Source of the DNA: Myxococcaceae bacterium
Lineage (GTDB): Bacteria > Myxococcota > Myxococcia > Myxococcales > Myxococcaceae
DNA length: 55,141 nt
Assembly (NCBI GenBank): GCA_019694575.1
Contig: JAIBBR010000015.1
Coordinates: 1-55,141 of the forward strand
Direction of reading: 5' to 3'
Positions 1-55,141 of the stretch are shown piece after piece; the first letter of the stretch is position 1; every line of letters begins with the position of its first letter. A model generated the notes under the pieces. It was not told the DNA's origin. It was given only the letters and a program-made list of their open reading frames with translations, and searched no databases. Both the position numbers and the translations under genes were made by a program.

Positions 1-889
1 AGTTCACGGGCCAGTTGTTGTTACTGCCGACCCATTCCATTTCGTCGTCGATAGAGAGCAGCAAAGACTCAATTGTCCAGCCGAGGGTGAGTTTACGCCC
101 ATTGAGAAACGCGGTTGGGGTGGAATCGACGCCCGCCGTTTTACCTAAGTCTTTCGACACATTGAGCTCGCCCACGTACTTGTCGTTGGCGAGTACTTTG
201 CTCACCGCTTCAGCGTCGAGGCCTAAGCCCTTGGCCAGCTCTTTGATTTTGGTGTCAGAGAGCGCCATTTGGTTGTCGAAGAGCGCGTCGTGCATCGGCC
301 AAAACTTACCCTGGTCACGCGCGTAGAGCGCCGCTTGCGCCGACGCTTTGCCAAAGGGGTGGCTCGAGAGGGGAAACGGTGCGTAACACACGCGTACTTG
401 CGGCCGTTTTTTGGTCAGCTCTTCAACCACCGGCCGGGCGGCGCCGCAGGCGGGGCATTCGAAATCGGCAAATTCGACCAAGGTGAGCTTGGCATCAGCG
501 GGGCCTTTGCACATGCGCTCGTCGACTTTGAACTTGGTTCGCGAGGCGCCAAACGACTGGTTGTAACGCGACAGCATCACAATCACTTCGGTGGCGGGAG
601 CCCCTTCAGCGCACTGCTTGGCCGCCCACGACACCATGCGTTGGGTGTGCTTGCAGGCGTCGCCCTTTTTCAACGACGCGAGCAGGGTGAGTGGCCGACC
701 GCAATAATCGAACTCGTCGGTCAGCACTTGCACCAGCTCTTTTTGCGCCGAAGCGGGCAGACGGCCGAAATCGAAACCGGGAACATCTTTCAAAGTGAAC
801 GCCGGGTCGACCGCGGGGCTCGCCGCCCGGCAGGTCGATACCCAGAGGGTGGCCGAAACGAGTGCGACGGCCTGCGCCAACGAAGCCAT
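1..889 (-). CDS. DsbA-like thiol-disulfide oxidoreductase (3' end outside window)
   Basis: The minus strand stays open from an ATG at 889 to the window edge, giving at least 296 residues. The N-terminus is signal-like (ALVSATLWVST, then CRAAS), so the protein is probably exported or a lipoprotein. An unassigned segment follows to about residue 130, then a thioredoxin fold with the active-site motif CPAC at residues 145-148 in the context FADFECPACG, typical of the DsbA/DsbG-like Thioredoxin_4 group. A TP pair in VDSTPTAF near the C-terminus supplies the usual cis-proline. Family members oxidise or isomerise disulfides in exported proteins. The upstream region faces the asparaginase gene and is about 57 bp. 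GTG-AGA lies directly before the ATG in frame, so the start is uncertain by two codons. Confidence 0.85.
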   Translation of the reverse strand, partial: MASLAQAVALVSATLWVSTCRAASPAVDPAFTLKDVPGFDFGRLPASAQKELVQVLTDEFDYCGRPLTLLASLKKGDACKHTQRMVSWAAKQCAEGAPATEVIVMLSRYNQSFGASRTKFKVDERMCKGPADAKLTLVEFADFECPACGAARPVVEELTKKRPQVRVCYAPFPLSSHPFGKASAQAALYARDQGKFWPMHDALFDNQMALSDTKIKELAKGLGLDAEAVSKVLANDKYVGELNVSKDLGKTAGVDSTPTAFLNGRKLTLGWTIESLLLSIDDEMEWVGSNNNWPVN

Positions 890-946
890 TCTCACGATGG
901 GTTTGCGTTGTAGCGACCCACTTCTGGCTTGTAAAGGTAAGGCCAC

Positions 947-1936
947 ATGAAGCGCATTCTGCTCATTCACACTGGCGGCACGTTGGGCATGGCGGGGTTG
1001 CGGCCCCGGGTGTTGAAGCCAGCGGCGTTCTTCAAGCTGCTCAAAGAGCGCATTCCCGAGTTGTCGGGGCTGGCCTCGTTCGAGTTAGAGCTGTTTTCGA
1101 ACATCGATTCGAGCGAGATGCAGCCTGAAATTTGGTCGGCATTGGCGAAGCGGCTGTATGCGCGGTTGAAACATTTCGATGGAGCGGTGGTGACGCATGG
1201 CACCGACACGTTGGCCTACACCGCGGCGGCGCTCTCGTTCATGCTCCCGGGGCTCGATAAGCCAGTGGTGTTGACGGGAGCGCAACGACCGCTGCGTGAA
1301 GTGCGCTCTGATGCGCGGCTCAACCTGATTGATGCGGTGACCGCGGCGCTGCAGGGGCCCCAAGAAGTGACGGTCTGCTTCGATTCGCGGCTCTACCGCG
1401 GCAACCGGGTGCGCAAAGTAAGCGTGTCTGAATACGATGCCTTCGACAGCCCCAACTTTCCTCCCTTGGGCGTACTCGGGGTAGAGACGCGCTTTGAGAA
1501 GGGGTGGCACGCCAAAGGCCCATTCAAGCTCAAAGCCGAAATAGAGCCCGCGGTCTTTTTGCTCAAGGTTTTTCCCGGGTTAAACCCCGAATGGCTGTCG
1601 TCGCTGCTGCCCAAATTGAAAGGGCTGGTCGTCGAGGCGCACGGAGCCGGTAATTTTCCGGTCTCGAAAAAATGGGGTCGCTCGCTCGAAGGGGTTTTCG
1701 CCCAGGCCTACCAGCTGGGCATACCTGTAGCAGTCGCCAGCCAGGCGCACCGAAATGGTGTTGATCTTTCGCTATATGAAGCGGGTCAAGCTGCTTTGGC
1801 GCATGGCGCCATGAGTGCTGCCGACATGACGTCGAGCTGTGCGCTGGTCAAGCTCATGCACGGGTTGGCGCACTTCGAAAACCCTGCCGCCCTGCGCCGT
1901 TACTTCGTGGCAAATAGTGCGGGTGAACGCGGGTGA
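947..1936 (+). CDS. ansA: Type I (cytoplasmic) L-asparaginase
   Basis: This 329-residue protein would hydrolyse L-asparagine to aspartate and ammonia. It starts MKRILLIHTGGTLGM, which holds the first catalytic threonine (T12). The second signature THGTDTLAYTA carries the T86-D87 pair, and GAQRPL follows. Length and motifs match the AnsA type rather than the periplasmic type II enzyme: there is no signal peptide. It is divergent from the DsbA-like gene and ends 81 bp before the FHA-GGDEF gene. The function is secure at family level; a Glu-tRNA(Gln) amidotransferase-like GatD role is less likely because no GatE partner is nearby. Confidence 0.9.
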   Translation: MKRILLIHTGGTLGMAGLRPRVLKPAAFFKLLKERIPELSGLASFELELFSNIDSSEMQPEIWSALAKRLYARLKHFDGAVVTHGTDTLAYTAAALSFMLPGLDKPVVLTGAQRPLREVRSDARLNLIDAVTAALQGPQEVTVCFDSRLYRGNRVRKVSVSEYDAFDSPNFPPLGVLGVETRFEKGWHAKGPFKLKAEIEPAVFLLKVFPGLNPEWLSSLLPKLKGLVVEAHGAGNFPVSKKWGRSLEGVFAQAYQLGIPVAVASQAHRNGVDLSLYEAGQAALAHGAMSAADMTSSCALVKLMHGLAHFENPAALRRYFVANSAGERG

Positions 1937-1980
1937 ACACTTTCAATTGCTTAAAACGGGAGTAGTCTTCTGGTGATCGT

Positions 1981-1994
1981 CGCCCGTACGGGCG
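1981..1994. promoter_or_regulatory. Perfect 14-bp palindrome upstream of the FHA-GGDEF gene
   Basis: CGCCCGTACGGGCG reads the same on both strands and ends 23 bp before the chosen ATG at 2018. It lies in the short gap after the asparaginase gene. It could be an operator half-site pair or a small hairpin in the leader; there is no T-run to suggest a terminator. Confidence 0.35.
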
Positions 1995-2017
1995 GTGGGG
2001 CACGGCAAAAGGGTCGC

Positions 2018-2932
2018 ATGTCAGAAGAAAAGACATCCGTACACGCGGTCGAAGATCTGCTGAAGGAAAGCCGCCAGAACGACGCGGCGTACCTCATCGT
2101 GATCAGCGCCAAGTCACCCGCCACCATTGGGCGAATGACCAAGCTCGACAAGACCGAGCTGATCATAGGCCGCTCTTCCGAGACAGCACTGCAGATTGAA
2201 GACGACGGCGTTTCGCGTAAGCACGCCAAAGTGGTGCAGGCGTCGAGTGGGCATTTTCAGCTGGTCGACTTGGGCTCGACCAACGGCACGTTCTTAAACG
2301 GCATCAAAGTCAGCGTCGCCAACCTGCAAGACGGCGACAAAATTCAGATCGGCTCGAATACGGTCTTGAAGTTCTCGATTCAGGACCAGCTCGAAGAGCA
2401 GTACCAGCGCAGCATTTACGAGTCGGCCACCCGCGACGGCCTGACGCGCATTTTCAACAAGAAGTACTTCTTGGACACGTTGCGCAAAGAATTCGCGTAC
2501 TGCTTGCGCCACCGCGTCGCGCTCTCGCTGGTGATGTTCGACGTCGACCATTTCAAGCGCATCAACGACACATACGGTCACCCGGCGGGCGACTACGTGC
2601 TGACGCGCATCGCGCAGAAGATCAACGAGACCGTGCGCGCCGAAGACTTGTTCACCCGTTACGGCGGTGAAGAGTTCGCGCTGATGCTGCGTGAGTCAGC
2701 GGTCGACAAGGCGCTGCGCTGTGCTGAACGTTGCCGGCGCGCCATCGACGCGGCGGAATTTCAGTTTCAAGGCACGCCCATCAAAGTCACCATCAGCTTG
2801 GGGGTGGCGACGCTGTTCGATTCTGATTACTCGCAGCCTGAAGAGCTGGTGTCGGCGGCCGACAAGTATCTGTATCGAGCGAAGCGCGCGGGTCGTAACC
2901 GCGTCGACGCGATGCAGATTTCAGGGCCGTGA
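2018..2932 (+). CDS. FHA domain - GGDEF diguanylate cyclase
   Basis: The 304-residue protein has an N-terminal FHA phosphothreonine-binding domain (about residues 40-110: IIGRSS, GVSRKHAKV, LGSTNGTFLNG) followed by a GGDEF domain (about 135-295). The active-site motif GGEEF sits at 216-220 and an RxxD product-inhibition site (RAED) lies five residues before it, so both synthesis of cyclic di-GMP and feedback control look intact. There is no membrane segment. FHA domains dock on Thr-phosphorylated proteins, which suggests control by Ser/Thr kinases; that link is inference. ATG 2018 is preferred over an in-frame GTG at 1973 because the palindrome at 1981-1994 lies between them and homologous N-termini usually begin close to MSEEK. 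Confidence 0.88.
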   Translation: MSEEKTSVHAVEDLLKESRQNDAAYLIVISAKSPATIGRMTKLDKTELIIGRSSETALQIEDDGVSRKHAKVVQASSGHFQLVDLGSTNGTFLNGIKVSVANLQDGDKIQIGSNTVLKFSIQDQLEEQYQRSIYESATRDGLTRIFNKKYFLDTLRKEFAYCLRHRVALSLVMFDVDHFKRINDTYGHPAGDYVLTRIAQKINETVRAEDLFTRYGGEEFALMLRESAVDKALRCAERCRRAIDAAEFQFQGTPIKVTISLGVATLFDSDYSQPEELVSAADKYLYRAKRAGRNRVDAMQISGP

Positions 2933-3015
2933 CGCTCCCTTCAGAAAACTCTCAAAAATCAAACTGCGCCCATGGCCCATTGAAACTGCAAACCAGGGCG
3001 GCTTACGTTTTGAGC

Positions 3016-3528
3016 ATGCGCATTCTTCGGCCCAAACCACCCTCGCCGTCGACAACGCTTCGTAAGGCCTGGCCCGCTGCTTTGATCAGGCACTTGGCCG
3101 CCGAAGTCGTGGTCACAGCCCGGCGGCTTACCGCAACGAAAACGCCCAACGCGCGGGTTCACGAGCCCTCTCTTTCTCAGCAGCGGAGGGAAATCGTTGC
3201 AGCAGCCGACGAGTCGGTGGCGATGATCTCCAGGGAGCATGGCGCCGTGAAGTCGATTTCGACTGACCTTTTATCGACACCCATTCTTCGCACTGACGGA
3301 CTGACTGCTGCGATTAAGAAAAAGGGTCGAACAAATTTACGTTTGGTTTTTATCGACAGCGCGGGGAAACATATTTCGACTTCAAGCAAGGCGTTTGAGC
3401 AGGCGCACCCCGACGACATTTTGCATTCGGTAGAGGTGCTTTTAACCAGACTCCGCTCACGGTTCGCAGAGCAAAGACAAGGTATTTTGAACGCTCCGTA
3501 TCAAAAGAAGAGTTGGTTAGAGCGTTAG
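3016..3528 (+). CDS. Hypothetical protein, low-GC
   Basis: An open frame of 170 codons from ATG 3016; I do not recognise the product. It is basic at the N-terminus (MRILRPKPPSPSTTLRK), with a middle segment rich in Ser, Thr and charged residues and a C-terminal part (LRLVFIDSAGKHIS ... HPDDILHSVEVLLTRLRSRF) that could form a small alpha/beta fold. There is no signal peptide or clear membrane segment. The 3' half is much poorer in GC than its neighbours (24 G/C in 3301-3360 by hand count). The frame is open further upstream to 2929, but the added residues look random. It may be a recent acquisition or a decayed gene; moderate confidence that it is expressed. Confidence 0.45.
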   Translation: MRILRPKPPSPSTTLRKAWPAALIRHLAAEVVVTARRLTATKTPNARVHEPSLSQQRREIVAAADESVAMISREHGAVKSISTDLLSTPILRTDGLTAAIKKKGRTNLRLVFIDSAGKHISTSSKAFEQAHPDDILHSVEVLLTRLRSRFAEQRQGILNAPYQKKSWLER

Positions 3529-3561
3529 TGCGCGGGCCCTTAGAGGCTAACCAGTGCATGG

Positions 3562-5577
3562 TCAACGTCTGGGTGCGACGACCTTCTTGAACGTGTACGT
3601 CTGCTGTGGCGCCTGAATAATCAGTACGGGCCGCCCTTCACTTTCTGACGGAATGATGTCCAGCCCAGCGAAAGGAGGCGAGAGCAATACCAGCTGCTGG
3701 GTGCCGTCAGTGTCGGGTTGTTGCCCCAGCGCGCTCTTCCATTCGCCGGCATCGAAAGTGGCGCCGTCTTGGGTCTGGGTGATTTCTGCCGCGCCCAAGC
3801 CTTCGGCTTCATAGCGGCCCACCCACTTCGCAAGCCACGCGGCATCTGGCGTCTTGCGCACTTTCTCGAGCAGTTTTTTGTACTGCACGTTTGTTTGCTC
3901 CAGCGCGAAGTCGAGCTGCTGTTGCGCTTCTTCTTTACCGTCGAAGAGCAGCTCCATCAGTCGCGCCTTCACCGCTTGGCGAAATGCATTGGCGTTGCCT
4001 GCGTTGGTGAGCAGCACCACACCCACGCCGTGCTCGGGCAAGAAAAAGAGGTCTGAGGTGAAGCCCATGTTGTTGCCGCCATGGCCGAACACCTGCACGC
4101 CATGATCGTTCTCGAGAAAGAGCCCCAAGCCATAGTGAACTTTGTCGGTGATTTTCACCCGCGGCTGACGGCGCGCTTTGATGTTCTCGTCGCTCACGAG
4201 CACCTTGCCGTCGAGCGTGCCGTTGCCGAGCTCGAGTGCCACATAGCGGGCCATGTCGCGCACATTCGACCAAGCGCCTCCTGCCGGCCGCACCGCTTCG
4301 ACGTTTTGCTCATACGACATTGGCATCGGCAGGTAGGTGCGCTCCAAGTTCCGCGCATGCGACGTGGCGTGCTCTTTCTGCGCCACCTTCTTGAAGTCGA
4401 ACGTGGTTGACGTCATGCCCAAGGGCCCCAAGATGCGCGTTTGCATCGCGTTGTCGTACATGGGCCCGAGCTGCTTTTTTTCACCCAGGGCGAGCGCTGC
4501 CGCGTAGCCGCCGGTAGAAACCAACGTATTGCTGTACTGAAAAGTCTCTCCGAAACCCGTGGTGGGCTTCATCGTGCGCATGCTGGCCACGCGTTGCTCC
4601 GGAGTGACGTTCGCGTATTCGAAGAGAAACTCCAGGTCTTGCCGTGGCAGGCCAGTGCAGGCACAGACCGTGTGCTTGACGAGCACCTTCTTCGTCACCT
4701 CAGCGTCGGCGAGGGCGAAGCTGGGCATCAACGACACCAGCGGCGTGTCCCAGGTGAGTTTCTTCTCGTCGACGAGCCGCGCCATCAAGAGTGACGTGAG
4801 CGACTTGGTGGTAGAGCCAATCATAAACAGTGTGGCAGGTGTCACCGCGCCTGGTTTGCCCACTTCGCGCACGCCGAAGGCTTTCTCGTAAACCGTCTTG
4901 CCGTCTTGCAACACCGCGATGGCGGCGCCCGGCACTTGCGCGGCCTTGAGCGCGTTTTCCAAAAAGGCGGTGAACTTCTCAGCCCGCTCGCCGGTGAGTG
5001 GCTGCGCCTTTTTCTGCGCGTACGATTCTTCTTCAGCGCCCGCGACTTTGAGGCTGTTGATGGTGGTCATCGCCTGGGCAGTTCGACGATCGACCGCGGC
5101 AAGTGTGCCGTCGATGAGCGCCACGTACCAAATGGCTGCTTTGCGGCGGGCGAGGGCGACCACGAAGCGGCTCTCGGCGCTGGGCACTTCGTAGCGCAGT
5201 TGCAGAATCTCGTCCCACCCGTCTTTGGCGGGCACCTTGAGCTCGTTTTCCACTTTGCGTGCGAAGCCGGGCTGTACCTCTTTCCACGCGGCGGCAATGG
5301 CCTTTTGCCCTTCTGCGGCGTTGTTCTCGGTGAGCACCAACATCAGCTCACGGTCGGGGTCTTCGAGCACGAAAGTTGATTGGCGCTGCGACAAGTACCA
5401 ACCCTTGGGTGCGGTGGCGGTGGCGCCAGAAAGGCTTTTCAGCGGGGTGTCGCTTTCCAACTTCGTCGCGGCAGGTGTGACAGGCGCCGTCGTAGGGGCA
5501 GCACCTGTCGGCACGGGTTGCGGCGTAGCGCAGGCCGTGGTGAGCAGCGCGGCAGTTAATACGCAAGTCAGCTTCAT
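3562..5577 (-). CDS. Serine hydrolase lipoprotein (class C beta-lactamase / DD-peptidase fold)
   Basis: This 671-residue protein begins MKLTCVLTAALLTTACATP, a lipoprotein signal with the lipobox cysteine at about residue 17. A first domain (about 40-195) has no family I can name. The beta-lactamase-like domain follows: nucleophile motif STTK in MIGSTTKSLT near residue 255, YSN in FQYSNTLVSTGG, and HGG in VFGHGGNNMGF in place of KTG. A C-terminal extension (LAKWVGRYEAEGLG) resembles the DUF3471-type beta domain seen behind such enzymes. The likely role is an envelope esterase or peptidase; the substrate cannot be told. ATG 5577 is preferred over 5595 because it places the signal peptide at the start. 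Confidence 0.85.
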   Translation of the reverse strand: MKLTCVLTAALLTTACATPQPVPTGAAPTTAPVTPAATKLESDTPLKSLSGATATAPKGWYLSQRQSTFVLEDPDRELMLVLTENNAAEGQKAIAAAWKEVQPGFARKVENELKVPAKDGWDEILQLRYEVPSAESRFVVALARRKAAIWYVALIDGTLAAVDRRTAQAMTTINSLKVAGAEEESYAQKKAQPLTGERAEKFTAFLENALKAAQVPGAAIAVLQDGKTVYEKAFGVREVGKPGAVTPATLFMIGSTTKSLTSLLMARLVDEKKLTWDTPLVSLMPSFALADAEVTKKVLVKHTVCACTGLPRQDLEFLFEYANVTPEQRVASMRTMKPTTGFGETFQYSNTLVSTGGYAAALALGEKKQLGPMYDNAMQTRILGPLGMTSTTFDFKKVAQKEHATSHARNLERTYLPMPMSYEQNVEAVRPAGGAWSNVRDMARYVALELGNGTLDGKVLVSDENIKARRQPRVKITDKVHYGLGLFLENDHGVQVFGHGGNNMGFTSDLFFLPEHGVGVVLLTNAGNANAFRQAVKARLMELLFDGKEEAQQQLDFALEQTNVQYKKLLEKVRKTPDAAWLAKWVGRYEAEGLGAAEITQTQDGATFDAGEWKSALGQQPDTDGTQQLVLLSPPFAGLDIIPSESEGRPVLIIQAPQQTYTFKKVVAPRR

Positions 5578-5604
5578 GTCGAACTCCAGAGACAACCGTT
5601 GTCG

Positions 5605-6261
5605 TTAAGGCAGGTAATTGAGCGCCACTTTGCTCAGCACTTCGGCGAGCACGAGGAGCGTGACGAAGGCGACGCCGCAGCGCGCGCCGCGCAGCCCCGA
5701 GGCGTGGCGAAAGCCCCGGTAGAGCCACACGAAGAACAGCGCCAAGGCGGGCAACGCGATGGCTACCAACACAATCAGCGGCAACAGGTGCGTGGTGCTG
5801 GTGGTCGAAACGTCGCGGGGCAGCAAGGGTGCGAGGGGGGCGGTGGCGATGCCGACGGGCAGCAACGCCAGACGCGCCACCGCAACCGCGGCGAGAAAAT
5901 CAACTGCGCGCGCTGAGCGGGCGAGGGTGAGGGCACCCAGCCAGAAGAGCAAAGCGACGCCTGGCCAGACAATCGCTTGTTCAATCAGCGCTGTGCTCAA
6001 TGAAACTGAACTGTTCATGGCATGCACGTCGAACGCGCCGTCGAAGCGAACATTGAAATGCGAGAGCACAAGCGCCGCCAGCACGCCCGCTACACCGAGC
6101 GCCAGGCTGACGCTCAGTGACAACCGCTCGAAGGGGTTCCACAACGTGTGCCAGAAGCCCGGGCCTGGAGCGGCCATCGCCTTGAGCAAGCCGTCGCCTT
6201 CAGCCGCGCTGATTTTGCCCGACGCTACGAGTTCGAGCACTTTGTCTCGTGAGGTGGTCAT
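5605..6261 (-). CDS. Multi-pass membrane protein with N-terminal SHOCT-like segment
   Basis: The 218-residue protein opens with a short SHOCT-like helix pair (KVLELVASGKISAAEGDGLL), then about five hydrophobic segments (for example LSLSVSLALGVAGVLAALVL, VALLFWLGALTLA, LLPLIVLVAIALPALALFFVWL), resembling Yip1-type membrane proteins. Its ATG overlaps the stop of the DUF2089 gene in an ATGA arrangement (6258-6261), so the two are translationally coupled and probably work together, with the DUF2089 protein as a likely cytoplasmic regulator. The substrate or function is unknown. A longer reading from 6438 is rejected because it only re-reads the upstream gene. Confidence 0.75.
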   Translation of the reverse strand: MTTSRDKVLELVASGKISAAEGDGLLKAMAAPGPGFWHTLWNPFERLSLSVSLALGVAGVLAALVLSHFNVRFDGAFDVHAMNSSVSLSTALIEQAIVWPGVALLFWLGALTLARSARAVDFLAAVAVARLALLPVGIATAPLAPLLPRDVSTTSTTHLLPLIVLVAIALPALALFFVWLYRGFRHASGLRGARCGVAFVTLLVLAEVLSKVALNYLP

Positions 6262-6623
6262 GATTCCAACTCCTTCAGTTTGGCGGTGGCTGCTTTGACC
6301 GTGAGCTCGCCGCTGGCGATGGCATCTAAAATTTTGCGGCGCTTCGCTTCGAGCTTGTCGGGTTTCACCGCGAGCTTGGCGATGATGTCGTCGAGCCGGT
6401 TGCGAATGGTGGGGTAGCTCAGGCCGCGTTGCTTGCACATGTCTTTCAAGCTGCCCGACGCGCGCACGAACTCGAGTACGAAATCGAGATCATCACGCTC
6501 GAGCCGCAGCAGTTCAGGCAGGTCGAAGCGCCCTTCGAGCTGTAGCGCGCAACCAGGACAGGTGAGTCGACTGACCTGCAGGCGCTCTGCACAGCTGGGG
6601 CAAGTGGTGGTGAGTTTCGACAC
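6258..6623 (-). CDS. DUF2089 family zinc-ribbon / HTH regulator
   Basis: The 121-residue protein has a two-pair zinc ribbon (CPSC ... CPGC, residues 9-26), then a helix-turn-helix (GSLKDMCKQRGLSYPTIRNR), then a short SHOCT-like C-terminus (KILDAIASGELTVKAATAKL). This is the DUF2089 layout; such proteins are thought to regulate transcription of the adjacent membrane protein. The start is GTG at 6623, supported by GGGAG nine bases upstream. Two similar palindromes lie just upstream (6637-6651 and 6666-6678), so autoregulation is plausible. Confidence 0.85.
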   Translation of the reverse strand: MSKLTTTCPSCAERLQVSRLTCPGCALQLEGRFDLPELLRLERDDLDFVLEFVRASGSLKDMCKQRGLSYPTIRNRLDDIIAKLAVKPDKLEAKRRKILDAIASGELTVKAATAKLKELES

Positions 6624-6636
6624 GCAGAACTCCCTC

Positions 6637-6651
6637 TTGATGCTGCATCAA
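6637..6651. promoter_or_regulatory. Palindromic operator candidate, proximal copy
   Basis: TTGATGCTGCATCAA is a 15-bp palindrome with an odd centre, 13 bp upstream of the DUF2089 start codon. It shares the half-site TTGAT/ATCAA with the copy at 6666-6678. A site this close to the start would block transcription or initiation if bound. Confidence 0.5.
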
Positions 6652-6665
6652 ATACACAGAGGGGG

Positions 6666-6678
6666 TTGATTTAATCAA
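6666..6678. promoter_or_regulatory. Palindromic operator candidate, distal copy, in AT-rich promoter region
   Basis: TTGATTTAATCAA is a 13-bp palindrome with an odd centre; its centre is 28 bp from that of the proximal copy. It sits at the edge of an AT-rich stretch (6666-6720), the least GC-rich 50 bases I noticed in the window, which is the likely promoter of the DUF2089 operon. I could not fix a -35/-10 pair with confidence. Confidence 0.5.
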
Positions 6679-6716
6679 GTTTAAAATAAATATTATCTGT
6701 TAATTGTTTGTAAAAA

Positions 6717-7160
6717 TTAAAATCCGGTTCGTCGCTCCAGGTGCGTTTCGGGGGTGAGCGATTCAATCGCCACGTCACACCCCGCCATGGCGCGCCGAAT
6801 ATCGTCGAGTGCCGTTGAGCTCAGCCAAAAGCCCTGCACCATGAAGAGTGAGTATGTCTTGTTGTTCGCGGTCACCATCACCGTGAAACGCTCGAAAACT
6901 GAAGGCCCGTCGTTCGACAGCCATACGCGCGTGATGTCTGAAAAGGGAACTGACCACTGTGACTGGGCCCAGTGCCCATATGCGACGTGCAGCTTTTGCC
7001 GCGTAACGTCGAAGAGATAAGTGTTCTTGGGTGGCCAGAGAATGAGTTCCGGAGCGAGCAAGAACCCAGACAGAAACAAATTGAGCCAGCTTTGGCGGGT
7101 GGTGAACCGCGCACTTCCGTCAACAAGCTTTGCGCGACGCGTAATGAGAGAAAGATTCAT
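6717..7160 (-). CDS. Hypothetical protein, possibly PH-like
   Basis: A 147-residue product I do not recognise. It has one hydrophobic stretch near residue 25-40 (WLNLFLSGFLLAPELILW), then alternating beta-like segments (KNTYLFDVTRQKLHVAYG, WSVPFSDITRVWLS, ERFTVMVTANNKTYSLFMVQ) and a final helix (STALDDIRRAMAG). This pattern resembles bacterial PH-like domains that follow a membrane hairpin, but that is inference. GC content is below that of the neighbours. There is no obvious ribosome site; instead a 7-bp hairpin (7161-7180) abuts the start codon. Confidence 0.55.
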   Translation of the reverse strand: MNLSLITRRAKLVDGSARFTTRQSWLNLFLSGFLLAPELILWPPKNTYLFDVTRQKLHVAYGHWAQSQWSVPFSDITRVWLSNDGPSVFERFTVMVTANNKTYSLFMVQGFWLSSTALDDIRRAMAGCDVAIESLTPETHLERRTGF

Positions 7161-7180
7161 GGCGTGAAGTGACTCACGCC
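7161..7180. promoter_or_regulatory. Inverted repeat directly before the start codon of the 6717-7160 gene
   Basis: GGCGTGA and TCACGCC are separated by six bases, and the repeat touches the ATG at 7158-7160. In the minus-strand mRNA this would fold into a hairpin immediately 5' of the start codon; as DNA it could be an operator. Confidence 0.4.
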
Positions 7181-7397
7181 AGCTTACGAAGTCGGCGAGC
7201 CTCTATTTCACGAGAGGCAGTGGTGCAGCGTGTTGCGCGCAGTCAATCAACCCGTCGAAGTCGTCACGGCCGCTTTGACGCTCACGCAACCAGCCTTGGT
7301 CGATGCAGGGGCAATGAACTACTAATTTGGTCATTATTAGTAGCTTGTTAGTAGTTGGCTCGTTCGAGCGTAAGTGTCCGCCAATACTTAATTTTCG

Positions 7398-7450
7398 CCC
7401 ACTTCATGCGAGGACAACGGTGGAATCGTGGGCGGCATCGGGGTGCTCGA
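7398..7450 (-). repeat. Left copy of 53-bp direct repeat: detached copy of a GGDEF-gene 3' end
   Basis: Read on the minus strand this encodes SSTPMPPTIPPLSSHEVGEN followed by TAA (7390-7392). The intact gene at 8602-9522 ends SSAPMPPTIPPLSSHEVGNE. The two copies (7398-7450 and 8612-8664) match at 48 of 53 positions. Of the five differences, three are synonymous third-codon changes and two together make one Ala/Thr change, so the piece diverged as coding sequence rather than by random decay. The frame closes at a TAG about 100 bases upstream, so no gene remains here. Confidence 0.75.
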
Positions 7451-7553
7451 GGCGGAGGTCACTTGGGTGTTGAGAATCTGCCGATGCAACCGGACTGCGT
7501 AGGTCACGTCACAGATATACTTTGGCTAATCATTCCTCTGAAGGAGTTTGACA

Positions 7554-8561
7554 ATGGTGCGCGGGTACAAGCCCTTAACCAGAACATTCAAAGAACAGCC
7601 TGGAGCTCGTCACTTCAATAAGAAGGCCTTGCTACCAGCGGTAGGCGAAACGAATTTGCCCCCGGCTGTGAAGAACACCGCTGAGGGTGAGGTGTTGACA
7701 ACACGACCGTTAAAAACGCCAAAGGAGGGATGGCGCATCGTCAAAGGAGAGACGCTGGATAATCTCAATTTTACCGATGGGCTAACGGTTTTATGGACAC
7801 AAGTTCATGCCCAAAGCCAGCCGCGAAACTGGAGTGTCGAAGCGCCGGCTTCGTTGGCGTCACGCAGCCCTCGTGCCATTCATGAAGAGCATTGGAGCAA
7901 AGTCGATGGGGGTAACACCGATTTTCGGGCAGGCTTTTACGGTGAACACCCGCAATTGCAGGTTCATTTGCAGGGGCCCAGGGGTCACTTGCATGTCGGC
8001 GGCAATATCCCCGAGAACGCTTCCGCTAACCTTTGGGTGGCGTTCAAACCCCATCAGGGGAATGAAATTACTTTCCTTCGCGACGCCACAAACACGAGGT
8101 GGCTCATTGACGGTGTGTCTGTCTCGCCAGCCCAAGCTCAAGTGCACATCAACAAGATTGGTGGTTTTGAGTTGCATCCCGATGCGCACCGAGCCGACCA
8201 GTTTTTGAAGGCGCTCTCCAGGCTCGACCCTGAACCCATGTTTCAGACCTTGATTCGCGATCCGAAAGTGCTTTCGAACCAGAACACCAAAACTTCCGAG
8301 CCTCCCACGACGGTTGCACCAACGGCTGCTGCTCCGGTTATCAATATGGGTAGCTCCGAAGTCCGGGCGATGCCTGACGGCAGTTTTTTGGTCAAGACAC
8401 AGCCCAATTACGGTGACGTACTGAGAACCATCAGCAACGGCAAAATGTTGAAAGGTGTTCTCATCACTCCAAATGGAAACGGGACCTCGACTGTAAAAGT
8501 TAATCAGCCGTCTCCCAGCGTAGTTGGCAAAGGCATGTCATACATTGGCCTGGTGATGTGA
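7554..8561 (+). CDS. Orphan protein of unknown function inside the repeat-flanked unit
   Basis: The 335-residue product matches no family I recognise. There is no signal peptide and no membrane segment. The N-terminal 70 residues are polar; a central region rich in Trp, His and beta-like segments (GWRIVKGETLDNLNF, GPRGHLHVGGNIP, ANLWVAFKPHQGNEITFL) suggests a compact, lectin- or cupin-like fold; a Thr/Pro/Ala linker follows near 245-265 and then a short C-terminal beta region (DGSFLVKTQPNYGDVLR). The start is ATG 7554 with a strong ribosome site AAGGAG seven bases before. Base composition (30-36 G/C per 60 in four lines counted) is lower than in the surrounding genes. It is flanked by the 53-bp direct repeat, which suggests it arrived as a unit. 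Confidence 0.7.
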   Translation: MVRGYKPLTRTFKEQPGARHFNKKALLPAVGETNLPPAVKNTAEGEVLTTRPLKTPKEGWRIVKGETLDNLNFTDGLTVLWTQVHAQSQPRNWSVEAPASLASRSPRAIHEEHWSKVDGGNTDFRAGFYGEHPQLQVHLQGPRGHLHVGGNIPENASANLWVAFKPHQGNEITFLRDATNTRWLIDGVSVSPAQAQVHINKIGGFELHPDAHRADQFLKALSRLDPEPMFQTLIRDPKVLSNQNTKTSEPPTTVAPTAAAPVINMGSSEVRAMPDGSFLVKTQPNYGDVLRTISNGKMLKGVLITPNGNGTSTVKVNQPSPSVVGKGMSYIGLVM

Positions 8562-8582
8562 AGAGGCCTGGTGATGTGAAGA
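8547..8582 (+). repeat. Perfect 18-bp tandem duplication across a stop codon
   Basis: GGCCTGGTGATGTGAAGA occurs twice in direct succession (8547-8564 and 8565-8582). The first copy contains the stop codon of the orphan gene. Both copies are identical, so the duplication is recent. It keeps the encoded C-terminus GLVM unchanged. Confidence 0.9.
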
Positions 8583-8601
8583 TGAGCCAGCAAACGTGGG
8601 G

Positions 8602-9522
8602 CTACTCGTTCCCCACTTCATGCGACGACAAGGGTGGAATCGTCGGCGGCATCGGCGCGCTCGACACGTCATTCACATATTCCACCCGGTTGCCGCCTTT
8701 GGCCATCGCCGCGTGCAGCCCGTCGTTCGCCTGACGAAACAAATCAGAGAAGCCGTACTCGCGACCGGGCATGCCTGAGGCGACTCCCGCCGAGAGCGTG
8801 GGCGCGAGCAATTTCTCACCCACTTGCAGCGTAGAACGCGAAACCCGTTCGCACACCCGCCGCGCCACAATCAGCGAGCCCGCCAAGTCGGTGTGCGGCA
8901 TGAGCAACAGCACCCGGTCGCTGCCGTACTGCACGGGAAAGTCGGTGTCGCGCAACGAGCGGCGAATCGCCAACGCCAAGCCGCCAGTCAATTGGCTGTG
9001 CAACTCGCCGTCTAACTCGGCTTCGAGCGGGTCAAACCCGAGCAGCGCCAACGCGAGGGGAAAGCCATAGCGTCGCGCGCGCTTCACTTCGATGAAGAGC
9101 ACCTCTTTGAAGTGGGTGAACGTATAGAAGTTGGTGAGAGGGTCGGTAATGCCTTCTCCGGGGCGCGGCTTTGGGCTTGAAGCGCGCGTCACTTTCGGCT
9201 TCACCTCGGTGAGCTCGGCGAGCCGCACGCGCAAATCATTTGGCGACACCGGCATGGGCAAAATGCCGTCGGCGTACGGCGCCTTGAAGCCCTTCTGCTG
9301 CGCCGCGAAGAGCACCACGCGAGGCGACATTTTTCGCACGTCACGCGCCAACTTCGAGGCTGACTTGGCCGACGGCCCGAGCACCACCAGCTGCTCGCCA
9401 TCGAGCGCTTCGGCGCTTTGCGCGTCACTGACTTTGAGCCCGGCCTTCTTCAAGCCCGCTGCGATTGCCTTGCGATGTTGCTCTTTGGGCTCGAACACCG
9501 CGGCCCACTTGAAACGCTTCAT
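8602..9522 (-). CDS. Degenerate receiver-GGDEF protein
   Basis: The 306-residue protein has an N-terminal receiver-like domain (about 1-105: WAAVFEPKEQHRKAIAAGL, LVVLGPS, PRVVLFAAQ) in which the usual acidic pocket and phospho-acceptor aspartate are not evident. A GGDEF-like domain follows (about 125-285), starting TDPLTNFYTFTHFKEVL. The catalytic motif is replaced by YGSDRVLLL, so it is probably not a cyclase; it may bind a nucleotide or a partner. The tail SSAPMPPTIPPLSSHEVG is Pro/Ser rich and is the part duplicated at 7398-7450. ATG 9522 is chosen because GAGGGTG lies just upstream; a GTG two codons earlier is possible. Confidence 0.8.
   Translation of the reverse strand: MKRFKWAAVFEPKEQHRKAIAAGLKKAGLKVSDAQSAEALDGEQLVVLGPSAKSASKLARDVRKMSPRVVLFAAQQKGFKAPYADGILPMPVSPNDLRVRLAELTEVKPKVTRASSPKPRPGEGITDPLTNFYTFTHFKEVLFIEVKRARRYGFPLALALLGFDPLEAELDGELHSQLTGGLALAIRRSLRDTDFPVQYGSDRVLLLMPHTDLAGSLIVARRVCERVSRSTLQVGEKLLAPTLSAGVASGMPGREYGFSDLFRQANDGLHAAMAKGGNRVEYVNDVSSAPMPPTIPPLSSHEVGNE
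8612..8664 (-). repeat. Right copy of 53-bp direct repeat (3' end of the GGDEF-like gene)
   Basis: This is the in-place copy, encoding the last 18 residues before the final Asn-Glu and stop of the gene at 8602-9522. The partner is at 7398-7450, 1214 bp away in the same orientation. Outside the 53 bases the two sites do not match, apart from both continuing to an in-frame stop within a few codons. Confidence 0.8.
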
Positions 9523-9600
9523 CGGCACCCTCGGGTAATTTCTAAGTTCCCAAGCTTATGCGCGCTTCACCACCGGGAGGATTATTTCTAGAGTCGTGGT

Positions 9601-10578
9601 GTGTGGGTGAGGCTCCTCCTTTGGGTTGCACTTTGGCCGGGTCTGGGTTTCGCCGGGGCTGCTTTCGCCGAAAAAGAAGCCGCCAAACGCGCCGAAGCCG
9701 TCATGCTGGCGCAAGCGCTGCTCAATGGGCAGGCCCGCCCTGCTGCGGTCGCCAACCGGGCCTCTTTTCTGGGCCAAGAGGTCACCGTGGCTTCCACGTT
9801 GGCCAACGGCTTGAGCGCCGCCCTGTCACCTGCCCAACGGCGCGACATCTTTGAAGCATTGGCATTGCTCAAGCACCCCACAGCGCTGGCTCCGCTCGAA
9901 GCAGGGTTGACCGACGACGATGGCACGGTTCGCATGTTGGCCGCGCAAGGTGTCGGTAAAATAGGAAACCCCAAAGCCGCACCTAAGCTTGCCGCGTTGT
10001 TGAGCGACAAGAACCCCGGTGTACGGAAAGAGGCGGCCCGCTCGCTCGGAATGTTTGGCAATGCCGCGTGGTCCAAGGCGTTGGTGAAAGCAGCGGCCGC
10101 TGAAGGCGAGAGCGATGTGCGGGCGGTGATGCTGGTGGCGGTGGGCCTTTCGAAAGACAGAAAACAAGAGTCGGCATTGGTTCGTTTTTTAGACAGCTCT
10201 TCGCAAGCCACCCGTTTGTCGGCCGGCAGAGCCCTGTGTCTTTTAGGCAGCCCCAAGGGTTTGGGTGTGGCGAAAAAGCAGCTCGCTTCGGCCGAACCTG
10301 CTGAACGTTTACAAGGCGTGTTGATGCTCGAAGGCGTGGCGGCGGGCTTGTCGCGGCCGTTGCTTTTGCCCCGGCTCGAAGACGCTGACAAAGCGGTGGC
10401 CGCGGCGTCAGCGCGCGTGCTGTATCAAGGAGGAGAACAACCGATGCTCACCTGGCTTTTGCTGCAGAGCTTTCACGCACAAAGCGACGACAAGCGCTTC
10501 TGGGAGCGTGAGCTCGAAACGCTGCGCTTGAGCCCTGAGCAACGCGACGCGATTTTGACCAAGGCGGGCCTGCGATGA
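9601..10578 (+). CDS. Secreted HEAT-repeat protein
   Basis: The 325-residue protein starts with a signal peptide (RLLLWVALWPGLGFAGAAFA) and then consists of helical HEAT-type repeats (ALLKHPTALAPLEAGLTDDD, VRMLAAQGVGKIGNPKAAPK, LAALLSDKNPGVRKEAARSL). It is likely an exported scaffold or protein-binding protein. It is the first gene of a three-gene overlapping operon with a DUF1460 amidase and an AI-2E permease (ATGA overlap at 10575-10578), which points to an envelope role. The start is GTG 9601; GTG 9607 is equally possible, as neither has a good ribosome site. Confidence 0.75.
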   Translation: MWVRLLLWVALWPGLGFAGAAFAEKEAAKRAEAVMLAQALLNGQARPAAVANRASFLGQEVTVASTLANGLSAALSPAQRRDIFEALALLKHPTALAPLEAGLTDDDGTVRMLAAQGVGKIGNPKAAPKLAALLSDKNPGVRKEAARSLGMFGNAAWSKALVKAAAAEGESDVRAVMLVAVGLSKDRKQESALVRFLDSSSQATRLSAGRALCLLGSPKGLGVAKKQLASAEPAERLQGVLMLEGVAAGLSRPLLLPRLEDADKAVAAASARVLYQGGEQPMLTWLLLQSFHAQSDDKRFWERELETLRLSPEQRDAILTKAGLR

Positions 10579-11387
10579 ATGCCGCGGGGGCCCTTTTGGC
10601 ATTGACGTTGCTTGGCAATTGGCAATCGATGACACCCGTTGAGCGCGCCGACGCCTTGAAGGCATTGCACAAGCAACCTTTTGTTGAACGCTTGAAGTCA
10701 GTGAGTGACGGCTTTTTAGGCACGCCTTATGGCGAGTCGCCGCTCGGCGAAGGCGCCGGCAAAGACACTGACCCGCTCATTCGCTACGACATGGTCGATT
10801 GCCTGACTTTTGTCGAAGAGACGATGGCGATGTCGATTGCTCCCAACGCGTCAGAGTTGGTGAGCACGCTCAACCGCATTCGCTATGCCAACGACACGCC
10901 CAAATACGCCGAGCGCAACCATCTGATGGAAGCGCAGTGGCTGCCCTACAACATCAAGAAAGGCTTTTTGTCTGACGTCACCAAGCTGTACGGAGGCGAC
11001 CGCGTCAAACGGGCTCCCAAACGATTGACTGCCCAAACCTGGCAATCGCGCAGCGGCGCGGCGCTGGGGTTGGCGCCATCGGAACAAATGACGGGTGACT
11101 TCGGGTTAGACATCGTGCCTGTCGAAGCCGCCGAAGCCATTGTGAAGAAAGTGCCCACCGGCACGGTGCTGGTGGCGGTGCGGGCTGACCGCGCGGCCAT
11201 GGTTACCCGCGTGACGCATGTGGGCTTCGTGGTGCAAACGCCGAAAGGCCCCATGCTGCGCCACGCCTCACGCACCTTCACCAAAGTCGTCGACGAGCCG
11301 TTGGCGGCCTTCATGAAGCGAAATTTGGGCTACGCCAAATGGACGGTGGAAGGCGTGGCCCTGTACGCGGTAAGGCCTGAGCCGTGA
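10575..11387 (+). CDS. DUF1460 family N-acetylmuramoyl-L-alanine amidase-like protein
   Basis: This 270-residue NlpC/P60-superfamily protein has the DUF1460 signatures: a catalytic cysteine in YDMVDCLTFVEE (about residue 77), RNHLMEAQWLPYN, and a catalytic histidine in VTHVGFVV (about 216). A weak signal segment (GALLALTLLGNW) suggests export. Family members cut the bond between muramic acid and the first L-alanine of peptidoglycan. Its ATG overlaps the stop of the HEAT gene, and its stop overlaps the next gene's GTG, so the three are one translationally coupled operon. Confidence 0.85.
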   Translation: MNAAGALLALTLLGNWQSMTPVERADALKALHKQPFVERLKSVSDGFLGTPYGESPLGEGAGKDTDPLIRYDMVDCLTFVEETMAMSIAPNASELVSTLNRIRYANDTPKYAERNHLMEAQWLPYNIKKGFLSDVTKLYGGDRVKRAPKRLTAQTWQSRSGAALGLAPSEQMTGDFGLDIVPVEAAEAIVKKVPTGTVLVAVRADRAAMVTRVTHVGFVVQTPKGPMLRHASRTFTKVVDEPLAAFMKRNLGYAKWTVEGVALYAVRPEP

Positions 11388-12439
11388 ACACTTTCAAAGC
11401 CAGCCCCATGGGGTATTTGGCGATAGCGCTCGGGGTGACGGTGTTGGTGACGCTGTCTCCGCTGATGGTGCCGATTATTTTGGCCGCGTGGATAGCGCAG
11501 CTCGCCCGACCGTTGCTCGACAAGGTGGCGCATGCGCTCAAAGGCCGCAACCGTGCTGCCGCGGTCATCATCACCGTGCTGGTGCTGTTGCTCTTCACCC
11601 CGCTCAGCTTTTTGCTCACCGCGGTGATTTCAGGTGCCGGCGAGCTGTACAACGCGGTGGCGACGTCAGAAGGAGGCCCGTCGGCGTTGAAGGCGCTCGT
11701 TTCTCCTGGGGCGGCGAACGCCGATTCACTGTGGGCCGTGCCGCAGTCGGCCGAGCAGGCGATGGAGCAGGCGCTCGAATTGGCGCAAAAGCATGGGGCC
11801 CAAGTCTTTCAAGTGGTGGGCGGTATCGCCGGGGCGTCGGCAAAAGCGGTGATTGGCTTGCTCATCTTTTTCTTCGGGGCCTACACCTTTCTCATTGAAG
11901 GGCCTTCGATGGGGGCGTGGCTTTTGCGCCAAGTGCCGCTCGTGCCCAGCCACTTCAAACGCATGGCGGGGGCTTTTTACGAAACGGGCCGTGGGTTGCT
12001 CATCGGCGTCGGGTTGACCAGTCTTTCGCAAGCTTTGGCCGCGGTCGTCATTTACTTGGCGCTGGGAGTGCCGCGCGCGCTGGTGCTGGGCCTGGTGACG
12101 GGCATTGCCGCCTTCGTGCCCATTGTCGGAGCGTCGCTGGTGTGGGGCCCGGTTGCAGCGGGCTTGTTTTTGACCGGCCACCCTCTCAAAGCGGCGGTGA
12201 TGGCGGTCGCGGGCATGGTGGTGATTTCAAGCATGGACAACGTGCTGCGCCCCATTTTCAGCCGTTACGGTCAGCTCGAATTGCCCGTCTTCGTGCTCTT
12301 CATTTCGGTTTTTGGCGGGCTGGTGATTTACGGCCCCTTTGGCGCCATGCTGGGGCCTTTGGTGGTGCGCTTGGGAAAAGAAGCGCTCACCTTGTGGCGT
12401 GAAGAGCGTGAATTGAATCACTCGTTGGGAAATGGGTAG
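11384..12439 (+). CDS. AI-2E family transporter
   Basis: The 351-residue integral membrane protein has about eight hydrophobic segments and the conserved AI-2E family region VTGIAAFVPIVGASLVWGPV followed by NVLRPIFSRYGQLELPVFVL and FGGLVIYGPFGAMLGPLVV. Members export small molecules or work in Na+/Li+ antiport; AI-2 export itself is only shown for some. The start GTG at 11384 overlaps the stop of the amidase gene (GTGA). The grouping with a secreted scaffold and an amidase suggests an envelope function. Confidence 0.85.
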   Translation: MNTFKASPMGYLAIALGVTVLVTLSPLMVPIILAAWIAQLARPLLDKVAHALKGRNRAAAVIITVLVLLLFTPLSFLLTAVISGAGELYNAVATSEGGPSALKALVSPGAANADSLWAVPQSAEQAMEQALELAQKHGAQVFQVVGGIAGASAKAVIGLLIFFFGAYTFLIEGPSMGAWLLRQVPLVPSHFKRMAGAFYETGRGLLIGVGLTSLSQALAAVVIYLALGVPRALVLGLVTGIAAFVPIVGASLVWGPVAAGLFLTGHPLKAAVMAVAGMVVISSMDNVLRPIFSRYGQLELPVFVLFISVFGGLVIYGPFGAMLGPLVVRLGKEALTLWREERELNHSLGNG

Positions 12440-12458
12440 GGCTTTTTACCTTTCGCCC

Positions 12459-12761
12459 TTAAGGAATCTGCGTCTCACCCGAGAGCGCTTCTTCTTCGGC
12501 CGCTTGGGCATTTTGCGCGGCTTCTGACTCGATGGCCGCCAACTCGCTTTTCACCAGGCCGACGGCTTTTTCAATGGTCGACGTAGGCACCAGCAATGCC
12601 CAGCTCGAAGGCCCCGTGGCTTGCAGGCCATCGGCTGAGGCCGCGCCGCTCGCTCGAGCGAAAGCGTCGATGCCGTTTTCTTGCAGCGCGTCGACCAACC
12701 GGTCGGCAGTGAGGGGGTCTTCAGTGGTGATGGCGACCGAAAAGGTGTCTGACGGGTTCAT
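12459..12761 (-). CDS. DUF2007-like small protein
   Basis: This 100-residue protein begins SVAITTEDPLTADRLVDALQ and continues ENGIDAFARASG, then WALLVPTSTIEKAVGLVKSE: a ferredoxin-like beta-alpha-beta layout like DUF2007 (putative signal-transducing protein). The tail is acidic and Ala/Glu rich. It is convergent with the AI-2E gene (19-bp gap) and divergent from the MXAN_5187-like gene. No partner can be deduced. Confidence 0.65.
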   Translation of the reverse strand: MNPSDTFSVAITTEDPLTADRLVDALQENGIDAFARASGAASADGLQATGPSSWALLVPTSTIEKAVGLVKSELAAIESEAAQNAQAAEEEALSGETQIP

Positions 12762-12871
12762 GGTGCGCTCCAGGTTACATCAGTGAAAGGCCCAAATCCT
12801 TGCTGGGGTACGCCAGCATTCGTTATAACCATTGTGCTTCATTCGCTTTTTTCGCCACACAAAGGAAGGCG

Positions 12872-14602
12872 ATGACCCGCATCAAGTTTTTCGTGTTCGC
12901 CGCGGTCGCTCTGGGGCTCTGGGCGGCTCAGCTTTCGCTCGTTTCGCCTGCGCTCTCGGCCAAGGCCGTCGAGGTGGCCTTGGCCGCCGCGACAGGTGCG
13001 CCTTCGACTTTGGCGCTGCGCATCGAGGGCATTCGCTCGACACTGCAGGCGGCCGCGCTCAAGGTTGCCAACAGCCCGGCGACGTTGTGGCCAGCGGCGA
13101 AAACGGGAGCCAAGCCCGATGCCCCTACGCCTGATCGCGTGTTTGCGGTACGCGCCGCCGCGAAAGATGTGGTGCCCGAAGACATGGCCCGCACCTTGTG
13201 GGTCGGCGTGCAAAACGAGCAAGGTGCGATGTGGGCGCAAGGCGAAGCGGCCCCGGCGCCGCTGCCTGAAAGCATTGATGCCAAAGCATGGGGCGAAGCA
13301 GGTGCGAATGGTTTGATTGTCGAAATCGCCGGTACGCCCCACTGGGTTTTTTCGGTGCCCATTGTCAGCGTCGACAAGAACGAAGCCAAAGTGGTGGCCA
13401 ATGCCTTCATCGGTATGCCTGCCTTGGGCGAGCCCGCGGGCTGGTTAGAAGTCATGGCTAAGCAAGTGGGGGCGAGCGGCTTGGGCATTGCGTCGCAGGG
13501 CCGGTTGCTCTTCGGCGCCGGCACGCAAAAGCCGCTGCTCGACAAGGTGTTGAAGACGCTCAAGCTGGGCGAGCCCGGAGTCATCGAGTCAGGCACGCTC
13601 GAAGCGTTGGGGCCCATTGCCTTGCCGATGATGGTGAGCGACAACGGTGCGCCGCTCGCGGTGGCGGTGCGCAAAGACGTGAAGGGCACTCCCTATGAAG
13701 TGCTTGCGGTGGTCAGCACCCAGCCCTTCATGAAGGCGCTGGCCGACTACCAAAAGGTGTCGCTCTTGATGTGGGTGGGCTTGTTGGCAGCCGCTATCGC
13801 CGTGGGGTTGATGCTCGGTGGTACCGCTGAAGAAGTCGACCGGCCGGTGAACAGCCCGACCTCTTCGGCGCCGGTGCCAAGCGAGTCGACGCATTCTCCT
13901 GCTGGCGGCCATGACGCGTTGCCCATTGCCAGTACGCCAGCTCCCGAAACCCACCCTGACGATTTCGACTTCGGTGGTGCGCTGTCTTCGAAGGGCGCCC
14001 CCATGCCCTCGGGAGTGAAGAGCTCGCCCGCCATCGTGACGCCTCAAAAGGCTCCGGTGGTCGACGAAATGGGGCTGGAAGAATTGCCGGGTGAATCAGC
14101 CATTGCAGCGCCACCGCCCGCCGCGAGCAGCCCGGGGCTCGACTTGTTCTCAGACATGGCTCCTGCGCCGTCATCGCCGGGGCCCGCGCCGTTCTTTTCA
14201 GCCGGTGATGACGGCAACGACGACGGCAACTACAACCCAGAATCGACGCGCGTAGCCACCGTGCCTGCTGAATTGTTGCAGGCCACCAGCCAGGGTAACA
14301 CCGAGGCCATTCAAGGCTTGATTGCCGCGTCGCAAGCGGGTGCTTCAGGTTCTGCGCCCAAAGTGCAGCCGATGGGGGGCGGCACCGAAGAAGAGCATTT
14401 TCAGGCCACCTTCAAAGAATTCGTCGCCACGCGCGAACGCTGCGGTGAGCCCTCTGATGGTCTGACGTATGAAAAATTCGTGGTGAAGCTGAAAAAGAAC
14501 AAGGAGCAGTTGGTCGCGAAATACAACTGCCGTTCGGTTCGTTTTCAGGTCTACGTAAAAGAAGGCAAAGCCGCGCTGAAAGCCACGCCCGTCAAAGACT
14601 GA
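12872..14602 (+). CDS. MXAN_5187-like membrane-anchored protein
   Basis: The 576-residue protein has an N-terminal membrane anchor (IKFFVFAAVALGLWAAQLSL), a periplasmic region to about residue 290 that looks like a dCache/GAF-type sensor (VFAVRAAAKDVVPEDMART ... WVFSVPIVSVDKNEAKVV), a second membrane segment (LLMWVGLLAAAIAVGLMLGG), a long Pro/Ser-rich cytoplasmic linker, and a C-terminal domain (FKEFVATRERCGEP, DGLTYEKFVVKLKKNK, VRFQVYVKEGKAALKATPVK). That C-terminal domain is what I recall as the MXAN_5187 family, known mainly from myxobacteria. The start ATG 12872 follows AAGGAAG. Function is not established. Confidence 0.75.
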   Translation: MTRIKFFVFAAVALGLWAAQLSLVSPALSAKAVEVALAAATGAPSTLALRIEGIRSTLQAAALKVANSPATLWPAAKTGAKPDAPTPDRVFAVRAAAKDVVPEDMARTLWVGVQNEQGAMWAQGEAAPAPLPESIDAKAWGEAGANGLIVEIAGTPHWVFSVPIVSVDKNEAKVVANAFIGMPALGEPAGWLEVMAKQVGASGLGIASQGRLLFGAGTQKPLLDKVLKTLKLGEPGVIESGTLEALGPIALPMMVSDNGAPLAVAVRKDVKGTPYEVLAVVSTQPFMKALADYQKVSLLMWVGLLAAAIAVGLMLGGTAEEVDRPVNSPTSSAPVPSESTHSPAGGHDALPIASTPAPETHPDDFDFGGALSSKGAPMPSGVKSSPAIVTPQKAPVVDEMGLEELPGESAIAAPPPAASSPGLDLFSDMAPAPSSPGPAPFFSAGDDGNDDGNYNPESTRVATVPAELLQATSQGNTEAIQGLIAASQAGASGSAPKVQPMGGGTEEEHFQATFKEFVATRERCGEPSDGLTYEKFVVKLKKNKEQLVAKYNCRSVRFQVYVKEGKAALKATPVKD

Positions 14603-14729
14603 CTGATTTTGACTCAGCCTTTCGACGCGCCATGTCATCGTTGTCGCGTTGTGTTCTCGCCATGCGCGCGACGGTTCATTAACGCCGCCAGTTTGTTGGT
14701 GAAAGCACCGCCGCCAGCTTCACGCGAAG

Positions 14730-14745
14730 TGGCACGTCTTATGCT
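14730..14745 (+). promoter_or_regulatory. Candidate sigma-54 promoter upstream of the sigma-54 activator gene
   Basis: TGGCACGTCTTATGCT matches the -24/-12 consensus TGGCACG-N4-TTGCW with one mismatch (first T of TTGC is A) and exact spacing between GG and GC. It lies 78 bp upstream of the ATG at 14824 in the 221-bp gap after the MXAN_5187-like gene. It implies that the activator is itself transcribed by sigma-54 RNA polymerase, probably under its own control. Confidence 0.6.
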
Positions 14746-14823
14746 CAACGGAGCGCCCTTAAACGCTTCGTGATGACGCCGGTGTCTTTTGGCTTCCCAC
14801 GAAACCTGGAGGTGACAGGCTTC

Positions 14824-17800
14824 ATGGCGACGCAGAGCGCCGACCGATGGTGGTTTTCGAATGTCGAGCCGATTGGCCGCGAGCGGGAGCTGGCCCTTCT
14901 GCAGAGCGAATATGACAAAGCCCGGGTGACGGGGCGGGCGCGGGTGGTGCTGGTGCACGGGCCCGCGGGGGTGGGCAAGTCGCACCTGCTGGGGCTCTTC
15001 GAAAAGCAGCTTTCGGTGACTGGCGCTGCCGTGTTGTCGGCCCAGCCGGCCCCAGATGCTCACCCGACTGCGTTTTCACTTTTTCAACCCTTGTTACCGG
15101 CGTTGCTGGAGCAGCTTTCAAATGAAGGCGCTTCGAGCGCGGTGCTGGGGCAGGCTGAAGTGGCGGCACGGTTGGGGCAACCTTTGGGGGTTGAGCAGTG
15201 CGCCCAAACGTTTGAGGCAGTGGCCGACGTTTTTGCCCGAGTGGCGCGAAGCAACCCCGCGTTTGTTTTTTCTGACCTCGACGAAGCCGACCCCGGTTCG
15301 CTTGAGTTGTTGCGCTACGTGCTGCGCGTGGTGGCCACCCCGGGCGCCGAAGCCGGAGGGCTCTGGGTTCTTTCTTTTCGCGAATGGGAAGCATTGCCCC
15401 AGGCCCTGCGGCAGCTGTTGAGCCATTTGCCGGCCGCCACTTTGTTGCTCTCGGGTTTGGCGCTCGAAGGCGTGCGCTCGTTTTTGGAACAGCCGCAAGT
15501 GGCTGAAAGCCTGCTGGCGCTGACTGACGGTAACCCGGCGCGGTTGGGAGCGTTGTTCAGCCCCCCAGTCGAGCGGCCGATTGGTTTTTCGGCGCGCCGG
15601 CTCGAGCGGCTCGACGCGGGCCTCAAAGGCGTGCTCGAAGTGCTGGCTGTGGCCGGCGAGCCGATGACCGCGGCCAAGGTGCTGGCGGCCGCCTTTGACC
15701 CTCCCGACGCGCAGCGGGTGGCTTCGCAGCTCGACGTGCTGGTGCGTGAGCGTTGGCTATTGCGCACCGAAGCCGATGACGGGGCGCTGTTTCGTTTTTT
15801 GCGCGAAGACGATTGTTTGTTGGTGCTCGAGGGCCTGCCGCCCGCGGTGGTGAAAGCGCTGCGCCGGCAAGTGGCGCGCGCATGCGAAGCCGCCCGCGAC
15901 TGGGCGCAAGCGGCCGCGTTGTGGTTCACGCTCGACGACGAACAAGCGGGCCCCGCGGCGCTCAAAGCGGCGCAAGACTTCGAAAGCAAAGGCGCGCTCG
16001 AGGCGGCCTCGGCGCACTACCGGCAAGCGGCGTCGGTGCTTTCGGGCCAAACGCTTTACGGAGCGCTCGAAGGCTGGGCGCAGGTTGAAGCGCGGCTGGG
16101 GCGGTTTCGTTCGGCGGCGCGTCTTTATTTGAAGTTGCACCGTCTGGCAGGTGACAGCACGGCGTTGTTCGCGGCGGGCAACGCGTTGTTGCAGCTGGGC
16201 CGCTCACGCTTTGTCGACATGGTGTTGGCTTTTGTGCCGGCGAAAGAAGCGCGCGCTTCTCGGTGGGCGGTGCTGGCGGGCGAGGCGTGGCTCGCCCAAG
16301 GTGACGCGGCGCGGGCCATGGCGGTGTGCGCGCAGGCGATAGAACAGGCCGACTCAGCCGAAGACGCGTGCGGTTTGCGCACGGTGCTCGGCAAGTCGGC
16401 GCTGCTGCAAGGTGACGACCGGCAGGCGCTGCGTTGGTTCGCGCAGAACGCCGCGTTGGCGCAAGCAAATGGCTTGCCGCAAGCGTGGGCCCAGGCCCAG
16501 TTGAACCAAGGCGTGGCGGCGCAGAAGCTGGGCGACGCTGAAGCGGCGATGGCGCATTACCGCCAAGTGCCGGCACAGGCGGGCCCGACCTACTCGCGCG
16601 CCCGTGCCAACTTGGGCTCGCTGTGCGTCGAAGCGGGAGACTTCGACGCGGCGCTCGAGGCGTTGACGGCCGCTTTGCGTGCGTTCGCCCGTTACGAAAC
16701 GCCGCGCAGCATGGCGCAAGCGGCTTCGAACTTGGCTCGGTTGCACATGCAGCTGGGTGATTTCGAGCGGGCGCAAGAATTGGTGGCGTACAGTGAAAAG
16801 TTGGCCAGCAGTTTGAGTGACGCGGCGTTGCTCGCGCAAGCTTCACTCAATGCCGGTTCACTCGCATTGGAGCAGGGCGCCGCCGAGCGTGCCTGTGAAA
16901 AGTTGGCTCAGGCGAATGTGCGCTTTGCGGCCATCGGTCACCATGGCTATGCCGCCTTGGCGAGTGCGTTGTGGGCCCGGGCGCTGCTCCTCACCGGGCA
17001 AAAAGCGCAGGCGCAAGCCCAGCTCGAAGTGGCGATGGCGACTGAAACATTTGGCGCCGCTACGCTAGAAGCGCAGCTGCTGCAGGCCGAGCTCGCGCTC
17101 GACACCGCCAATTTGCACGCCGCCAGCCGCGCGATGATGCGCGCCCGCGAAGTGATGCTCTCGCACCCCGACATCGAAGGGGGCTACCGGTTGGCTTTCT
17201 TGATGGGGCGCCTTAAAGGTTTGGCCGGTGACGAAGGTGCGGCCCAGCGAGAATTCACGCGGGCGGGCATGCTGCTGGGCGAATTGCTCGAGCGGGTGCC
17301 GGTCATTCACCGCACTGCTTTTCTCGCCGTGCCGCGCCGCGCCCAAGTGTGGGCTTGGGCCCACCCGGTGTCGCCGATGCCGGTGGTTTCAAAACCGGTG
17401 GTTGCCGTGGTGGCTCCAGCCGTCGTTCCTCAGCCCAAGGTAGAGCACGGGTTATTGGGCAACGCGCCGGGCATTGCACAGGTGGTGGCCCAGTTGCCCG
17501 CGCTGGGGCGCTCGAATGCGACGGTGTTGATTCGCGGTGAGAGCGGCACGGGTAAAGAAGTGTTGGCGCAAGCGCTGCATGCGTACTCGCCGCGTTTTGC
17601 CCAGGCGTTGGTAAAAGTGAATTGCGCGGCAATGGTCGAAGAGTTGCTGTTGTCTGAACTGTTTGGTCACGAGAAGGGCGCATTCACCGGCGCAGTGCGT
17701 GAGCGCAAAGGTCGCTTTGAATTGGCCGACGGTGGCACGCTGTTTCTCGACGAAATCGGCGATATCAGCCCCCGTTGCCAAGTGGCGCTGCTGCGTGTGC

Positions 17801-18483
17801 TGCAGGAGCGTGAATTTGAGCGGGTGGGCGGCACCAAGACGATTCAAGTCGACGTGCGCATCATTTGCGCCACCCACCGCGACTTAGAAGCGCTGATTGC
17901 AAGGGGGCAGTTTCGACAAGACTTGTACTACCGCTTGAAGGGGGTGATGGTGAAGTTGCCCTCGCTGGCGGAGCGCATCGCAGACGTGCCGCTCTTGGCT
18001 GAGCATTTCTTGATGAGAAGCGCGAAAGAAAAGGGCCAACCTGCGAAGCGGCTTTCAGACGCGGCGCTGGCGTTGCTTCTCAAGCACCGTTGGCCGGGCA
18101 ATGTGCGAGAGCTCGAAAACGTGCTTGCCGCGGCGGTGATTTTCTCAGACGGCCCCACCATTGAGCCGGAGGCGTTGATGCACGTAGACGAATTGAAGGC
18201 CTTGGCGCGCTCCTCTGTTTCGGCGAAGAAAGAAGTGGTTATCGAAAGTGATGAGCTGCCGGCCGAAGCGCCGCTCGACTTTTACGAGCTGGCGAAGCGC
18301 CGCGGGTTGTCGATGAAACAATTGCGTGAAGAGATGGAAACCCAGTGCATCGCCCGCGCGTTGGTAGAGTCAAAAGGGAACATCAGCGAAGCCGCCCGTA
18401 AATTGGGCATGAAGCGCTCGCGTTTGTCGCAAATCATCAATGCCGACCCAACCTTGAAGGAGATAGCCCGTGGGCAAGCGTGA
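14824..18483 (+). CDS. STAND ATPase - TPR - sigma-54 activator fusion
   Basis: The 1219-residue protein has four parts. A STAND/MalT-like AAA ATPase lies at the N-terminus (Walker A GPAGVGKS 46-53, Walker B-like VFSDLDEAD). A long helical TPR-like region follows (about 350-840). Then comes a complete sigma-54 interaction domain (Walker A GESGTGKE 905-912, GAFTGA 952-957, Walker B LFLDEIGD, and [11 protein letters not shown]). A Fis-type helix-turn-helix ends the protein ([19 protein letters not shown]). GAFTGA is intact, so it should open sigma-54 promoters. There is no receiver, GAF or PAS domain; the STAND-TPR part is the likely sensor. The start has GGAGGTGA upstream at about 14808. Sigma-54-type sites lie before it (14730) and just after it (18486). 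Confidence 0.88.
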
Positions 18484-18485
18484 AT

Positions 18486-18501
18486 CGGCACTCGTTTTGC
18501 A
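18486..18501 (+). promoter_or_regulatory. Candidate sigma-54 promoter between activator and lipoprotein genes
   Basis: CGGCACTCGTTTTGCA matches TGGCAC-N5-TTGCA at every consensus base except the first. It begins three bases after the activator's stop codon. The predicted start of transcription is about 12 bases beyond the GC, very close to the ATG at 18515, so the message would be almost leaderless; this is the weak point of the assignment. Confidence 0.5.
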
Positions 18502-18514
18502 AAAGTTCGGTGCC

Positions 18515-18760
18515 ATGAAACGCATCATGGTCATCGCGCTCTCGACGTTGCTGCTTACGGCCTGTGGCGTGGGTTACGACGAAACGGGTGTCGATGACCA
18601 AAGCGCGACGCAGACCCAGGCGCTGGGCACGGGTTGCCCGCCAGAAAGCACAGTTCTTCCGCGGTCGAACCCCAGGGCGCTGCCGCAAGACCCTATTCCC
18701 GAGATGAATGAGCGCAAGCCCAAGCAATTTCGCAGCACCGTGCAGTACGTCTTTCCGTAA
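18515..18760 (+). CDS. Small lipoprotein
   Basis: An 81-residue protein starting MKRIMVIALSTLLLTACGVG, a clear lipoprotein signal with the lipobox cysteine at about residue 17. The mature part is short, polar and Pro/Arg rich (CPPESTVLPRSNPRALPQ), with two further cysteines' worth of uncertainty in fold; I recognise no family. It lies 31 bp after the sigma-54 activator, with a -24/-12 site in between, so it is a candidate direct target. No ribosome site is visible before the ATG. Confidence 0.65.
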   Translation: MKRIMVIALSTLLLTACGVGYDETGVDDQSATQTQALGTGCPPESTVLPRSNPRALPQDPIPEMNERKPKQFRSTVQYVFP

Positions 18761-18913
18761 GCGACTGCGCTGTTTCTAACGGTGGGGCGTGGCGATCATA
18801 CGCCGCAGCCAGTTCGCTTCTCTGCGTCAAATAATTCGCTCGAAACAAGGGGTTGTTGAAATTCGCGACCCCCGGCATGCCTTGGTAGAAGCATTTTGCC
18901 CAAGGGCCGCGCC

Positions 18914-20584
18914 ATGTCAGAAGAAACGGTTCCCATTCTTCCCACCGTAGAAGTTCAACCCGAGGTTGACCCGCTCAGCGGCCTCATTCTCGACGGTTAC
19001 CAGGTGAAGGAGCGCATGGAGTCTGGCGGTATGGGGCTCATTTACCGCGCTTGGCACACCGGTATCGAGCGCAACGCGGTGGTGAAGGTGCTGAAGCCTG
19101 AAATGGCGACCGACGCCGAGCAGGTGGCGCGTTTTCACAAAGAGGCGCGCACCTTGGGTCGGCTCAAGCACCCCAACATCATTGAAATTTACGGAGCGGG
19201 GGTGTTGCCCGATGGTCGGCTCTATATTTTGACGGAGTTTCTCGAGGGCCAATCGCTGCATCGGGTGATGCGCACGCGTTCTCCGATGGCGCCGCTCGAA
19301 GCGCTGGGCATGATTGAGCAGGTGCTCTCGGGCCTCACCAGCGCGCATGAGCAGGGTTTCATTCACCGCGATTTGAAGCCCGAGAATATTTTCGTGGTGC
19401 CGCAGCCCAAGGGCGAGCCGCTGCTTAAGCTGCTCGACTTTGGTTTGGCCAAGCAAGATGCAGGGCCGTTGGCGTTGGCAGGAGCCGTGGCTCCCGCGCG
19501 CTCAACCTTGGCCGGCACGCCGCAATACATTTCGCCCGAGCAGGCGACGGGGCAGTCAGAAAAAATTGGCCCGGCGTCTGACTTGTACAGCGTGGGCGTG
19601 ATTATGTTCGAAATGTTGGCGGGGCATTTACCGTTTCGCTCCACCGCTTCGGGCGACCGCGAGCAAGTGATTGAGCTGCTCAAAATGCATGCGCAGAAGC
19701 CCGCCCCACGGCTCGAGAACGAAGACGTGCCGCATTCATTGGCCGAACTGGTGGAACGGTTGTTGATGAAAGAGCCGAGCGAGCGCTACGACTCAGCGGC
19801 GCAGCTAAAGGCGGCGGTGCGGGGCATCTCGCGAGAAATTCGGCAGGGCATGACCGACGTGCGGCGCATGCAGTTGCCTCAGTCAGCCGTCAACACGTCG
19901 GCGGGCTCCGTCAATGTGCGGCCCAACAACACCGACCAAATTGCGGGAGCGGTGGTGGCGGCGTTGGGTGAAGCACCTGCGGCCACCCAGCGGCGCAAGC
20001 TGTTTGCTTTGGTGGTGGTGTTGCTGTTGGCGCCGGTGGCTTTGACAGCCGCGTGGAATTCGCTCGGCCCAGGTGACACTGACGACGGGGTACTGGCACC
20101 GAAAGCGAGCATGACGCGCGCGCCGCCCCAAATGGTGAAGGTGCAAGTCGCGGCTCCGGCAATGGGCCCTGCTGCACCGGTGGCGCTGCCTGAGCCCGAG
20201 GTGCCGCAGAAGGTGCTGGCGGTCGAAGAAGAGTTGGCTGCCCCGCTCAAGGTTCATGAATTAAAGCCGGTGGCAGTGGCGACCGTGGCGGCGCGGCCGA
20301 AAGTAAAAGAGAAAGTCGTCGCGGCCCCAGCCATTGCGAACGACGACTGCGAGTCGAGCGCTGATTGGCGCGAATCGGTGAATGGTCGGTTGAGCCAGTT
20401 GCAGCAGCGGGCGTCGGCGCGGGCGCTGAAAGAGCCCCAGTTCATGGCGAACGCCGAAAGCTTCTTCGCCGACTTGAACGCTATTGGCGCACGCGTGCGA
20501 GAAGCGAAGACGCGTGAAGATTGCGCGCGGGTGAACAAAGAGATCACCGACATGGCGCACAAGTACAATAAAGAGGGTTTGTGA
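18914..20584 (+). CDS. Membrane Ser/Thr protein kinase (Hanks type)
   Basis: The 556-residue protein has a cytoplasmic kinase domain (about residues 25-290) with the glycine loop MESGGMGLIYRAW, lysine in VVKVLK, catalytic loop HRDLKPENIF, DFGLAK and a P+1 region TPQYISPEQA; all catalytic residues are present. A single membrane segment follows at about 364-385 (KLFALVVVLLLAPVALTAAW), and the C-terminal 170 residues would face the periplasm: an Ala/Pro-rich linker, then a helical domain with two cysteines (NDDCESSADW ... TREDCARV). Its stop overlaps the GTG of the next gene, so the two products are probably partners. ATG 18914 is preferred to the GTG-like start at 18896. Confidence 0.9.
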   Translation: MSEETVPILPTVEVQPEVDPLSGLILDGYQVKERMESGGMGLIYRAWHTGIERNAVVKVLKPEMATDAEQVARFHKEARTLGRLKHPNIIEIYGAGVLPDGRLYILTEFLEGQSLHRVMRTRSPMAPLEALGMIEQVLSGLTSAHEQGFIHRDLKPENIFVVPQPKGEPLLKLLDFGLAKQDAGPLALAGAVAPARSTLAGTPQYISPEQATGQSEKIGPASDLYSVGVIMFEMLAGHLPFRSTASGDREQVIELLKMHAQKPAPRLENEDVPHSLAELVERLLMKEPSERYDSAAQLKAAVRGISREIRQGMTDVRRMQLPQSAVNTSAGSVNVRPNNTDQIAGAVVAALGEAPAATQRRKLFALVVVLLLAPVALTAAWNSLGPGDTDDGVLAPKASMTRAPPQMVKVQVAAPAMGPAAPVALPEPEVPQKVLAVEEELAAPLKVHELKPVAVATVAARPKVKEKVVAAPAIANDDCESSADWRESVNGRLSQLQQRASARALKEPQFMANAESFFADLNAIGARVREAKTREDCARVNKEITDMAHKYNKEGL

Positions 20585-21534
20585 GAACCATCAGCAGCCA
20601 ATGGGGCGCCCTGTTGCCGGCAGTGTGTTTGGTGTCGGCGGCGGCGTGGGCGATACCGACAAACCGGCCGAAAATCGCGGTGCACCCGTTGAAAGTGGGC
20701 AGCGGTTCTCCGTCTGAACAGAGAGAACTGAAGCTGTTTTTCAAGCTGACGGTGTCAGCGGCTGAAGAAATTGAAGTGCCGCTTGAAACCGAAGTGGTGC
20801 AGGCGCTCGAGAAAAATGGCTACGCCAGCTGCGACCGTGACGATGAGTGTTTGCGCCGCGTGGCGGTGGCGACGGGGTCGGTTTACGCGCTCTATGCAGC
20901 GGTGGGTCTCGACGGTTTGGGCGACAACGTGGTGGTGGCGGCGCGGGTGGTGCGTTCAGACGCGGTGCCAATGGGTAAAGGAGTGACGTTGACGCGGCCG
21001 ATGGCGCCGGGGCGAAAATTTTCTGAAGTGGCAAAAGAAGCGCTGACCAAGTTGGTGGCTCAGTTGAAGTTGGCCGAGCTACCGCCGGCGTTGCCGGCCT
21101 CGCGTTCGCCATCGGGTGATGCACCCGTGGCGCTGGTGAGCCCCTCTGCGGCCGCGACGGCTGACGCCCCGCCGCCGCCTCCACTGGTGACGGTAGAAAG
21201 GCCGGTGAATAAGTGGCGCGTGAGCAGCTATGTGGCGGGCGGGGTAGGGGTGGTGGCGGTGGGGGTGGGCGCGGTGTTGCTGAAGGCGGCCAATGACAGC
21301 TTGGGTGACGCGCGCAATGAGCAAGGCGTCTTCAAGTCGGAGCAGCACTATCAGAATGTGTTGGGAGTGCCTGGCAGGCAGAAAGCCGGAGTGGGTTTGA
21401 TTGCCGGTGGGGCTGCGCTGGTGGCCGCGGCGGGTGGCGCCTTTTGGTATTCGATGCACGACGACGCGCCCGTCGCTTCGGTGATGATAGACGGTCGTGG
21501 TGCGATGGTGTTGGTCAGCATGCCTCTGAAGTGA
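20581..21534 (+). CDS. Exported protein coupled to a Ser/Thr kinase
   Basis: The 317-residue protein has a signal peptide (ALLPAVCLVSAAAWA), a domain of about 150 residues (RPKIAVHPLKVG ... EVVQALEKNGYASC, ECLRRVAVATGSVYAL) that resembles the TolB/CsgG-like fold used to compare cell-envelope parameters, a Pro/Ala linker, then two hydrophobic segments (VAGGVGVVAVGVGAVLLKA, AGVGLIAGGAALVAAAGGAFW). I assign no family. The GTG start overlaps the kinase stop (GTGA, 20581-20584), which indicates coupled synthesis and suggests an accessory of the kinase's periplasmic side. Confidence 0.7.
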   Translation: MRTISSQWGALLPAVCLVSAAAWAIPTNRPKIAVHPLKVGSGSPSEQRELKLFFKLTVSAAEEIEVPLETEVVQALEKNGYASCDRDDECLRRVAVATGSVYALYAAVGLDGLGDNVVVAARVVRSDAVPMGKGVTLTRPMAPGRKFSEVAKEALTKLVAQLKLAELPPALPASRSPSGDAPVALVSPSAAATADAPPPPPLVTVERPVNKWRVSSYVAGGVGVVAVGVGAVLLKAANDSLGDARNEQGVFKSEQHYQNVLGVPGRQKAGVGLIAGGAALVAAAGGAFWYSMHDDAPVASVMIDGRGAMVLVSMPLK

Positions 21535-21551
21535 TGGCACAGGAGCGGGAA

Positions 21552-23726
21552 ATGCAGCGCTGGTCGTATCTCTTCGTGGTCGCCTTGTTCGCGGCGGCGT
21601 GTCCTCCGCTTTCAGAGCTGAAGTGCGATGCGAGCAACCCGTGTCCTGCGGGTGCCAGCTGCAATGCAGGTGGTTACTGCGTTGAGCAGGGCACGGGCGG
21701 CGGTTCAGGGGGTGGTGGCGGTGGTGCTGGCGGAGGAATGGGCACGTGTGCGCCATGTGGTGATGGGGGGAATGAGTTTCAGGTGTGCGTGGGCGGTGCG
21801 TGCGTCGCGAAGTATCAGAAGTTGGAGTGGGAGGCGCCCGTAGAAGGTTCGTTCACGGCAGATGCGTCGGTGGCGTTGCGCGCGAAGCTGACGGTGGGCG
21901 CGCCGTCGGTGGCTCCGTGGCCGTCGGTGTCGGTGAAGTTTGAGAAGGGCGGAGCGGCGGGGCCGGTGGCGACGTTGACTTATGCGAATGGTTTTTATGA
22001 GGGTGCGCAGGTGCTGGCCGATGGTGTGTGGAAGGCGACGGTGTCTTCTGTCGGTGATGCGGGGCTGAGCGCGGTGGTGAATTTTACGGTTGATACAGTG
22101 GCGCCGGTGCTTGAGATTACGCACAGCGCGATGCCGACGCGCTCGAACTTGCCGGGGGCGTTGTCTGGAAATGATCCTGCGATGCCAACGGCGTGGAAAC
22201 GCGACGAGACGATTCGCGTCACGGTGCACTCCAATGAGAATTTGCAGACCGCTACTTTGGTCGCCGTCTCCGATGGAGGGACCCCAATCGTTGCAACCAG
22301 CGTGGCGTGTGATGGCGGTGTCTGTTCTTCTTCAGCGAGTTGCTTTTGCTTTGACGTCGATTTGTCGAAGCCACGCTTGAATGCTTTGCGCGGGACATTT
22401 TCGCTCGTCGCGTCGGCAACTGACGTTGCGAACCATGGAGTGACGGTTGATGGTGGTCAGGTGCAGGTTACCCGCGTGAAGTGGCTTGCTGATGCGGGCA
22501 ACGCCATGGTTGCGACGCCTGCCATTGACAGCTGGGGAAATTTGTACGCGGGTGTTGCAAACACTACGAGTGGACAGCTTCTAGCCCTCTCCCCGAACGG
22601 AAGTCTTCGGTGGGTGAATACGGCTGTTGGGTCAATTGAAGCCTCTCCGACAGTTGCGGCGATTGGTGCGGGAGGCCCGGAGGTCGTTTATTTTGCCAGT
22701 CGGCTTGGAGGGTCAGCCAGATTGGGTTCAGTGTGGGCTGCAGACGGTGGTGCTGTATCTCCAACTGGTACGCAAGCGTGTGAAGTGAATTCAGCCATAC
22801 GCTCTCCACCGACGCCCGCTCTCGATACCGTTGGATCGAAGGTCGTCGCTGTCACAGTTCTTAAGGACACATTGGCAGTCCATTCAGTGGACAGTTCATT
22901 CAACGTAAGTTGCAACACCCTCAGTGGTGTAGATACATCGGCGACGGACACAGCTGGCAATTTGACCAACATGATTGTTTTTGGTGATCGCCTTGCCTAC
23001 GCCGATAGCATTGGAAGCGTTCACGCGTTTAATTTTGCTAACGGTACCGTTACAGCCTCTCAAGTTCAGTGGACGGCCACGCTTACCGGAAACGGAACGT
23101 TGCGTGGCCTTGCCGTGCATTCGTCGGGCGGTGGTCCGAAACTTGTAGGAGGAGGAGGAGGACCGGGAATTGGTCGCCTCTTTCAGATTGATGGTGTGGA
23201 CGGTGGAATCACCTGGCGCTTTCCGTCGACACTCCCGGATGGAGGCGTTGCGCCAGCAGCGCCTATATGGACGCCAAGTATAAATGACGGAGATTCAATC
23301 TACTTCGGGATGGACAAGATCATGGGAGAGCAACAGCACTCCGTGCGCGTTGCCGGACAGGCTGGGTTTTCATTGAACCGCGCTCTTGTCGACGACCCAC
23401 TGACGAGTGCTCCCGTGTTGGGTTCTGACGGGTTGCTTTATTTTGTGACCAGTGGTGGGGTCATGGCGGTCGTTGATGCGGAAACGCTCGCGCCCGTCTG
23501 GTCCGGGAAAATTGCCGATGTAGTCGATGCGTCGCCAACCCTTGACTGTAATCGAATAAGACCGAATGGACCCGGTTCGTTCTATGTCGCCACGAGCGAT
23601 GGAAAGCTAATGGCTATCCTCGTCGACGCGCGCAAACTGAAACCCGATGCAGCCTGGCCAAAGTACCAGCACGACTCGGCTAACTCCGGCAACCCCGACT
23701 GGCCGCTGAATCCGGGTTGTCCGTAA
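21552..23726 (+). CDS. Lipoprotein with PQQ-like beta-propeller
   Basis: The 724-residue protein starts MQRWSYLFVVALFAAACPP, with a lipobox cysteine at about residue 17. A Cys-rich module (KCDASNPCPAGASCNAGGYC) and a glycine-rich linker follow, then immunoglobulin-like beta segments, then a PQQ/pyrrolo-quinoline-like propeller from about residue 310 (VATPAIDSWGNLYAGV, LLALSPNGSLRWVN, ASPTVAAIG, SAPVLGSDGLLYFV). It is likely a surface lipoprotein that binds a partner. The start ATG 21552 is preferred because AGGAG lies six bases upstream; an earlier ATG (21534) overlaps the previous stop. Base composition falls noticeably from about 22250 onward. Confidence 0.8.
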   Translation: MQRWSYLFVVALFAAACPPLSELKCDASNPCPAGASCNAGGYCVEQGTGGGSGGGGGGAGGGMGTCAPCGDGGNEFQVCVGGACVAKYQKLEWEAPVEGSFTADASVALRAKLTVGAPSVAPWPSVSVKFEKGGAAGPVATLTYANGFYEGAQVLADGVWKATVSSVGDAGLSAVVNFTVDTVAPVLEITHSAMPTRSNLPGALSGNDPAMPTAWKRDETIRVTVHSNENLQTATLVAVSDGGTPIVATSVACDGGVCSSSASCFCFDVDLSKPRLNALRGTFSLVASATDVANHGVTVDGGQVQVTRVKWLADAGNAMVATPAIDSWGNLYAGVANTTSGQLLALSPNGSLRWVNTAVGSIEASPTVAAIGAGGPEVVYFASRLGGSARLGSVWAADGGAVSPTGTQACEVNSAIRSPPTPALDTVGSKVVAVTVLKDTLAVHSVDSSFNVSCNTLSGVDTSATDTAGNLTNMIVFGDRLAYADSIGSVHAFNFANGTVTASQVQWTATLTGNGTLRGLAVHSSGGGPKLVGGGGGPGIGRLFQIDGVDGGITWRFPSTLPDGGVAPAAPIWTPSINDGDSIYFGMDKIMGEQQHSVRVAGQAGFSLNRALVDDPLTSAPVLGSDGLLYFVTSGGVMAVVDAETLAPVWSGKIADVVDASPTLDCNRIRPNGPGSFYVATSDGKLMAILVDARKLKPDAAWPKYQHDSANSGNPDWPLNPGCP

Positions 23727-23749
23727 ATCTGCGCCGGTTAAAACGCTCC

Positions 23750-24250
23750 ATGGGCCGTCAATCGCAACAACGCTTCGCCCTGTTGCTTTTCGCCACGCTG
23801 CTCGCGGTTTTCTCTGCCCAAAGCAGCGCGCAGTCGCGTGCAGAAATCGTCTGGTACCGCGACGGAGGTGCACCGACAGTAGTACCCGCTGAACCGCTCA
23901 CCGTTGGTCAGGTTCGCTCATCTGCTCGACTCGACGCCGGAGCTCAAGCTGCCGAGCAGCGACCAAGCGACGCGGGTTCACCCAACAACAACCCCGACGC
24001 GTCAGTCGCCGCCCCCTCACGCGAAATGGGAGTCTGGTGCGGCTACTTCATCAGAGGAGGCATTCGCCGCTCCTACTGCTCGCCGCTCAACCTCAAAGAC
24101 GCGCAGGCCGAGTGCGACAAAAAAGTCTCCATCGAATTTGGCTTCAAAACCGAATGCAGCTGCACCGATGACAAAGCTTTCCTCGGTGACCGCTGCAAAG
24201 GCCCCGACGCCGGCGAGCCGCAAGACGATACGCGGTTGCTCAACCCCTAA
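23750..24250 (+). CDS. Secreted Cys-containing hypothetical protein
   Basis: This 166-residue protein has a signal peptide (FALLLFATLLAVFSAQSSAQ), a low-complexity Asp/Ala/Pro segment, and a C-terminal domain with five cysteines (WCGYFIRGGIRRSYCSP, AECDKK, TECSCTDDKAFLGDRC). No family is recognised. It follows the propeller lipoprotein by 23 bp and may be in the same operon. The hairpin at 24259-24307 lies after its stop. Confidence 0.65.
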   Translation: MGRQSQQRFALLLFATLLAVFSAQSSAQSRAEIVWYRDGGAPTVVPAEPLTVGQVRSSARLDAGAQAAEQRPSDAGSPNNNPDASVAAPSREMGVWCGYFIRGGIRRSYCSPLNLKDAQAECDKKVSIEFGFKTECSCTDDKAFLGDRCKGPDAGEPQDDTRLLNP

Positions 24251-24258
24251 CCTTTGCG

Positions 24259-24307
24259 GAGGTTTGTGAAATGGCGCACATTAGATGTGCGTGGCTTCAC
24301 AGACCTC
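24259..24307. terminator. Long hairpin between convergent genes (bidirectional terminator candidate)
   Basis: Outer arms GAGGTTTGTGAA (24259-24270) and TTCACAGACCTC (24296-24307) pair fully with one G-U, and the inner arms GCGCACAT and ATGTGCGT pair around a three-base loop. The structure fills the gap between two convergent genes and overlaps the stop codon of the acyl-CoA dehydrogenase gene by two bases. There is no T-run, so it may instead be a small palindromic repeat. Confidence 0.6.
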
Positions 24308-25427
24308 AGCGCGACGCCAGCAAATGCCGCGCAATCACCAGCCGCTGTACTTCGCTCGCGCCCTCGTAAATACGCAGTGCGCGAATGTCGCGGTACAGCC
24401 GTTCAACCACCGTGCCGCGCACCACGCCGTTGCCGCCGTGAATTTGCAACGCCTTGTCGATAATTCGCTGCGCCGCTTCGGTGGCGAACAACTTCGCTAC
24501 CGCCGCCTCGTACGTCACGCGCTGTTGCCCGCCGTCTTTCGTCGCCGCCGCTTTGTGCACCAGCAGCCGCGACGCTTCGAGCTCAACCGCCATCTCAGCC
24601 AGCATTGCCTGCACCGCGGCCAAGTCACTCAACGGCGCTCCGAACTGCTTGCGTGACTTCGCGTACGAAATCGCTTCATCGAGCGCGCGCCGCGCCATGC
24701 CCACCGCCGCTGCACCCACCGTGCTGCGAAAAACATCGAGCGTCGAAAGCGCCAACTTCATGCCTACGCCTTCGTCTCCCACGCGAGCCGATGCCGGCAC
24801 TTCGCAACCCTCAAAGAAAAGCTCACCGATGGGGTGCTCACCCATCAGCTCCATTTTTTTCATCGAGAACCCAGCCAGGCCCGGCGTGACGATGAACGCC
24901 GAAATACCCTTCGGGCCTTCACCCGTGCGGGCGAATACCGTGTAGTGCGTGGCAATGCCCGCGTTCGAAATGAAACGTTTCTGCCCATTCAGCACATAGC
25001 CCTCGCCGCGCTTCACCGCCGTCGTCGCCAGCGCCGCTACATCTGAACCGGCTTCAGGTTCTGTCAGTGCAAAGGCAAACAACGCGCTGCCGTCAGCCAC
25101 TTTCGAAAGCAGCGTCGTCTTCTGTTCGGCGCTGCCGCCCAGCAAAATAGGGTGGCTGCCCAACCCCTGCACGGCGAAAACAGAATCTGCAGCGGGGTTG
25201 CGATACGCGAGCTCTTCACGCAGCACGCAAATGCTGCGCACGTCGATCGCCGGCAATTTTCCACCGTGCGCGGCGGGCACTAAGTAGCCGTACTGCGCAA
25301 GCCCCGCCACTTTGCATGAGAGCGTGGGGTCGTCCCAACTGGGCGACTTCGGCTCCATCGCCGCGAAAACCGTGCGCGCCGTTTCAGCCAGCTGCGTATG
25401 TGTCTTTTCCAACAAGGTGGCGTTCAT
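24306..25427 (-). CDS. Acyl-CoA dehydrogenase
   Basis: The 373-residue flavoprotein carries the family signatures: FALTEPEAGSDVAAL for FAD/substrate binding, GYVLNGQKRFISNAG, SYAKSRKQFGAPLSDL, and the C-terminal catalytic glutamate in RIYEGASEVQRLVIAR. It would introduce the alpha-beta double bond into an acyl-CoA, passing electrons to ETF. It starts at ATG 25427, overlapping by four bases the end of the enoyl-CoA hydratase gene, so the two consecutive steps of beta-oxidation are encoded in one operon. Chain length or branching preference cannot be read from the sequence. Confidence 0.92.
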   Translation of the reverse strand: MNATLLEKTHTQLAETARTVFAAMEPKSPSWDDPTLSCKVAGLAQYGYLVPAAHGGKLPAIDVRSICVLREELAYRNPAADSVFAVQGLGSHPILLGGSAEQKTTLLSKVADGSALFAFALTEPEAGSDVAALATTAVKRGEGYVLNGQKRFISNAGIATHYTVFARTGEGPKGISAFIVTPGLAGFSMKKMELMGEHPIGELFFEGCEVPASARVGDEGVGMKLALSTLDVFRSTVGAAAVGMARRALDEAISYAKSRKQFGAPLSDLAAVQAMLAEMAVELEASRLLVHKAAATKDGGQQRVTYEAAVAKLFATEAAQRIIDKALQIHGGNGVVRGTVVERLYRDIRALRIYEGASEVQRLVIARHLLASR

Positions 25428-26203
25428 CGGCCGGTGAACCGCGCTGGGCGTTTTTGGGTGAACGCCTCATACGCCTCACGAAAATCTTTGGTTTGCATGC
25501 ACACCGCCTGCGCGCGTGCTTCGTTGTCGAGCGCTCCATAGAGGTCAGAATTCAGCTCTGCGTTGAGCAGCTCTTTGGTCATGCCGAGCGCGAAGGTGGG
25601 GCCTTCGGCGAGTCGCTTCGCCCACGCCATCGCCTCTTCGAGCACTTTCTCGGGAGCCACCACTTTGTTGAACAGGCCGTATTTCTCGGCCGTCACCGCA
25701 TCAACCGCGTCACCGAAATAGAGCAGCTCGGTCGCGCGCGAGAGGCCGACGATTTTCGGCAGCAAATACGCGGCGCCCATGTCGGCTCCCGCCAGGCCCA
25801 CCTTCACGAAGAGAAACGCAATCTTCGCTTTTTCTGATGCCACGCGCAGGTCCGACGCCAGCGCGATGACCGAGCCTGCTCCGGCGGCCGTGCCGTTGAG
25901 CGCCGCCACAATGGGCTTGCGCAAGGCGCGCATGTTTTTAATCAAGTCGCACGTCATGCGGGTGAATTCGACCAAGCCCGGCATGTCGCGCGAAAAGAGC
26001 TCACCGATAATCGAGTTCACGTCGCCGCCAGAGCAGAACCCGCGGCCTTCACCGGTAATCACCACCGACTTCACACTCGCATCGGTTTCGAGCTTGAAGA
26101 ACAAATCGCGCAGCTGTTGGTACACCTCGAAGGTGAGCGAGTTGAGTGTATCTGGGCGGTCGAAAGTGATGACACCCACCGCACCGTGTTTTTCAAATTT
26201 CAT
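25424..26203 (-). CDS. Enoyl-CoA hydratase / isomerase family protein
   Basis: The 259-residue crotonase-fold protein has the oxyanion-hole segments GEGRGFCSGGDVN and GTAAGAGSVIALASDLRVAS. The usual Glu in the second signature is replaced by Asp in VGLAGADMGAAYLLP, as in PaaG/BadK-like relatives, so the reaction may be an isomerisation or a special hydration rather than standard beta-oxidation. It is the first gene of the two-gene operon with acyl-CoA dehydrogenase. Confidence 0.88.
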   Translation of the reverse strand: MKFEKHGAVGVITFDRPDTLNSLTFEVYQQLRDLFFKLETDASVKSVVITGEGRGFCSGGDVNSIIGELFSRDMPGLVEFTRMTCDLIKNMRALRKPIVAALNGTAAGAGSVIALASDLRVASEKAKIAFLFVKVGLAGADMGAAYLLPKIVGLSRATELLYFGDAVDAVTAEKYGLFNKVVAPEKVLEEAMAWAKRLAEGPTFALGMTKELLNAELNSDLYGALDNEARAQAVCMQTKDFREAYEAFTQKRPARFTGR

Positions 26204-26345
26204 GGCGGGCGTCGTAGGCCGCCTTCTGGCCCGCGCGCAACCTTTGCCCGCGAAGACTAGGGCGCGCAGATCACCATTTCAGCCGTTTGAGATGGTGCAC
26301 CCTTGCTCCCTCTGCCATTCCCAGAGGAGAAACGCCCTGCTGACG

Positions 26346-27020
26346 ATGGCATTGAGCTTGCTTAGCGCGCGGGCAATGCAACGAGCCTGTTTGATGGCGA
26401 TGATGGTGGGGTACACCCAGGTGGCACTGGCGGCGGAGCCCCTCGCCGCAACGGCGCCCACCCTTGCCGAAGCACCGCCACGTTTCGCGGTGTGGGTGAC
26501 GCCGTTGGTTCCTCCGAGCGCTTTCGCTTCTGGCGTGCACCCGCTCGACGTCGCGATCTCAGGCACAGTGGGCTTTGATTTTTCCGCCGGGTGGCAAGCC
26601 TTTCAGCTCGAATTGTCTGCGCACTATGCGCCGGGTTGGGGTGATGCCGATATCACCGAGCTGGTGGGAAAAGCCGGCATGGGTGGAAGCCTCGCCTTGG
26701 GCGTGAAGCTGTCGCCCTTCAAAGCGCATTCACACCTCGAGGGGTTTTTCATCGCTCCCAAAGTCATGCTTGGCTACGCCACCGCGGTCTACGGGCTCAC
26801 CCGCGACACAGTCGAGAGTCGCGCGGCGTCGTTCAACCAGCAAAACCAGTCGATTCTCGATGTACAGGCCGGCGCGAATATCGGTTACCAATGGGTGGCC
26901 TTCAAACACCTCTACCTCGCCACCGTGGTGGGCGTGAACGCGGGCGCGAGCTTGGCACCGGTGCCGGTGGGTGAGGGCTTCAAAAACTTCGCTGGCCCGT
27001 TCATGCGCACCCTCGGGTAG
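26346..27020 (+). CDS. Outer-membrane beta-barrel protein, stopped by an in-frame amber codon
   Basis: From ATG 26346 the frame encodes 224 residues: a signal peptide (QRACLMAMMVGYTQVALAAE), then alternating beta segments (DVAISGTVGFDFSAGWQAFQ, FQLELSAHYAPGWGDAD, GGSLALGVKLSPF, GFFIAPKVMLGYATAV, AGANIGYQWVAFKHLYLATV). This is the pattern of a small outer-membrane barrel. The frame stops at TAG 27018-27020, yet continues open for 21 more codons that look like the last strand. An ATG at 26376 is an alternative start; neither has a convincing ribosome site. Confidence 0.6.
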   Translation: MALSLLSARAMQRACLMAMMVGYTQVALAAEPLAATAPTLAEAPPRFAVWVTPLVPPSAFASGVHPLDVAISGTVGFDFSAGWQAFQLELSAHYAPGWGDADITELVGKAGMGGSLALGVKLSPFKAHSHLEGFFIAPKVMLGYATAVYGLTRDTVESRAASFNQQNQSILDVQAGANIGYQWVAFKHLYLATVVGVNAGASLAPVPVGEGFKNFAGPFMRTLG

Positions 27021-27086
27021 AACCGCACCTGGCAACCGACCATCGGCTTCGACATCAGTCTGCTGCGGCTCGGCGTGGCGTGGTGA
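27021..27086 (+). other. In-frame continuation of the beta-barrel after the amber codon
   Basis: Directly after TAG 27018-27020 the same frame reads NRTWQPTIGFDIS then LLRLGVAW and TGA (27084-27086). The segment alternates polar and hydrophobic residues and ends in an aromatic residue, the hallmark of the last strand recognised by BamA. The stop is therefore probably a nonsense mutation (for example TGG to TAG), a base error, or a suppressed codon. Confidence 0.65.
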
Positions 27087-27098
27087 GGCGCCGACAAA

Positions 27099-27563
27099 TC
27101 AGCGGCTGTTGCGCACCACTGTGTTGATTAAAGTGGTGGCCTGTGTGGGTGTGAAGAGACCCTTGATGCGGGCATTGGCAGGCGGCAAGAGCGGCCCAAA
27201 GAAAGGCGCCGTGGCGTTCACCGACTGCGACAGGGCTCCGGTGCGCGTGTCGATGACAGTGCTCATGTAGAAAAACTGCGGAGCCATCGTTTGCCGACCA
27301 ATGCGGTACTCGGGCGGAATGTTCTGTGCGCGGCTGCCAAACGTCGCTTTGACCGCTTTCGCGATGCTGCTGCCTGGCTTGGCGAGCTCTTTGTCGTAGC
27401 GCGCCATGGTCTTCTTGAAAAATTTGCCCAGCTCGGCCGCGGCCTTCTTCGCAGCTTTCATTTGCGCGACGGTGGCGGTTTTCGCAGTAACCGCCGAAGA
27501 AGTCGAAGTGCTCGCGGGCGCTGAAACGATGCGGGGCGTGGTGCTTCGAATGGTCAGTGACAT
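27099..27563 (-). CDS. Hypothetical protein
   Basis: The 154-residue product starts MSLTIRSTTPRIVSAPAST (ATG 27563, with AAGG eight bases upstream) and continues with an Ala/Lys-rich helix (MKAAKKAAAELGKFFKKTM), then segments around PPEYRIGRQTMAPQFFYM and ATAPFFGPLLPPANARI. There is no classic signal peptide; the N-terminal Ser/Thr stretch resembles the flexible N-termini of some myxobacterial secreted proteins, but that is speculation. It follows the RidA gene by 56 bp on the same strand. No family recognised. Confidence 0.55.
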   Translation of the reverse strand: MSLTIRSTTPRIVSAPASTSTSSAVTAKTATVAQMKAAKKAAAELGKFFKKTMARYDKELAKPGSSIAKAVKATFGSRAQNIPPEYRIGRQTMAPQFFYMSTVIDTRTGALSQSVNATAPFFGPLLPPANARIKGLFTPTQATTLINTVVRNSR

Positions 27564-27619
27564 GCGAAAGACCTTACCGCGAGAAAAGGAGTTACTCACT
27601 TCACTCACGACATCGCGTC

Positions 27620-28021
27620 TCAGAGTACGGCAGTGGCTTCGATTTCGACTTTCGCCTCGTCTTCGACCAGCGCCGCTACCTGCACCAGCGCCATTGCCGG
27701 GTAATTTTTGCCCATGCGCCGCTTCCACACCGCGCCGACGCCCATCAGGCTCTCTAAATATTCTTTCTTGTCGGTGACGTAGATGGTCATGCGGGTGATG
27801 TCAGCGGGAGTGCCCTTGGCCTCGTTCAACACCTCGAGCACGTTCGACAGCGCTTGATCAAACTGCGCGATGAAATCTTTCGAAAATGCCAAAGGCTCGG
27901 CAGTCGGGTTCCAACCCACTTGGCCGGCGATGAAGACCAGGCGGCCCTCAGCTTCGACACCATTCACATAACCCTTGGGCCGGGGCCAGCCGGGCGGCTG
28001 CAACACGCGTTTTTCTTTCAT
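27620..28021 (-). CDS. RidA family (YjgF/L-PSP) deaminase-like protein
   Basis: The 133-residue protein has the RidA fold signatures: YVNGVEAEGRLVFIAGQVGW near residues 18-37, DITRMTIYVTD, and the C-terminal ALVQVAALVEDEAKVEIEAT. Canonical RidA hydrolyses reactive enamine/imine intermediates; here the family residue near the C-terminus is not enough to decide between a true RidA and a pathway-specific homologue. It lies 11 bp after the SDR gene on the same strand. Confidence 0.85.
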   Translation of the reverse strand: MKEKRVLQPPGWPRPKGYVNGVEAEGRLVFIAGQVGWNPTAEPLAFSKDFIAQFDQALSNVLEVLNEAKGTPADITRMTIYVTDKKEYLESLMGVGAVWKRRMGKNYPAMALVQVAALVEDEAKVEIEATAVL

Positions 28022-28032
28022 CGCTGACACGC

Positions 28033-28800
28033 TTACGCGACTGCTTCTCCACCGTCGATGGAATATGCGGCCCCGGTAATAGGAGCCGCGGCTGGCGAGG
28101 TGGTGAGAAACCAAACCAGCTCGGCCACTTCGTCTGCTTTTATCAACCGGCCCATGGGGTTCATTTTCGCCAGCGTTTGTCGCGCTTCGTCTTCACTGCG
28201 GCCGGTGGCTTTCGAAATATGACTTGCCGACGCTTTGAGCATGTCGGTGTCTGTCCAGCCCGGGCACACCGCGTTGACGGTGACAGATTTCGACGCAAAC
28301 TCTACCGCCAGCGCGCGGGTAAGCCCGAGCAGCGCGTGCTTTGAGGCACAGTAAATCGAGGTGTACTTGAAACCCTTCAGCGCGGCGGTCGAGGCGATGT
28401 TCACCACCCGGCCGCCTTGGTTCTGCACCATCTTTGGTATCAGCTCGCGGCAGAGCAGGTAGGGCGCGGTGACATTGACGGCGAACATGCGCTCGGTTTC
28501 GGCCAACGTGGTTTTAGCCAGCGGCGCCGATGAAGCGACGCCGGCGTTGTTCACCAGCGCGCGCAGTTGCGTGGCTTCTTGGGCGAGGCGCTGCGCCACC
28601 GACTCTACCTGCGAGGGGACAGATGCGTCGAACGCCATTGGCTGCACCGCCCCCTCGGGTGCCTCGGCAGCGAGTGAGCGGAGTGCTTCTTCGGAGCGGG
28701 CCAGTGCCCACACTTTCCAACCCGCGTGGGCGTAGCGCAGGGCGATGGCGCGGCCGATACCGCGACTTGCTCCGGTGACGACGACTTGCAAGGCGTCCAT
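28033..28800 (-). CDS. Short-chain dehydrogenase/reductase
   Basis: The 255-residue protein has the classical SDR features: cofactor motif TGASRGIG at residues 9-16, NNAGV, the catalytic Ser in NIASTAALKG, and YxxxK in SIYCASKHALLGLTR, followed by CPGWTDTDM. It would oxidise or reduce a hydroxyacyl or similar substrate using NAD(P)H. ATG 28800 is chosen because it gives the normal SDR N-terminus MDALQVVVTG; a longer start is unlikely because it would enter the DUF4442 gene. Confidence 0.9.
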   Translation of the reverse strand: MDALQVVVTGASRGIGRAIALRYAHAGWKVWALARSEEALRSLAAEAPEGAVQPMAFDASVPSQVESVAQRLAQEATQLRALVNNAGVASSAPLAKTTLAETERMFAVNVTAPYLLCRELIPKMVQNQGGRVVNIASTAALKGFKYTSIYCASKHALLGLTRALAVEFASKSVTVNAVCPGWTDTDMLKASASHISKATGRSEDEARQTLAKMNPMGRLIKADEVAELVWFLTTSPAAAPITGAAYSIDGGEAVA

Positions 28801-28810
28801 TCTGGGCACC

Positions 28811-29290
28811 TTATTCGCTGGCTTTATGCACGTGCACCCACTTTTCAACCTGCGCTACGAGCAAGCCGTCGGTGTCTCTGATGTCGACGGTGAACTGCGG
28901 CTCAGCCTTGCCCTTCTCATCGACTTCGCGGCGAATCGCTTCGAGCTTGTCGTCAGTGAGCTCGAAAGTGGCGCGCACTTCTTTTCGGCCGGGTTTCAAA
29001 AAGCGAATGTGGGCTGACTTGTCCCACGCCACGTAGGGCTTACCCAGGCGCATCGTCACCATGAGCATGAAGAACGGGTCGACCATTGAATACATCGAGC
29101 CGCCGAACTGCGTGCCCAGGTAATTCTGGTTCCACGCGGTGAGCTTCATGGCCACGGTAATGCGGCGCAGCGAATGGTCGACGTCAACCACCCGCACACC
29201 CGCGCCCAAGTACGGTGGGTAGAGGCCCACCCATTTGAGCATGCGCGCGTAGCCGAGGCGCTCACCCAACAATTGGTAAATCGACCGCAT
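28811..29290 (-). CDS. DUF4442 hotdog-fold thioesterase-like protein
   Basis: This 159-residue protein has the DUF4442 hotdog features: the central helix region NYLGTQFGGSMYSMVDPFFM and the strands VAWDKSAHIRFLKPGR and EVRATFELTDDKLEAI. Members are probably acyl-CoA thioesterases. It heads the cluster DUF4442 - SDR - RidA - hypothetical on the minus strand, ten bases before the SDR gene. Together with the acyl-CoA dehydrogenase operon nearby, this points to acyl-CoA metabolism. Confidence 0.82.
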   Translation of the reverse strand: MRSIYQLLGERLGYARMLKWVGLYPPYLGAGVRVVDVDHSLRRITVAMKLTAWNQNYLGTQFGGSMYSMVDPFFMLMVTMRLGKPYVAWDKSAHIRFLKPGRKEVRATFELTDDKLEAIRREVDEKGKAEPQFTVDIRDTDGLLVAQVEKWVHVHKASE

Positions 29291-29423
29291 GGGTTAGGCA
29301 CATGGCATATTTTGCATGCTTGAGAAATTGAGCACTTTCTGCGGAGTGCCAAGCCGTTCTTTTGAGCAAGCAACTCCAGGCGCTCGCCGGAATGTAGCGC
29401 CGATGTAAAGTCGGGCACCTTTT

Positions 29424-29440
29424 TGACACCCGTTGTGTCA
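29424..29440. promoter_or_regulatory. Inverted repeat before glgX, overlapping a -35-like TTGACA
   Basis: TGACAC (29424-29429) and GTGTCA (29435-29440) are separated by five bases, forming a 17-bp operator-like site 11 bp before the GTG start. The left arm is part of TTGACA. A repressor bound here would cover the promoter; the regulator is unknown. Confidence 0.4.
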
Positions 29441-29451
29441 GGTTGTTTCTC

Positions 29452-31581
29452 GTGACTGACTTTGTCGTTTGGCCCGGGGTGCCATACCCGTTGGGCGCCA
29501 CGTTCGATGGCCGCGGCGTCAATTTCGCCGTCTATTCCGAAAACGCCACTCAGATGGAGCTGTGTCTGTTTGACCCGGCCGCTCCGTCGAAGCAGCTCGC
29601 CCGCTTGCCACTGGCCGATGTCACCCACCACGTGTGGCACGGCTACGTGCCTGGGCTGCAACCCGGCGCGCTCTATGGGTTTCGCGCCAACGGCCCTTTT
29701 GCGCCCAGTGAAGGTCAACGGTTCAACCCGAACAAGCTGCTTGCTGACCCGTACGCCAAAGCGTTCAGCGGTGAGACGCACTGGGACATGGGCCTCAATG
29801 GCAGTTACCGCCGCGAAGGCAACGAGCACCTCGACACGCGCGATTCAGCGCCGGGTGTGCCCAAGTCTGTGGTGGTGAGTGACAGCTTCGACTGGTCGAA
29901 CGAGCAGCGCCGACAAGTCATTTGGCGCAAGACTGTGCTCTACGAATTGCACGTCAAGGGCTTCACCCAGCTGCACCCGCTGGTGCCTGCGGAACTGCGC
30001 GGCACCTACTTGGGGCTCTCACACCCGGTGGTCATCAAGCACCTCACCGAGCTTGGCGTCACCAGCGTGCAGTTGCTGCCCGTGCACGAGCGGGTGAGCG
30101 AAGGTTTTTTGGAGCAACGGGGCCTAAGCAATTACTGGGGCTACAACACGCTGGGTTTTTTCGCCCCTGACCAGCGTTTCGCCAGCGCGAAAATGCCGGG
30201 CGCCGCGGTGACTGAATTCAAAGCGATGGTGAAGGCCCTGCACCAAGCCGGCATCGAAGTGATTCTCGACGTCGTTTACAACCACACCTGCGAAGGCAAC
30301 ATGTTCGGGCCCACGTTGAGCCTGCGTGGCCTCGACAACCCCACGTACTACCGGCTCGATGAGAATGACCGCGGCCAGTACGTCGACTACACCGGGTGCG
30401 GCAACAGTGTGAACGTGAGCCACCCGCAGACGTTGAAGCTGGTGCTCGATTCGCTGCGCTATTGGGTGCAAGAGATGCATGTCGACGGTTTTCGCTTCGA
30501 CTTGTGCACCACTTTGGCGCGCAACGCGGCGGGCGCGTTCGACAGCGCTGCTCCATTTTTTCAAGCGCTCTATCAAGACCCGCTGCTCTCGCGCGTGAAG
30601 TTGATTGCCGAGCCGTGGGACCTGGGCCCTGAAGGCTACAAGTTGGGTAACTTTTCCCTGCTTTTCGCCGAATGGAACGACCGCTACCGTGAAACGATGC
30701 GGCGGTATTGGCGAGGTGACGAGCGGCAAGCGGCTGAAGTGGGCTATCGGTTGAGTGGCTCTTCAGACCTCTTCAAGCTGTCGGGCCGGCGCCCCACGGC
30801 GTCGGTGAACTACGTCACCAGTCACGACGGCTTCACGCTGAACGACTTGGTGAGTTACTCGCACAAGCACAACGACGCCAACCAAGAAGACGGCCGCGAC
30901 GGCGCGAGTGAAAACCATTCGTTCAATTTCGGCATCGAAGGCGCGACGAATGAGCAGACGGTGATTTCTGCGCGCGAGCAACAGAAGCGAAATTTCCTCG
31001 CCACGTTGATGTTGTCGCACGGCACGCCGATGTTGTGCGCGGGCGATGAATTTGGCCGCACTCAGCTGGGCAACAACAACGCGTATTGCCAAGACAACGC
31101 CATGTCGTGGGTGAACTGGCAACTCGACGACGCACAACGCGCCTTGCTCGCGTTCACCCGGCAGTGCTTGGCCCTGCGTCATGAGCAACCGGTGCTGCAA
31201 CGGCGCAATTTTTTCTTGGGCGCCACCCTCGAAGATTCACGCTTTCGTGACCTGGTTTGGTTTCGCCCCGACGGTCACGAGATGAAACACGAAGACTGGG
31301 AGCTGCCGTACGTGCGTTGCCTGGGCATGTTTTTGGGAGGCGATGCGATTGCCACCCGCGACCCCGAAGGCAACAAACTCAAGGGCCAGAGCTTGCTGAT
31401 TTATTTCAACGCCCACGACGACGCGGTGCAGTTGACGTTGCCCGGGCGTGAATGGGAAGCGGGCTGGCAATTGGCGTTGCGCACCGCCGTAGACGGGCCG
31501 GTAGACACCTTGACTGCTTCTCACAATTATCGATTGCCCGGCCGTTCGCTGGTGGTGTTTCGCCAAGCGCCCGTGGTGTAG
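29452..31581 (+). CDS. glgX: Glycogen debranching enzyme GlgX
   Basis: The 709-residue GH13 enzyme hydrolyses alpha-1,6 branch points in limit dextrins. An N-terminal CBM48 (VNFAVYSENATQMELCLFD) is followed by the GH13 barrel with the conserved regions VILDVVYNHTCEG, DGFRFDLCTTLAR (nucleophile Asp), KLIAEPWDLGPEGYKLG (acid/base Glu) and YVTSHDGFTLNDLVSYSHKH. HNDANQEDGRDGASENHSFN matches the GlgX/TreX type. GTG 29452 is chosen because it gives the normal N-terminus MTDFVVWPGVPYPLG; a TTG three codons upstream is possible. It is followed after 10 bp by a terC-like gene, though a functional link is not apparent. Confidence 0.93.
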   Translation: MTDFVVWPGVPYPLGATFDGRGVNFAVYSENATQMELCLFDPAAPSKQLARLPLADVTHHVWHGYVPGLQPGALYGFRANGPFAPSEGQRFNPNKLLADPYAKAFSGETHWDMGLNGSYRREGNEHLDTRDSAPGVPKSVVVSDSFDWSNEQRRQVIWRKTVLYELHVKGFTQLHPLVPAELRGTYLGLSHPVVIKHLTELGVTSVQLLPVHERVSEGFLEQRGLSNYWGYNTLGFFAPDQRFASAKMPGAAVTEFKAMVKALHQAGIEVILDVVYNHTCEGNMFGPTLSLRGLDNPTYYRLDENDRGQYVDYTGCGNSVNVSHPQTLKLVLDSLRYWVQEMHVDGFRFDLCTTLARNAAGAFDSAAPFFQALYQDPLLSRVKLIAEPWDLGPEGYKLGNFSLLFAEWNDRYRETMRRYWRGDERQAAEVGYRLSGSSDLFKLSGRRPTASVNYVTSHDGFTLNDLVSYSHKHNDANQEDGRDGASENHSFNFGIEGATNEQTVISAREQQKRNFLATLMLSHGTPMLCAGDEFGRTQLGNNNAYCQDNAMSWVNWQLDDAQRALLAFTRQCLALRHEQPVLQRRNFFLGATLEDSRFRDLVWFRPDGHEMKHEDWELPYVRCLGMFLGGDAIATRDPEGNKLKGQSLLIYFNAHDDAVQLTLPGREWEAGWQLALRTAVDGPVDTLTASHNYRLPGRSLVVFRQAPVV

Positions 31582-31591
31582 AGGAACCTTC

Positions 31592-32563
31592 GTGGAAACC
31601 ATTGGTACGCTCCCCTTGTGGCTTGGCTTCAACGTCGTCGTCTTGGCGTTGATTGGCATCGATTTGAGCGTGGTGAAGGCCAAGGGCGGCAAGGTGTCAC
31701 CCCAAGCCGCCGGCATGTGGACCGGTTTGTGGATCGCCGTTTCGCTCGCCTTCGCCGGTTATTTGTACACGCTGGGCGGCGCAAAAACGTCGGCCACTTG
31801 GCTCACTTGCTACGTCATCGAATACGCGCTCTCGGTCGACAACCTGTTCGTCTTTCTCGTCATCTTTAGCTTCTTCAAAGTCGGCAACGAAGCAGAGCAC
31901 CGGCTTTTGTATTGGGGCGTGTTGGGCGCCTTCGTGTTGCGCGCGTCGATGATTTTCTTGGGCACCGCGCTGATTCACCGCTTCGAGTGGATTCTTTATG
32001 TTTTCGGCGCGTTTCTGCTCTACACCGCGTACAAGTTGCTCTTCGGAGGCGAAGTCGACGAGCAAGTCGACCCTGCGCACCACCCGGTGATGAAGGTGGC
32101 GCGCAAACTGCTGCCGGTCTCTGACAACCTCGACGGCATCAAGTTCACCACCCGTGAAAACGGCTTGTGGAAAGTGACGCCGCTCTTTCTGGTGCTGCTG
32201 GTGGTCGAAGCGTCTGACTTGCTCTTCGCGGTCGACTCGATACCCGCGGTCATGGGCATTAGCCAAGACCCGTTCATCGTCTACACTTCGAACGTGTGCG
32301 CGATTTTAGGTTTGCGCTCGCTGTTCTTCGTGGTGTCGAGCCTGATGGACAAGTTCCACTACCTGAAAGTGGGCTTGGGTATCATCTTGGGTTTCGTGGG
32401 CGTGAAGCTGATTGCCGAGACCGCGCTCACGAAAATCAAAGAGCACGAAGGCTTGGTGATTATTGGCTCGCTCTCGTTCATCGCGCTGACTTTGACGTTC
32501 TCGATTTTGGCCTCGATGTGGTGGCCACCGAAAAAAACGCATAAAGAGCACCCGCTGCCATGA
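31592..32563 (+). CDS. TerC/Alx family membrane protein
   Basis: The 323-residue protein has about eight or nine membrane segments and the two TerC signatures: YVIEYALSVDNLFVFLVIFS and VEASDLLFAVDSIPAVMGIS, each with conserved acidic residues in the membrane. Family members (Alx, TerC, MeeY/MeeF) export manganese, often loading metal onto exported proteins. The start GTG 31592 follows GAGGAA; its stop overlaps the ATG of apaG. The Alx-type pH- or Mn-responsive leader is not present, as only 10 bp separate it from glgX. Confidence 0.88.
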   Translation: METIGTLPLWLGFNVVVLALIGIDLSVVKAKGGKVSPQAAGMWTGLWIAVSLAFAGYLYTLGGAKTSATWLTCYVIEYALSVDNLFVFLVIFSFFKVGNEAEHRLLYWGVLGAFVLRASMIFLGTALIHRFEWILYVFGAFLLYTAYKLLFGGEVDEQVDPAHHPVMKVARKLLPVSDNLDGIKFTTRENGLWKVTPLFLVLLVVEASDLLFAVDSIPAVMGISQDPFIVYTSNVCAILGLRSLFFVVSSLMDKFHYLKVGLGIILGFVGVKLIAETALTKIKEHEGLVIIGSLSFIALTLTFSILASMWWPPKKTHKEHPLP

Positions 32564-32943
32564 CGGTTACCACCACCGCGGGTATTCGCGTCACCGTCAA
32601 AGCAGCGCCGTGGCCCGAGCGCTCTCACCCCGAGGCGGGGCAATACGCGTTCACCTACCAAGTTGAAATCAGCAACACGGGTGAGGTGGCGGCACAGTTG
32701 CTGTCGCGGCACTGGCTCATCGCCGACGGTTCAGGCCACACCGAAGAAGTGCGCGGAGAAGGCGTGGTCGGTAAACAGCCCAGGCTCGAACCGGGGCAAA
32801 GTTTTTCGTACACCAGCTGGGCGATGCTCAGAACCCCGTTCGGTTCGATGCGCGGGAGTTATTTTTTGGTGCGCCCCGACGGCACCCGGTTTGAAGCGAA
32901 AATCGGTGAATTCGTACTCGCGCTGCCCAACACGCTCCACTGA
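32560..32943 (+). CDS. apaG: ApaG domain protein
   Basis: The 127-residue protein has the ApaG fold: TYQVEISNTGEVAAQLLSRH, WLIADGSGHTEEVRGEGVVG, QPRLEPGQSFSYTSWAML, PFGSMRGSYFLV. Full-length ApaG is about 125 residues, so this is complete. Its role in bacteria is unclear; the fold resembles a fibronectin III domain, and it may bind phosphorylated nucleotides. It overlaps terC by four bases. Confidence 0.92.
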   Translation: MTVTTTAGIRVTVKAAPWPERSHPEAGQYAFTYQVEISNTGEVAAQLLSRHWLIADGSGHTEEVRGEGVVGKQPRLEPGQSFSYTSWAMLRTPFGSMRGSYFLVRPDGTRFEAKIGEFVLALPNTLH

Positions 32944-33003
32944 CGCTGCCCACAACGGTAGCCAGCCCGCCCTGCTCACTTCGGTGAGCAGTTCTGAGTC
33001 AGA

Positions 33004-33242
33004 CCCACCATTCGCGCCAACCGCACCACCGTCAACACATGGTACGCCGAACAGTTCGCGTACTTGGTGAAGCGCAGAGCCACGGCTTCAACGACGTGCC
33101 TTTCGTGGTGGCCGGCGGCGGCGCGTACCACAACCGTTTGCTGGTCTCGGTGTGCCACTTCATGGGCCGCACCGAAGTGAATACCTTCGGCAATCTCGAC
33201 GAAGGCAGCGGGCCGTTGTCGGGCTTGCTTTACTTAAGTTAA
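33004..33242 (+). pseudogene. Remnant of a DUF1552 protein gene
   Basis: Two pieces of a typical DUF1552 C-terminus lie in different frames. Around 33019-33075 the sequence reads NRTTVNTWYAEQFAYLVK. From about 33069 another frame reads SHGFNDVPFVVAGGGAYHNR and continues with LLVSVCHFMGR, NTFGNLDEGSGPLSGLL to a stop at 33242. In intact members about 25-30 residues lie between these parts, so an internal deletion that also shifted the frame is likely. No upstream part of the gene remains; ApaG's stop is about 60 bp away. DUF1552 proteins are exported and occur mainly in Myxococcota and Planctomycetes. Confidence 0.65.
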
Positions 33243-34192
33243 GCGCGCGGCGCGGCGGCTTTCATCAACCGGTCGCGCACCGCAAGCCCCAAGCCGTGCT
33301 CGTCAGGAGGCTCGATGACCGCGACGTCAAAGCCGCCGTCGTCGATGCGGCGCAGCGCGGCGTAGAGCACCTTCGCCAGCGCGGCCGCCTCAGACGGTAT
33401 GGCAATGCGGGTACACCCGGGCACTTCAACACTCGCGTCAGCCGTGAGCACCGCGACCTTGGCACCCGTTTTCGCCAACGCTTCGGCTTCGGCGAAGAGC
33501 TGGCCCCGCCCCGCTAATTTCAGGCCTGCGCGCGGCGCATAGTGCGAAGCCAGCCGGCCCGGTGCATGCGCGCCTTCTTGTTCTTCAGCGGTGGCCACGG
33601 TGACGCCGCCTGTTTGCTCCAATTGCGCGACGGTGATGCCGCCGGGCCGCAGCAAGAGAGGCATGTCATTACTCACATCGACAATGGTCGACTCCACGCC
33701 CACTTCGCACGGGCCTCCGTCGAGAATCAGCTCGACCTCTTCGCCCAACTCTGAATGCACGTGCGATGCGGTGGTGGGGCTGACCCGGCCAAAACGGTTG
33801 GCGCTGGGCGCGGCGATGCCGCCTTTGAACGCGCGCAACAGCTCTAACGCGAGTGGGTGACGAGGTACGCGCAGGGCCACGGTGTCGTAACCGCCGGTGA
33901 CGGTGTCGGTGGCGAGCTCGGTGCGCTTGAGAACCAAAGTGAGCGGCCCCGGCCAAAACGCGGCGGCCCATTTTCGCGCCAAGGGGCTCACGTCGCGGGC
34001 CCAAGCGTCGAGCTGCTCTGCGGCGGCGAGGTGAACAATCAAAGGGTGTGACGCCGGGCGCTGCTTCACTGAAAAAATGCGGCGCACCGCAAGCTCGTTG
34101 CTGGCGTCGGCTCCCAAACCGTAAACCGTTTCGGTGGGCAGGGCGACCAAACCGCCCGCGCGTAAAATTTGCGCGGCTTTGTCGATGAGCAT
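33239..34192 (-). CDS. Threonylcarbamoyl-AMP synthase, TsaC/Sua5 type
   Basis: The 317-residue protein combines the TsaC/YrdC domain (about 1-200: GGLVALPTETVYGLGADAS, FSVKQRPASHPLIVHLA, GGYDTVALRVPRHPLALELL, IAAPSANRFGRVSPTTASHV, PCEVGVESTIVD) with a Sua5 C-terminal domain (about 215-310). It makes threonylcarbamoyl-AMP for the t6A modification of ANN-decoding tRNAs, an essential step. ATG 34192 is chosen over GTG 34201 and TTG 34219 because it aligns with the normal N-terminus. Neighbours are unrelated. Confidence 0.92.
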   Translation of the reverse strand: MLIDKAAQILRAGGLVALPTETVYGLGADASNELAVRRIFSVKQRPASHPLIVHLAAAEQLDAWARDVSPLARKWAAAFWPGPLTLVLKRTELATDTVTGGYDTVALRVPRHPLALELLRAFKGGIAAPSANRFGRVSPTTASHVHSELGEEVELILDGGPCEVGVESTIVDVSNDMPLLLRPGGITVAQLEQTGGVTVATAEEQEGAHAPGRLASHYAPRAGLKLAGRGQLFAEAEALAKTGAKVAVLTADASVEVPGCTRIAIPSEAAALAKVLYAALRRIDDGGFDVAVIEPPDEHGLGLAVRDRLMKAAAPRA

Positions 34193-34290
34193 TCGCGTCA
34201 CGCGCTGCTCATACCGCAACCGTTAGAAAATGCGCGCCTGGGTTTCACTCTTGACAGCGACCGCCTCAATGCACTGTACGTCGCTTTCAA

Positions 34291-35217
34291 ATGATTCACG
34301 TCGAAGGGCTCACCAAGTACTACGGCGACCATGCCGCGATTCGCGACCTCTCGTTCGACATCAAGCAAGGCGAAGTCATTGGCTTTTTGGGCCTCAATGG
34401 CGCGGGTAAAACGACGACACTCAAAGTGCTTGGCTGCGTGCTCTTGCCCACGTCGGGCCGGGTGGTCATCGACGGCCATGATGTGGTCAACGAGTCGCAC
34501 GAGATTCGTAAGCTGATTGGGTTTTTGCCCGACACGCCGCCGCTCTATGACGAGATGACGGTGGGCGGTTACCTGGCCTTCGTGGCGCAGCTGCGCGGCG
34601 TGTCGGCGGCTGACGTGGCGGCGCGGGTGCGCGAAGCCGAAGAGAAGACCGGCTTGGTCGAAATGCACGGCACGCCGATTTCGGCCCTCTCGCACGGTTA
34701 TCGCCAGCGCGTCGGCGTGGCCCAGGCCATGGTGCACAAACCGAAGCTGCTCATTCTCGATGAGCCGACCAGCGGTTTAGACCCGGCCCAAATCGTCGAG
34801 ATGCGCACGCTCATCAACAAGCTCAAGGGCGAGCACACCGTGCTGGTGTCGAGCCACATTCTCTCTGAGATTGCGCAAATTTGTGACCGCTACGTGGTGA
34901 TTCAGGGCGGCGAAATTGTGGCCCAAGGCACCGAAGAAGAGCTCTCGAAAGACTTGGGCAGCCAAGGCGTCATCGAGCTCGAAATTCGTGGCACCGCGGG
35001 AGCGGCCATTGAAACGGTGAAGAGCGTGGCGGGCGTGAAAGACGTCGAAGTGGTGCGACTCGATGATGACGGGGTGGTGCTGCGGGTCGACGCCGAGGGC
35101 GATGTTCGGCCCGAGTTGGTGCGCGCCCTCGTCGAGGAAGATTTCGACGTGATGAAGGTTGATAAAGCCACGTCGAAGCTTGAAGCGATCTTCTTGAAGC
35201 TCACTCAGGAAAACTAA
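34291..35217 (+). CDS. ABC transporter ATP-binding protein, Gld-like system
   Basis: The 308-residue protein has a full ABC ATPase: Walker A LNGAGKTT, signature LSHGYRQRVG, Walker B LLILDEPTSGLDP and switch His in LVSSHIL, followed by a C-terminal extension of about 80 residues found in GldA/NosF-like ATPases. It is the first of four genes (ATPase, permease, GldG-like, DUF4340) with short gaps (3, 2 and 3 bases), so the products form one complex. In Bacteroidota the homologous GldAFG is linked to gliding; in Myxococcota the substrate is unknown. Confidence 0.93.
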   Translation: MIHVEGLTKYYGDHAAIRDLSFDIKQGEVIGFLGLNGAGKTTTLKVLGCVLLPTSGRVVIDGHDVVNESHEIRKLIGFLPDTPPLYDEMTVGGYLAFVAQLRGVSAADVAARVREAEEKTGLVEMHGTPISALSHGYRQRVGVAQAMVHKPKLLILDEPTSGLDPAQIVEMRTLINKLKGEHTVLVSSHILSEIAQICDRYVVIQGGEIVAQGTEEELSKDLGSQGVIELEIRGTAGAAIETVKSVAGVKDVEVVRLDDDGVVLRVDAEGDVRPELVRALVEEDFDVMKVDKATSKLEAIFLKLTQEN

Positions 35218-35220
35218 GCG

Positions 35221-35943
35221 ATGCGCAACATCACGTTAATCGCCCGCCGGGAGCTCGCCGCTTACCTCCGCACCATGAGCGGCTACATCATCATCGCCGC
35301 GATGCTGCTTTTGGTCGGCATTCTTTTCACCACCGTGGTGATGTGGGGCCCTTCGAAGAAATCGGCTGAAATTGTGGGTGAGTTTTTCAAGTACGCCGCG
35401 TTCTTCAGCATGGTGGGCAGCGTGCTGCTGTCGATGCGGCTGTTCGCTGAAGAGCGGCAGACTGGCACCTTGGCACTGCTCTATTCGTCTCCCGTCAGCG
35501 ACTGGGAAATTGTGCTGGGTAAGTTTTTCGCCGCGCTGACTTTTCTCTCGGTGTTTCACCTCACTACCTTCTTCATGCCGGTGCTGGTGATGGTTTACGG
35601 CAAGGTGTCGTGGGGGCATCTCTTTGCCGGTTACTTGGGGCTGACGTTGCTCGGCGCCTGCAGTCTGGCCTTGGGCATGCTTGGCTCGTCGCTGACCAAG
35701 AGCCAAGTGGTGGCGGCGATTCTGGGCGGTGTTTTCGTCACCTTGGTGGTGAACACATATTTTTTGGCCCGGGTAACGCTGCCGCCGTTGACGCAAATTC
35801 TCGAAGCCATGGCGCTGTACGCCCCTATTTTTCGCTTCATGGAAGGCGTGGTGCGGCTCAAAGACGTCGTCTTCTATGGGTTGGTTTCGTATGTGCTGCT
35901 TTACGCCAACACCCGGGTGCTTGAAGCGCGGAGGTGGAGATAG
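35221..35943 (+). CDS. ABC-2 type permease, GldF-like
   Basis: The 240-residue membrane protein has six hydrophobic segments (GYIIIAAMLLLVGILFTTVV, FFSMVGSVLLSMRLFAEER, LTFLSVFHLTTFFMPVLVM, AGYLGLTLLGACSLALGML, VVAAILGGVFVTLVVN, VVFYGLVSYVLLYANTRV) and the motif RLFAEERQTGTLALLYSSPV typical of ABC-2 permeases. It sits three bases after the ATPase gene. Confidence 0.9.
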   Translation: MRNITLIARRELAAYLRTMSGYIIIAAMLLLVGILFTTVVMWGPSKKSAEIVGEFFKYAAFFSMVGSVLLSMRLFAEERQTGTLALLYSSPVSDWEIVLGKFFAALTFLSVFHLTTFFMPVLVMVYGKVSWGHLFAGYLGLTLLGACSLALGMLGSSLTKSQVVAAILGGVFVTLVVNTYFLARVTLPPLTQILEAMALYAPIFRFMEGVVRLKDVVFYGLVSYVLLYANTRVLEARRWR

Positions 35944-35945
35944 CC

Positions 35946-37820
35946 ATGCGCAAGCACAGCTTTCCCATCACGTTGACGTTGTGGGGTGGCCTGCTCTTGG
36001 TGTGGGCGGGCGAGCGTGTGGCCGAAGGCGGCCAGTGGCGCGTCATTCTTTCGAGTGCAGGCGCGGCGGTGGTGGGGGTGGCCTTGGGGTGGCGGTGGTG
36101 GCGCAGCGGCCGGGTGAGCGCCGACGCCAAGCCTATTGAAAAGGCCTTCGTCGTCTTCACCGCGTTGTCGGCGGTGGCGCTGGTCACTTACTGGGGTGTC
36201 TCTGACGCGGGGGCCAAGGTGCTCGGCCACCCACTCGAGAGTGACGCGCCGAAGTTGGCAACCTTGCTAGCGGTCTTTTGGCCAATGCTGCTGCTGTGCG
36301 CGCTGGGGCCGCTTTGCACCATGGAGCTCGCTTACGCGTCGATGGCGCGTGCCCCTCACGTCGAAGCGGGCCGGGTGCGCGCCGCGATGTGGTCGGGGTT
36401 GGGGTTGGCCTTCACCATCGTCTTCTCGTTCGCGGTGCAATATGTGGTGACCGAACGCGACATGAAGTTAGACCTGGCGTACTTTCGCACCGCCAAGCCG
36501 GGTGAAGCCACGCGCAAGTTGGCGCAGTCGCTCACCGAGCCGATTCGGGTGACGATGTTTTTCCCTCCGGTGAACGAAGTCGGCGACCAAGTCGAAGAAT
36601 ATTTCAACGACTTGAAACGCGACGCGCCCAAGCTCGAGCTTGAAAAGTTAGACCATGCGCTCGAGCCGAAACGCGCGCGTGAGCTGGGGGTGTCGGGCAA
36701 CGGCATCGTGGTGGTGGCCAAGGGCGAGCGCAAAGAGTCGCTCATCGTGGGAGACCAATTCGAGAGCGCCCGCACCCAGTTGAAGAGCCTCGACTCAGAC
36801 GTGCAGAAGCGGTTGCTCGCCATCGCCAAAAGCAAGCGCACCATTTATATGACCGAAGGCCACGGCGAACGCGCGCAAGAGACATTGGCCAGCGACGCGA
36901 AGCGGCCGGCGATCTCTGCGATTCGCGAGGCGTTGAAAGACCAAAACTACGAGCTGCGGCAGTTGGGGCTGGCCGACGGTCTTGCCAACCAGGTGCCGAA
37001 AGACGCCACCGCGGTGATGGTCATGGGCCCACAGCAAGACTTTTCAGACCTCGAAGCCCAAGCGCTCGCCGAATATGAAAAGCGTGGCGGCAAAATGTTC
37101 ATCGCGTTGGACCCTGAAGCAGGCAGCGACTTCAAAGCGCTGCTCACTCCCTTGGGGCTGGGTTTCAAGCCGGTGCTGCTCGCCGACGACGTGGTGCATG
37201 CCCGGGTGACCGACACGCTGGCTGACCGCACCTACGTGGCGACGCGCGGCTTTTCGTCGCACCCTTCGGTGAGCACCAACGGGCGCGGTAATTTTCCCCT
37301 CTTCACGGTGGGTGCCGGGGCGATTGACGAGCTTTCGCCGCACCCTGCCGAGTTGGTTGTCGATTTTCCCATTCGTACCGAAGCCACCACCTGGAACGAC
37401 GTCAACGGCAACTTCAACTACGACAAAGACAAGGGCGAAGTGCGCAAGGCTTACGGCTTGGCGGCGGCGGTGACGCGGCGGCCCACTGGTAGCACCAAGG
37501 TCGAAGACGAAATGCGCGTGCTGGTGTTGGGAGACTCAGACGCCATTGCCGACATGGTGTTGCCGAAAGCACGCGGCAATGCGGTGTTCGTCATCGACGG
37601 GCTCAAGTGGTTGCTGGGCGAAGAGCAGCTGATGGGCACCACCAATTCAGAGGTCGACGTGGCGGTGATGCGCAACCGAGAGCAAGACAAGTTGTGGTTC
37701 TACGGCTCCATCGTGCTGGCACCGGCGCTGGTGTTGCTCGTCGGCTTGTTGGCGCGAAGGCGGGCACGTCGTCTGCCGAGGCCGGTCATCACAGCGCGTG
37801 CTCCCTCGGAGGCGGCTTAA
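35946..37820 (+). CDS. GldG-like ABC auxiliary protein
   Basis: The 624-residue protein has several N-terminal membrane segments (LTLWGGLLLVWAGERVAEG, AAVVGVALGWRWWR, FVVFTALSAVALVTYWGV), a large periplasmic ABC_transp_aux region (PIRVTMFFPPVNEVGDQVEE, TIYMTEGHGERAQETLA, AVMVMGPQQDFSDLEAQAL, GGKMFIALDPEAG) and a C-terminal membrane segment (YGSIVLAPALVLLVGLLARR). This is the GldG layout; the periplasmic part has an IFT52-like fold without a known enzyme activity. ATG 35946 follows GGAGGTGGAGATAGCC; a start four codons upstream is possible. Confidence 0.88.
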   Translation: MRKHSFPITLTLWGGLLLVWAGERVAEGGQWRVILSSAGAAVVGVALGWRWWRSGRVSADAKPIEKAFVVFTALSAVALVTYWGVSDAGAKVLGHPLESDAPKLATLLAVFWPMLLLCALGPLCTMELAYASMARAPHVEAGRVRAAMWSGLGLAFTIVFSFAVQYVVTERDMKLDLAYFRTAKPGEATRKLAQSLTEPIRVTMFFPPVNEVGDQVEEYFNDLKRDAPKLELEKLDHALEPKRARELGVSGNGIVVVAKGERKESLIVGDQFESARTQLKSLDSDVQKRLLAIAKSKRTIYMTEGHGERAQETLASDAKRPAISAIREALKDQNYELRQLGLADGLANQVPKDATAVMVMGPQQDFSDLEAQALAEYEKRGGKMFIALDPEAGSDFKALLTPLGLGFKPVLLADDVVHARVTDTLADRTYVATRGFSSHPSVSTNGRGNFPLFTVGAGAIDELSPHPAELVVDFPIRTEATTWNDVNGNFNYDKDKGEVRKAYGLAAAVTRRPTGSTKVEDEMRVLVLGDSDAIADMVLPKARGNAVFVIDGLKWLLGEEQLMGTTNSEVDVAVMRNREQDKLWFYGSIVLAPALVLLVGLLARRRARRLPRPVITARAPSEAA

Positions 37821-37823
37821 GTC

Positions 37824-38930
37824 ATGAAGGCGCGTTCAGCATTGATTCAGGGCGTGTTGGCCGGTGCTGGGTTGGTGGCGGCCTATGTCACCTGGCAGCG
37901 CCCCAAAGACACCAAGAGCGACGAGCAGGTGGTGGTGCTCGATGCCAAGAAGACTGCGCTCGAAGAAATTCGCTACGAAGACGGCACCCGTTTCATCACC
38001 CTTCGCCGTGAGGTGAAAGACGAGCCGGTGGTGTGGGTGACGCAAGGGTATTTAGAAGGCAAGGGCCCGCCCCCTGTGGTTGACCCGCACGCGGGGGTGA
38101 CGGGGCCCGACGGTGGTGGGCACGCCGATGCCGGCTTGGTCGCCATGCGGTTCGATGCTGGCATGCCCGAAGGTGTGGAGTTGCCGCAGGGCGTGACGGT
38201 GGTGACGCCTCCGCCTCGGCAGTTGGTGGGCAACGAGCGCGCCGAGAAGCTGTACGAAAAATTTTCTCCGCTGATGGCCGCCCGTGGTTTGGGCGTGCTT
38301 TCGCCCGAGAAGACCAAAGAAGTCGGGTTGGACCTCACCGAAAAGAAAATGACGCTGATGGTCTCGGGAGCGCCGCGCATTTATCGCGTTTCGACTGGCG
38401 GCGTGGGCTTGCTGGGCAATTACCTTCAAGACGGTCAAGACAACCAAGTCTATTTGCTGCCCTCGGGCCTGATGAATGAGCTCGACCCGTCTTCAGGTCA
38501 GTTGATTGACCGCCGTTTCCACGCGTTTCGCCCGGCTGAATTCGACAGTTTCAAGGTGACGTTCGAAGGGGTCTCGAAAGAATTCGTGCAGACCGGTGCT
38601 GAGGTGTCACAGACGACCAAGGTGGCTCCCAAAGAAGCGCCCGACAAGCCCGACGAATTTGTGCGCAACTGGCACGACAAGATTCTCACCCGCATGGTGC
38701 CGACCGACGTGCTGGGCAAGGGCGAGACGCCGAAGTCGGGCGAGCCCACGTTAATGCTGCGCCTTGACTACTTCTCGCACGGCAAGCCGAAGGGCTTCTT
38801 AGAAATGGCGAAGGGGGCTGGCTCGCAGGTAGAAATATTTGCCCGCTCTGAACACACCGCGGGCTGGGTCGCGCTGCACATGGGCAGCGAGAACTTCGCT
38901 GAAGAAGCACGCAAAGTGGTGGGCAAGTAG
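37824..38930 (+). CDS. DUF4340 protein of the Gld-like ABC system
   Basis: The 368-residue protein has an N-terminal anchor (RSALIQGVLAGAGLVAAYVT) and DUF4340-type repeats (VVVLDAKKTALEEIRYEDGT, KTKEVGLDLTEKKMTLMVSG, QDNQVYLLPSGLMNELDPSS, FHAFRPAEFDSFKVTFEG). DUF4340 genes regularly follow gldG-like genes, and here it is three bases downstream. It is probably a periplasmic subunit of the same complex. Confidence 0.85.
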   Translation: MKARSALIQGVLAGAGLVAAYVTWQRPKDTKSDEQVVVLDAKKTALEEIRYEDGTRFITLRREVKDEPVVWVTQGYLEGKGPPPVVDPHAGVTGPDGGGHADAGLVAMRFDAGMPEGVELPQGVTVVTPPPRQLVGNERAEKLYEKFSPLMAARGLGVLSPEKTKEVGLDLTEKKMTLMVSGAPRIYRVSTGGVGLLGNYLQDGQDNQVYLLPSGLMNELDPSSGQLIDRRFHAFRPAEFDSFKVTFEGVSKEFVQTGAEVSQTTKVAPKEAPDKPDEFVRNWHDKILTRMVPTDVLGKGETPKSGEPTLMLRLDYFSHGKPKGFLEMAKGAGSQVEIFARSEHTAGWVALHMGSENFAEEARKVVGK

Positions 38931-39110
38931 CGCGGGGTTGAAACGAACGTCAGCACACAGTTCTTGCCCACTGCTTTTCCATGTCAGAGACAGTCGAACA
39001 GAGCCTCTCAAGCCGCTGTCGAACATGAGAGCACCAAGGCACTCAAGAAGCTGACGAGACCTCGACCCCGGCTGCGCCCTTCAAAGCACTTGACCTTCCG
39101 CGTCAAAAGG

Positions 39111-41303
39111 TTAGCCCTTCAGCTTGCGAACCAGCGTCGTCAACGCGGTTTGCGTTTTGTGCAGCCACGACTGGCGGCGGCGCGAGAGGTTGACCCGGGG
39201 CCCCACCCCACGCATGCCGTCGATGGCTGCTTGCAGCTCGGCCATGCTCTCGAAACGGTGCGAGGGGTCTTTGTCGAGACAGCGGGCCAGCAGCCGGCGC
39301 AAATCAGTCGAAATCACCTCACCCGAAGCCGATTCTGCGGGCAACGGCTTGGGTGGTTTCATCAGCAGTTGCGCCAACAGCAGCGACACCGTAGGCGCGC
39401 TGAAGGGCACCCGGCCGGCCACCATGCGGTAGAGCACCGTACCCAACGAATAAATGTCAGTGCGCGCGTCGACCCGGTTGCCCGCTGCTTGCTCGGGCGC
39501 CATGTACGAAGGCGTGCCCACCAGCACCCCGGTTTGCGTCGCTTCGAGGGTCGACGCTTCGCCCCAACCCTCGGGGTTCAGCTTGGCCACGCCGAAGTCG
39601 AGCACCTTGACGAAGTCTTCGCCTTTCTTGCCGGTGAGAAAAATATTGTCGGGCTTCATGTCGCGGTGCACCACGCCCAGCTCGTGCGCCGCGGCCAACG
39701 CTGAACAGACTTGCGATGTGATGTGCAGCGCACGGCTGATGGTCACCGTGCCTTCGCGCAGGGTGTCGCCCAGTGTCTTGCCGCGCAATGGCTCCATCAC
39801 GCAGCCCATGCGGCCGTCTTCGGTTTTCACCAGGTCGAACATCTGCACGATGTGGGGGTGGTTGATACGTGCGACCGCGCGGGCCTCGTCAACGAAGCGG
39901 CGCAAGTGACGTGGGTTGGTCGCCAAGTCGGGCTTCAGCACCTTGATGGCGACGTCGTGCCCTTGGGCGATGTGCTTGCCCAAGTACACATGGCCCATGC
40001 CGCCTTGCCCGAGCAGGTCGAGAATCTCGTAGTCGCCCATGCGGTCTTGCAGCTCGACGCCTTGAATTGCTTCCGGCGCGTTTTTCAGCTCAGCTGGCAT
40101 TTCAGACGAGTCGAGTAATTCAGCCGATGCTTCGGGCACCGCAGACGTAGGCCCCAGGGGAATGCGCCAGTTGCGCGTCGCTCCGGGCGGTGACAACACT
40201 GGCAGAGGTTCAATGGGTGGTGGCGTGGGTGCGGCTATTAGCGGAGGTATTGCCGGCACCGGTGTGGGCGTATTTTTCAGCGGCGCTGCCGGCGGAGCGT
40301 GCGGCACCTTGGCCAGCACGGGCACCGGCGTCGCGGGGGGGGGCGTGGGCGCGTAGAGCAGCGGCCCCGAAGGCGGCACCGAGCGCCTCGTCAAAGGTAG
40401 CGTCGGCTGCGACAACGGCTGTGCCAAAACGTCAGGAGGCAGCGGTTGGGTGATACGGCCGGGCGCTGGCTTTTTTTGTCCTCCCGCGGCAGTGCGCAAG
40501 GCGCGGCCTTGTTCGGCAGCGGCCTCGCGCAGCGCTAGCACGACTTCGGGAGCCGACTGGTAACGATACGCCCGGTCGCGCGCCAAACACTTGCGCACGA
40601 TGGGTTCTAAAAAAGCCACGTCGCGCGGCAGCGACTTAAGCTGGGCCTTCAAATGCAGCCGGCGGGTCTCCATAGAGCTTGCCCCACGATAAGGTGGAAA
40701 ACCGGTCAGCATTTCGTGCATCAAAATGCCCAACCCATAAATGTCTGAGAGTGCGTCGCCGCGGCGGCCGCAAATGCGCTCGGGGGCCAGGTACGCGGGT
40801 CTCACCAATTCAGTGTGCGTCGGTATCGAGCGAATGGAGCGAAACAGTGTCAAGCCGGTGTCGAGCAGCCGCGGTTGCTCCCAGCGATTGGCGTCGATAA
40901 ACACGTACTGCGGCGCCAAGTTGCCGTGACGTTGCCCATTTTGATGCAGGTAGTGCAACGCTTCGCAGAGCGGTATCAGCACCGCCACCGCTGCTTGTGC
41001 GCCGAGGGGGCCGTTTTCCTGCATCCACACTGAGAGTGGCTGGCCTTCAATCGACTCGCTCAAGGTGTAGAGGCGGCCTTCTTTGTCACAGTGCACGTCG
41101 CGGCGCGGGAGCAGGTTGGGGTGATGCAGCAGTTGCAGCCCATGCGCTTGGTCTAAAAAACGCCCGTAGATTTCGGGGTCTTTCGCCAACTCTGAATGCA
41201 TGCGCTCGACCACGGCGCGACGACCCGAGCTCGGGTCGCGAACGACGAATGCTTCCGCCGCCGAGCCTTCGGCGAGCTTGGTTTCGAAGTTGAACTTTTT
41301 CAC
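39111..41303 (-). CDS. Tandem pseudokinase - Ser/Thr kinase
   Basis: The 730-residue protein has two kinase folds. The first (about 1-265) lacks the catalytic elements: the glycine loop is AEGSAAEAF, the ATP lysine is missing (RRAVVER), and HRDLKPEN is replaced by RHGNLAPQ; DTG and APE (YLAPERI) remain. A 150-residue Pro-rich linker follows. The second domain (about 425-690) is complete: LGQGGMGHVYLG, VAIKVLK, VVHRDMKPDNIFL, LDFGVAKL, PSYMAPEQA. There is no membrane segment. The pseudokinase probably regulates the active domain, as in eukaryotic JAK. GTG 41303 is chosen since it gives a compact start (KKFNFETKLAEGS); a TTG at 41357 adds 18 poorly conserved-looking residues. Confidence 0.87.
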   Translation of the reverse strand: MKKFNFETKLAEGSAAEAFVVRDPSSGRRAVVERMHSELAKDPEIYGRFLDQAHGLQLLHHPNLLPRRDVHCDKEGRLYTLSESIEGQPLSVWMQENGPLGAQAAVAVLIPLCEALHYLHQNGQRHGNLAPQYVFIDANRWEQPRLLDTGLTLFRSIRSIPTHTELVRPAYLAPERICGRRGDALSDIYGLGILMHEMLTGFPPYRGASSMETRRLHLKAQLKSLPRDVAFLEPIVRKCLARDRAYRYQSAPEVVLALREAAAEQGRALRTAAGGQKKPAPGRITQPLPPDVLAQPLSQPTLPLTRRSVPPSGPLLYAPTPPPATPVPVLAKVPHAPPAAPLKNTPTPVPAIPPLIAAPTPPPIEPLPVLSPPGATRNWRIPLGPTSAVPEASAELLDSSEMPAELKNAPEAIQGVELQDRMGDYEILDLLGQGGMGHVYLGKHIAQGHDVAIKVLKPDLATNPRHLRRFVDEARAVARINHPHIVQMFDLVKTEDGRMGCVMEPLRGKTLGDTLREGTVTISRALHITSQVCSALAAAHELGVVHRDMKPDNIFLTGKKGEDFVKVLDFGVAKLNPEGWGEASTLEATQTGVLVGTPSYMAPEQAAGNRVDARTDIYSLGTVLYRMVAGRVPFSAPTVSLLLAQLLMKPPKPLPAESASGEVISTDLRRLLARCLDKDPSHRFESMAELQAAIDGMRGVGPRVNLSRRRQSWLHKTQTALTTLVRKLKG

Positions 41304-41572
41304 GGCCGAGTGCTGCGCGAGTCTACGTGTGAAGACGGGTGAGAGACCTAGAACCAATGTGCGGTGGTGGCGGCAAACGACAATTTAGGAACAGCCTTTT
41401 CGAAGGCTAGACGGCCCACGCTGTTAACGAAACTTCTCAGCGCGGCGCCGCGGTGCACCTCACAGGTGACACACGCGAAACCCCGCAGCGCCTCAGCCGC
41501 CTGATTTTATTCGTTAACTCAAGATGCCTCGATGGGTGTGCCCTTTGCAGTTGAAAATGTCTGCCCTCGCCA

Positions 41573-42478
41573 ATGACTCGACCGGTTGCGAAACGATGCG
41601 CGTGCAGCGCGCTGCTTGCCACTTTGCTTTTCTCGAACGCGCTTGCCGCGCCCGACTGGACATCGACGTGGGAAGACGACCAAGGCCCGTTGTTAGATTC
41701 TGGTTGGGGCACCAGCTCGTGCGCCTACATTCAGTCGACCGGGAGCCCGTGGCCAGAAGGCTGCAACCCCCGTCGCACCCCTGAGCGCGCGCACGCGGGC
41801 GCGAAGTCTTTGGTGAAAGACTATACCGGCCCCAACCTTGGTCCCGGTGGCGACAACAACCACGGCGTTTATGTGACGCGGTTTAACCCCGCGCACACCG
41901 ACGTGTGGATTCGCTTTTGGTCGTACCTGACTGACTATTCGGCGTGTGACGCGACCTCGTGCATCGACAAAATTCACTACACGTACCCGGCTGGCCTGGG
42001 CGAAGGCCCCTCGTGGGTGCTTAGTTTCTATTTCGGCCCCACCTTGGCGATTCTTTCGCAGAGCGAATCGTCAGCTTCGTCGCCGTGCAACACCGCTACC
42101 AGCCCGGGCACATTCTTGAGTTGCAACTACCTGGCGAACATGAACGTTTCGTACGCCACCCACCCGCAGAACCAGTGGGTTTGCATTGAAGAACACATCA
42201 AAGCGAACAGCGAAGTGGGTGGTGTGCCGCAAGCCGACGGAGCGCTTGAAGTCTTTCGCGACGGCACACAGTTCATTGGGTATTACGACCGCCGTTGGTC
42301 AGGCGTCGGGCAGCCGTATTTTTCGCAGGTCGGCGGTGCGATTCGTATCTACACGCAGACCGGTAAGGGCAAGCATTTCATCGACGATTTCGCCGTGGGC
42401 AACACGCGCATTGGGTGTGGCTCTTCTGCGGGTGACACGTTGCCCCCTGCGCCCGCGACGAATTTGGCGGCGCAGTGA
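41573..42478 (+). CDS. Secreted polysaccharide-lyase / lectin-like protein
   Basis: The 301-residue protein has a signal peptide (CSALLATLLFSNALAAPDW), then a jelly-roll-like domain with conserved aromatics (VWIRFWSYLTDYSAC, GPSWVLSFYFGPTLAI, NQWVCIEEHIKANSEVGGVP, ALEVFRDGTQFIGYY, HFIDDFAVGNTRIGC). This resembles concanavalin-like beta-sandwich domains found in PL14/heparin-lyase-type and LamG-like proteins. The C-terminus DTLPPAPATNLAAQ is the typical start of a linker to a fibronectin III domain but ends there. Several cysteines suggest disulfides. Enzyme activity is not established. Confidence 0.6.
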   Translation: MTRPVAKRCACSALLATLLFSNALAAPDWTSTWEDDQGPLLDSGWGTSSCAYIQSTGSPWPEGCNPRRTPERAHAGAKSLVKDYTGPNLGPGGDNNHGVYVTRFNPAHTDVWIRFWSYLTDYSACDATSCIDKIHYTYPAGLGEGPSWVLSFYFGPTLAILSQSESSASSPCNTATSPGTFLSCNYLANMNVSYATHPQNQWVCIEEHIKANSEVGGVPQADGALEVFRDGTQFIGYYDRRWSGVGQPYFSQVGGAIRIYTQTGKGKHFIDDFAVGNTRIGCGSSAGDTLPPAPATNLAAQ

Positions 42479-42531
42479 CTGTGTTTATTTGTGAAACAGT
42501 TTGTCTTGAAAGTCGAGTCTGGTTTTAAAAG

Positions 42532-42544
42532 TAAGACAGTCTTA
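42532..42544. promoter_or_regulatory. Palindrome at the promoter of the YceI gene
   Basis: TAAGAC-A-GTCTTA is a 13-bp palindrome 54 bp upstream of the ATG at 42599. Just before it lie TTGTCT (42501-42506) and, 17 bases on, TTTAAA (42524-42529), a weak -35/-10 pair, so the palindrome would sit at the transcription start. This is the expected position of a repressor operator (for example of a MarR- or TetR-type protein, not encoded nearby). Confidence 0.5.
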
Positions 42545-42598
42545 CCTTGGGTGTCACACGGCGCGAATGAACGCGCCCAAGCACTGAGGACAAGACCC

Positions 42599-43150
42599 AT
42601 GAGCACCCCGACCCAATGGAACATCGACGCCAGCCATTCGAATATCGAATTTTCGGTGCGCCACATGGTGATTTCGAAAGTGCGCGGCCGCTTCACCAAG
42701 TTCAACGGCGTGGTGACGTTCGACGAAGCAGACGTGGCGCAGTCGAAAGTCACCGCCTCGATTGACGCGGCCAGCATTGACACGGGTACGGCGCAACGTG
42801 ACACCCACTTGAAGTCGGCTGACTTTTTTGATGTCGAAAAGTTTCCCGAATTGAAGTTTCACAGCGCGCGCATCGAGAAGACGGGCAAGCACCACTACCG
42901 CGTCGTCGGGCCGCTCACCATGCACGGAGTGACACGCGAGGTAACGCTCGAGGTTGAAGCCACCGGTACCGGTGTTGACCCCTGGGGCAACCCGCGTATG
43001 GGTTTTGTCGCCAAGACTTCACTCAACCGCACCGACTTTGGCCTGACGTGGAATCAAATGCTCGAAGCAGGCGGCGTATTGGTCGCCGAAGAAATCAGCA
43101 TTGAGCTCGACATTCAGGCGGTGAAGGCTGCGGCCACGAAAGCCGCGTAG
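42599..43150 (+). CDS. YceI family protein (cytoplasmic form)
   Basis: The 183-residue lipocalin-like protein has the YceI signatures: WNIDASHSNIEFSVRHMVI at the start, RGRFTKFNGVVTFDE, SADFFDVEKFPELKFHSARI, GPLTMHGVTREVTLEVEATG and KTSLNRTDFGLTWNQMLEAG. These bind polyprenyl-type lipids. It has no signal peptide, unlike E. coli YceI, so it acts in the cytoplasm. ATG 42599 follows GAGG; earlier in-frame codons back to 42491 overlap the palindrome and are rejected. Confidence 0.9.
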   Translation: MSTPTQWNIDASHSNIEFSVRHMVISKVRGRFTKFNGVVTFDEADVAQSKVTASIDAASIDTGTAQRDTHLKSADFFDVEKFPELKFHSARIEKTGKHHYRVVGPLTMHGVTREVTLEVEATGTGVDPWGNPRMGFVAKTSLNRTDFGLTWNQMLEAGGVLVAEEISIELDIQAVKAAATKAA

Positions 43151-43168
43151 TCGAGCTGTTTAGAACGC

Positions 43169-44077
43169 CCGGCTCTTCGAAATTTCAGACCTCATCGTCG
43201 ACTACGACATTGAGACGCTGTCACGGCGCCCGGTGCGGCGCGATGACGTGGTGCAGAAGCTTCAAGCCAACGGTCAAAGCAGGGCCGCGCGGTGGGTGTC
43301 GCGGCTGAAAGCGAATGACGGCCTTCTCGATGAGGCGACGTGCGACGCGATTTTGTTGCGCGCGCATGCCGAGCTGCAGCGGCTCAACGAAGAGTTTCTG
43401 CAAGTCGACCGGGTGCGAACTTTGCTCGTGCCGATGCTCAAGGCGTTGCGTGGGTTGAACGTGCCAGGGCCGTACCGCCATTGTTGAAGTGGGCTGTGGG
43501 CTTGGCTATTTGACGCGCGCGCTGTCGGTGCAGGGCCGGCTGGGGCGTGACGTGCAATTCGTCGGCTGCGACATGAACCGCGCACTCATCGACAAAGCCA
43601 GTGCGCTCGCTGAAGAAGAATCGCCCCAGTTGCGAGCTGATGGTTGCCAATGCCTTCACGTTGTCGCAACCGGCGCACATTTATGTTTCGAGCGGAGTGG
43701 TGCACCACTTTCGTGGCCCAGCGCTCGAGGCGTTCTTCGCGGGGCAGAAAAATGCGTGGGGCTTTCTGCATTTCGACATGCAGTATTCGAAGCTCTCTCC
43801 GATTGGCTCGTGGGTATTTCACCAGGCGCGCATGCGTGAGCCGCTGGCCCGGCATGACGGTGTGGTCTCTGCCGCCCGCGCCCATTCGACTTCAGAAATG
43901 CTCGCCGCGTCTCGCAAGGCGTTGGGTTTCACCTGCGCGGGGTTTGACCAAGCGACGTCATTTGCCAGTGTGCTGGTGAGGCCGATGCACGCGGTGGTCG
44001 GCGCACGGCCTGAAGTGTGGAACCCCTTTGTCGCGCAGTTGGGTCCGTTGCGTCAGCGGCTGGGAGACGGCCGATGA
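43169..44077 (+). pseudogene. Class I SAM-dependent methyltransferase, frameshifted twice
   Basis: Three consecutive frames read as one protein: LFEISDLIVDYDIETLSRRP ... TLLVPMLKALRGLNVPGPY; then AIVEVGCGLGYLTRALSV and DVQFVGCDMNRALIDKASAL (SAM-binding motif VEVGCGLG); then SCELMVANAFTL, AHIYVSSGVVHHFRG and so on to TGA at 44077. Each change is explained by one extra base, near 43478 and near 43612-43616. It overlaps by ATGA the next membrane gene. The family is class I (Methyltransf_12/25-like). Either a pseudogene or two base-insertion errors in the assembly. Confidence 0.7.
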
Positions 44078-44583
44078 ACGCCGCCATTCCCGCGGTGCTC
44101 CTTGGGTTGAGCATGGCTGATGCGGCGTTTGCCGGTTACCGCGATGCGGCAGGCCGCGACGCTCGGGTATTCAAGGTCGAGTACTACCGCCGGGCCATTC
44201 GCCGGGGCCTGAAGTTCGGGCTGGTGACGAATGCATGCGCGTTGGTGACGCTCTTCGCGTTTGCCGCGTCGTCTTCGTCGCTGACTCATTTCGTGCAGAG
44301 CTTTACTGATGCCGCGCCGACTGTGCTGTGCATTGTCGGTTGCTACGCTGTCACGGTGATTGCGGCGCTCGGTGTGTGGGTGGCGGGAGAAGCCGACGTG
44401 CGAACATTGGCTTCGGTGTTGATTTTGGGGCCCTTCACACTGATTCGCCCGTGGGTGATTGCGGGGGCGGCGGCTGCGGGGGCGTGGGCGGCTCCGAGCT
44501 CAGCAGCGGCGGTGGCCGTGGTGCTGGTGTGCGGCATGCAGATGCTCATTGAGCCGCTGCTTGGGCGTGCCTGGCGTCAGTAA
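44074..44583 (+). CDS. Membrane protein, hypothetical
   Basis: The 169-residue protein has four or five hydrophobic segments (LKFGLVTNACALVTLFAFAA, VLCIVGCYAVTVIAALGVWV, LASVLILGPFTLIRPWVIAG, AAAVAVVLVCGMQML). An N-terminal cytosolic part contains charged residues (AAGRDARVFKVEYYRRAIRR). The ATG overlaps the TGA of the methyltransferase gene (ATGA), so the pair was an operon. No family recognised; the partner's decay would leave it orphaned. Confidence 0.6.
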   Translation: MNAAIPAVLLGLSMADAAFAGYRDAAGRDARVFKVEYYRRAIRRGLKFGLVTNACALVTLFAFAASSSSLTHFVQSFTDAAPTVLCIVGCYAVTVIAALGVWVAGEADVRTLASVLILGPFTLIRPWVIAGAAAAGAWAAPSSAAAVAVVLVCGMQMLIEPLLGRAWRQ

Positions 44584-44754
44584 CGTGGTGTCACGAAAAG
44601 CACAAAGGGGAAGAGGGGGCGTGTCGTGCCTCGACTTGCCTTCGCCGCTCTTGGCTCGGGTTGATTGATTGCGGTTCGCTTCCAGAGGTCGGGGGAGGGC
44701 GCAGGGTGTTGGCTTGTCTGACGTATGGAAAAGTTATGTGCTGAGGCCGGTCGT

Positions 44755-45270
44755 TCATTTGACGAACAGCTCCATCGACACGTCGTCGAGGTACTCGCCG
44801 GCAGCCGTTTTTACCCGCCGGTGCCAACGACCCACTTCGACGAAGCCCATCTTGCGATAGAGCGCTTGCGCCCACGCATTCGACGAGCGCACATTGAGCT
44901 CGATTTTCTCTACCGCGGGAGCCGCTTTCGCCCACTCAATCAGCGCGCTCAACAATTCACGACCCACGCCCATGCCTTGCCAACCGAGGTGCGCCACCAA
45001 CGTCAAATGCACCACATGCCGAATTGCAGCGAGTGGCAGCGGGTCGAGTAACCCGTGACCCACGATTTGGCCCGACGATTCGGCGACGAAAAAGCAACCG
45101 TTGTCGGCACGGGTGAGCGCGGCGATTTTTTGCACGAAACGCTCATCACTCAATTCGGCGGGCTGCGAGGCAAGAAAACCCGGTGTTGCCGCGATCTCGC
45201 GTTCTGCTTGCGCCAGCACCGCGGCGTCTGCAACCCGCGCGGGCCGAATGAGAAGAGGAACTCGAGCCAT
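44755..45270 (-). CDS. GNAT family N-acetyltransferase
   Basis: The 171-residue protein carries the GNAT motifs: CFFVAESSGQIVGHGLL (motif D/A strand), VAHLGWQGMGVGRELLSALI (acetyl-CoA-binding V/L-x-x-Q/R-x-x-G-x-G/A pattern) and NVRSSNAWAQALYRKMGFVE (motif B). It would transfer an acetyl group from acetyl-CoA to an amine; the substrate is unknown. Nothing upstream suggests an operon; the 185-bp inverted-repeat element begins 13 bp from its start. Confidence 0.88.
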   Translation of the reverse strand: MARVPLLIRPARVADAAVLAQAEREIAATPGFLASQPAELSDERFVQKIAALTRADNGCFFVAESSGQIVGHGLLDPLPLAAIRHVVHLTLVAHLGWQGMGVGRELLSALIEWAKAAPAVEKIELNVRSSNAWAQALYRKMGFVEVGRWHRRVKTAAGEYLDDVSMELFVK

Positions 45271-45282
45271 CAGTGGGTTGTC

Positions 45283-45467
45283 CTAGAGCACCGAACAGGT
45301 TACCCGATCTACTGCGGCTGCCGATCCTCTCGCTGCGGCCTGCGGCCTCGTCAGTCCGCTCCTCGACGTGCCCAACGGCACGCCTCCTTAGGCTCCTTCC
45401 TCGGGCGCCCGCCTCGCTTCGGTCTCAGCACCCTCGTGACGATCCGGTAACCTGTTCGGCGCTCTAG
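45283..45467. repeat. 185-bp element bounded by 27-bp inverted repeats
   Basis: The left arm (45283-45309, starting CTAGAGCACCGAACAGG) and the inverted right arm (45441-45467) match at 25 of 27 positions. The interior includes a 6-bp hairpin CGTGCC-CAAC-GGCACG and GC-rich blocks. It carries no gene and fills the gap between the GNAT gene and the end of the histidine kinase gene. It may be a MITE or a structured RNA; no clear target-site duplication is visible. Confidence 0.75.
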
Positions 45468-45486
45468 CTTACTTCGCCCACGCTCC

Positions 45487-46539
45487 TCAACTTGCCGCTG
45501 GCAACCGCACCAAAAAGTTGGCGCCTTTTCCCGGCTCGCTTTCAACCTGAATGCTGCCCTGGTGCGCGTCGATGATGCTCTTGCTCACCGACAGCCCCAA
45601 CCCAGTGCCCTTGCCGCGCGGCTTGGTGGTGAAGAAGGTGTCGAAAATGCGCCCGGTCGCTTCGGGGGCAATGCCAGGCCCGGTGTCGCGCACTGAAATT
45701 TCGACGCCCTTTTCATGGCGCTGGGTGGTGATGAAGACCCTCCGCTCGGGGTGCTCTTCCATCGCTTGCCCTGCGTTGAGCAACAAATTGAGCAGCACCT
45801 GGCGCAGCTGGTTGCTGTTGCCTTTAATTTTCGGCAACCCGTCGGCATAGTGCGTATCGACGCGAATGCCTCCCAGCTGCAACTGATGCGCGCACAGCCG
45901 CACCGCGCTCGCCACCATCGGGTTGACGTCGAGCACTTCGGTTTCGATCTCTGACGGCCGAGCGAAGTCGAGCAGGTGCTGCAAAATGCCGTTCGCCCGC
46001 TGCGCGTCAGCGTCGATGAGGCGAAAAAACTCTTTGGCCTCGTCCAGGTCGGTCGTTTCATCGCCGAGCTGTGCGAAGCCGACGATGCCCACCATCGGGT
46101 TACGCACTTCGTGGGCCAGGCCGGCGGTGATTTCGCCCAGCGCCCCCAACTTTTCGGCTTGCATCAGCTGCGCGTTAATGAGGTTGAGCTCTTCAGTCCG
46201 TTGGTGCAACGCGTGGCTGAGCGCGTTGAAGGTTTGCCCCAAGCCACCCAAGCCAGGCTCGTTGACCTCGACGCCATAGGCGCCGTCTTTGAGCTTTTGC
46301 ATCGCGCTGTCGAGTGACGCCAAAGGCTTGGTGACGCGCGCGGCCCACAGGTACGCGACAATCAGAATCACCGGCAACAACAGCAGCACCCAACCGCCCA
46401 CGCTAAAGAGCAGCCGGCCCCAATTCGCCGTCGGCTCGAGCGTCGACGCGTACGCCAAAAGCAGCCCGCAACCCAAAAGCGTCACCGCAGCGGCGGCGAC
46501 AGAAGCGGCCATCAGGTGCAGACTGAAGGTGCGGCGCAT
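45487..46539 (-). CDS. Sensor histidine kinase (HAMP-HisKA-HATPase)
   Basis: The 350-residue protein has two membrane segments separated by a very short loop (about 27 residues span both TM ends: FSLHLMAASVAAAAVTLLG and VGGWVLLLLPVILIVAYLWA), then HAMP, HisKA with the phospho-acceptor histidine in GLAHEVRNPM, and HATPase_c with NQLRQVLLNLLLNAGQAMEE, DTGPGIAP, FDTFFTTKPRGKGTGLGLS. With no real extracytoplasmic domain, the signal is probably sensed within the membrane. It is 24 bp after a receiver gene and forms an operon with two receivers. Confidence 0.9.
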   Translation of the reverse strand: MRRTFSLHLMAASVAAAAVTLLGCGLLLAYASTLEPTANWGRLLFSVGGWVLLLLPVILIVAYLWAARVTKPLASLDSAMQKLKDGAYGVEVNEPGLGGLGQTFNALSHALHQRTEELNLINAQLMQAEKLGALGEITAGLAHEVRNPMVGIVGFAQLGDETTDLDEAKEFFRLIDADAQRANGILQHLLDFARPSEIETEVLDVNPMVASAVRLCAHQLQLGGIRVDTHYADGLPKIKGNSNQLRQVLLNLLLNAGQAMEEHPERRVFITTQRHEKGVEISVRDTGPGIAPEATGRIFDTFFTTKPRGKGTGLGLSVSKSIIDAHQGSIQVESEPGKGANFLVRLPAAS

Positions 46540-46563
46540 AGCGAGATTTCGAAAACGCGAAGC

Positions 46564-46992
46564 TTAGCGTCGGCGGCGCGGCCGCGGTGCCAATTCAGCC
46601 ACCGCATCGGTCAATGACTGGGCCAGGCTCTTCACGCGGGAGCTCTCTTCACGCAGCTCTACCGCGTCTTCGATGTGGCGCAGGCTCTTGAAGGGCTTGG
46701 TTAAATAACCGTCAGGCCGTTGCCCCGACAACCCGAAGGGCTCGGCTTTCGCTGACATCAACACCACCTGCAGTGTGGGCACCTGCGCGCGAGAATGGTT
46801 CAGCACCTCGGCAAAATGCATGTCAGGAGGGTACCGGTCGACCAGCAACACATGCGGGTGATGTTCACCCACCAAGGCCAAACCGGCGCGGGCGTCGGTC
46901 GCGGCCCACACCTGGTGCCCGGCGCGGCCCAACACTTTGCGCAAAAGCTCGCCCACCTCGGTGGCGCGGTCAATCACCACCACCCGCTTCAA
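46564..46992 (-). CDS. Single-domain response regulator, atypical acidic pocket
   Basis: The 142-residue protein is a receiver domain (VVVIDRATEVGELLRKVLGR, HHPHVLLVDRYPPDM with the likely phospho-acceptor Asp, VVLMSAKAE, GYLTKPFKSLRHIEDAVELR). The usual DD pair at the start is reduced to DR, so Mg binding may be weak. An Arg-rich tail (APRPRRRR) follows. The start is TTG 46992, supported by GGAGG six bases upstream and a TTGA overlap with the previous gene's stop. No output domain. Confidence 0.82.
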   Translation of the reverse strand: MKRVVVIDRATEVGELLRKVLGRAGHQVWAATDARAGLALVGEHHPHVLLVDRYPPDMHFAEVLNHSRAQVPTLQVVLMSAKAEPFGLSGQRPDGYLTKPFKSLRHIEDAVELREESSRVKSLAQSLTDAVAELAPRPRRRR

Positions 46993-47402
46993 GAAGCGCC
47001 TCCGTGACGCGCCCGCAAGGCGCCCTCACAGGCGCTCACCAGCTCGGTCAGCGCAAACGGCTTGGCCACATAAGCAAAAATGCCCAGCGCTTCGGCCGAA
47101 GACTGCAGCTGCGCGGTAGGAGAGCCCGTGACGATGACGGTTTTCATGGTGGGGTGGCGGGTGTGCGCTTTTTGCAGCACCTCCATGCCGTCGACGTCGG
47201 GCAAGTTGCGATCGCAAATCAGCACGTCGAACGATTCTTTGGCCATCGCATCGAGGCCCTGCTGGCCATTGTCGACCAGCCGCACCTTATGGCCCACGCG
47301 CTTGAGCACCCGTTCCAAAAGCAGCCGCGCAGACTTGTCGTCGTCGATGACGAGAATGCTGCCTGTGAGCCGCCGATTCACGAGTGCCTTATCTACCCCC
47401 AC
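46989..47402 (-). CDS. Single-domain response regulator
   Basis: The 137-residue receiver protein has the full set of residues: IDDDKSARLLLERVLKRV (acidic pocket), VLICDRNLPDVDGMEVL (phospho-acceptor Asp), VIVTGSPTA (Thr/Ser switch) and YVAKPFALTELV (Lys). No DNA-binding output domain, so it acts by protein contact. It heads the operon receiver - receiver - histidine kinase. The start at 47402 (MGVDKALVNRR) is the longest; a shorter start close to the first beta strand is possible. Confidence 0.85.
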   Translation of the reverse strand: MGVDKALVNRRLTGSILVIDDDKSARLLLERVLKRVGHKVRLVDNGQQGLDAMAKESFDVLICDRNLPDVDGMEVLQKAHTRHPTMKTVIVTGSPTAQLQSSAEALGIFAYVAKPFALTELVSACEGALRARHGGAS

Positions 47403-47482
47403 GCAGAGGCACCAAAAGCATACCGCCGTGCCAAAGGTTTTGGTGGCCGTGTGACGCCAAACTTTGCTTTTCTGCTTAAAGA

Positions 47483-48133
47483 ATGAAACCGAAAGCGGCG
47501 TTTTCGACCCAGGCTCGCGCGGCGCTCAAGCACTTGCGCACCCAAGACCTTAGGCTCGCTGAACTGATGGCGAAGGTCGGCCCTTACGGTTTGGTACCGC
47601 CCGCCCGCGTCGACCCGTTTTCAGCCTTGTTTCGCGCCATTTGCCACCAACAGCTCACCGGCAAGGCGGCGACGACCATCATGAACCGCGTCAAAGACCG
47701 GGTGGGCGAAGGGGGGTGGCCCACGCCGCTTCAAGTCAAACGCGCCCGGTTAGCCACCCTGCGCAAAGCGGGGCTCTCGCGTGCCAAAGCGCTGGCGCTG
47801 AAAGACTTGGCCGAAAAGTCGCTCGACGGCACCGTGCCCACCGCGCGGGCGCTGCGAAAGTTGAGCGACGACGAAGTGGTAGAACGGCTCACCCAGGTGC
47901 GCGGCATCGGCCGGTGGACAGTTGAAATGCTGTTGATGTTTCAGTTGGGCCGTTACGACGTGCTGCCGGTCGACGACTACGGCGTGCGCAAGGGGTTTTC
48001 GCGCTGGTACGGCCACGCTGACTTGGTGCACAAAAGTGTGCTGACGCAGTGGGGCGAAAAGTGGCGCCCGTACCGCTCGGTGGCCAGCTGGTACATGTGG
48101 CGGGTGCTAGAGCTTGACGCGTCAGAGCGGTAG
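47483..48133 (+). CDS. AlkA-type DNA-3-methyladenine glycosylase II
   Basis: The 216-residue HhH-GPD protein contains FSALFRAICHQQLTGKAATT, the helix-hairpin-helix GLSRAKALALKDLAEKSLDG, VRGIGRWTVEMLLMF (HhH lysine/Gly loop) and the catalytic aspartate in VLPVDDYGVRKGF. It removes alkylated purines from DNA. The 12-bp 3' overlap with the convergent FemAB-like gene (48122-48133) is unusual but not exceptional. No Ada-type regulator is nearby. Confidence 0.9.
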   Translation: MKPKAAFSTQARAALKHLRTQDLRLAELMAKVGPYGLVPPARVDPFSALFRAICHQQLTGKAATTIMNRVKDRVGEGGWPTPLQVKRARLATLRKAGLSRAKALALKDLAEKSLDGTVPTARALRKLSDDEVVERLTQVRGIGRWTVEMLLMFQLGRYDVLPVDDYGVRKGFSRWYGHADLVHKSVLTQWGEKWRPYRSVASWYMWRVLELDASER

Positions 48134-49354
48134 CGCTTCGACGCGCAACGGCACGTCGCCAATGCGCTGACGAATCAACGCTTCGAAACGCTGCCTGCCC
48201 TCATGTGTCGCTAAAGCGTGGGTGTGCAGCACCACCGATTTCAAGCCTTGCACCGAGAAGTTTTTCACCTCTTGCGCCAGCTGCCGCTCTGCCGGAGCGT
48301 GGTCAGGGTGGTACCCGACTTGCGCCACGTACGCGCCCGGCTTACCGGTGAGCAGAGGAAAACGGCTGAACACCAGAGGCCGAAGCGCGGGCCGAATGCG
48401 CAACTTCAAGCTGGGGCACGACGGCGTGGGCACGAAACTGCAACCCATGCGGCGCTTATGCACGAAGAGCCCGTGGTTCAAAATGCCGGGCGTGTAGCCG
48501 AAGTCGATGAGTTGCGAGCCACGCTCTTGCGCGGTTTGAAACAGCGCCACTTCGAGCGCAGCGGTGCGGCGCGAGAGCTCGAGCGGGGTGAGCGCGTCAG
48601 CGTCGGCAAAACCGTTGCGGTAGTACGCCAGCACTCCCATGGGCCGGTCGAGACAGAGCGCGGCCGAAACGGTGCGCCCGTCTTCTTCGACCACGAGCAG
48701 GTAGCCATTTTTGCGAAACGCCGCGTACAGAAACTCAAGCGGGTCAATGTGCGCGCGGTAACCAAAACGCTGCCGCACGAAGCGGGTGTAGAGCGAATCG
48801 TAGAACTGGTTGAATTCCGACTCGTCGTTCGACACGCGAAAGCGGCTGCGCTTTTTTTTCAAAACTGCCCGCAGACGCCGGCGGTGGGCTTTCGAGCGCA
48901 CCGCGCGAATCTGCTGCTCCAAGGTGTTGAGTACCGGCAGGTGGCCGTCGAGAAACGGCCAGAAGCTGTAGCTGTCGGCGCCTTGGTCGGTGGCGAGCAG
49001 ACGTTGCTCGAGCACCACGTCGGTGTGCTGCGCTTCTGAAGCGATGCGCGGTTGCACCCAACGGTATTCGACGGCGCTGCCTTTGAAGAGCTCGAGCGGC
49101 ATCGGTGGCACGCGGTTGCGGCTGTCACCCACGAAGAAGCTCAAATCGCGCATCAGGCCCGAACGCTCGGCGATGAGCAGCGACAGTGGGTGCTGGCCTT
49201 CGCCCGCCAGGGTACCGTCGAAGCGGAGCGCGAGCAATTCACGCTCGAGCAAGAATTGCCGTGCATCGATGAGGCCGTGGCGAACGCGGCTCTTCAGCTG
49301 CTGGGCGGTTTGATTGATTCGGTTCGAAAAGGGGAAAAGCACAGGGACTGGCAA
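48122..49354 (-). CDS. FemAB/GNAT-like acyltransferase
   Basis: The 410-residue protein has a two-lobed acyltransferase pattern: RRRLRAVLKKKRSRFRVSND, FNQFYDSLYTRFVRQRFGYR and the C-terminal GNAT lobe GYLLVVEEDGRTVSAALCLD, GVLAYYRNGFADADALTPLE, AALEVALFQTAQERGSQLID, FDYTP-like FGYTPGILNHGLF. It resembles the BioF2/FemAB group (Acetyltransf_6) that adds amino acids or acyl groups to cell-wall or polysaccharide precursors. The substrate is unknown. Start ATG 49354 is not supported by a clear ribosome site. Confidence 0.65.
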   Translation of the reverse strand: MPVPVLFPFSNRINQTAQQLKSRVRHGLIDARQFLLERELLALRFDGTLAGEGQHPLSLLIAERSGLMRDLSFFVGDSRNRVPPMPLELFKGSAVEYRWVQPRIASEAQHTDVVLEQRLLATDQGADSYSFWPFLDGHLPVLNTLEQQIRAVRSKAHRRRLRAVLKKKRSRFRVSNDESEFNQFYDSLYTRFVRQRFGYRAHIDPLEFLYAAFRKNGYLLVVEEDGRTVSAALCLDRPMGVLAYYRNGFADADALTPLELSRRTAALEVALFQTAQERGSQLIDFGYTPGILNHGLFVHKRRMGCSFVPTPSCPSLKLRIRPALRPLVFSRFPLLTGKPGAYVAQVGYHPDHAPAERQLAQEVKNFSVQGLKSVVLHTHALATHEGRQRFEALIRQRIGDVPLRVEALPL

Positions 49355-49394
49355 TTGAAAGCGAGAAGCGGGGTGAGTTCAACGAGAACCCGCC

Positions 49395-50081
49395 TTAAAA
49401 TTTTCTTTCTCGCCACCTGTAGATGATGCCCGTCACCACATACGCCCCCAGCACATCAACCGTGTAATGCAGGTGCGCGAAGAACAGGCTCGCCACCACC
49501 AGCACGTGGGCTACGAGCATCCACATGCGCAACGCCGGCCAGCGCCAGACATAGAGGAGCAGCAAGAACGTGGTGGCGGTGTGGCCTGAGAAGAACAAGT
49601 CTTTCGTTAAGTAAACGCGCGCGCCGCCGTCGGGGTTGAAGAAGCCAAGCCCCATCAGCCCCACGAAAGCGTTCCAGCGTTCGGTGAGCGAAAGGCCCAG
49701 GTGCACATCGTCTCCACGTACCGGGCCCAGCGCCGTCACCGCGATGCACACGCCGCGCGCCAGAGCCACCCAGCCGCTGGTCACCATGTACTGGGTGAAG
49801 CGTTCCAGATGCTTCCACCCCAGTGCCAGCGCGACGGGAATGTACGCCACCACCCACAGCCAATAGTTGTAACGGTCGACCCACTCGACGAACGGCACCG
49901 CGTTGAGCAGCACGTCGTTCAGCTTCGTCGACGGCCGGCTCTCGGCCCACAGTGCCAACCACAGCATCAGCGCGTAACAACCGCTGCGAAACACCAGCGA
50001 GCCGCCGAGGCGCGTCAGCACGCGGCGCGGGTTGAGCCGCCACTGCGCGCGCAGCGACGGGTCATGGGTCGCGGCGTCGAT
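49395..50081 (-). CDS. PAP2-family membrane phosphatase with unusual start
   Basis: The 228-residue protein has about six membrane segments and the PAP2 active-site elements in reduced form: YLTKDLFFSGHTATTFLLLL (SGH motif) and FFAHLHYTVDVLGAYVV (catalytic His and Asp), as in sphingomyelin-synthase-like PAP2 proteins. It probably acts on lipid phosphates. There is no ATG, GTG or TTG in frame before GTG 50021, yet coding continues upstream (DAATHDPSLRAQWRLNPRR). The best start by ribosome site is ATC at 50081, seven bases after AAAGGA. Without it, the gene would start at GTG 50021 with no ribosome site. Confidence 0.7.
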   Translation of the reverse strand: MDAATHDPSLRAQWRLNPRRVLTRLGGSLVFRSGCYALMLWLALWAESRPSTKLNDVLLNAVPFVEWVDRYNYWLWVVAYIPVALALGWKHLERFTQYMVTSGWVALARGVCIAVTALGPVRGDDVHLGLSLTERWNAFVGLMGLGFFNPDGGARVYLTKDLFFSGHTATTFLLLLYVWRWPALRMWMLVAHVLVVASLFFAHLHYTVDVLGAYVVTGIIYRWRERKF

Positions 50082-50092
50082 GGCGATTTCCT

Positions 50093-50177
50093 TTAACCCG
50101 CATATGTACCGGTCTCTCGTAGCGAGATTGACAGACCGTCAGTCGCAGTAGTGAGACCGGTGACATATGCGGGTTAA
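50093..50177. repeat. 85-bp palindromic element with 23-bp paired arms
   Basis: Left arm TTAACCCGCATATGT-A-CCGGTCTC (50093-50116) pairs with the right arm (50153-50177) with one bulged base. The loop holds a second small hairpin TCTCG-TAG-CGAGA. The right arm includes the queF stop codon (TAA at 50174-50176). The left arm ends 12 bp from the ATC start of the PAP2 gene and overlaps its ribosome site. It may be a REP/MITE-type insertion or an extended terminator-leader. Confidence 0.75.
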
Positions 50178-50524
50178 GGGTAGTTGACGGTGACTTCAGT
50201 GGTGATGCCGCCGCGCACCAGCCAGTCGCCCACCACGGTCATCGAGCGCGGCTTGGTCGCCTTGACCAGGTCATCGAGAATTTGGTTGGTGACGGCTTCG
50301 TGAAAGGCGCCTTCGTTGCGGTAACTCCACAGGTACATCTTCAAGCTCTTCAGCTCGACGCACAGCTTGTTGGGCACGTAACGAATGCGAAATTTCGCGA
50401 AGTCAGGCTGACCGGTGAGCGGGCAAAGGCAGGTGAATTCGGGGCAGTCGAAGGCGATTTGGTAGTCGCGGGTGGGAGCAGGGTTCTTGAAGGTCTCGAG
50501 TTTTTTGCTCGGCTGGCTCGGCAT
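50174..50524 (-). CDS. queF: NADPH-dependent 7-cyano-7-deazaguanine reductase
   Basis: The 116-residue protein is a short (unimodular) QueF. It has the nucleophilic cysteine and neighbours in [19 protein letters not shown], the substrate-binding motif [20 protein letters not shown] (ESK-LK type), and [20 protein letters not shown] at the end. It reduces preQ0 to preQ1, a step in queuosine synthesis for tRNA. Its stop codon lies inside the 85-bp element. It is divergent from the PilZ gene. Confidence 0.93.
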
Positions 50525-50555
50525 AGAGCGAAGCGCGTACCAGAAAACGATGTTT

Positions 50556-50569
50556 GCTCAAAATTGAGC
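50556..50569. promoter_or_regulatory. Inverted repeat between queF and the PilZ gene
   Basis: GCTCAA-AA-TTGAGC is a perfect 14-bp inverted repeat in the 68-bp divergent gap. Downstream toward the PilZ gene lies TAGAAT (50581-50586), a possible -10 element. A shared operator for the two genes is plausible; alternatively it is a chance palindrome. Confidence 0.35.
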
Positions 50570-50592
50570 CCTTCGTCGCTTAGAATAGAGGC

Positions 50593-50916
50593 GTGAGCGA
50601 CCCTCGCCGGCAGACGAAGCGCATTTCTATCGATGTTCGTTTTCACGGCGGCGGCGCCAGCACCAATCTCTCGGGCCGCATCACCGACCTGTCCCACGTG
50701 GGCCTCTTTCTCGCCACCACCAAGTTCATTCCACTGGGCAAGCAAGTGCACTTGGAGTTCGACTTGCCGACGGGCCATGTCGATGCGGTGGGCGAAGTGC
50801 GCTGGCTGGCCCGGGGCAATCAGCTGCCCGAGCAAGGGTTGGGCATTCGTTTTTTACGGCTTTCGGCTGCCTCGGCGCGCGCCATCGACATGGCGCTTGA
50901 TCAGCTCGAAGAATAG
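50593..50916 (+). CDS. PilZ domain protein (TIGR02266-like)
   Basis: The 107-residue protein starts GTG 50593 and contains the PilZ fold: an RRxxR-like start (RRQTKRISIDVRF), NLSGRITDLSHVGLFLATT (D/NxSxxG-type motif), QVHLEFDLPTGHVDAVGEVR and LGIRFLRLSAASARAIDMAL. This single-domain type is common in Myxococcota and would bind cyclic di-GMP. It links to the GGDEF proteins in the window only in a general sense. Confidence 0.88.
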   Translation: MSDPRRQTKRISIDVRFHGGGASTNLSGRITDLSHVGLFLATTKFIPLGKQVHLEFDLPTGHVDAVGEVRWLARGNQLPEQGLGIRFLRLSAASARAIDMALDQLEE

Positions 50917-51068
50917 CAACCTCGAATTTCACGCCGTGTATGGCACGACAATCACGAAAATCTGAGTCGCCGTTCTCGTGGCGCGCCAGCTACAGATTGA
51001 AAATTCGACCATTTAGCCTAGAGACAGCGTCTGTATTCGTGGCATTACGCTTGCTGTAGGCCGCGCGC

Positions 51069-51848
51069 ATGAAAACGATTTCCTTATTGTCGGCTTGCTG
51101 CGTGGTTCTCGTGGTGGGTTGCGGTGTTCCGGTGAATGAAAAGCATACGGACACGGAGCAAACCAAATCGGGGCTTGGTCAGCCGTGCGGTGGCATTGCA
51201 GGCTCTCTCTGCGCAGAAGGGCTTGCCTGCGTCGACGACGCGACTGATGGCTGCGACCCTGCTCAGGGCGGATTCGATTGCCTCGGCCACTGCTCTCTGG
51301 TGCTCGCAGCGGATGCTGGCCATGAGGACGGTGGCCAAGCTTTAGATGGTGGCAGTGGCCCTGACGGTGGCTGGCAGGGTGACGGTGGCTGGCACGGCGA
51401 TGGCGGTTACCACGGCGATGGCGGTTACCACGGCGACGGCGGTTACCATGGCGACGGCGGTTACCACGGCGACGGTGGTTGGCAGGGCGATGGTGGTTGG
51501 CAGGGCGATGGTGGTTGGCAGGGCGATGGTGGCTTCGAAGATGGCGGTGAAGCGCCAACCGATGGTGGCATGATTTCTGGCGAAGGCGGTTTCTGTGGTG
51601 GAAGCGGCGGTTTCATATGCGCGGCGGGTTTGGTGTGTGTGGATGATCCGACCGACGGTTGCGACCCTCAATCAGGGGCTGACTGTAGGGGCACCTGCCA
51701 GATTTTACCCGAAGGCGGCATTGGCGCTTTCTGCGGCGGCATTGGCGGCATTCCCTGCGCGGCGGGCTTGGTGTGCGTTGACCTCGCCGAGCAAGGTTGT
51801 GCTCCAGGCTCGGGCGTCGATTGCGGTGGTACCTGCCAGCCGCAGTGA
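51069..51848 (+). CDS. Lipoprotein with Cys modules and a Gly-Asp tandem repeat
   Basis: The 259-residue protein begins with a lipoprotein signal (SACCVVLVVGCGVP; Cys about residue 17). Three modules of about 35 residues with six cysteines each follow the pattern CGG-x-GG/AG, C-A-x-G-L-x-CVDD, GCDP, DC-x-G-x-C. The first and second are separated by nine G-(W/Y)-(Q/H)-G-D-G units. It is probably a surface-exposed protein; such modules occur in many myxobacterial lipoproteins. No enzyme motif. Confidence 0.75.
   Translation: MKTISLLSACCVVLVVGCGVPVNEKHTDTEQTKSGLGQPCGGIAGSLCAEGLACVDDATDGCDPAQGGFDCLGHCSLVLAADAGHEDGGQALDGGSGPDGGWQGDGGWHGDGGYHGDGGYHGDGGYHGDGGYHGDGGWQGDGGWQGDGGWQGDGGFEDGGEAPTDGGMISGEGGFCGGSGGFICAAGLVCVDDPTDGCDPQSGADCRGTCQILPEGGIGAFCGGIGGIPCAAGLVCVDLAEQGCAPGSGVDCGGTCQPQ
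51369..51530 (+). repeat. Nine tandem 18-bp repeats encoding G(W/Y)(Q/H)GDG
   Basis: The units are GGYTRSCAKGGYGAYGGY-like, differing mainly at third codon positions and in W/Y and Q/H. Units 1 and 7-9 have WQ, unit 2 has WH and units 3-6 have YH. The last three units are identical, suggesting recent copying. A length-variable array is expected. Confidence 0.9.
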
Positions 51849-51851
51849 ACG

Positions 51852-52607
51852 CTACAGGCGTTCATTGAAGGCTTCAGCCCACGAACAGAGCTGAACCCCA
51901 TATTTATCGAGTAGCGCGCGCGCTTGTTTGGAAACGAACAGCGCGCGTTCTATTTCGCGCTGCTTGCCGTAACTGCTCGTAAATTGCTTTGGCTCGTAAC
52001 CGGGGTGGCACATCCATTCGACCACGCCGTTTTCAGGCAGCGCTTTCAACCTTGCTTCTAGCTTCTCGAGCGTCCAGCCGGGTTCGTCGCCTGCTTCACC
52101 CTCGAATGCATCGTTCGTCTTCACGTTCTGCTGGCGAAACTGCGCGCGCATTTCAGCATTGATAGAGCGCACCGGAAAATCACGGCGCCGCGCCACGTTC
52201 ACCACTGCCACAAACACGTTCACATGCGAGTGTAAATGCTTGTGCACGTCGATATGGGTAGGAGGCCGTTTCATGCCCTTTTCAAAGGCCTCGAGCTGTG
52301 CGTTGAGCTCGGCTTCGACTTCTTCAGTCGACCACTGCGTGACTTTGCGCTCGTCGAGCTCACCGTGCTGGGTCAATAACCGCACTGGAGCTGTGCTGAG
52401 CGGCACATAACGCGCCAAGTTGAAGTGCAAACCGACAGCGAGGCCGTATTTCCGCGCGCCGCTGAACGCTTCGTCGACGTACGGCGTATTCACCATCAAA
52501 GTGGTTGAGCTGACAATGCCTTGTACCATCGCCTCGACGATGCCGAGCGACACCGACGGCTCGTAACCCAAGTCATCGGCATTCAAAATGACGCGCGCGA
52601 AAGTCAT
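51852..52607 (-). CDS. ChbG/HpnK (YdjC) family carbohydrate deacetylase
   Basis: The 251-residue protein begins MTFARVILNADDLGYEPSVS, with the metal-binding Asp pair, then GIVSSTTLMVNTPYVDEAF, GLAVGLHFNLARYVPLS (His), PPTHIDVHKHLHSHVNVFVA (His triad) and EWMCHPGYEP. These are the ChbG motifs; family members deacetylate N-acetylglucosamine-type sugars or hopanoid precursors. The ATG overlaps the stop of the kinase gene (ATGA 52604-52607), so it is translationally coupled to a Ser/Thr kinase. Confidence 0.88.
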   Translation of the reverse strand: MTFARVILNADDLGYEPSVSLGIVEAMVQGIVSSTTLMVNTPYVDEAFSGARKYGLAVGLHFNLARYVPLSTAPVRLLTQHGELDERKVTQWSTEEVEAELNAQLEAFEKGMKRPPTHIDVHKHLHSHVNVFVAVVNVARRRDFPVRSINAEMRAQFRQQNVKTNDAFEGEAGDEPGWTLEKLEARLKALPENGVVEWMCHPGYEPKQFTSSYGKQREIERALFVSKQARALLDKYGVQLCSWAEAFNERL

Positions 52608-54637
52608 GGGCACGAGTTGAGCAGCGAAGTGGCTTGTTCGGGAAAACGTTGCTGAATTTTTTTGCGTGTCTCAGCGAGTTCAGGGGCCTTTTGCTGCGAG
52701 TCCATTTGACACAACGCGGTGACCGCACGGGGGTCAGTCGGTGCCAAACGGTCTGCCTCGAGGTACGAAGCGCGCGCACCCTTGATGTCGCCTTGTGCGT
52801 GTTGAATCGCTCCCAGGTAATAGTGCGCAGACATCAACGTCGGGTCGGCCTTTATTGCTTTCTTCAATAAGTCTACGGCGGGCCCCAATTGACCTTGGCG
52901 TTGCTTCACGAAGGCCAATTCTGCGGCCGATATCGCATCGAAGCGGGTAGCGAGCACTCCTGAGAGCAGGGCGGCTGCTTCGTCGAGTCGGCCCGCTTGC
53001 GACAGCCAAAACCCACGCTTGGCTTTCAGGTCGACGCTGGTGGGCTTTTTTTTCAGCGCGTTGTCGTACGCCGCGAGCGCGCCCGCAGCATCGCCTTGCA
53101 GTTCTCGCAACTGCGCCAACGCCAAGTCGACTTCGACGTCGGCGGGAGCCAGCGCGGCCGCTTTTTCCAACGCGGCTTCGGCGCGTTTGCCTTTGCGCAA
53201 CTGGGCAGCTGCACGGCCTTCGAGAATGAAGGCGCGCGCGTCTTGAGGTGATTTTTTCTGCCACGCTTCAGACGCTTTCAACGCCAGGTCCCACGCGTTG
53301 CTTTCGATGAGTAATTTGCTCGCGCGCTCGAAGTGCTCAGCCGTCGCGGCAGAATGTGCCAGCAGCGGCTCGAGGGCCGCGGCGCGTTCTGAAGGTTTGG
53401 CCGCCACCGCCGCGGTGAGCAACGCGTCGGGCGTCATGTCTGGCGCGCGGTTTTTGTACCAGTAGCCGCCGACGACGCCGAGCACGGTCATCACCACCGG
53501 TATCGCCACCAATATCCAACGGTTGGAAGACGCGGGTGCCGCGGCCGGTTCCACCTGTGCAGAAGGCGATTCTTCTTTCGAAGGCGTGAGCGGGCCCGAA
53601 CCCGCGGGTGGCGTCATGCCCACCGCCACGGCCCCCGCGGCGGGAGTGCCGGGGTGCGATGGGTCCATCAAGCGGGCCCGTTTGATGGTCTGCCGCCGCG
53701 CGTCTTTTTCTGCGGGGAAAAGCGCGGCCACGTAAGCCCCCACTTCTTCGGGCGTCGAAAGCTGTGCCGGGCCACCAATGGCTTCAAGTGCGGTGTTGAA
53801 TTCTTGTAGCGAGGGGAAGCGCTGATCAGGGTCTTTTTGCAGCGCGGTCATGCACACCGCTTCCAACGCTTCGGGCACCGACGGGTCAAAAGTGCGCGGG
53901 GGTTTGTGGCCTCCCTCGGCAATGCGCATCACCACTTCGTCGATAGAAAGGCCGGTAAAAGGGCGGTGGCCGCACAGCTGCTCGTAAAGCATCACCCCCG
54001 CTGCAAAAAGGTCAGCCCGGTGGTCTACCGGCTTGGCCAGAATCATCTCGGGTGACATGTAGAAAAATTTGCCCTTCAACGTGCCCGGTTCAGTGCCTGA
54101 CCCCCAGCTGTTTGTCTTGGCGATGCCAAAGTCGATGACTTTCACTTCGCCTGACACGCCGACATGAATGTTGTCGGGCGTGAAGTCGCGGTGAACGAGC
54201 GAAATGGGGTTGCCTTCTTCATCGACCGCGCGGTGCGCCGCGTCGAGCCCACGGCACGCGTCGGTGAGAATGCGCAGCGTGATGCCCAGTGGCACCCGGC
54301 GGCCGTCGTCGGCAGCTTTTTGGCGCACGTCGGCGAAAGTGCGGCCTTCGAGCAGCTCCATGGCGATGAAGGGCTCGGTGCCTTCTTGGCCGAGATCTAA
54401 AATGCGCACCACGTTGGGGTGAGTGATTTGGGCGGTGATGCGCGCCTCGTTCAAAAACATGCGCACAATCTGCGGGTCTTTGACGAGGTGGGGCAAAAGC
54501 CGCTTCACCGCCACCATCGGCCCGAAGTTGCCTGCTTCATCGATGTGGCGCCCCAGGTAGACTTCGGCCATGCCACCCGTTGCGATGCGCGAGGTGAGCC
54601 GGTACCGCCCGAACCAAATAGGTTCCACCGTATTCAT
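52604..54637 (-). CDS. Membrane Ser/Thr kinase with TPR periplasmic domain
   Basis: The 677-residue protein has a kinase domain (about 10-285) with the glycine loop IATGGMAEVYLGRH, lysine in VAVKRLL, catalytic loop LVHRDFTPDNIHV (Lys replaced by Thr), IDFGIAK and FYMSPEM; otherwise complete. A linker and one membrane segment (RWILVAIPVVMTVLGVVGGYW, about 373-393) lead to a periplasmic TPR region (AEAALEKAAALAPADVEVDL ... AYDNALKKKPTSVDLKAKRG). The ChbG-type deacetylase gene follows in an ATGA overlap. The start ATG 54637 lies 448 bp left of the start of the next gene. Confidence 0.9.
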   Translation of the reverse strand: MNTVEPIWFGRYRLTSRIATGGMAEVYLGRHIDEAGNFGPMVAVKRLLPHLVKDPQIVRMFLNEARITAQITHPNVVRILDLGQEGTEPFIAMELLEGRTFADVRQKAADDGRRVPLGITLRILTDACRGLDAAHRAVDEEGNPISLVHRDFTPDNIHVGVSGEVKVIDFGIAKTNSWGSGTEPGTLKGKFFYMSPEMILAKPVDHRADLFAAGVMLYEQLCGHRPFTGLSIDEVVMRIAEGGHKPPRTFDPSVPEALEAVCMTALQKDPDQRFPSLQEFNTALEAIGGPAQLSTPEEVGAYVAALFPAEKDARRQTIKRARLMDPSHPGTPAAGAVAVGMTPPAGSGPLTPSKEESPSAQVEPAAAPASSNRWILVAIPVVMTVLGVVGGYWYKNRAPDMTPDALLTAAVAAKPSERAAALEPLLAHSAATAEHFERASKLLIESNAWDLALKASEAWQKKSPQDARAFILEGRAAAQLRKGKRAEAALEKAAALAPADVEVDLALAQLRELQGDAAGALAAYDNALKKKPTSVDLKAKRGFWLSQAGRLDEAAALLSGVLATRFDAISAAELAFVKQRQGQLGPAVDLLKKAIKADPTLMSAHYYLGAIQHAQGDIKGARASYLEADRLAPTDPRAVTALCQMDSQQKAPELAETRKKIQQRFPEQATSLLNSCP

Positions 54638-54765
54638 GTGAAGGGGCTGGACTTTATAGCGACTGCGGCCGGTGCCAACCTGAAGTTCAGGTCGGCGCCT
54701 GGCTGTTCAACATAACTACGGGAGCCCGATTAAAGTGCTGCGGGGCCGCTCGCGGTGCTCGACGG

Positions 54766-55083
54766 CTATTTACGAAAACGGTCGTTATCGTAGGGTTCCG
54801 TCGCTTGGCGAATTATCCCCTTGGGGTTCATCAACACGTCGTGGTGCGGCGTTCTTCCCTTTCGTTGCGAAGCAGTCTCAGGCCTGCCGAAGGTGCCAAC
54901 ACTGTTTGCTTTGGTCAAAACTCTTTCCCAAAGAAGCCTCTGGTTCTTGGGGTCTTTGTGTTGGTTGATCATTTTGATCGCTGTTTTGACCAATTTGACC
55001 TGACCTGCAAAGGGCACGTACGTCTTTCCCCCCTTGGTGACCTTCAGGCTATCTACGAAACGTTGAATGGCGCGTATTCTCAT
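54766..55083 (-). CDS. Small basic hypothetical protein
   Basis: The 105-residue product begins MRIRAIQRFVDSLKVTKGGK and is basic throughout (VLTKANSVGTFGRPETASQR). No signal peptide, membrane segment or family is recognised. ATG 55083 is supported by AAAGGAG eight bases upstream, a stronger ribosome site than most in this window. GC content is low (27 G/C in 54901-54960 by hand count) compared with the kinase gene on its left. Probably acquired, or a specialised small protein. Confidence 0.55.
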   Translation of the reverse strand: MRIRAIQRFVDSLKVTKGGKTYVPFAGQVKLVKTAIKMINQHKDPKNQRLLWERVLTKANSVGTFGRPETASQRKGRTPHHDVLMNPKGIIRQATEPYDNDRFRK

Positions 55084-55141
55084 TGAAGAGGCTCCTTTAC
55101 AGCCATTGTCGCCCGCCCAATTCATATGTTGCGTGCGGCGA

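Follow-up and report, generated by a model that had tools for sequence, protein, structure and literature searches.

The repeat pair at the end of the GGDEF gene

The window (the whole stretch of DNA analysed, 55,141 nucleotides) contains a gene for a GGDEF-domain protein at positions 8602-9525 on the minus strand. Its GGDEF-like identity, proposed in an earlier sequence-only reading of this DNA, was confirmed by a match to PF00990 (E = 2.1e-12), and the gene has orthologues in relatives. We took an ATG as the start; the open reading frame opens with a GTG at 9528. The frame is intact down to the stop codon at 8602-8604, which means that one border of the unit described below carries a restored gene end.

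The 3' end of this gene is present twice, as a direct repeat of 53 bp. The proximal copy at 8612-8664 (minus strand, SSAPMPPTIPPLSSHEVG) forms the 3'-terminal coding sequence of the GGDEF gene. The distal copy at 7398-7450 (minus strand, SSTPMPPTIPPLSSHEVG) is a displaced or duplicated gene end with an in-frame stop at 7388-7390. The copies are identical at 48 of 53 positions and their starts are spaced by 1,214 bp. In a self-blastn of the whole window this was the strongest short repeat in 55 kb (E = 8.6e-12), far above chance, and a search of the own genome returned these two copies only, with the next matches at E values of at least 0.5. The longest exact match within the repeat is shorter than 20 nt. 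When read on the minus strand, the GGDEF gene ends in SSAPMPPTIPPLSSHEVGNE plus the stop (8664-8602) and the detached copy in SSTPMPPTIPPLSSHEVGEN plus the stop (7450-7388). Both tails are read in one frame and have their stop at the same codon, even though similarity is gone from the last 10 nt, up to the end of the stop codon. Four of the five differences within the 53 bp lie at third codon positions. The repeat, the common C-terminal tail running to a stop and the mostly synonymous differences had all been described in the sequence-only reading, and all of them held.

The distal copy is a detached gene end with no gene attached upstream. The frame upstream of it stays open for only 25 further codons, and when we tested whether the sequence just upstream belongs to another gene, no relatives of it were found. 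A sensitive tblastn search with the GGDEF protein against positions 7161-8611 recovered the tail alone (E = 6e-9), and the next match had an E value of 0.5. There is no inverted-repeat pair at the two borders of the unit; the 53-bp direct repeat lies there instead, and it is far longer than a transposon target site. The terminal inverted repeats and the short target duplication of a transposon or insertion sequence are missing. Elsewhere in the window, a 94-bp direct repeat with 66% identity (39415-39508 and 40702-40795, E = 9e-6) probably represents related coding sequence.

Between the repeat copies lies the inserted segment proper, 1,161 bp at 7451-8611. It holds a single credible gene, an orphan of 335 amino acids at 7554-8561 on the plus strand, which is convergent to the host gene. 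Its ATG at 7554 is preceded by the ribosome-binding site GAAGGAG (7540-7546, plus strand), with AAGGAG 7 nt before the ATG. A perfect 18-bp tandem duplication (GGCCTGGTGATGTGAAGA, twice) at the 3' end of the gene spans the stop codon (8547-8582, plus strand). The GC content of this cargo gene is 0.53, compared with 0.61 for the window and 0.63 for the GGDEF gene, and its GC3 is 0.58 against 0.79 in the GGDEF gene. The low-GC zone is wider than the unit, since it takes in the outer neighbour past the distal copy, an orphan gene for 147 amino acids at 6717-7160 on the minus strand (GC 0.55), as well as its flanks and the spacers past the distal tail. The earlier description of one lower-GC gene with a strong ribosome site and no recombinase was thus correct in each item, but the low GC does not stop at the borders of the unit. 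Just past the distal tail, at 7316-7358, we also noted a palindromic AT-rich element (AACTACTAATTTGGTCATTATTAGTAG...TTAGTAGTT), which was not found elsewhere in the stretches of the own genome that were scanned.

The product of the cargo gene had no significant match in Pfam, NCBIfam, PADLOC, PHROGs or PDB, and a search of 59 related genomes and of plasmids, phages, viral contigs and a bacterial genome collection gave no relatives of the gene. Relatives of the outer gene were not found either. The only open reading frame inside the unit has no significant family match, and there is no recombinase, transposase or integrase. The cargo is a single gene that matched no restriction-modification or other addiction-type family, and no toxin-antitoxin feature was recognised in it; an AlphaFold model calculated without an alignment had a mean pLDDT of 32.6 and was unusable.

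The locus in related genomes

Orthologues of the GGDEF protein with 50-68% identity are present in most matching members of the family. Their carriers are Myxococcaceae, mostly MAGs labelled Archangium, Myxococcus or Myxococcales. Some of the orthologues end in related proline-rich sequences of the P-x-IPP type, such as DAPTPPAIPPLSR or PAPPAVPPVSG directly before the stop, which shows that the tail is native to the GGDEF gene. No second GGDEF copy was found beside the gene in the relatives examined, apart from one distant GGDEF match on the opposite strand (L037), and the tail sequence was not found in viral contigs.

On the 5' side of the GGDEF gene, the neighbourhood (a HEAT-repeat protein, an AmiA/amidase-like protein and beyond) is kept in many relatives. 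On the 3' side, where the tail lies, synteny is lost in all relatives compared. These relatives are at family level only, with no genome of the same genus among them. Neither an empty site nor a donor locus was found among them, and the proposed donor tail was seen in no genome. The outer gene, being an orphan, gave no lead to an empty site either. The comparison with relatives, which the sequence-only reading had suggested as a check, therefore gave kept synteny on one side and lost synteny on the other, but no empty site.

Gene ends duplicated elsewhere in the genome

We scanned stretches of the own genome for short repeats. They total 1.78 Mb including overlaps, about one third of the 5.28-Mb genome. 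The anatomy seen in the window recurs at three further genes (L130, L126 and L180) and partly at a fourth (L127). In each of the three, the 3' end of a gene through its stop codon is copied 1.1-2.0 kb downstream. At L130 (contig 35, 1638-1703 and 2754-2819) it is the last 66 bp of an SPFH/SHOCT gene including the stop, copied 1,116 bp downstream with VapB-VapC between the copies, which are identical at 64 of 66 positions; both changes are synonymous. The outer gene here is likewise an orphan, and this unit also yields no empty site. At L180 (contig 173, 5193-5259 and 7179-7243) a formamidopyrimidine-DNA glycosylase-like gene (7181-8095, minus strand) has its 65-67-bp end repeated 1,986 bp downstream in a frameshifted copy, and HipB-HipA lie between. 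At L126 (contig 31, 468-513 and 1628-1673) a gene encoding a 1,012-aa protein has its last 46 bp copied 1,160 bp downstream, and the distal copy carries a nonsense codon. Low-GC uncharacterised genes lie between these copies, and for one of the genes, of 252 amino acids, three family members contain weak relatives (29-35% identity). In all three units the repeat stops 0-2 nt past the stop codon.

The partial case, L127 (contig 32, 7918-8043 and 10824-10949), is a 126-bp repeat with 98% identity around 2.8 kb of uncharacterised genes. It combines 22 nt from the very end of an FAD-linked oxidase gene with the 104 nt downstream of that gene. About 90 nt are exact, and given this long exact stretch the repeat could be an assembly join.

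The tails of the four host genes in the full units are unrelated in sequence. The segments between the copies held no recognisable recombinase in these four units, and inspection of the junctions gave no common border sequence. The gene-end pairs are strictly in direct orientation, and the only inverted pair in the own-genome scan at E <= 1e-5 was a palindromic dispersed repeat. When 42-nt pieces of 1,508 genes were scanned for nearby copies, 3' ends and some pieces past the stop codon were found, and there were none for 5' ends or mid-gene segments. The anatomy, its recurrence, the position at gene 3' ends and the direct orientation of the pairs are direct observations. A control scan of 0.63 Mb from relatives gave no clear gene-end unit, a sample too small for the difference to count.

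Several other pairs were set aside. Those at L225 and L132 are tRNA genes by sequence, while L143, L215 and a second pair at L130 are dispersed short repeats. The remaining ones were domain repeats within one gene or pairs that are palindromic or on the 5' side (L178, L166). One dispersed repeat, TTTCCAAACTTCCAAA, occurred 14 times in the stretches read (L130, L215, L119, L127 and others), sometimes as spaced pairs around genes, and looks like a short repetitive or MITE-like element. Another, GTCAGACTTTAC, occurred 15 times (L143, L121, L136, L151 and others), often paired, and may be akin to repeats linked to Y1-type transposases. At L114 (contig 19, 3737-3780 and 8464-8507) we observed a 44-bp internal fragment (95%) of a glutamyl-tRNA synthetase-type gene. 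A PIN-domain toxin gene directly precedes this fragment, and the intact synthetase-type gene is 4.7 kb away.

We also looked at how the two tails of a unit differ. When the pairs of the window, L130 and L126 are pooled, third codon positions account for 9 of 12 differences. This excess has P = 0.004 against random placement and P = 0.04 when free drift of one copy alone is modelled. It weakly suggests that both tails evolved as coding DNA, as the sequence-only reading had claimed for the window. The nonsense codon at L126 and the frameshift at L180, both in distal copies, speak against two coding tails, and we retain this claim in a weakened form. The differences are few, and it is possible that the copies were identical at birth and one then drifted.

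How the units may have arisen

We propose that a segment of about 1.2 kb, holding the orphan gene and its own GGDEF tail, was inserted at the 3' end of the GGDEF gene through host recombination, and we give this account an even chance of being right. The incoming DNA would have carried its own version of the last ~20 codons of the gene. This tail would have replaced and restored the GGDEF end, and the resident tail would have been displaced to the far side, a relic without function. The joining was most probably ordinary host recombination: a circular molecule may have entered by a single RecA-type crossover, or one end may have joined by homology while the other was closed illegitimately. A relative sharing the gene but having different downstream DNA could have been the source, which fits either option. 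The same process would have acted at other gene ends of the genome and brought in toxin-antitoxin modules in two cases. The insertion event, the donor and the recombination route are what we infer here, as are all steps past the anatomy and its recurrence.

We counted in favour of insertion the direct repeat with one functional and one detached end, the lower-GC cargo without relatives, the absence of a GGDEF relic, the recurrence, the restriction of nearby copies to gene 3' ends in direct orientation and the third-position excess. Against insertion with a donor tail, we counted that nucleotide identity in the window stops 10 nt short of the end of the stop codon, that the differences are few and that the family-level relatives gave neither empty site nor donor locus. 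If the orthologous end of a donor joined by homology, this would account for the loss of similarity at the stop codon and for the mostly synonymous changes. Repeats ending 0-2 nt past the stop, as in L130, L126 and L180, are expected if homology was limited to the shared gene end. The sequence-only reading had placed a one-gene unit inside the 3' end of a gene, the old end being left on the other side. The layout, the recurrence and the loss of synteny on the tail side agree with this, and it is the best reading of the anatomy, strengthened by the recurrence, partly supported and as yet unproven. The integrase-type scheme to which it had been likened is unlikely since the tails differ from gene to gene and there is no recombinase, and our preference is for entry by homologous recombination or by one-sided illegitimate recombination, rather than by a dedicated integrase.

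A staggered break with fill-in could instead have duplicated the resident gene end, with the end of a donor gene uninvolved. The break-and-fill-in step is something we infer. The repeats vary little in length (46-67 bp, with one of 126 bp), the nonsense codon at L126 and the frameshift at L180 are as free drift of the distal copies predicts, and two papers describe such insertions for Helicobacter pylori restriction-modification genes (PMC1643837, PMC3154945). A long target duplication explains the narrow length range but not the boundary at the stop codon: three of the four full units have repeats ending no more than 2 nt from it, a regularity that a random staggered break leaves unexplained. 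The third-position excess is also above the expectation for one drifting copy (P = 0.04). We consider this account unlikely, but serious enough to be kept in view. It is improbable that only the ~50-bp tail was copied, as filler DNA in the repair of a nearby break templated by the gene end, with the gene in between already there. The synthetase-type fragment at L114 (44 bp, internal, 4.7 kb off) looks like such a piece, but this account does not tell why the copies are 3' ends, lie downstream and bracket orphan or toxin-antitoxin genes.

The tails could also be the attL and attR of small elements served by a recombinase in trans, or of remnants of larger elements whose recombinase has been lost. 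Integrase-mediated entry into gene ends usually restores the gene 3' end through the stop codon, and this is the outcome seen here. Four host genes with unrelated tails do not fit any single integrase, and with neither a recombinase between the copies nor a common border sequence in the four units we find site-specific integration very improbable. The one detached gene end might be what is left of a second, tandem copy of the complete GGDEF gene after replacement of its body. Such an ancestral duplicate, which the sequence-only reading had named as the case against itself, was not supported: there is no trace of a GGDEF body between the copies, where tblastn had recovered only the tail, and no second copy beside the gene in relatives, the L037 match aside. 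We can scarcely credit it. An assembly artefact might be suspected in a metagenome-derived or fragmented genome, as this one is in 220 contigs and its relatives are mostly MAGs. Exact matches below 20 nt in the window are too short for a k-mer join, and the pattern is found at four separate loci, which makes an artefact barely plausible.

Insertion with long target duplication of restriction-modification genes in Helicobacter pylori was reportedly described by Nobusato et al. in 2000. 'Insertion with long target duplication' is the term used for restriction-modification genes of this species (PMC1643837, PMC3154945), and its link with such genes is called frequent (PMC1643837). The unit in the window and the recurrent units are closest to this type of insertion and are best seen as a variant of it. 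Both consist of a small gene unit between long direct repeats, with selfish-type cargo being frequent. Unlike in Helicobacter pylori, the repeats here are gene 3' ends that reach to the stop codon, and the cargo that can be named, at the loci outside the window, is toxin-antitoxin rather than restriction-modification. The empty allele in Helicobacter pylori was seen by strain comparison, whereas the unit in the window is known from one genome.

In Microcystis aeruginosa, a toxin-antitoxin module lies between two 152-bp direct repeats behind the orthocaspase gene MaOC1 (PMC7935541). As here, the module is downstream of a host gene and between two repeats of the same orientation, but the Microcystis repeats are identical, start 14 bp past the stop codon and contain inverted repeats, whereas ours are divergent and mostly coding gene ends (PMC7935541). 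Integrative elements of the 3'-end type (attL/attR) resemble our units in having a functional end at one border and a displaced end at the other. They differ in that our units have no recombinase, a different tail for each host gene and a size of ~1 kb. Homology-facilitated illegitimate recombination, in which one end joins by homology and the other illegitimately, captures foreign DNA and is a mechanism observed in the laboratory (PMC3240628). It may also fit the joining proposed here.

Toxin-antitoxin modules and the gene-end signature

It has long been asked how small gene units get into chromosomes without transposases or integrases. In this one genome, duplicated gene 3' ends repeatedly flank toxin-antitoxin and orphan genes, a concrete signature that can be counted and tested. 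The duplicated end tells the place of entry, the displaced copy and possibly the source species. The main interest lies in several units of one genome having this gene-end signature in common.

It is conceivable, though we regard it as doubtful, that small selfish units (toxin-antitoxin modules and orphan genes) spread in this myxobacterial lineage by using a conserved gene 3' end as an address. Each unit would carry one gene end, enter the orthologous end by homologous recombination, restore it and be able to leave as a circle between the tails. Any conserved gene end could then be a landing site free of integrases.

Two of the four full units contain toxin-antitoxin pairs (VapBC at L130 and HipBA at L180). 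At other HipA loci, none was bracketed by direct repeats within 1.5-kb flanks. Among ten PIN/HipA loci examined, direct repeats bracket three (in one case weakly), compared with 0.9% of random intervals; this enrichment of toxin-antitoxin genes between direct repeats was noticed post hoc and is suggestive only.
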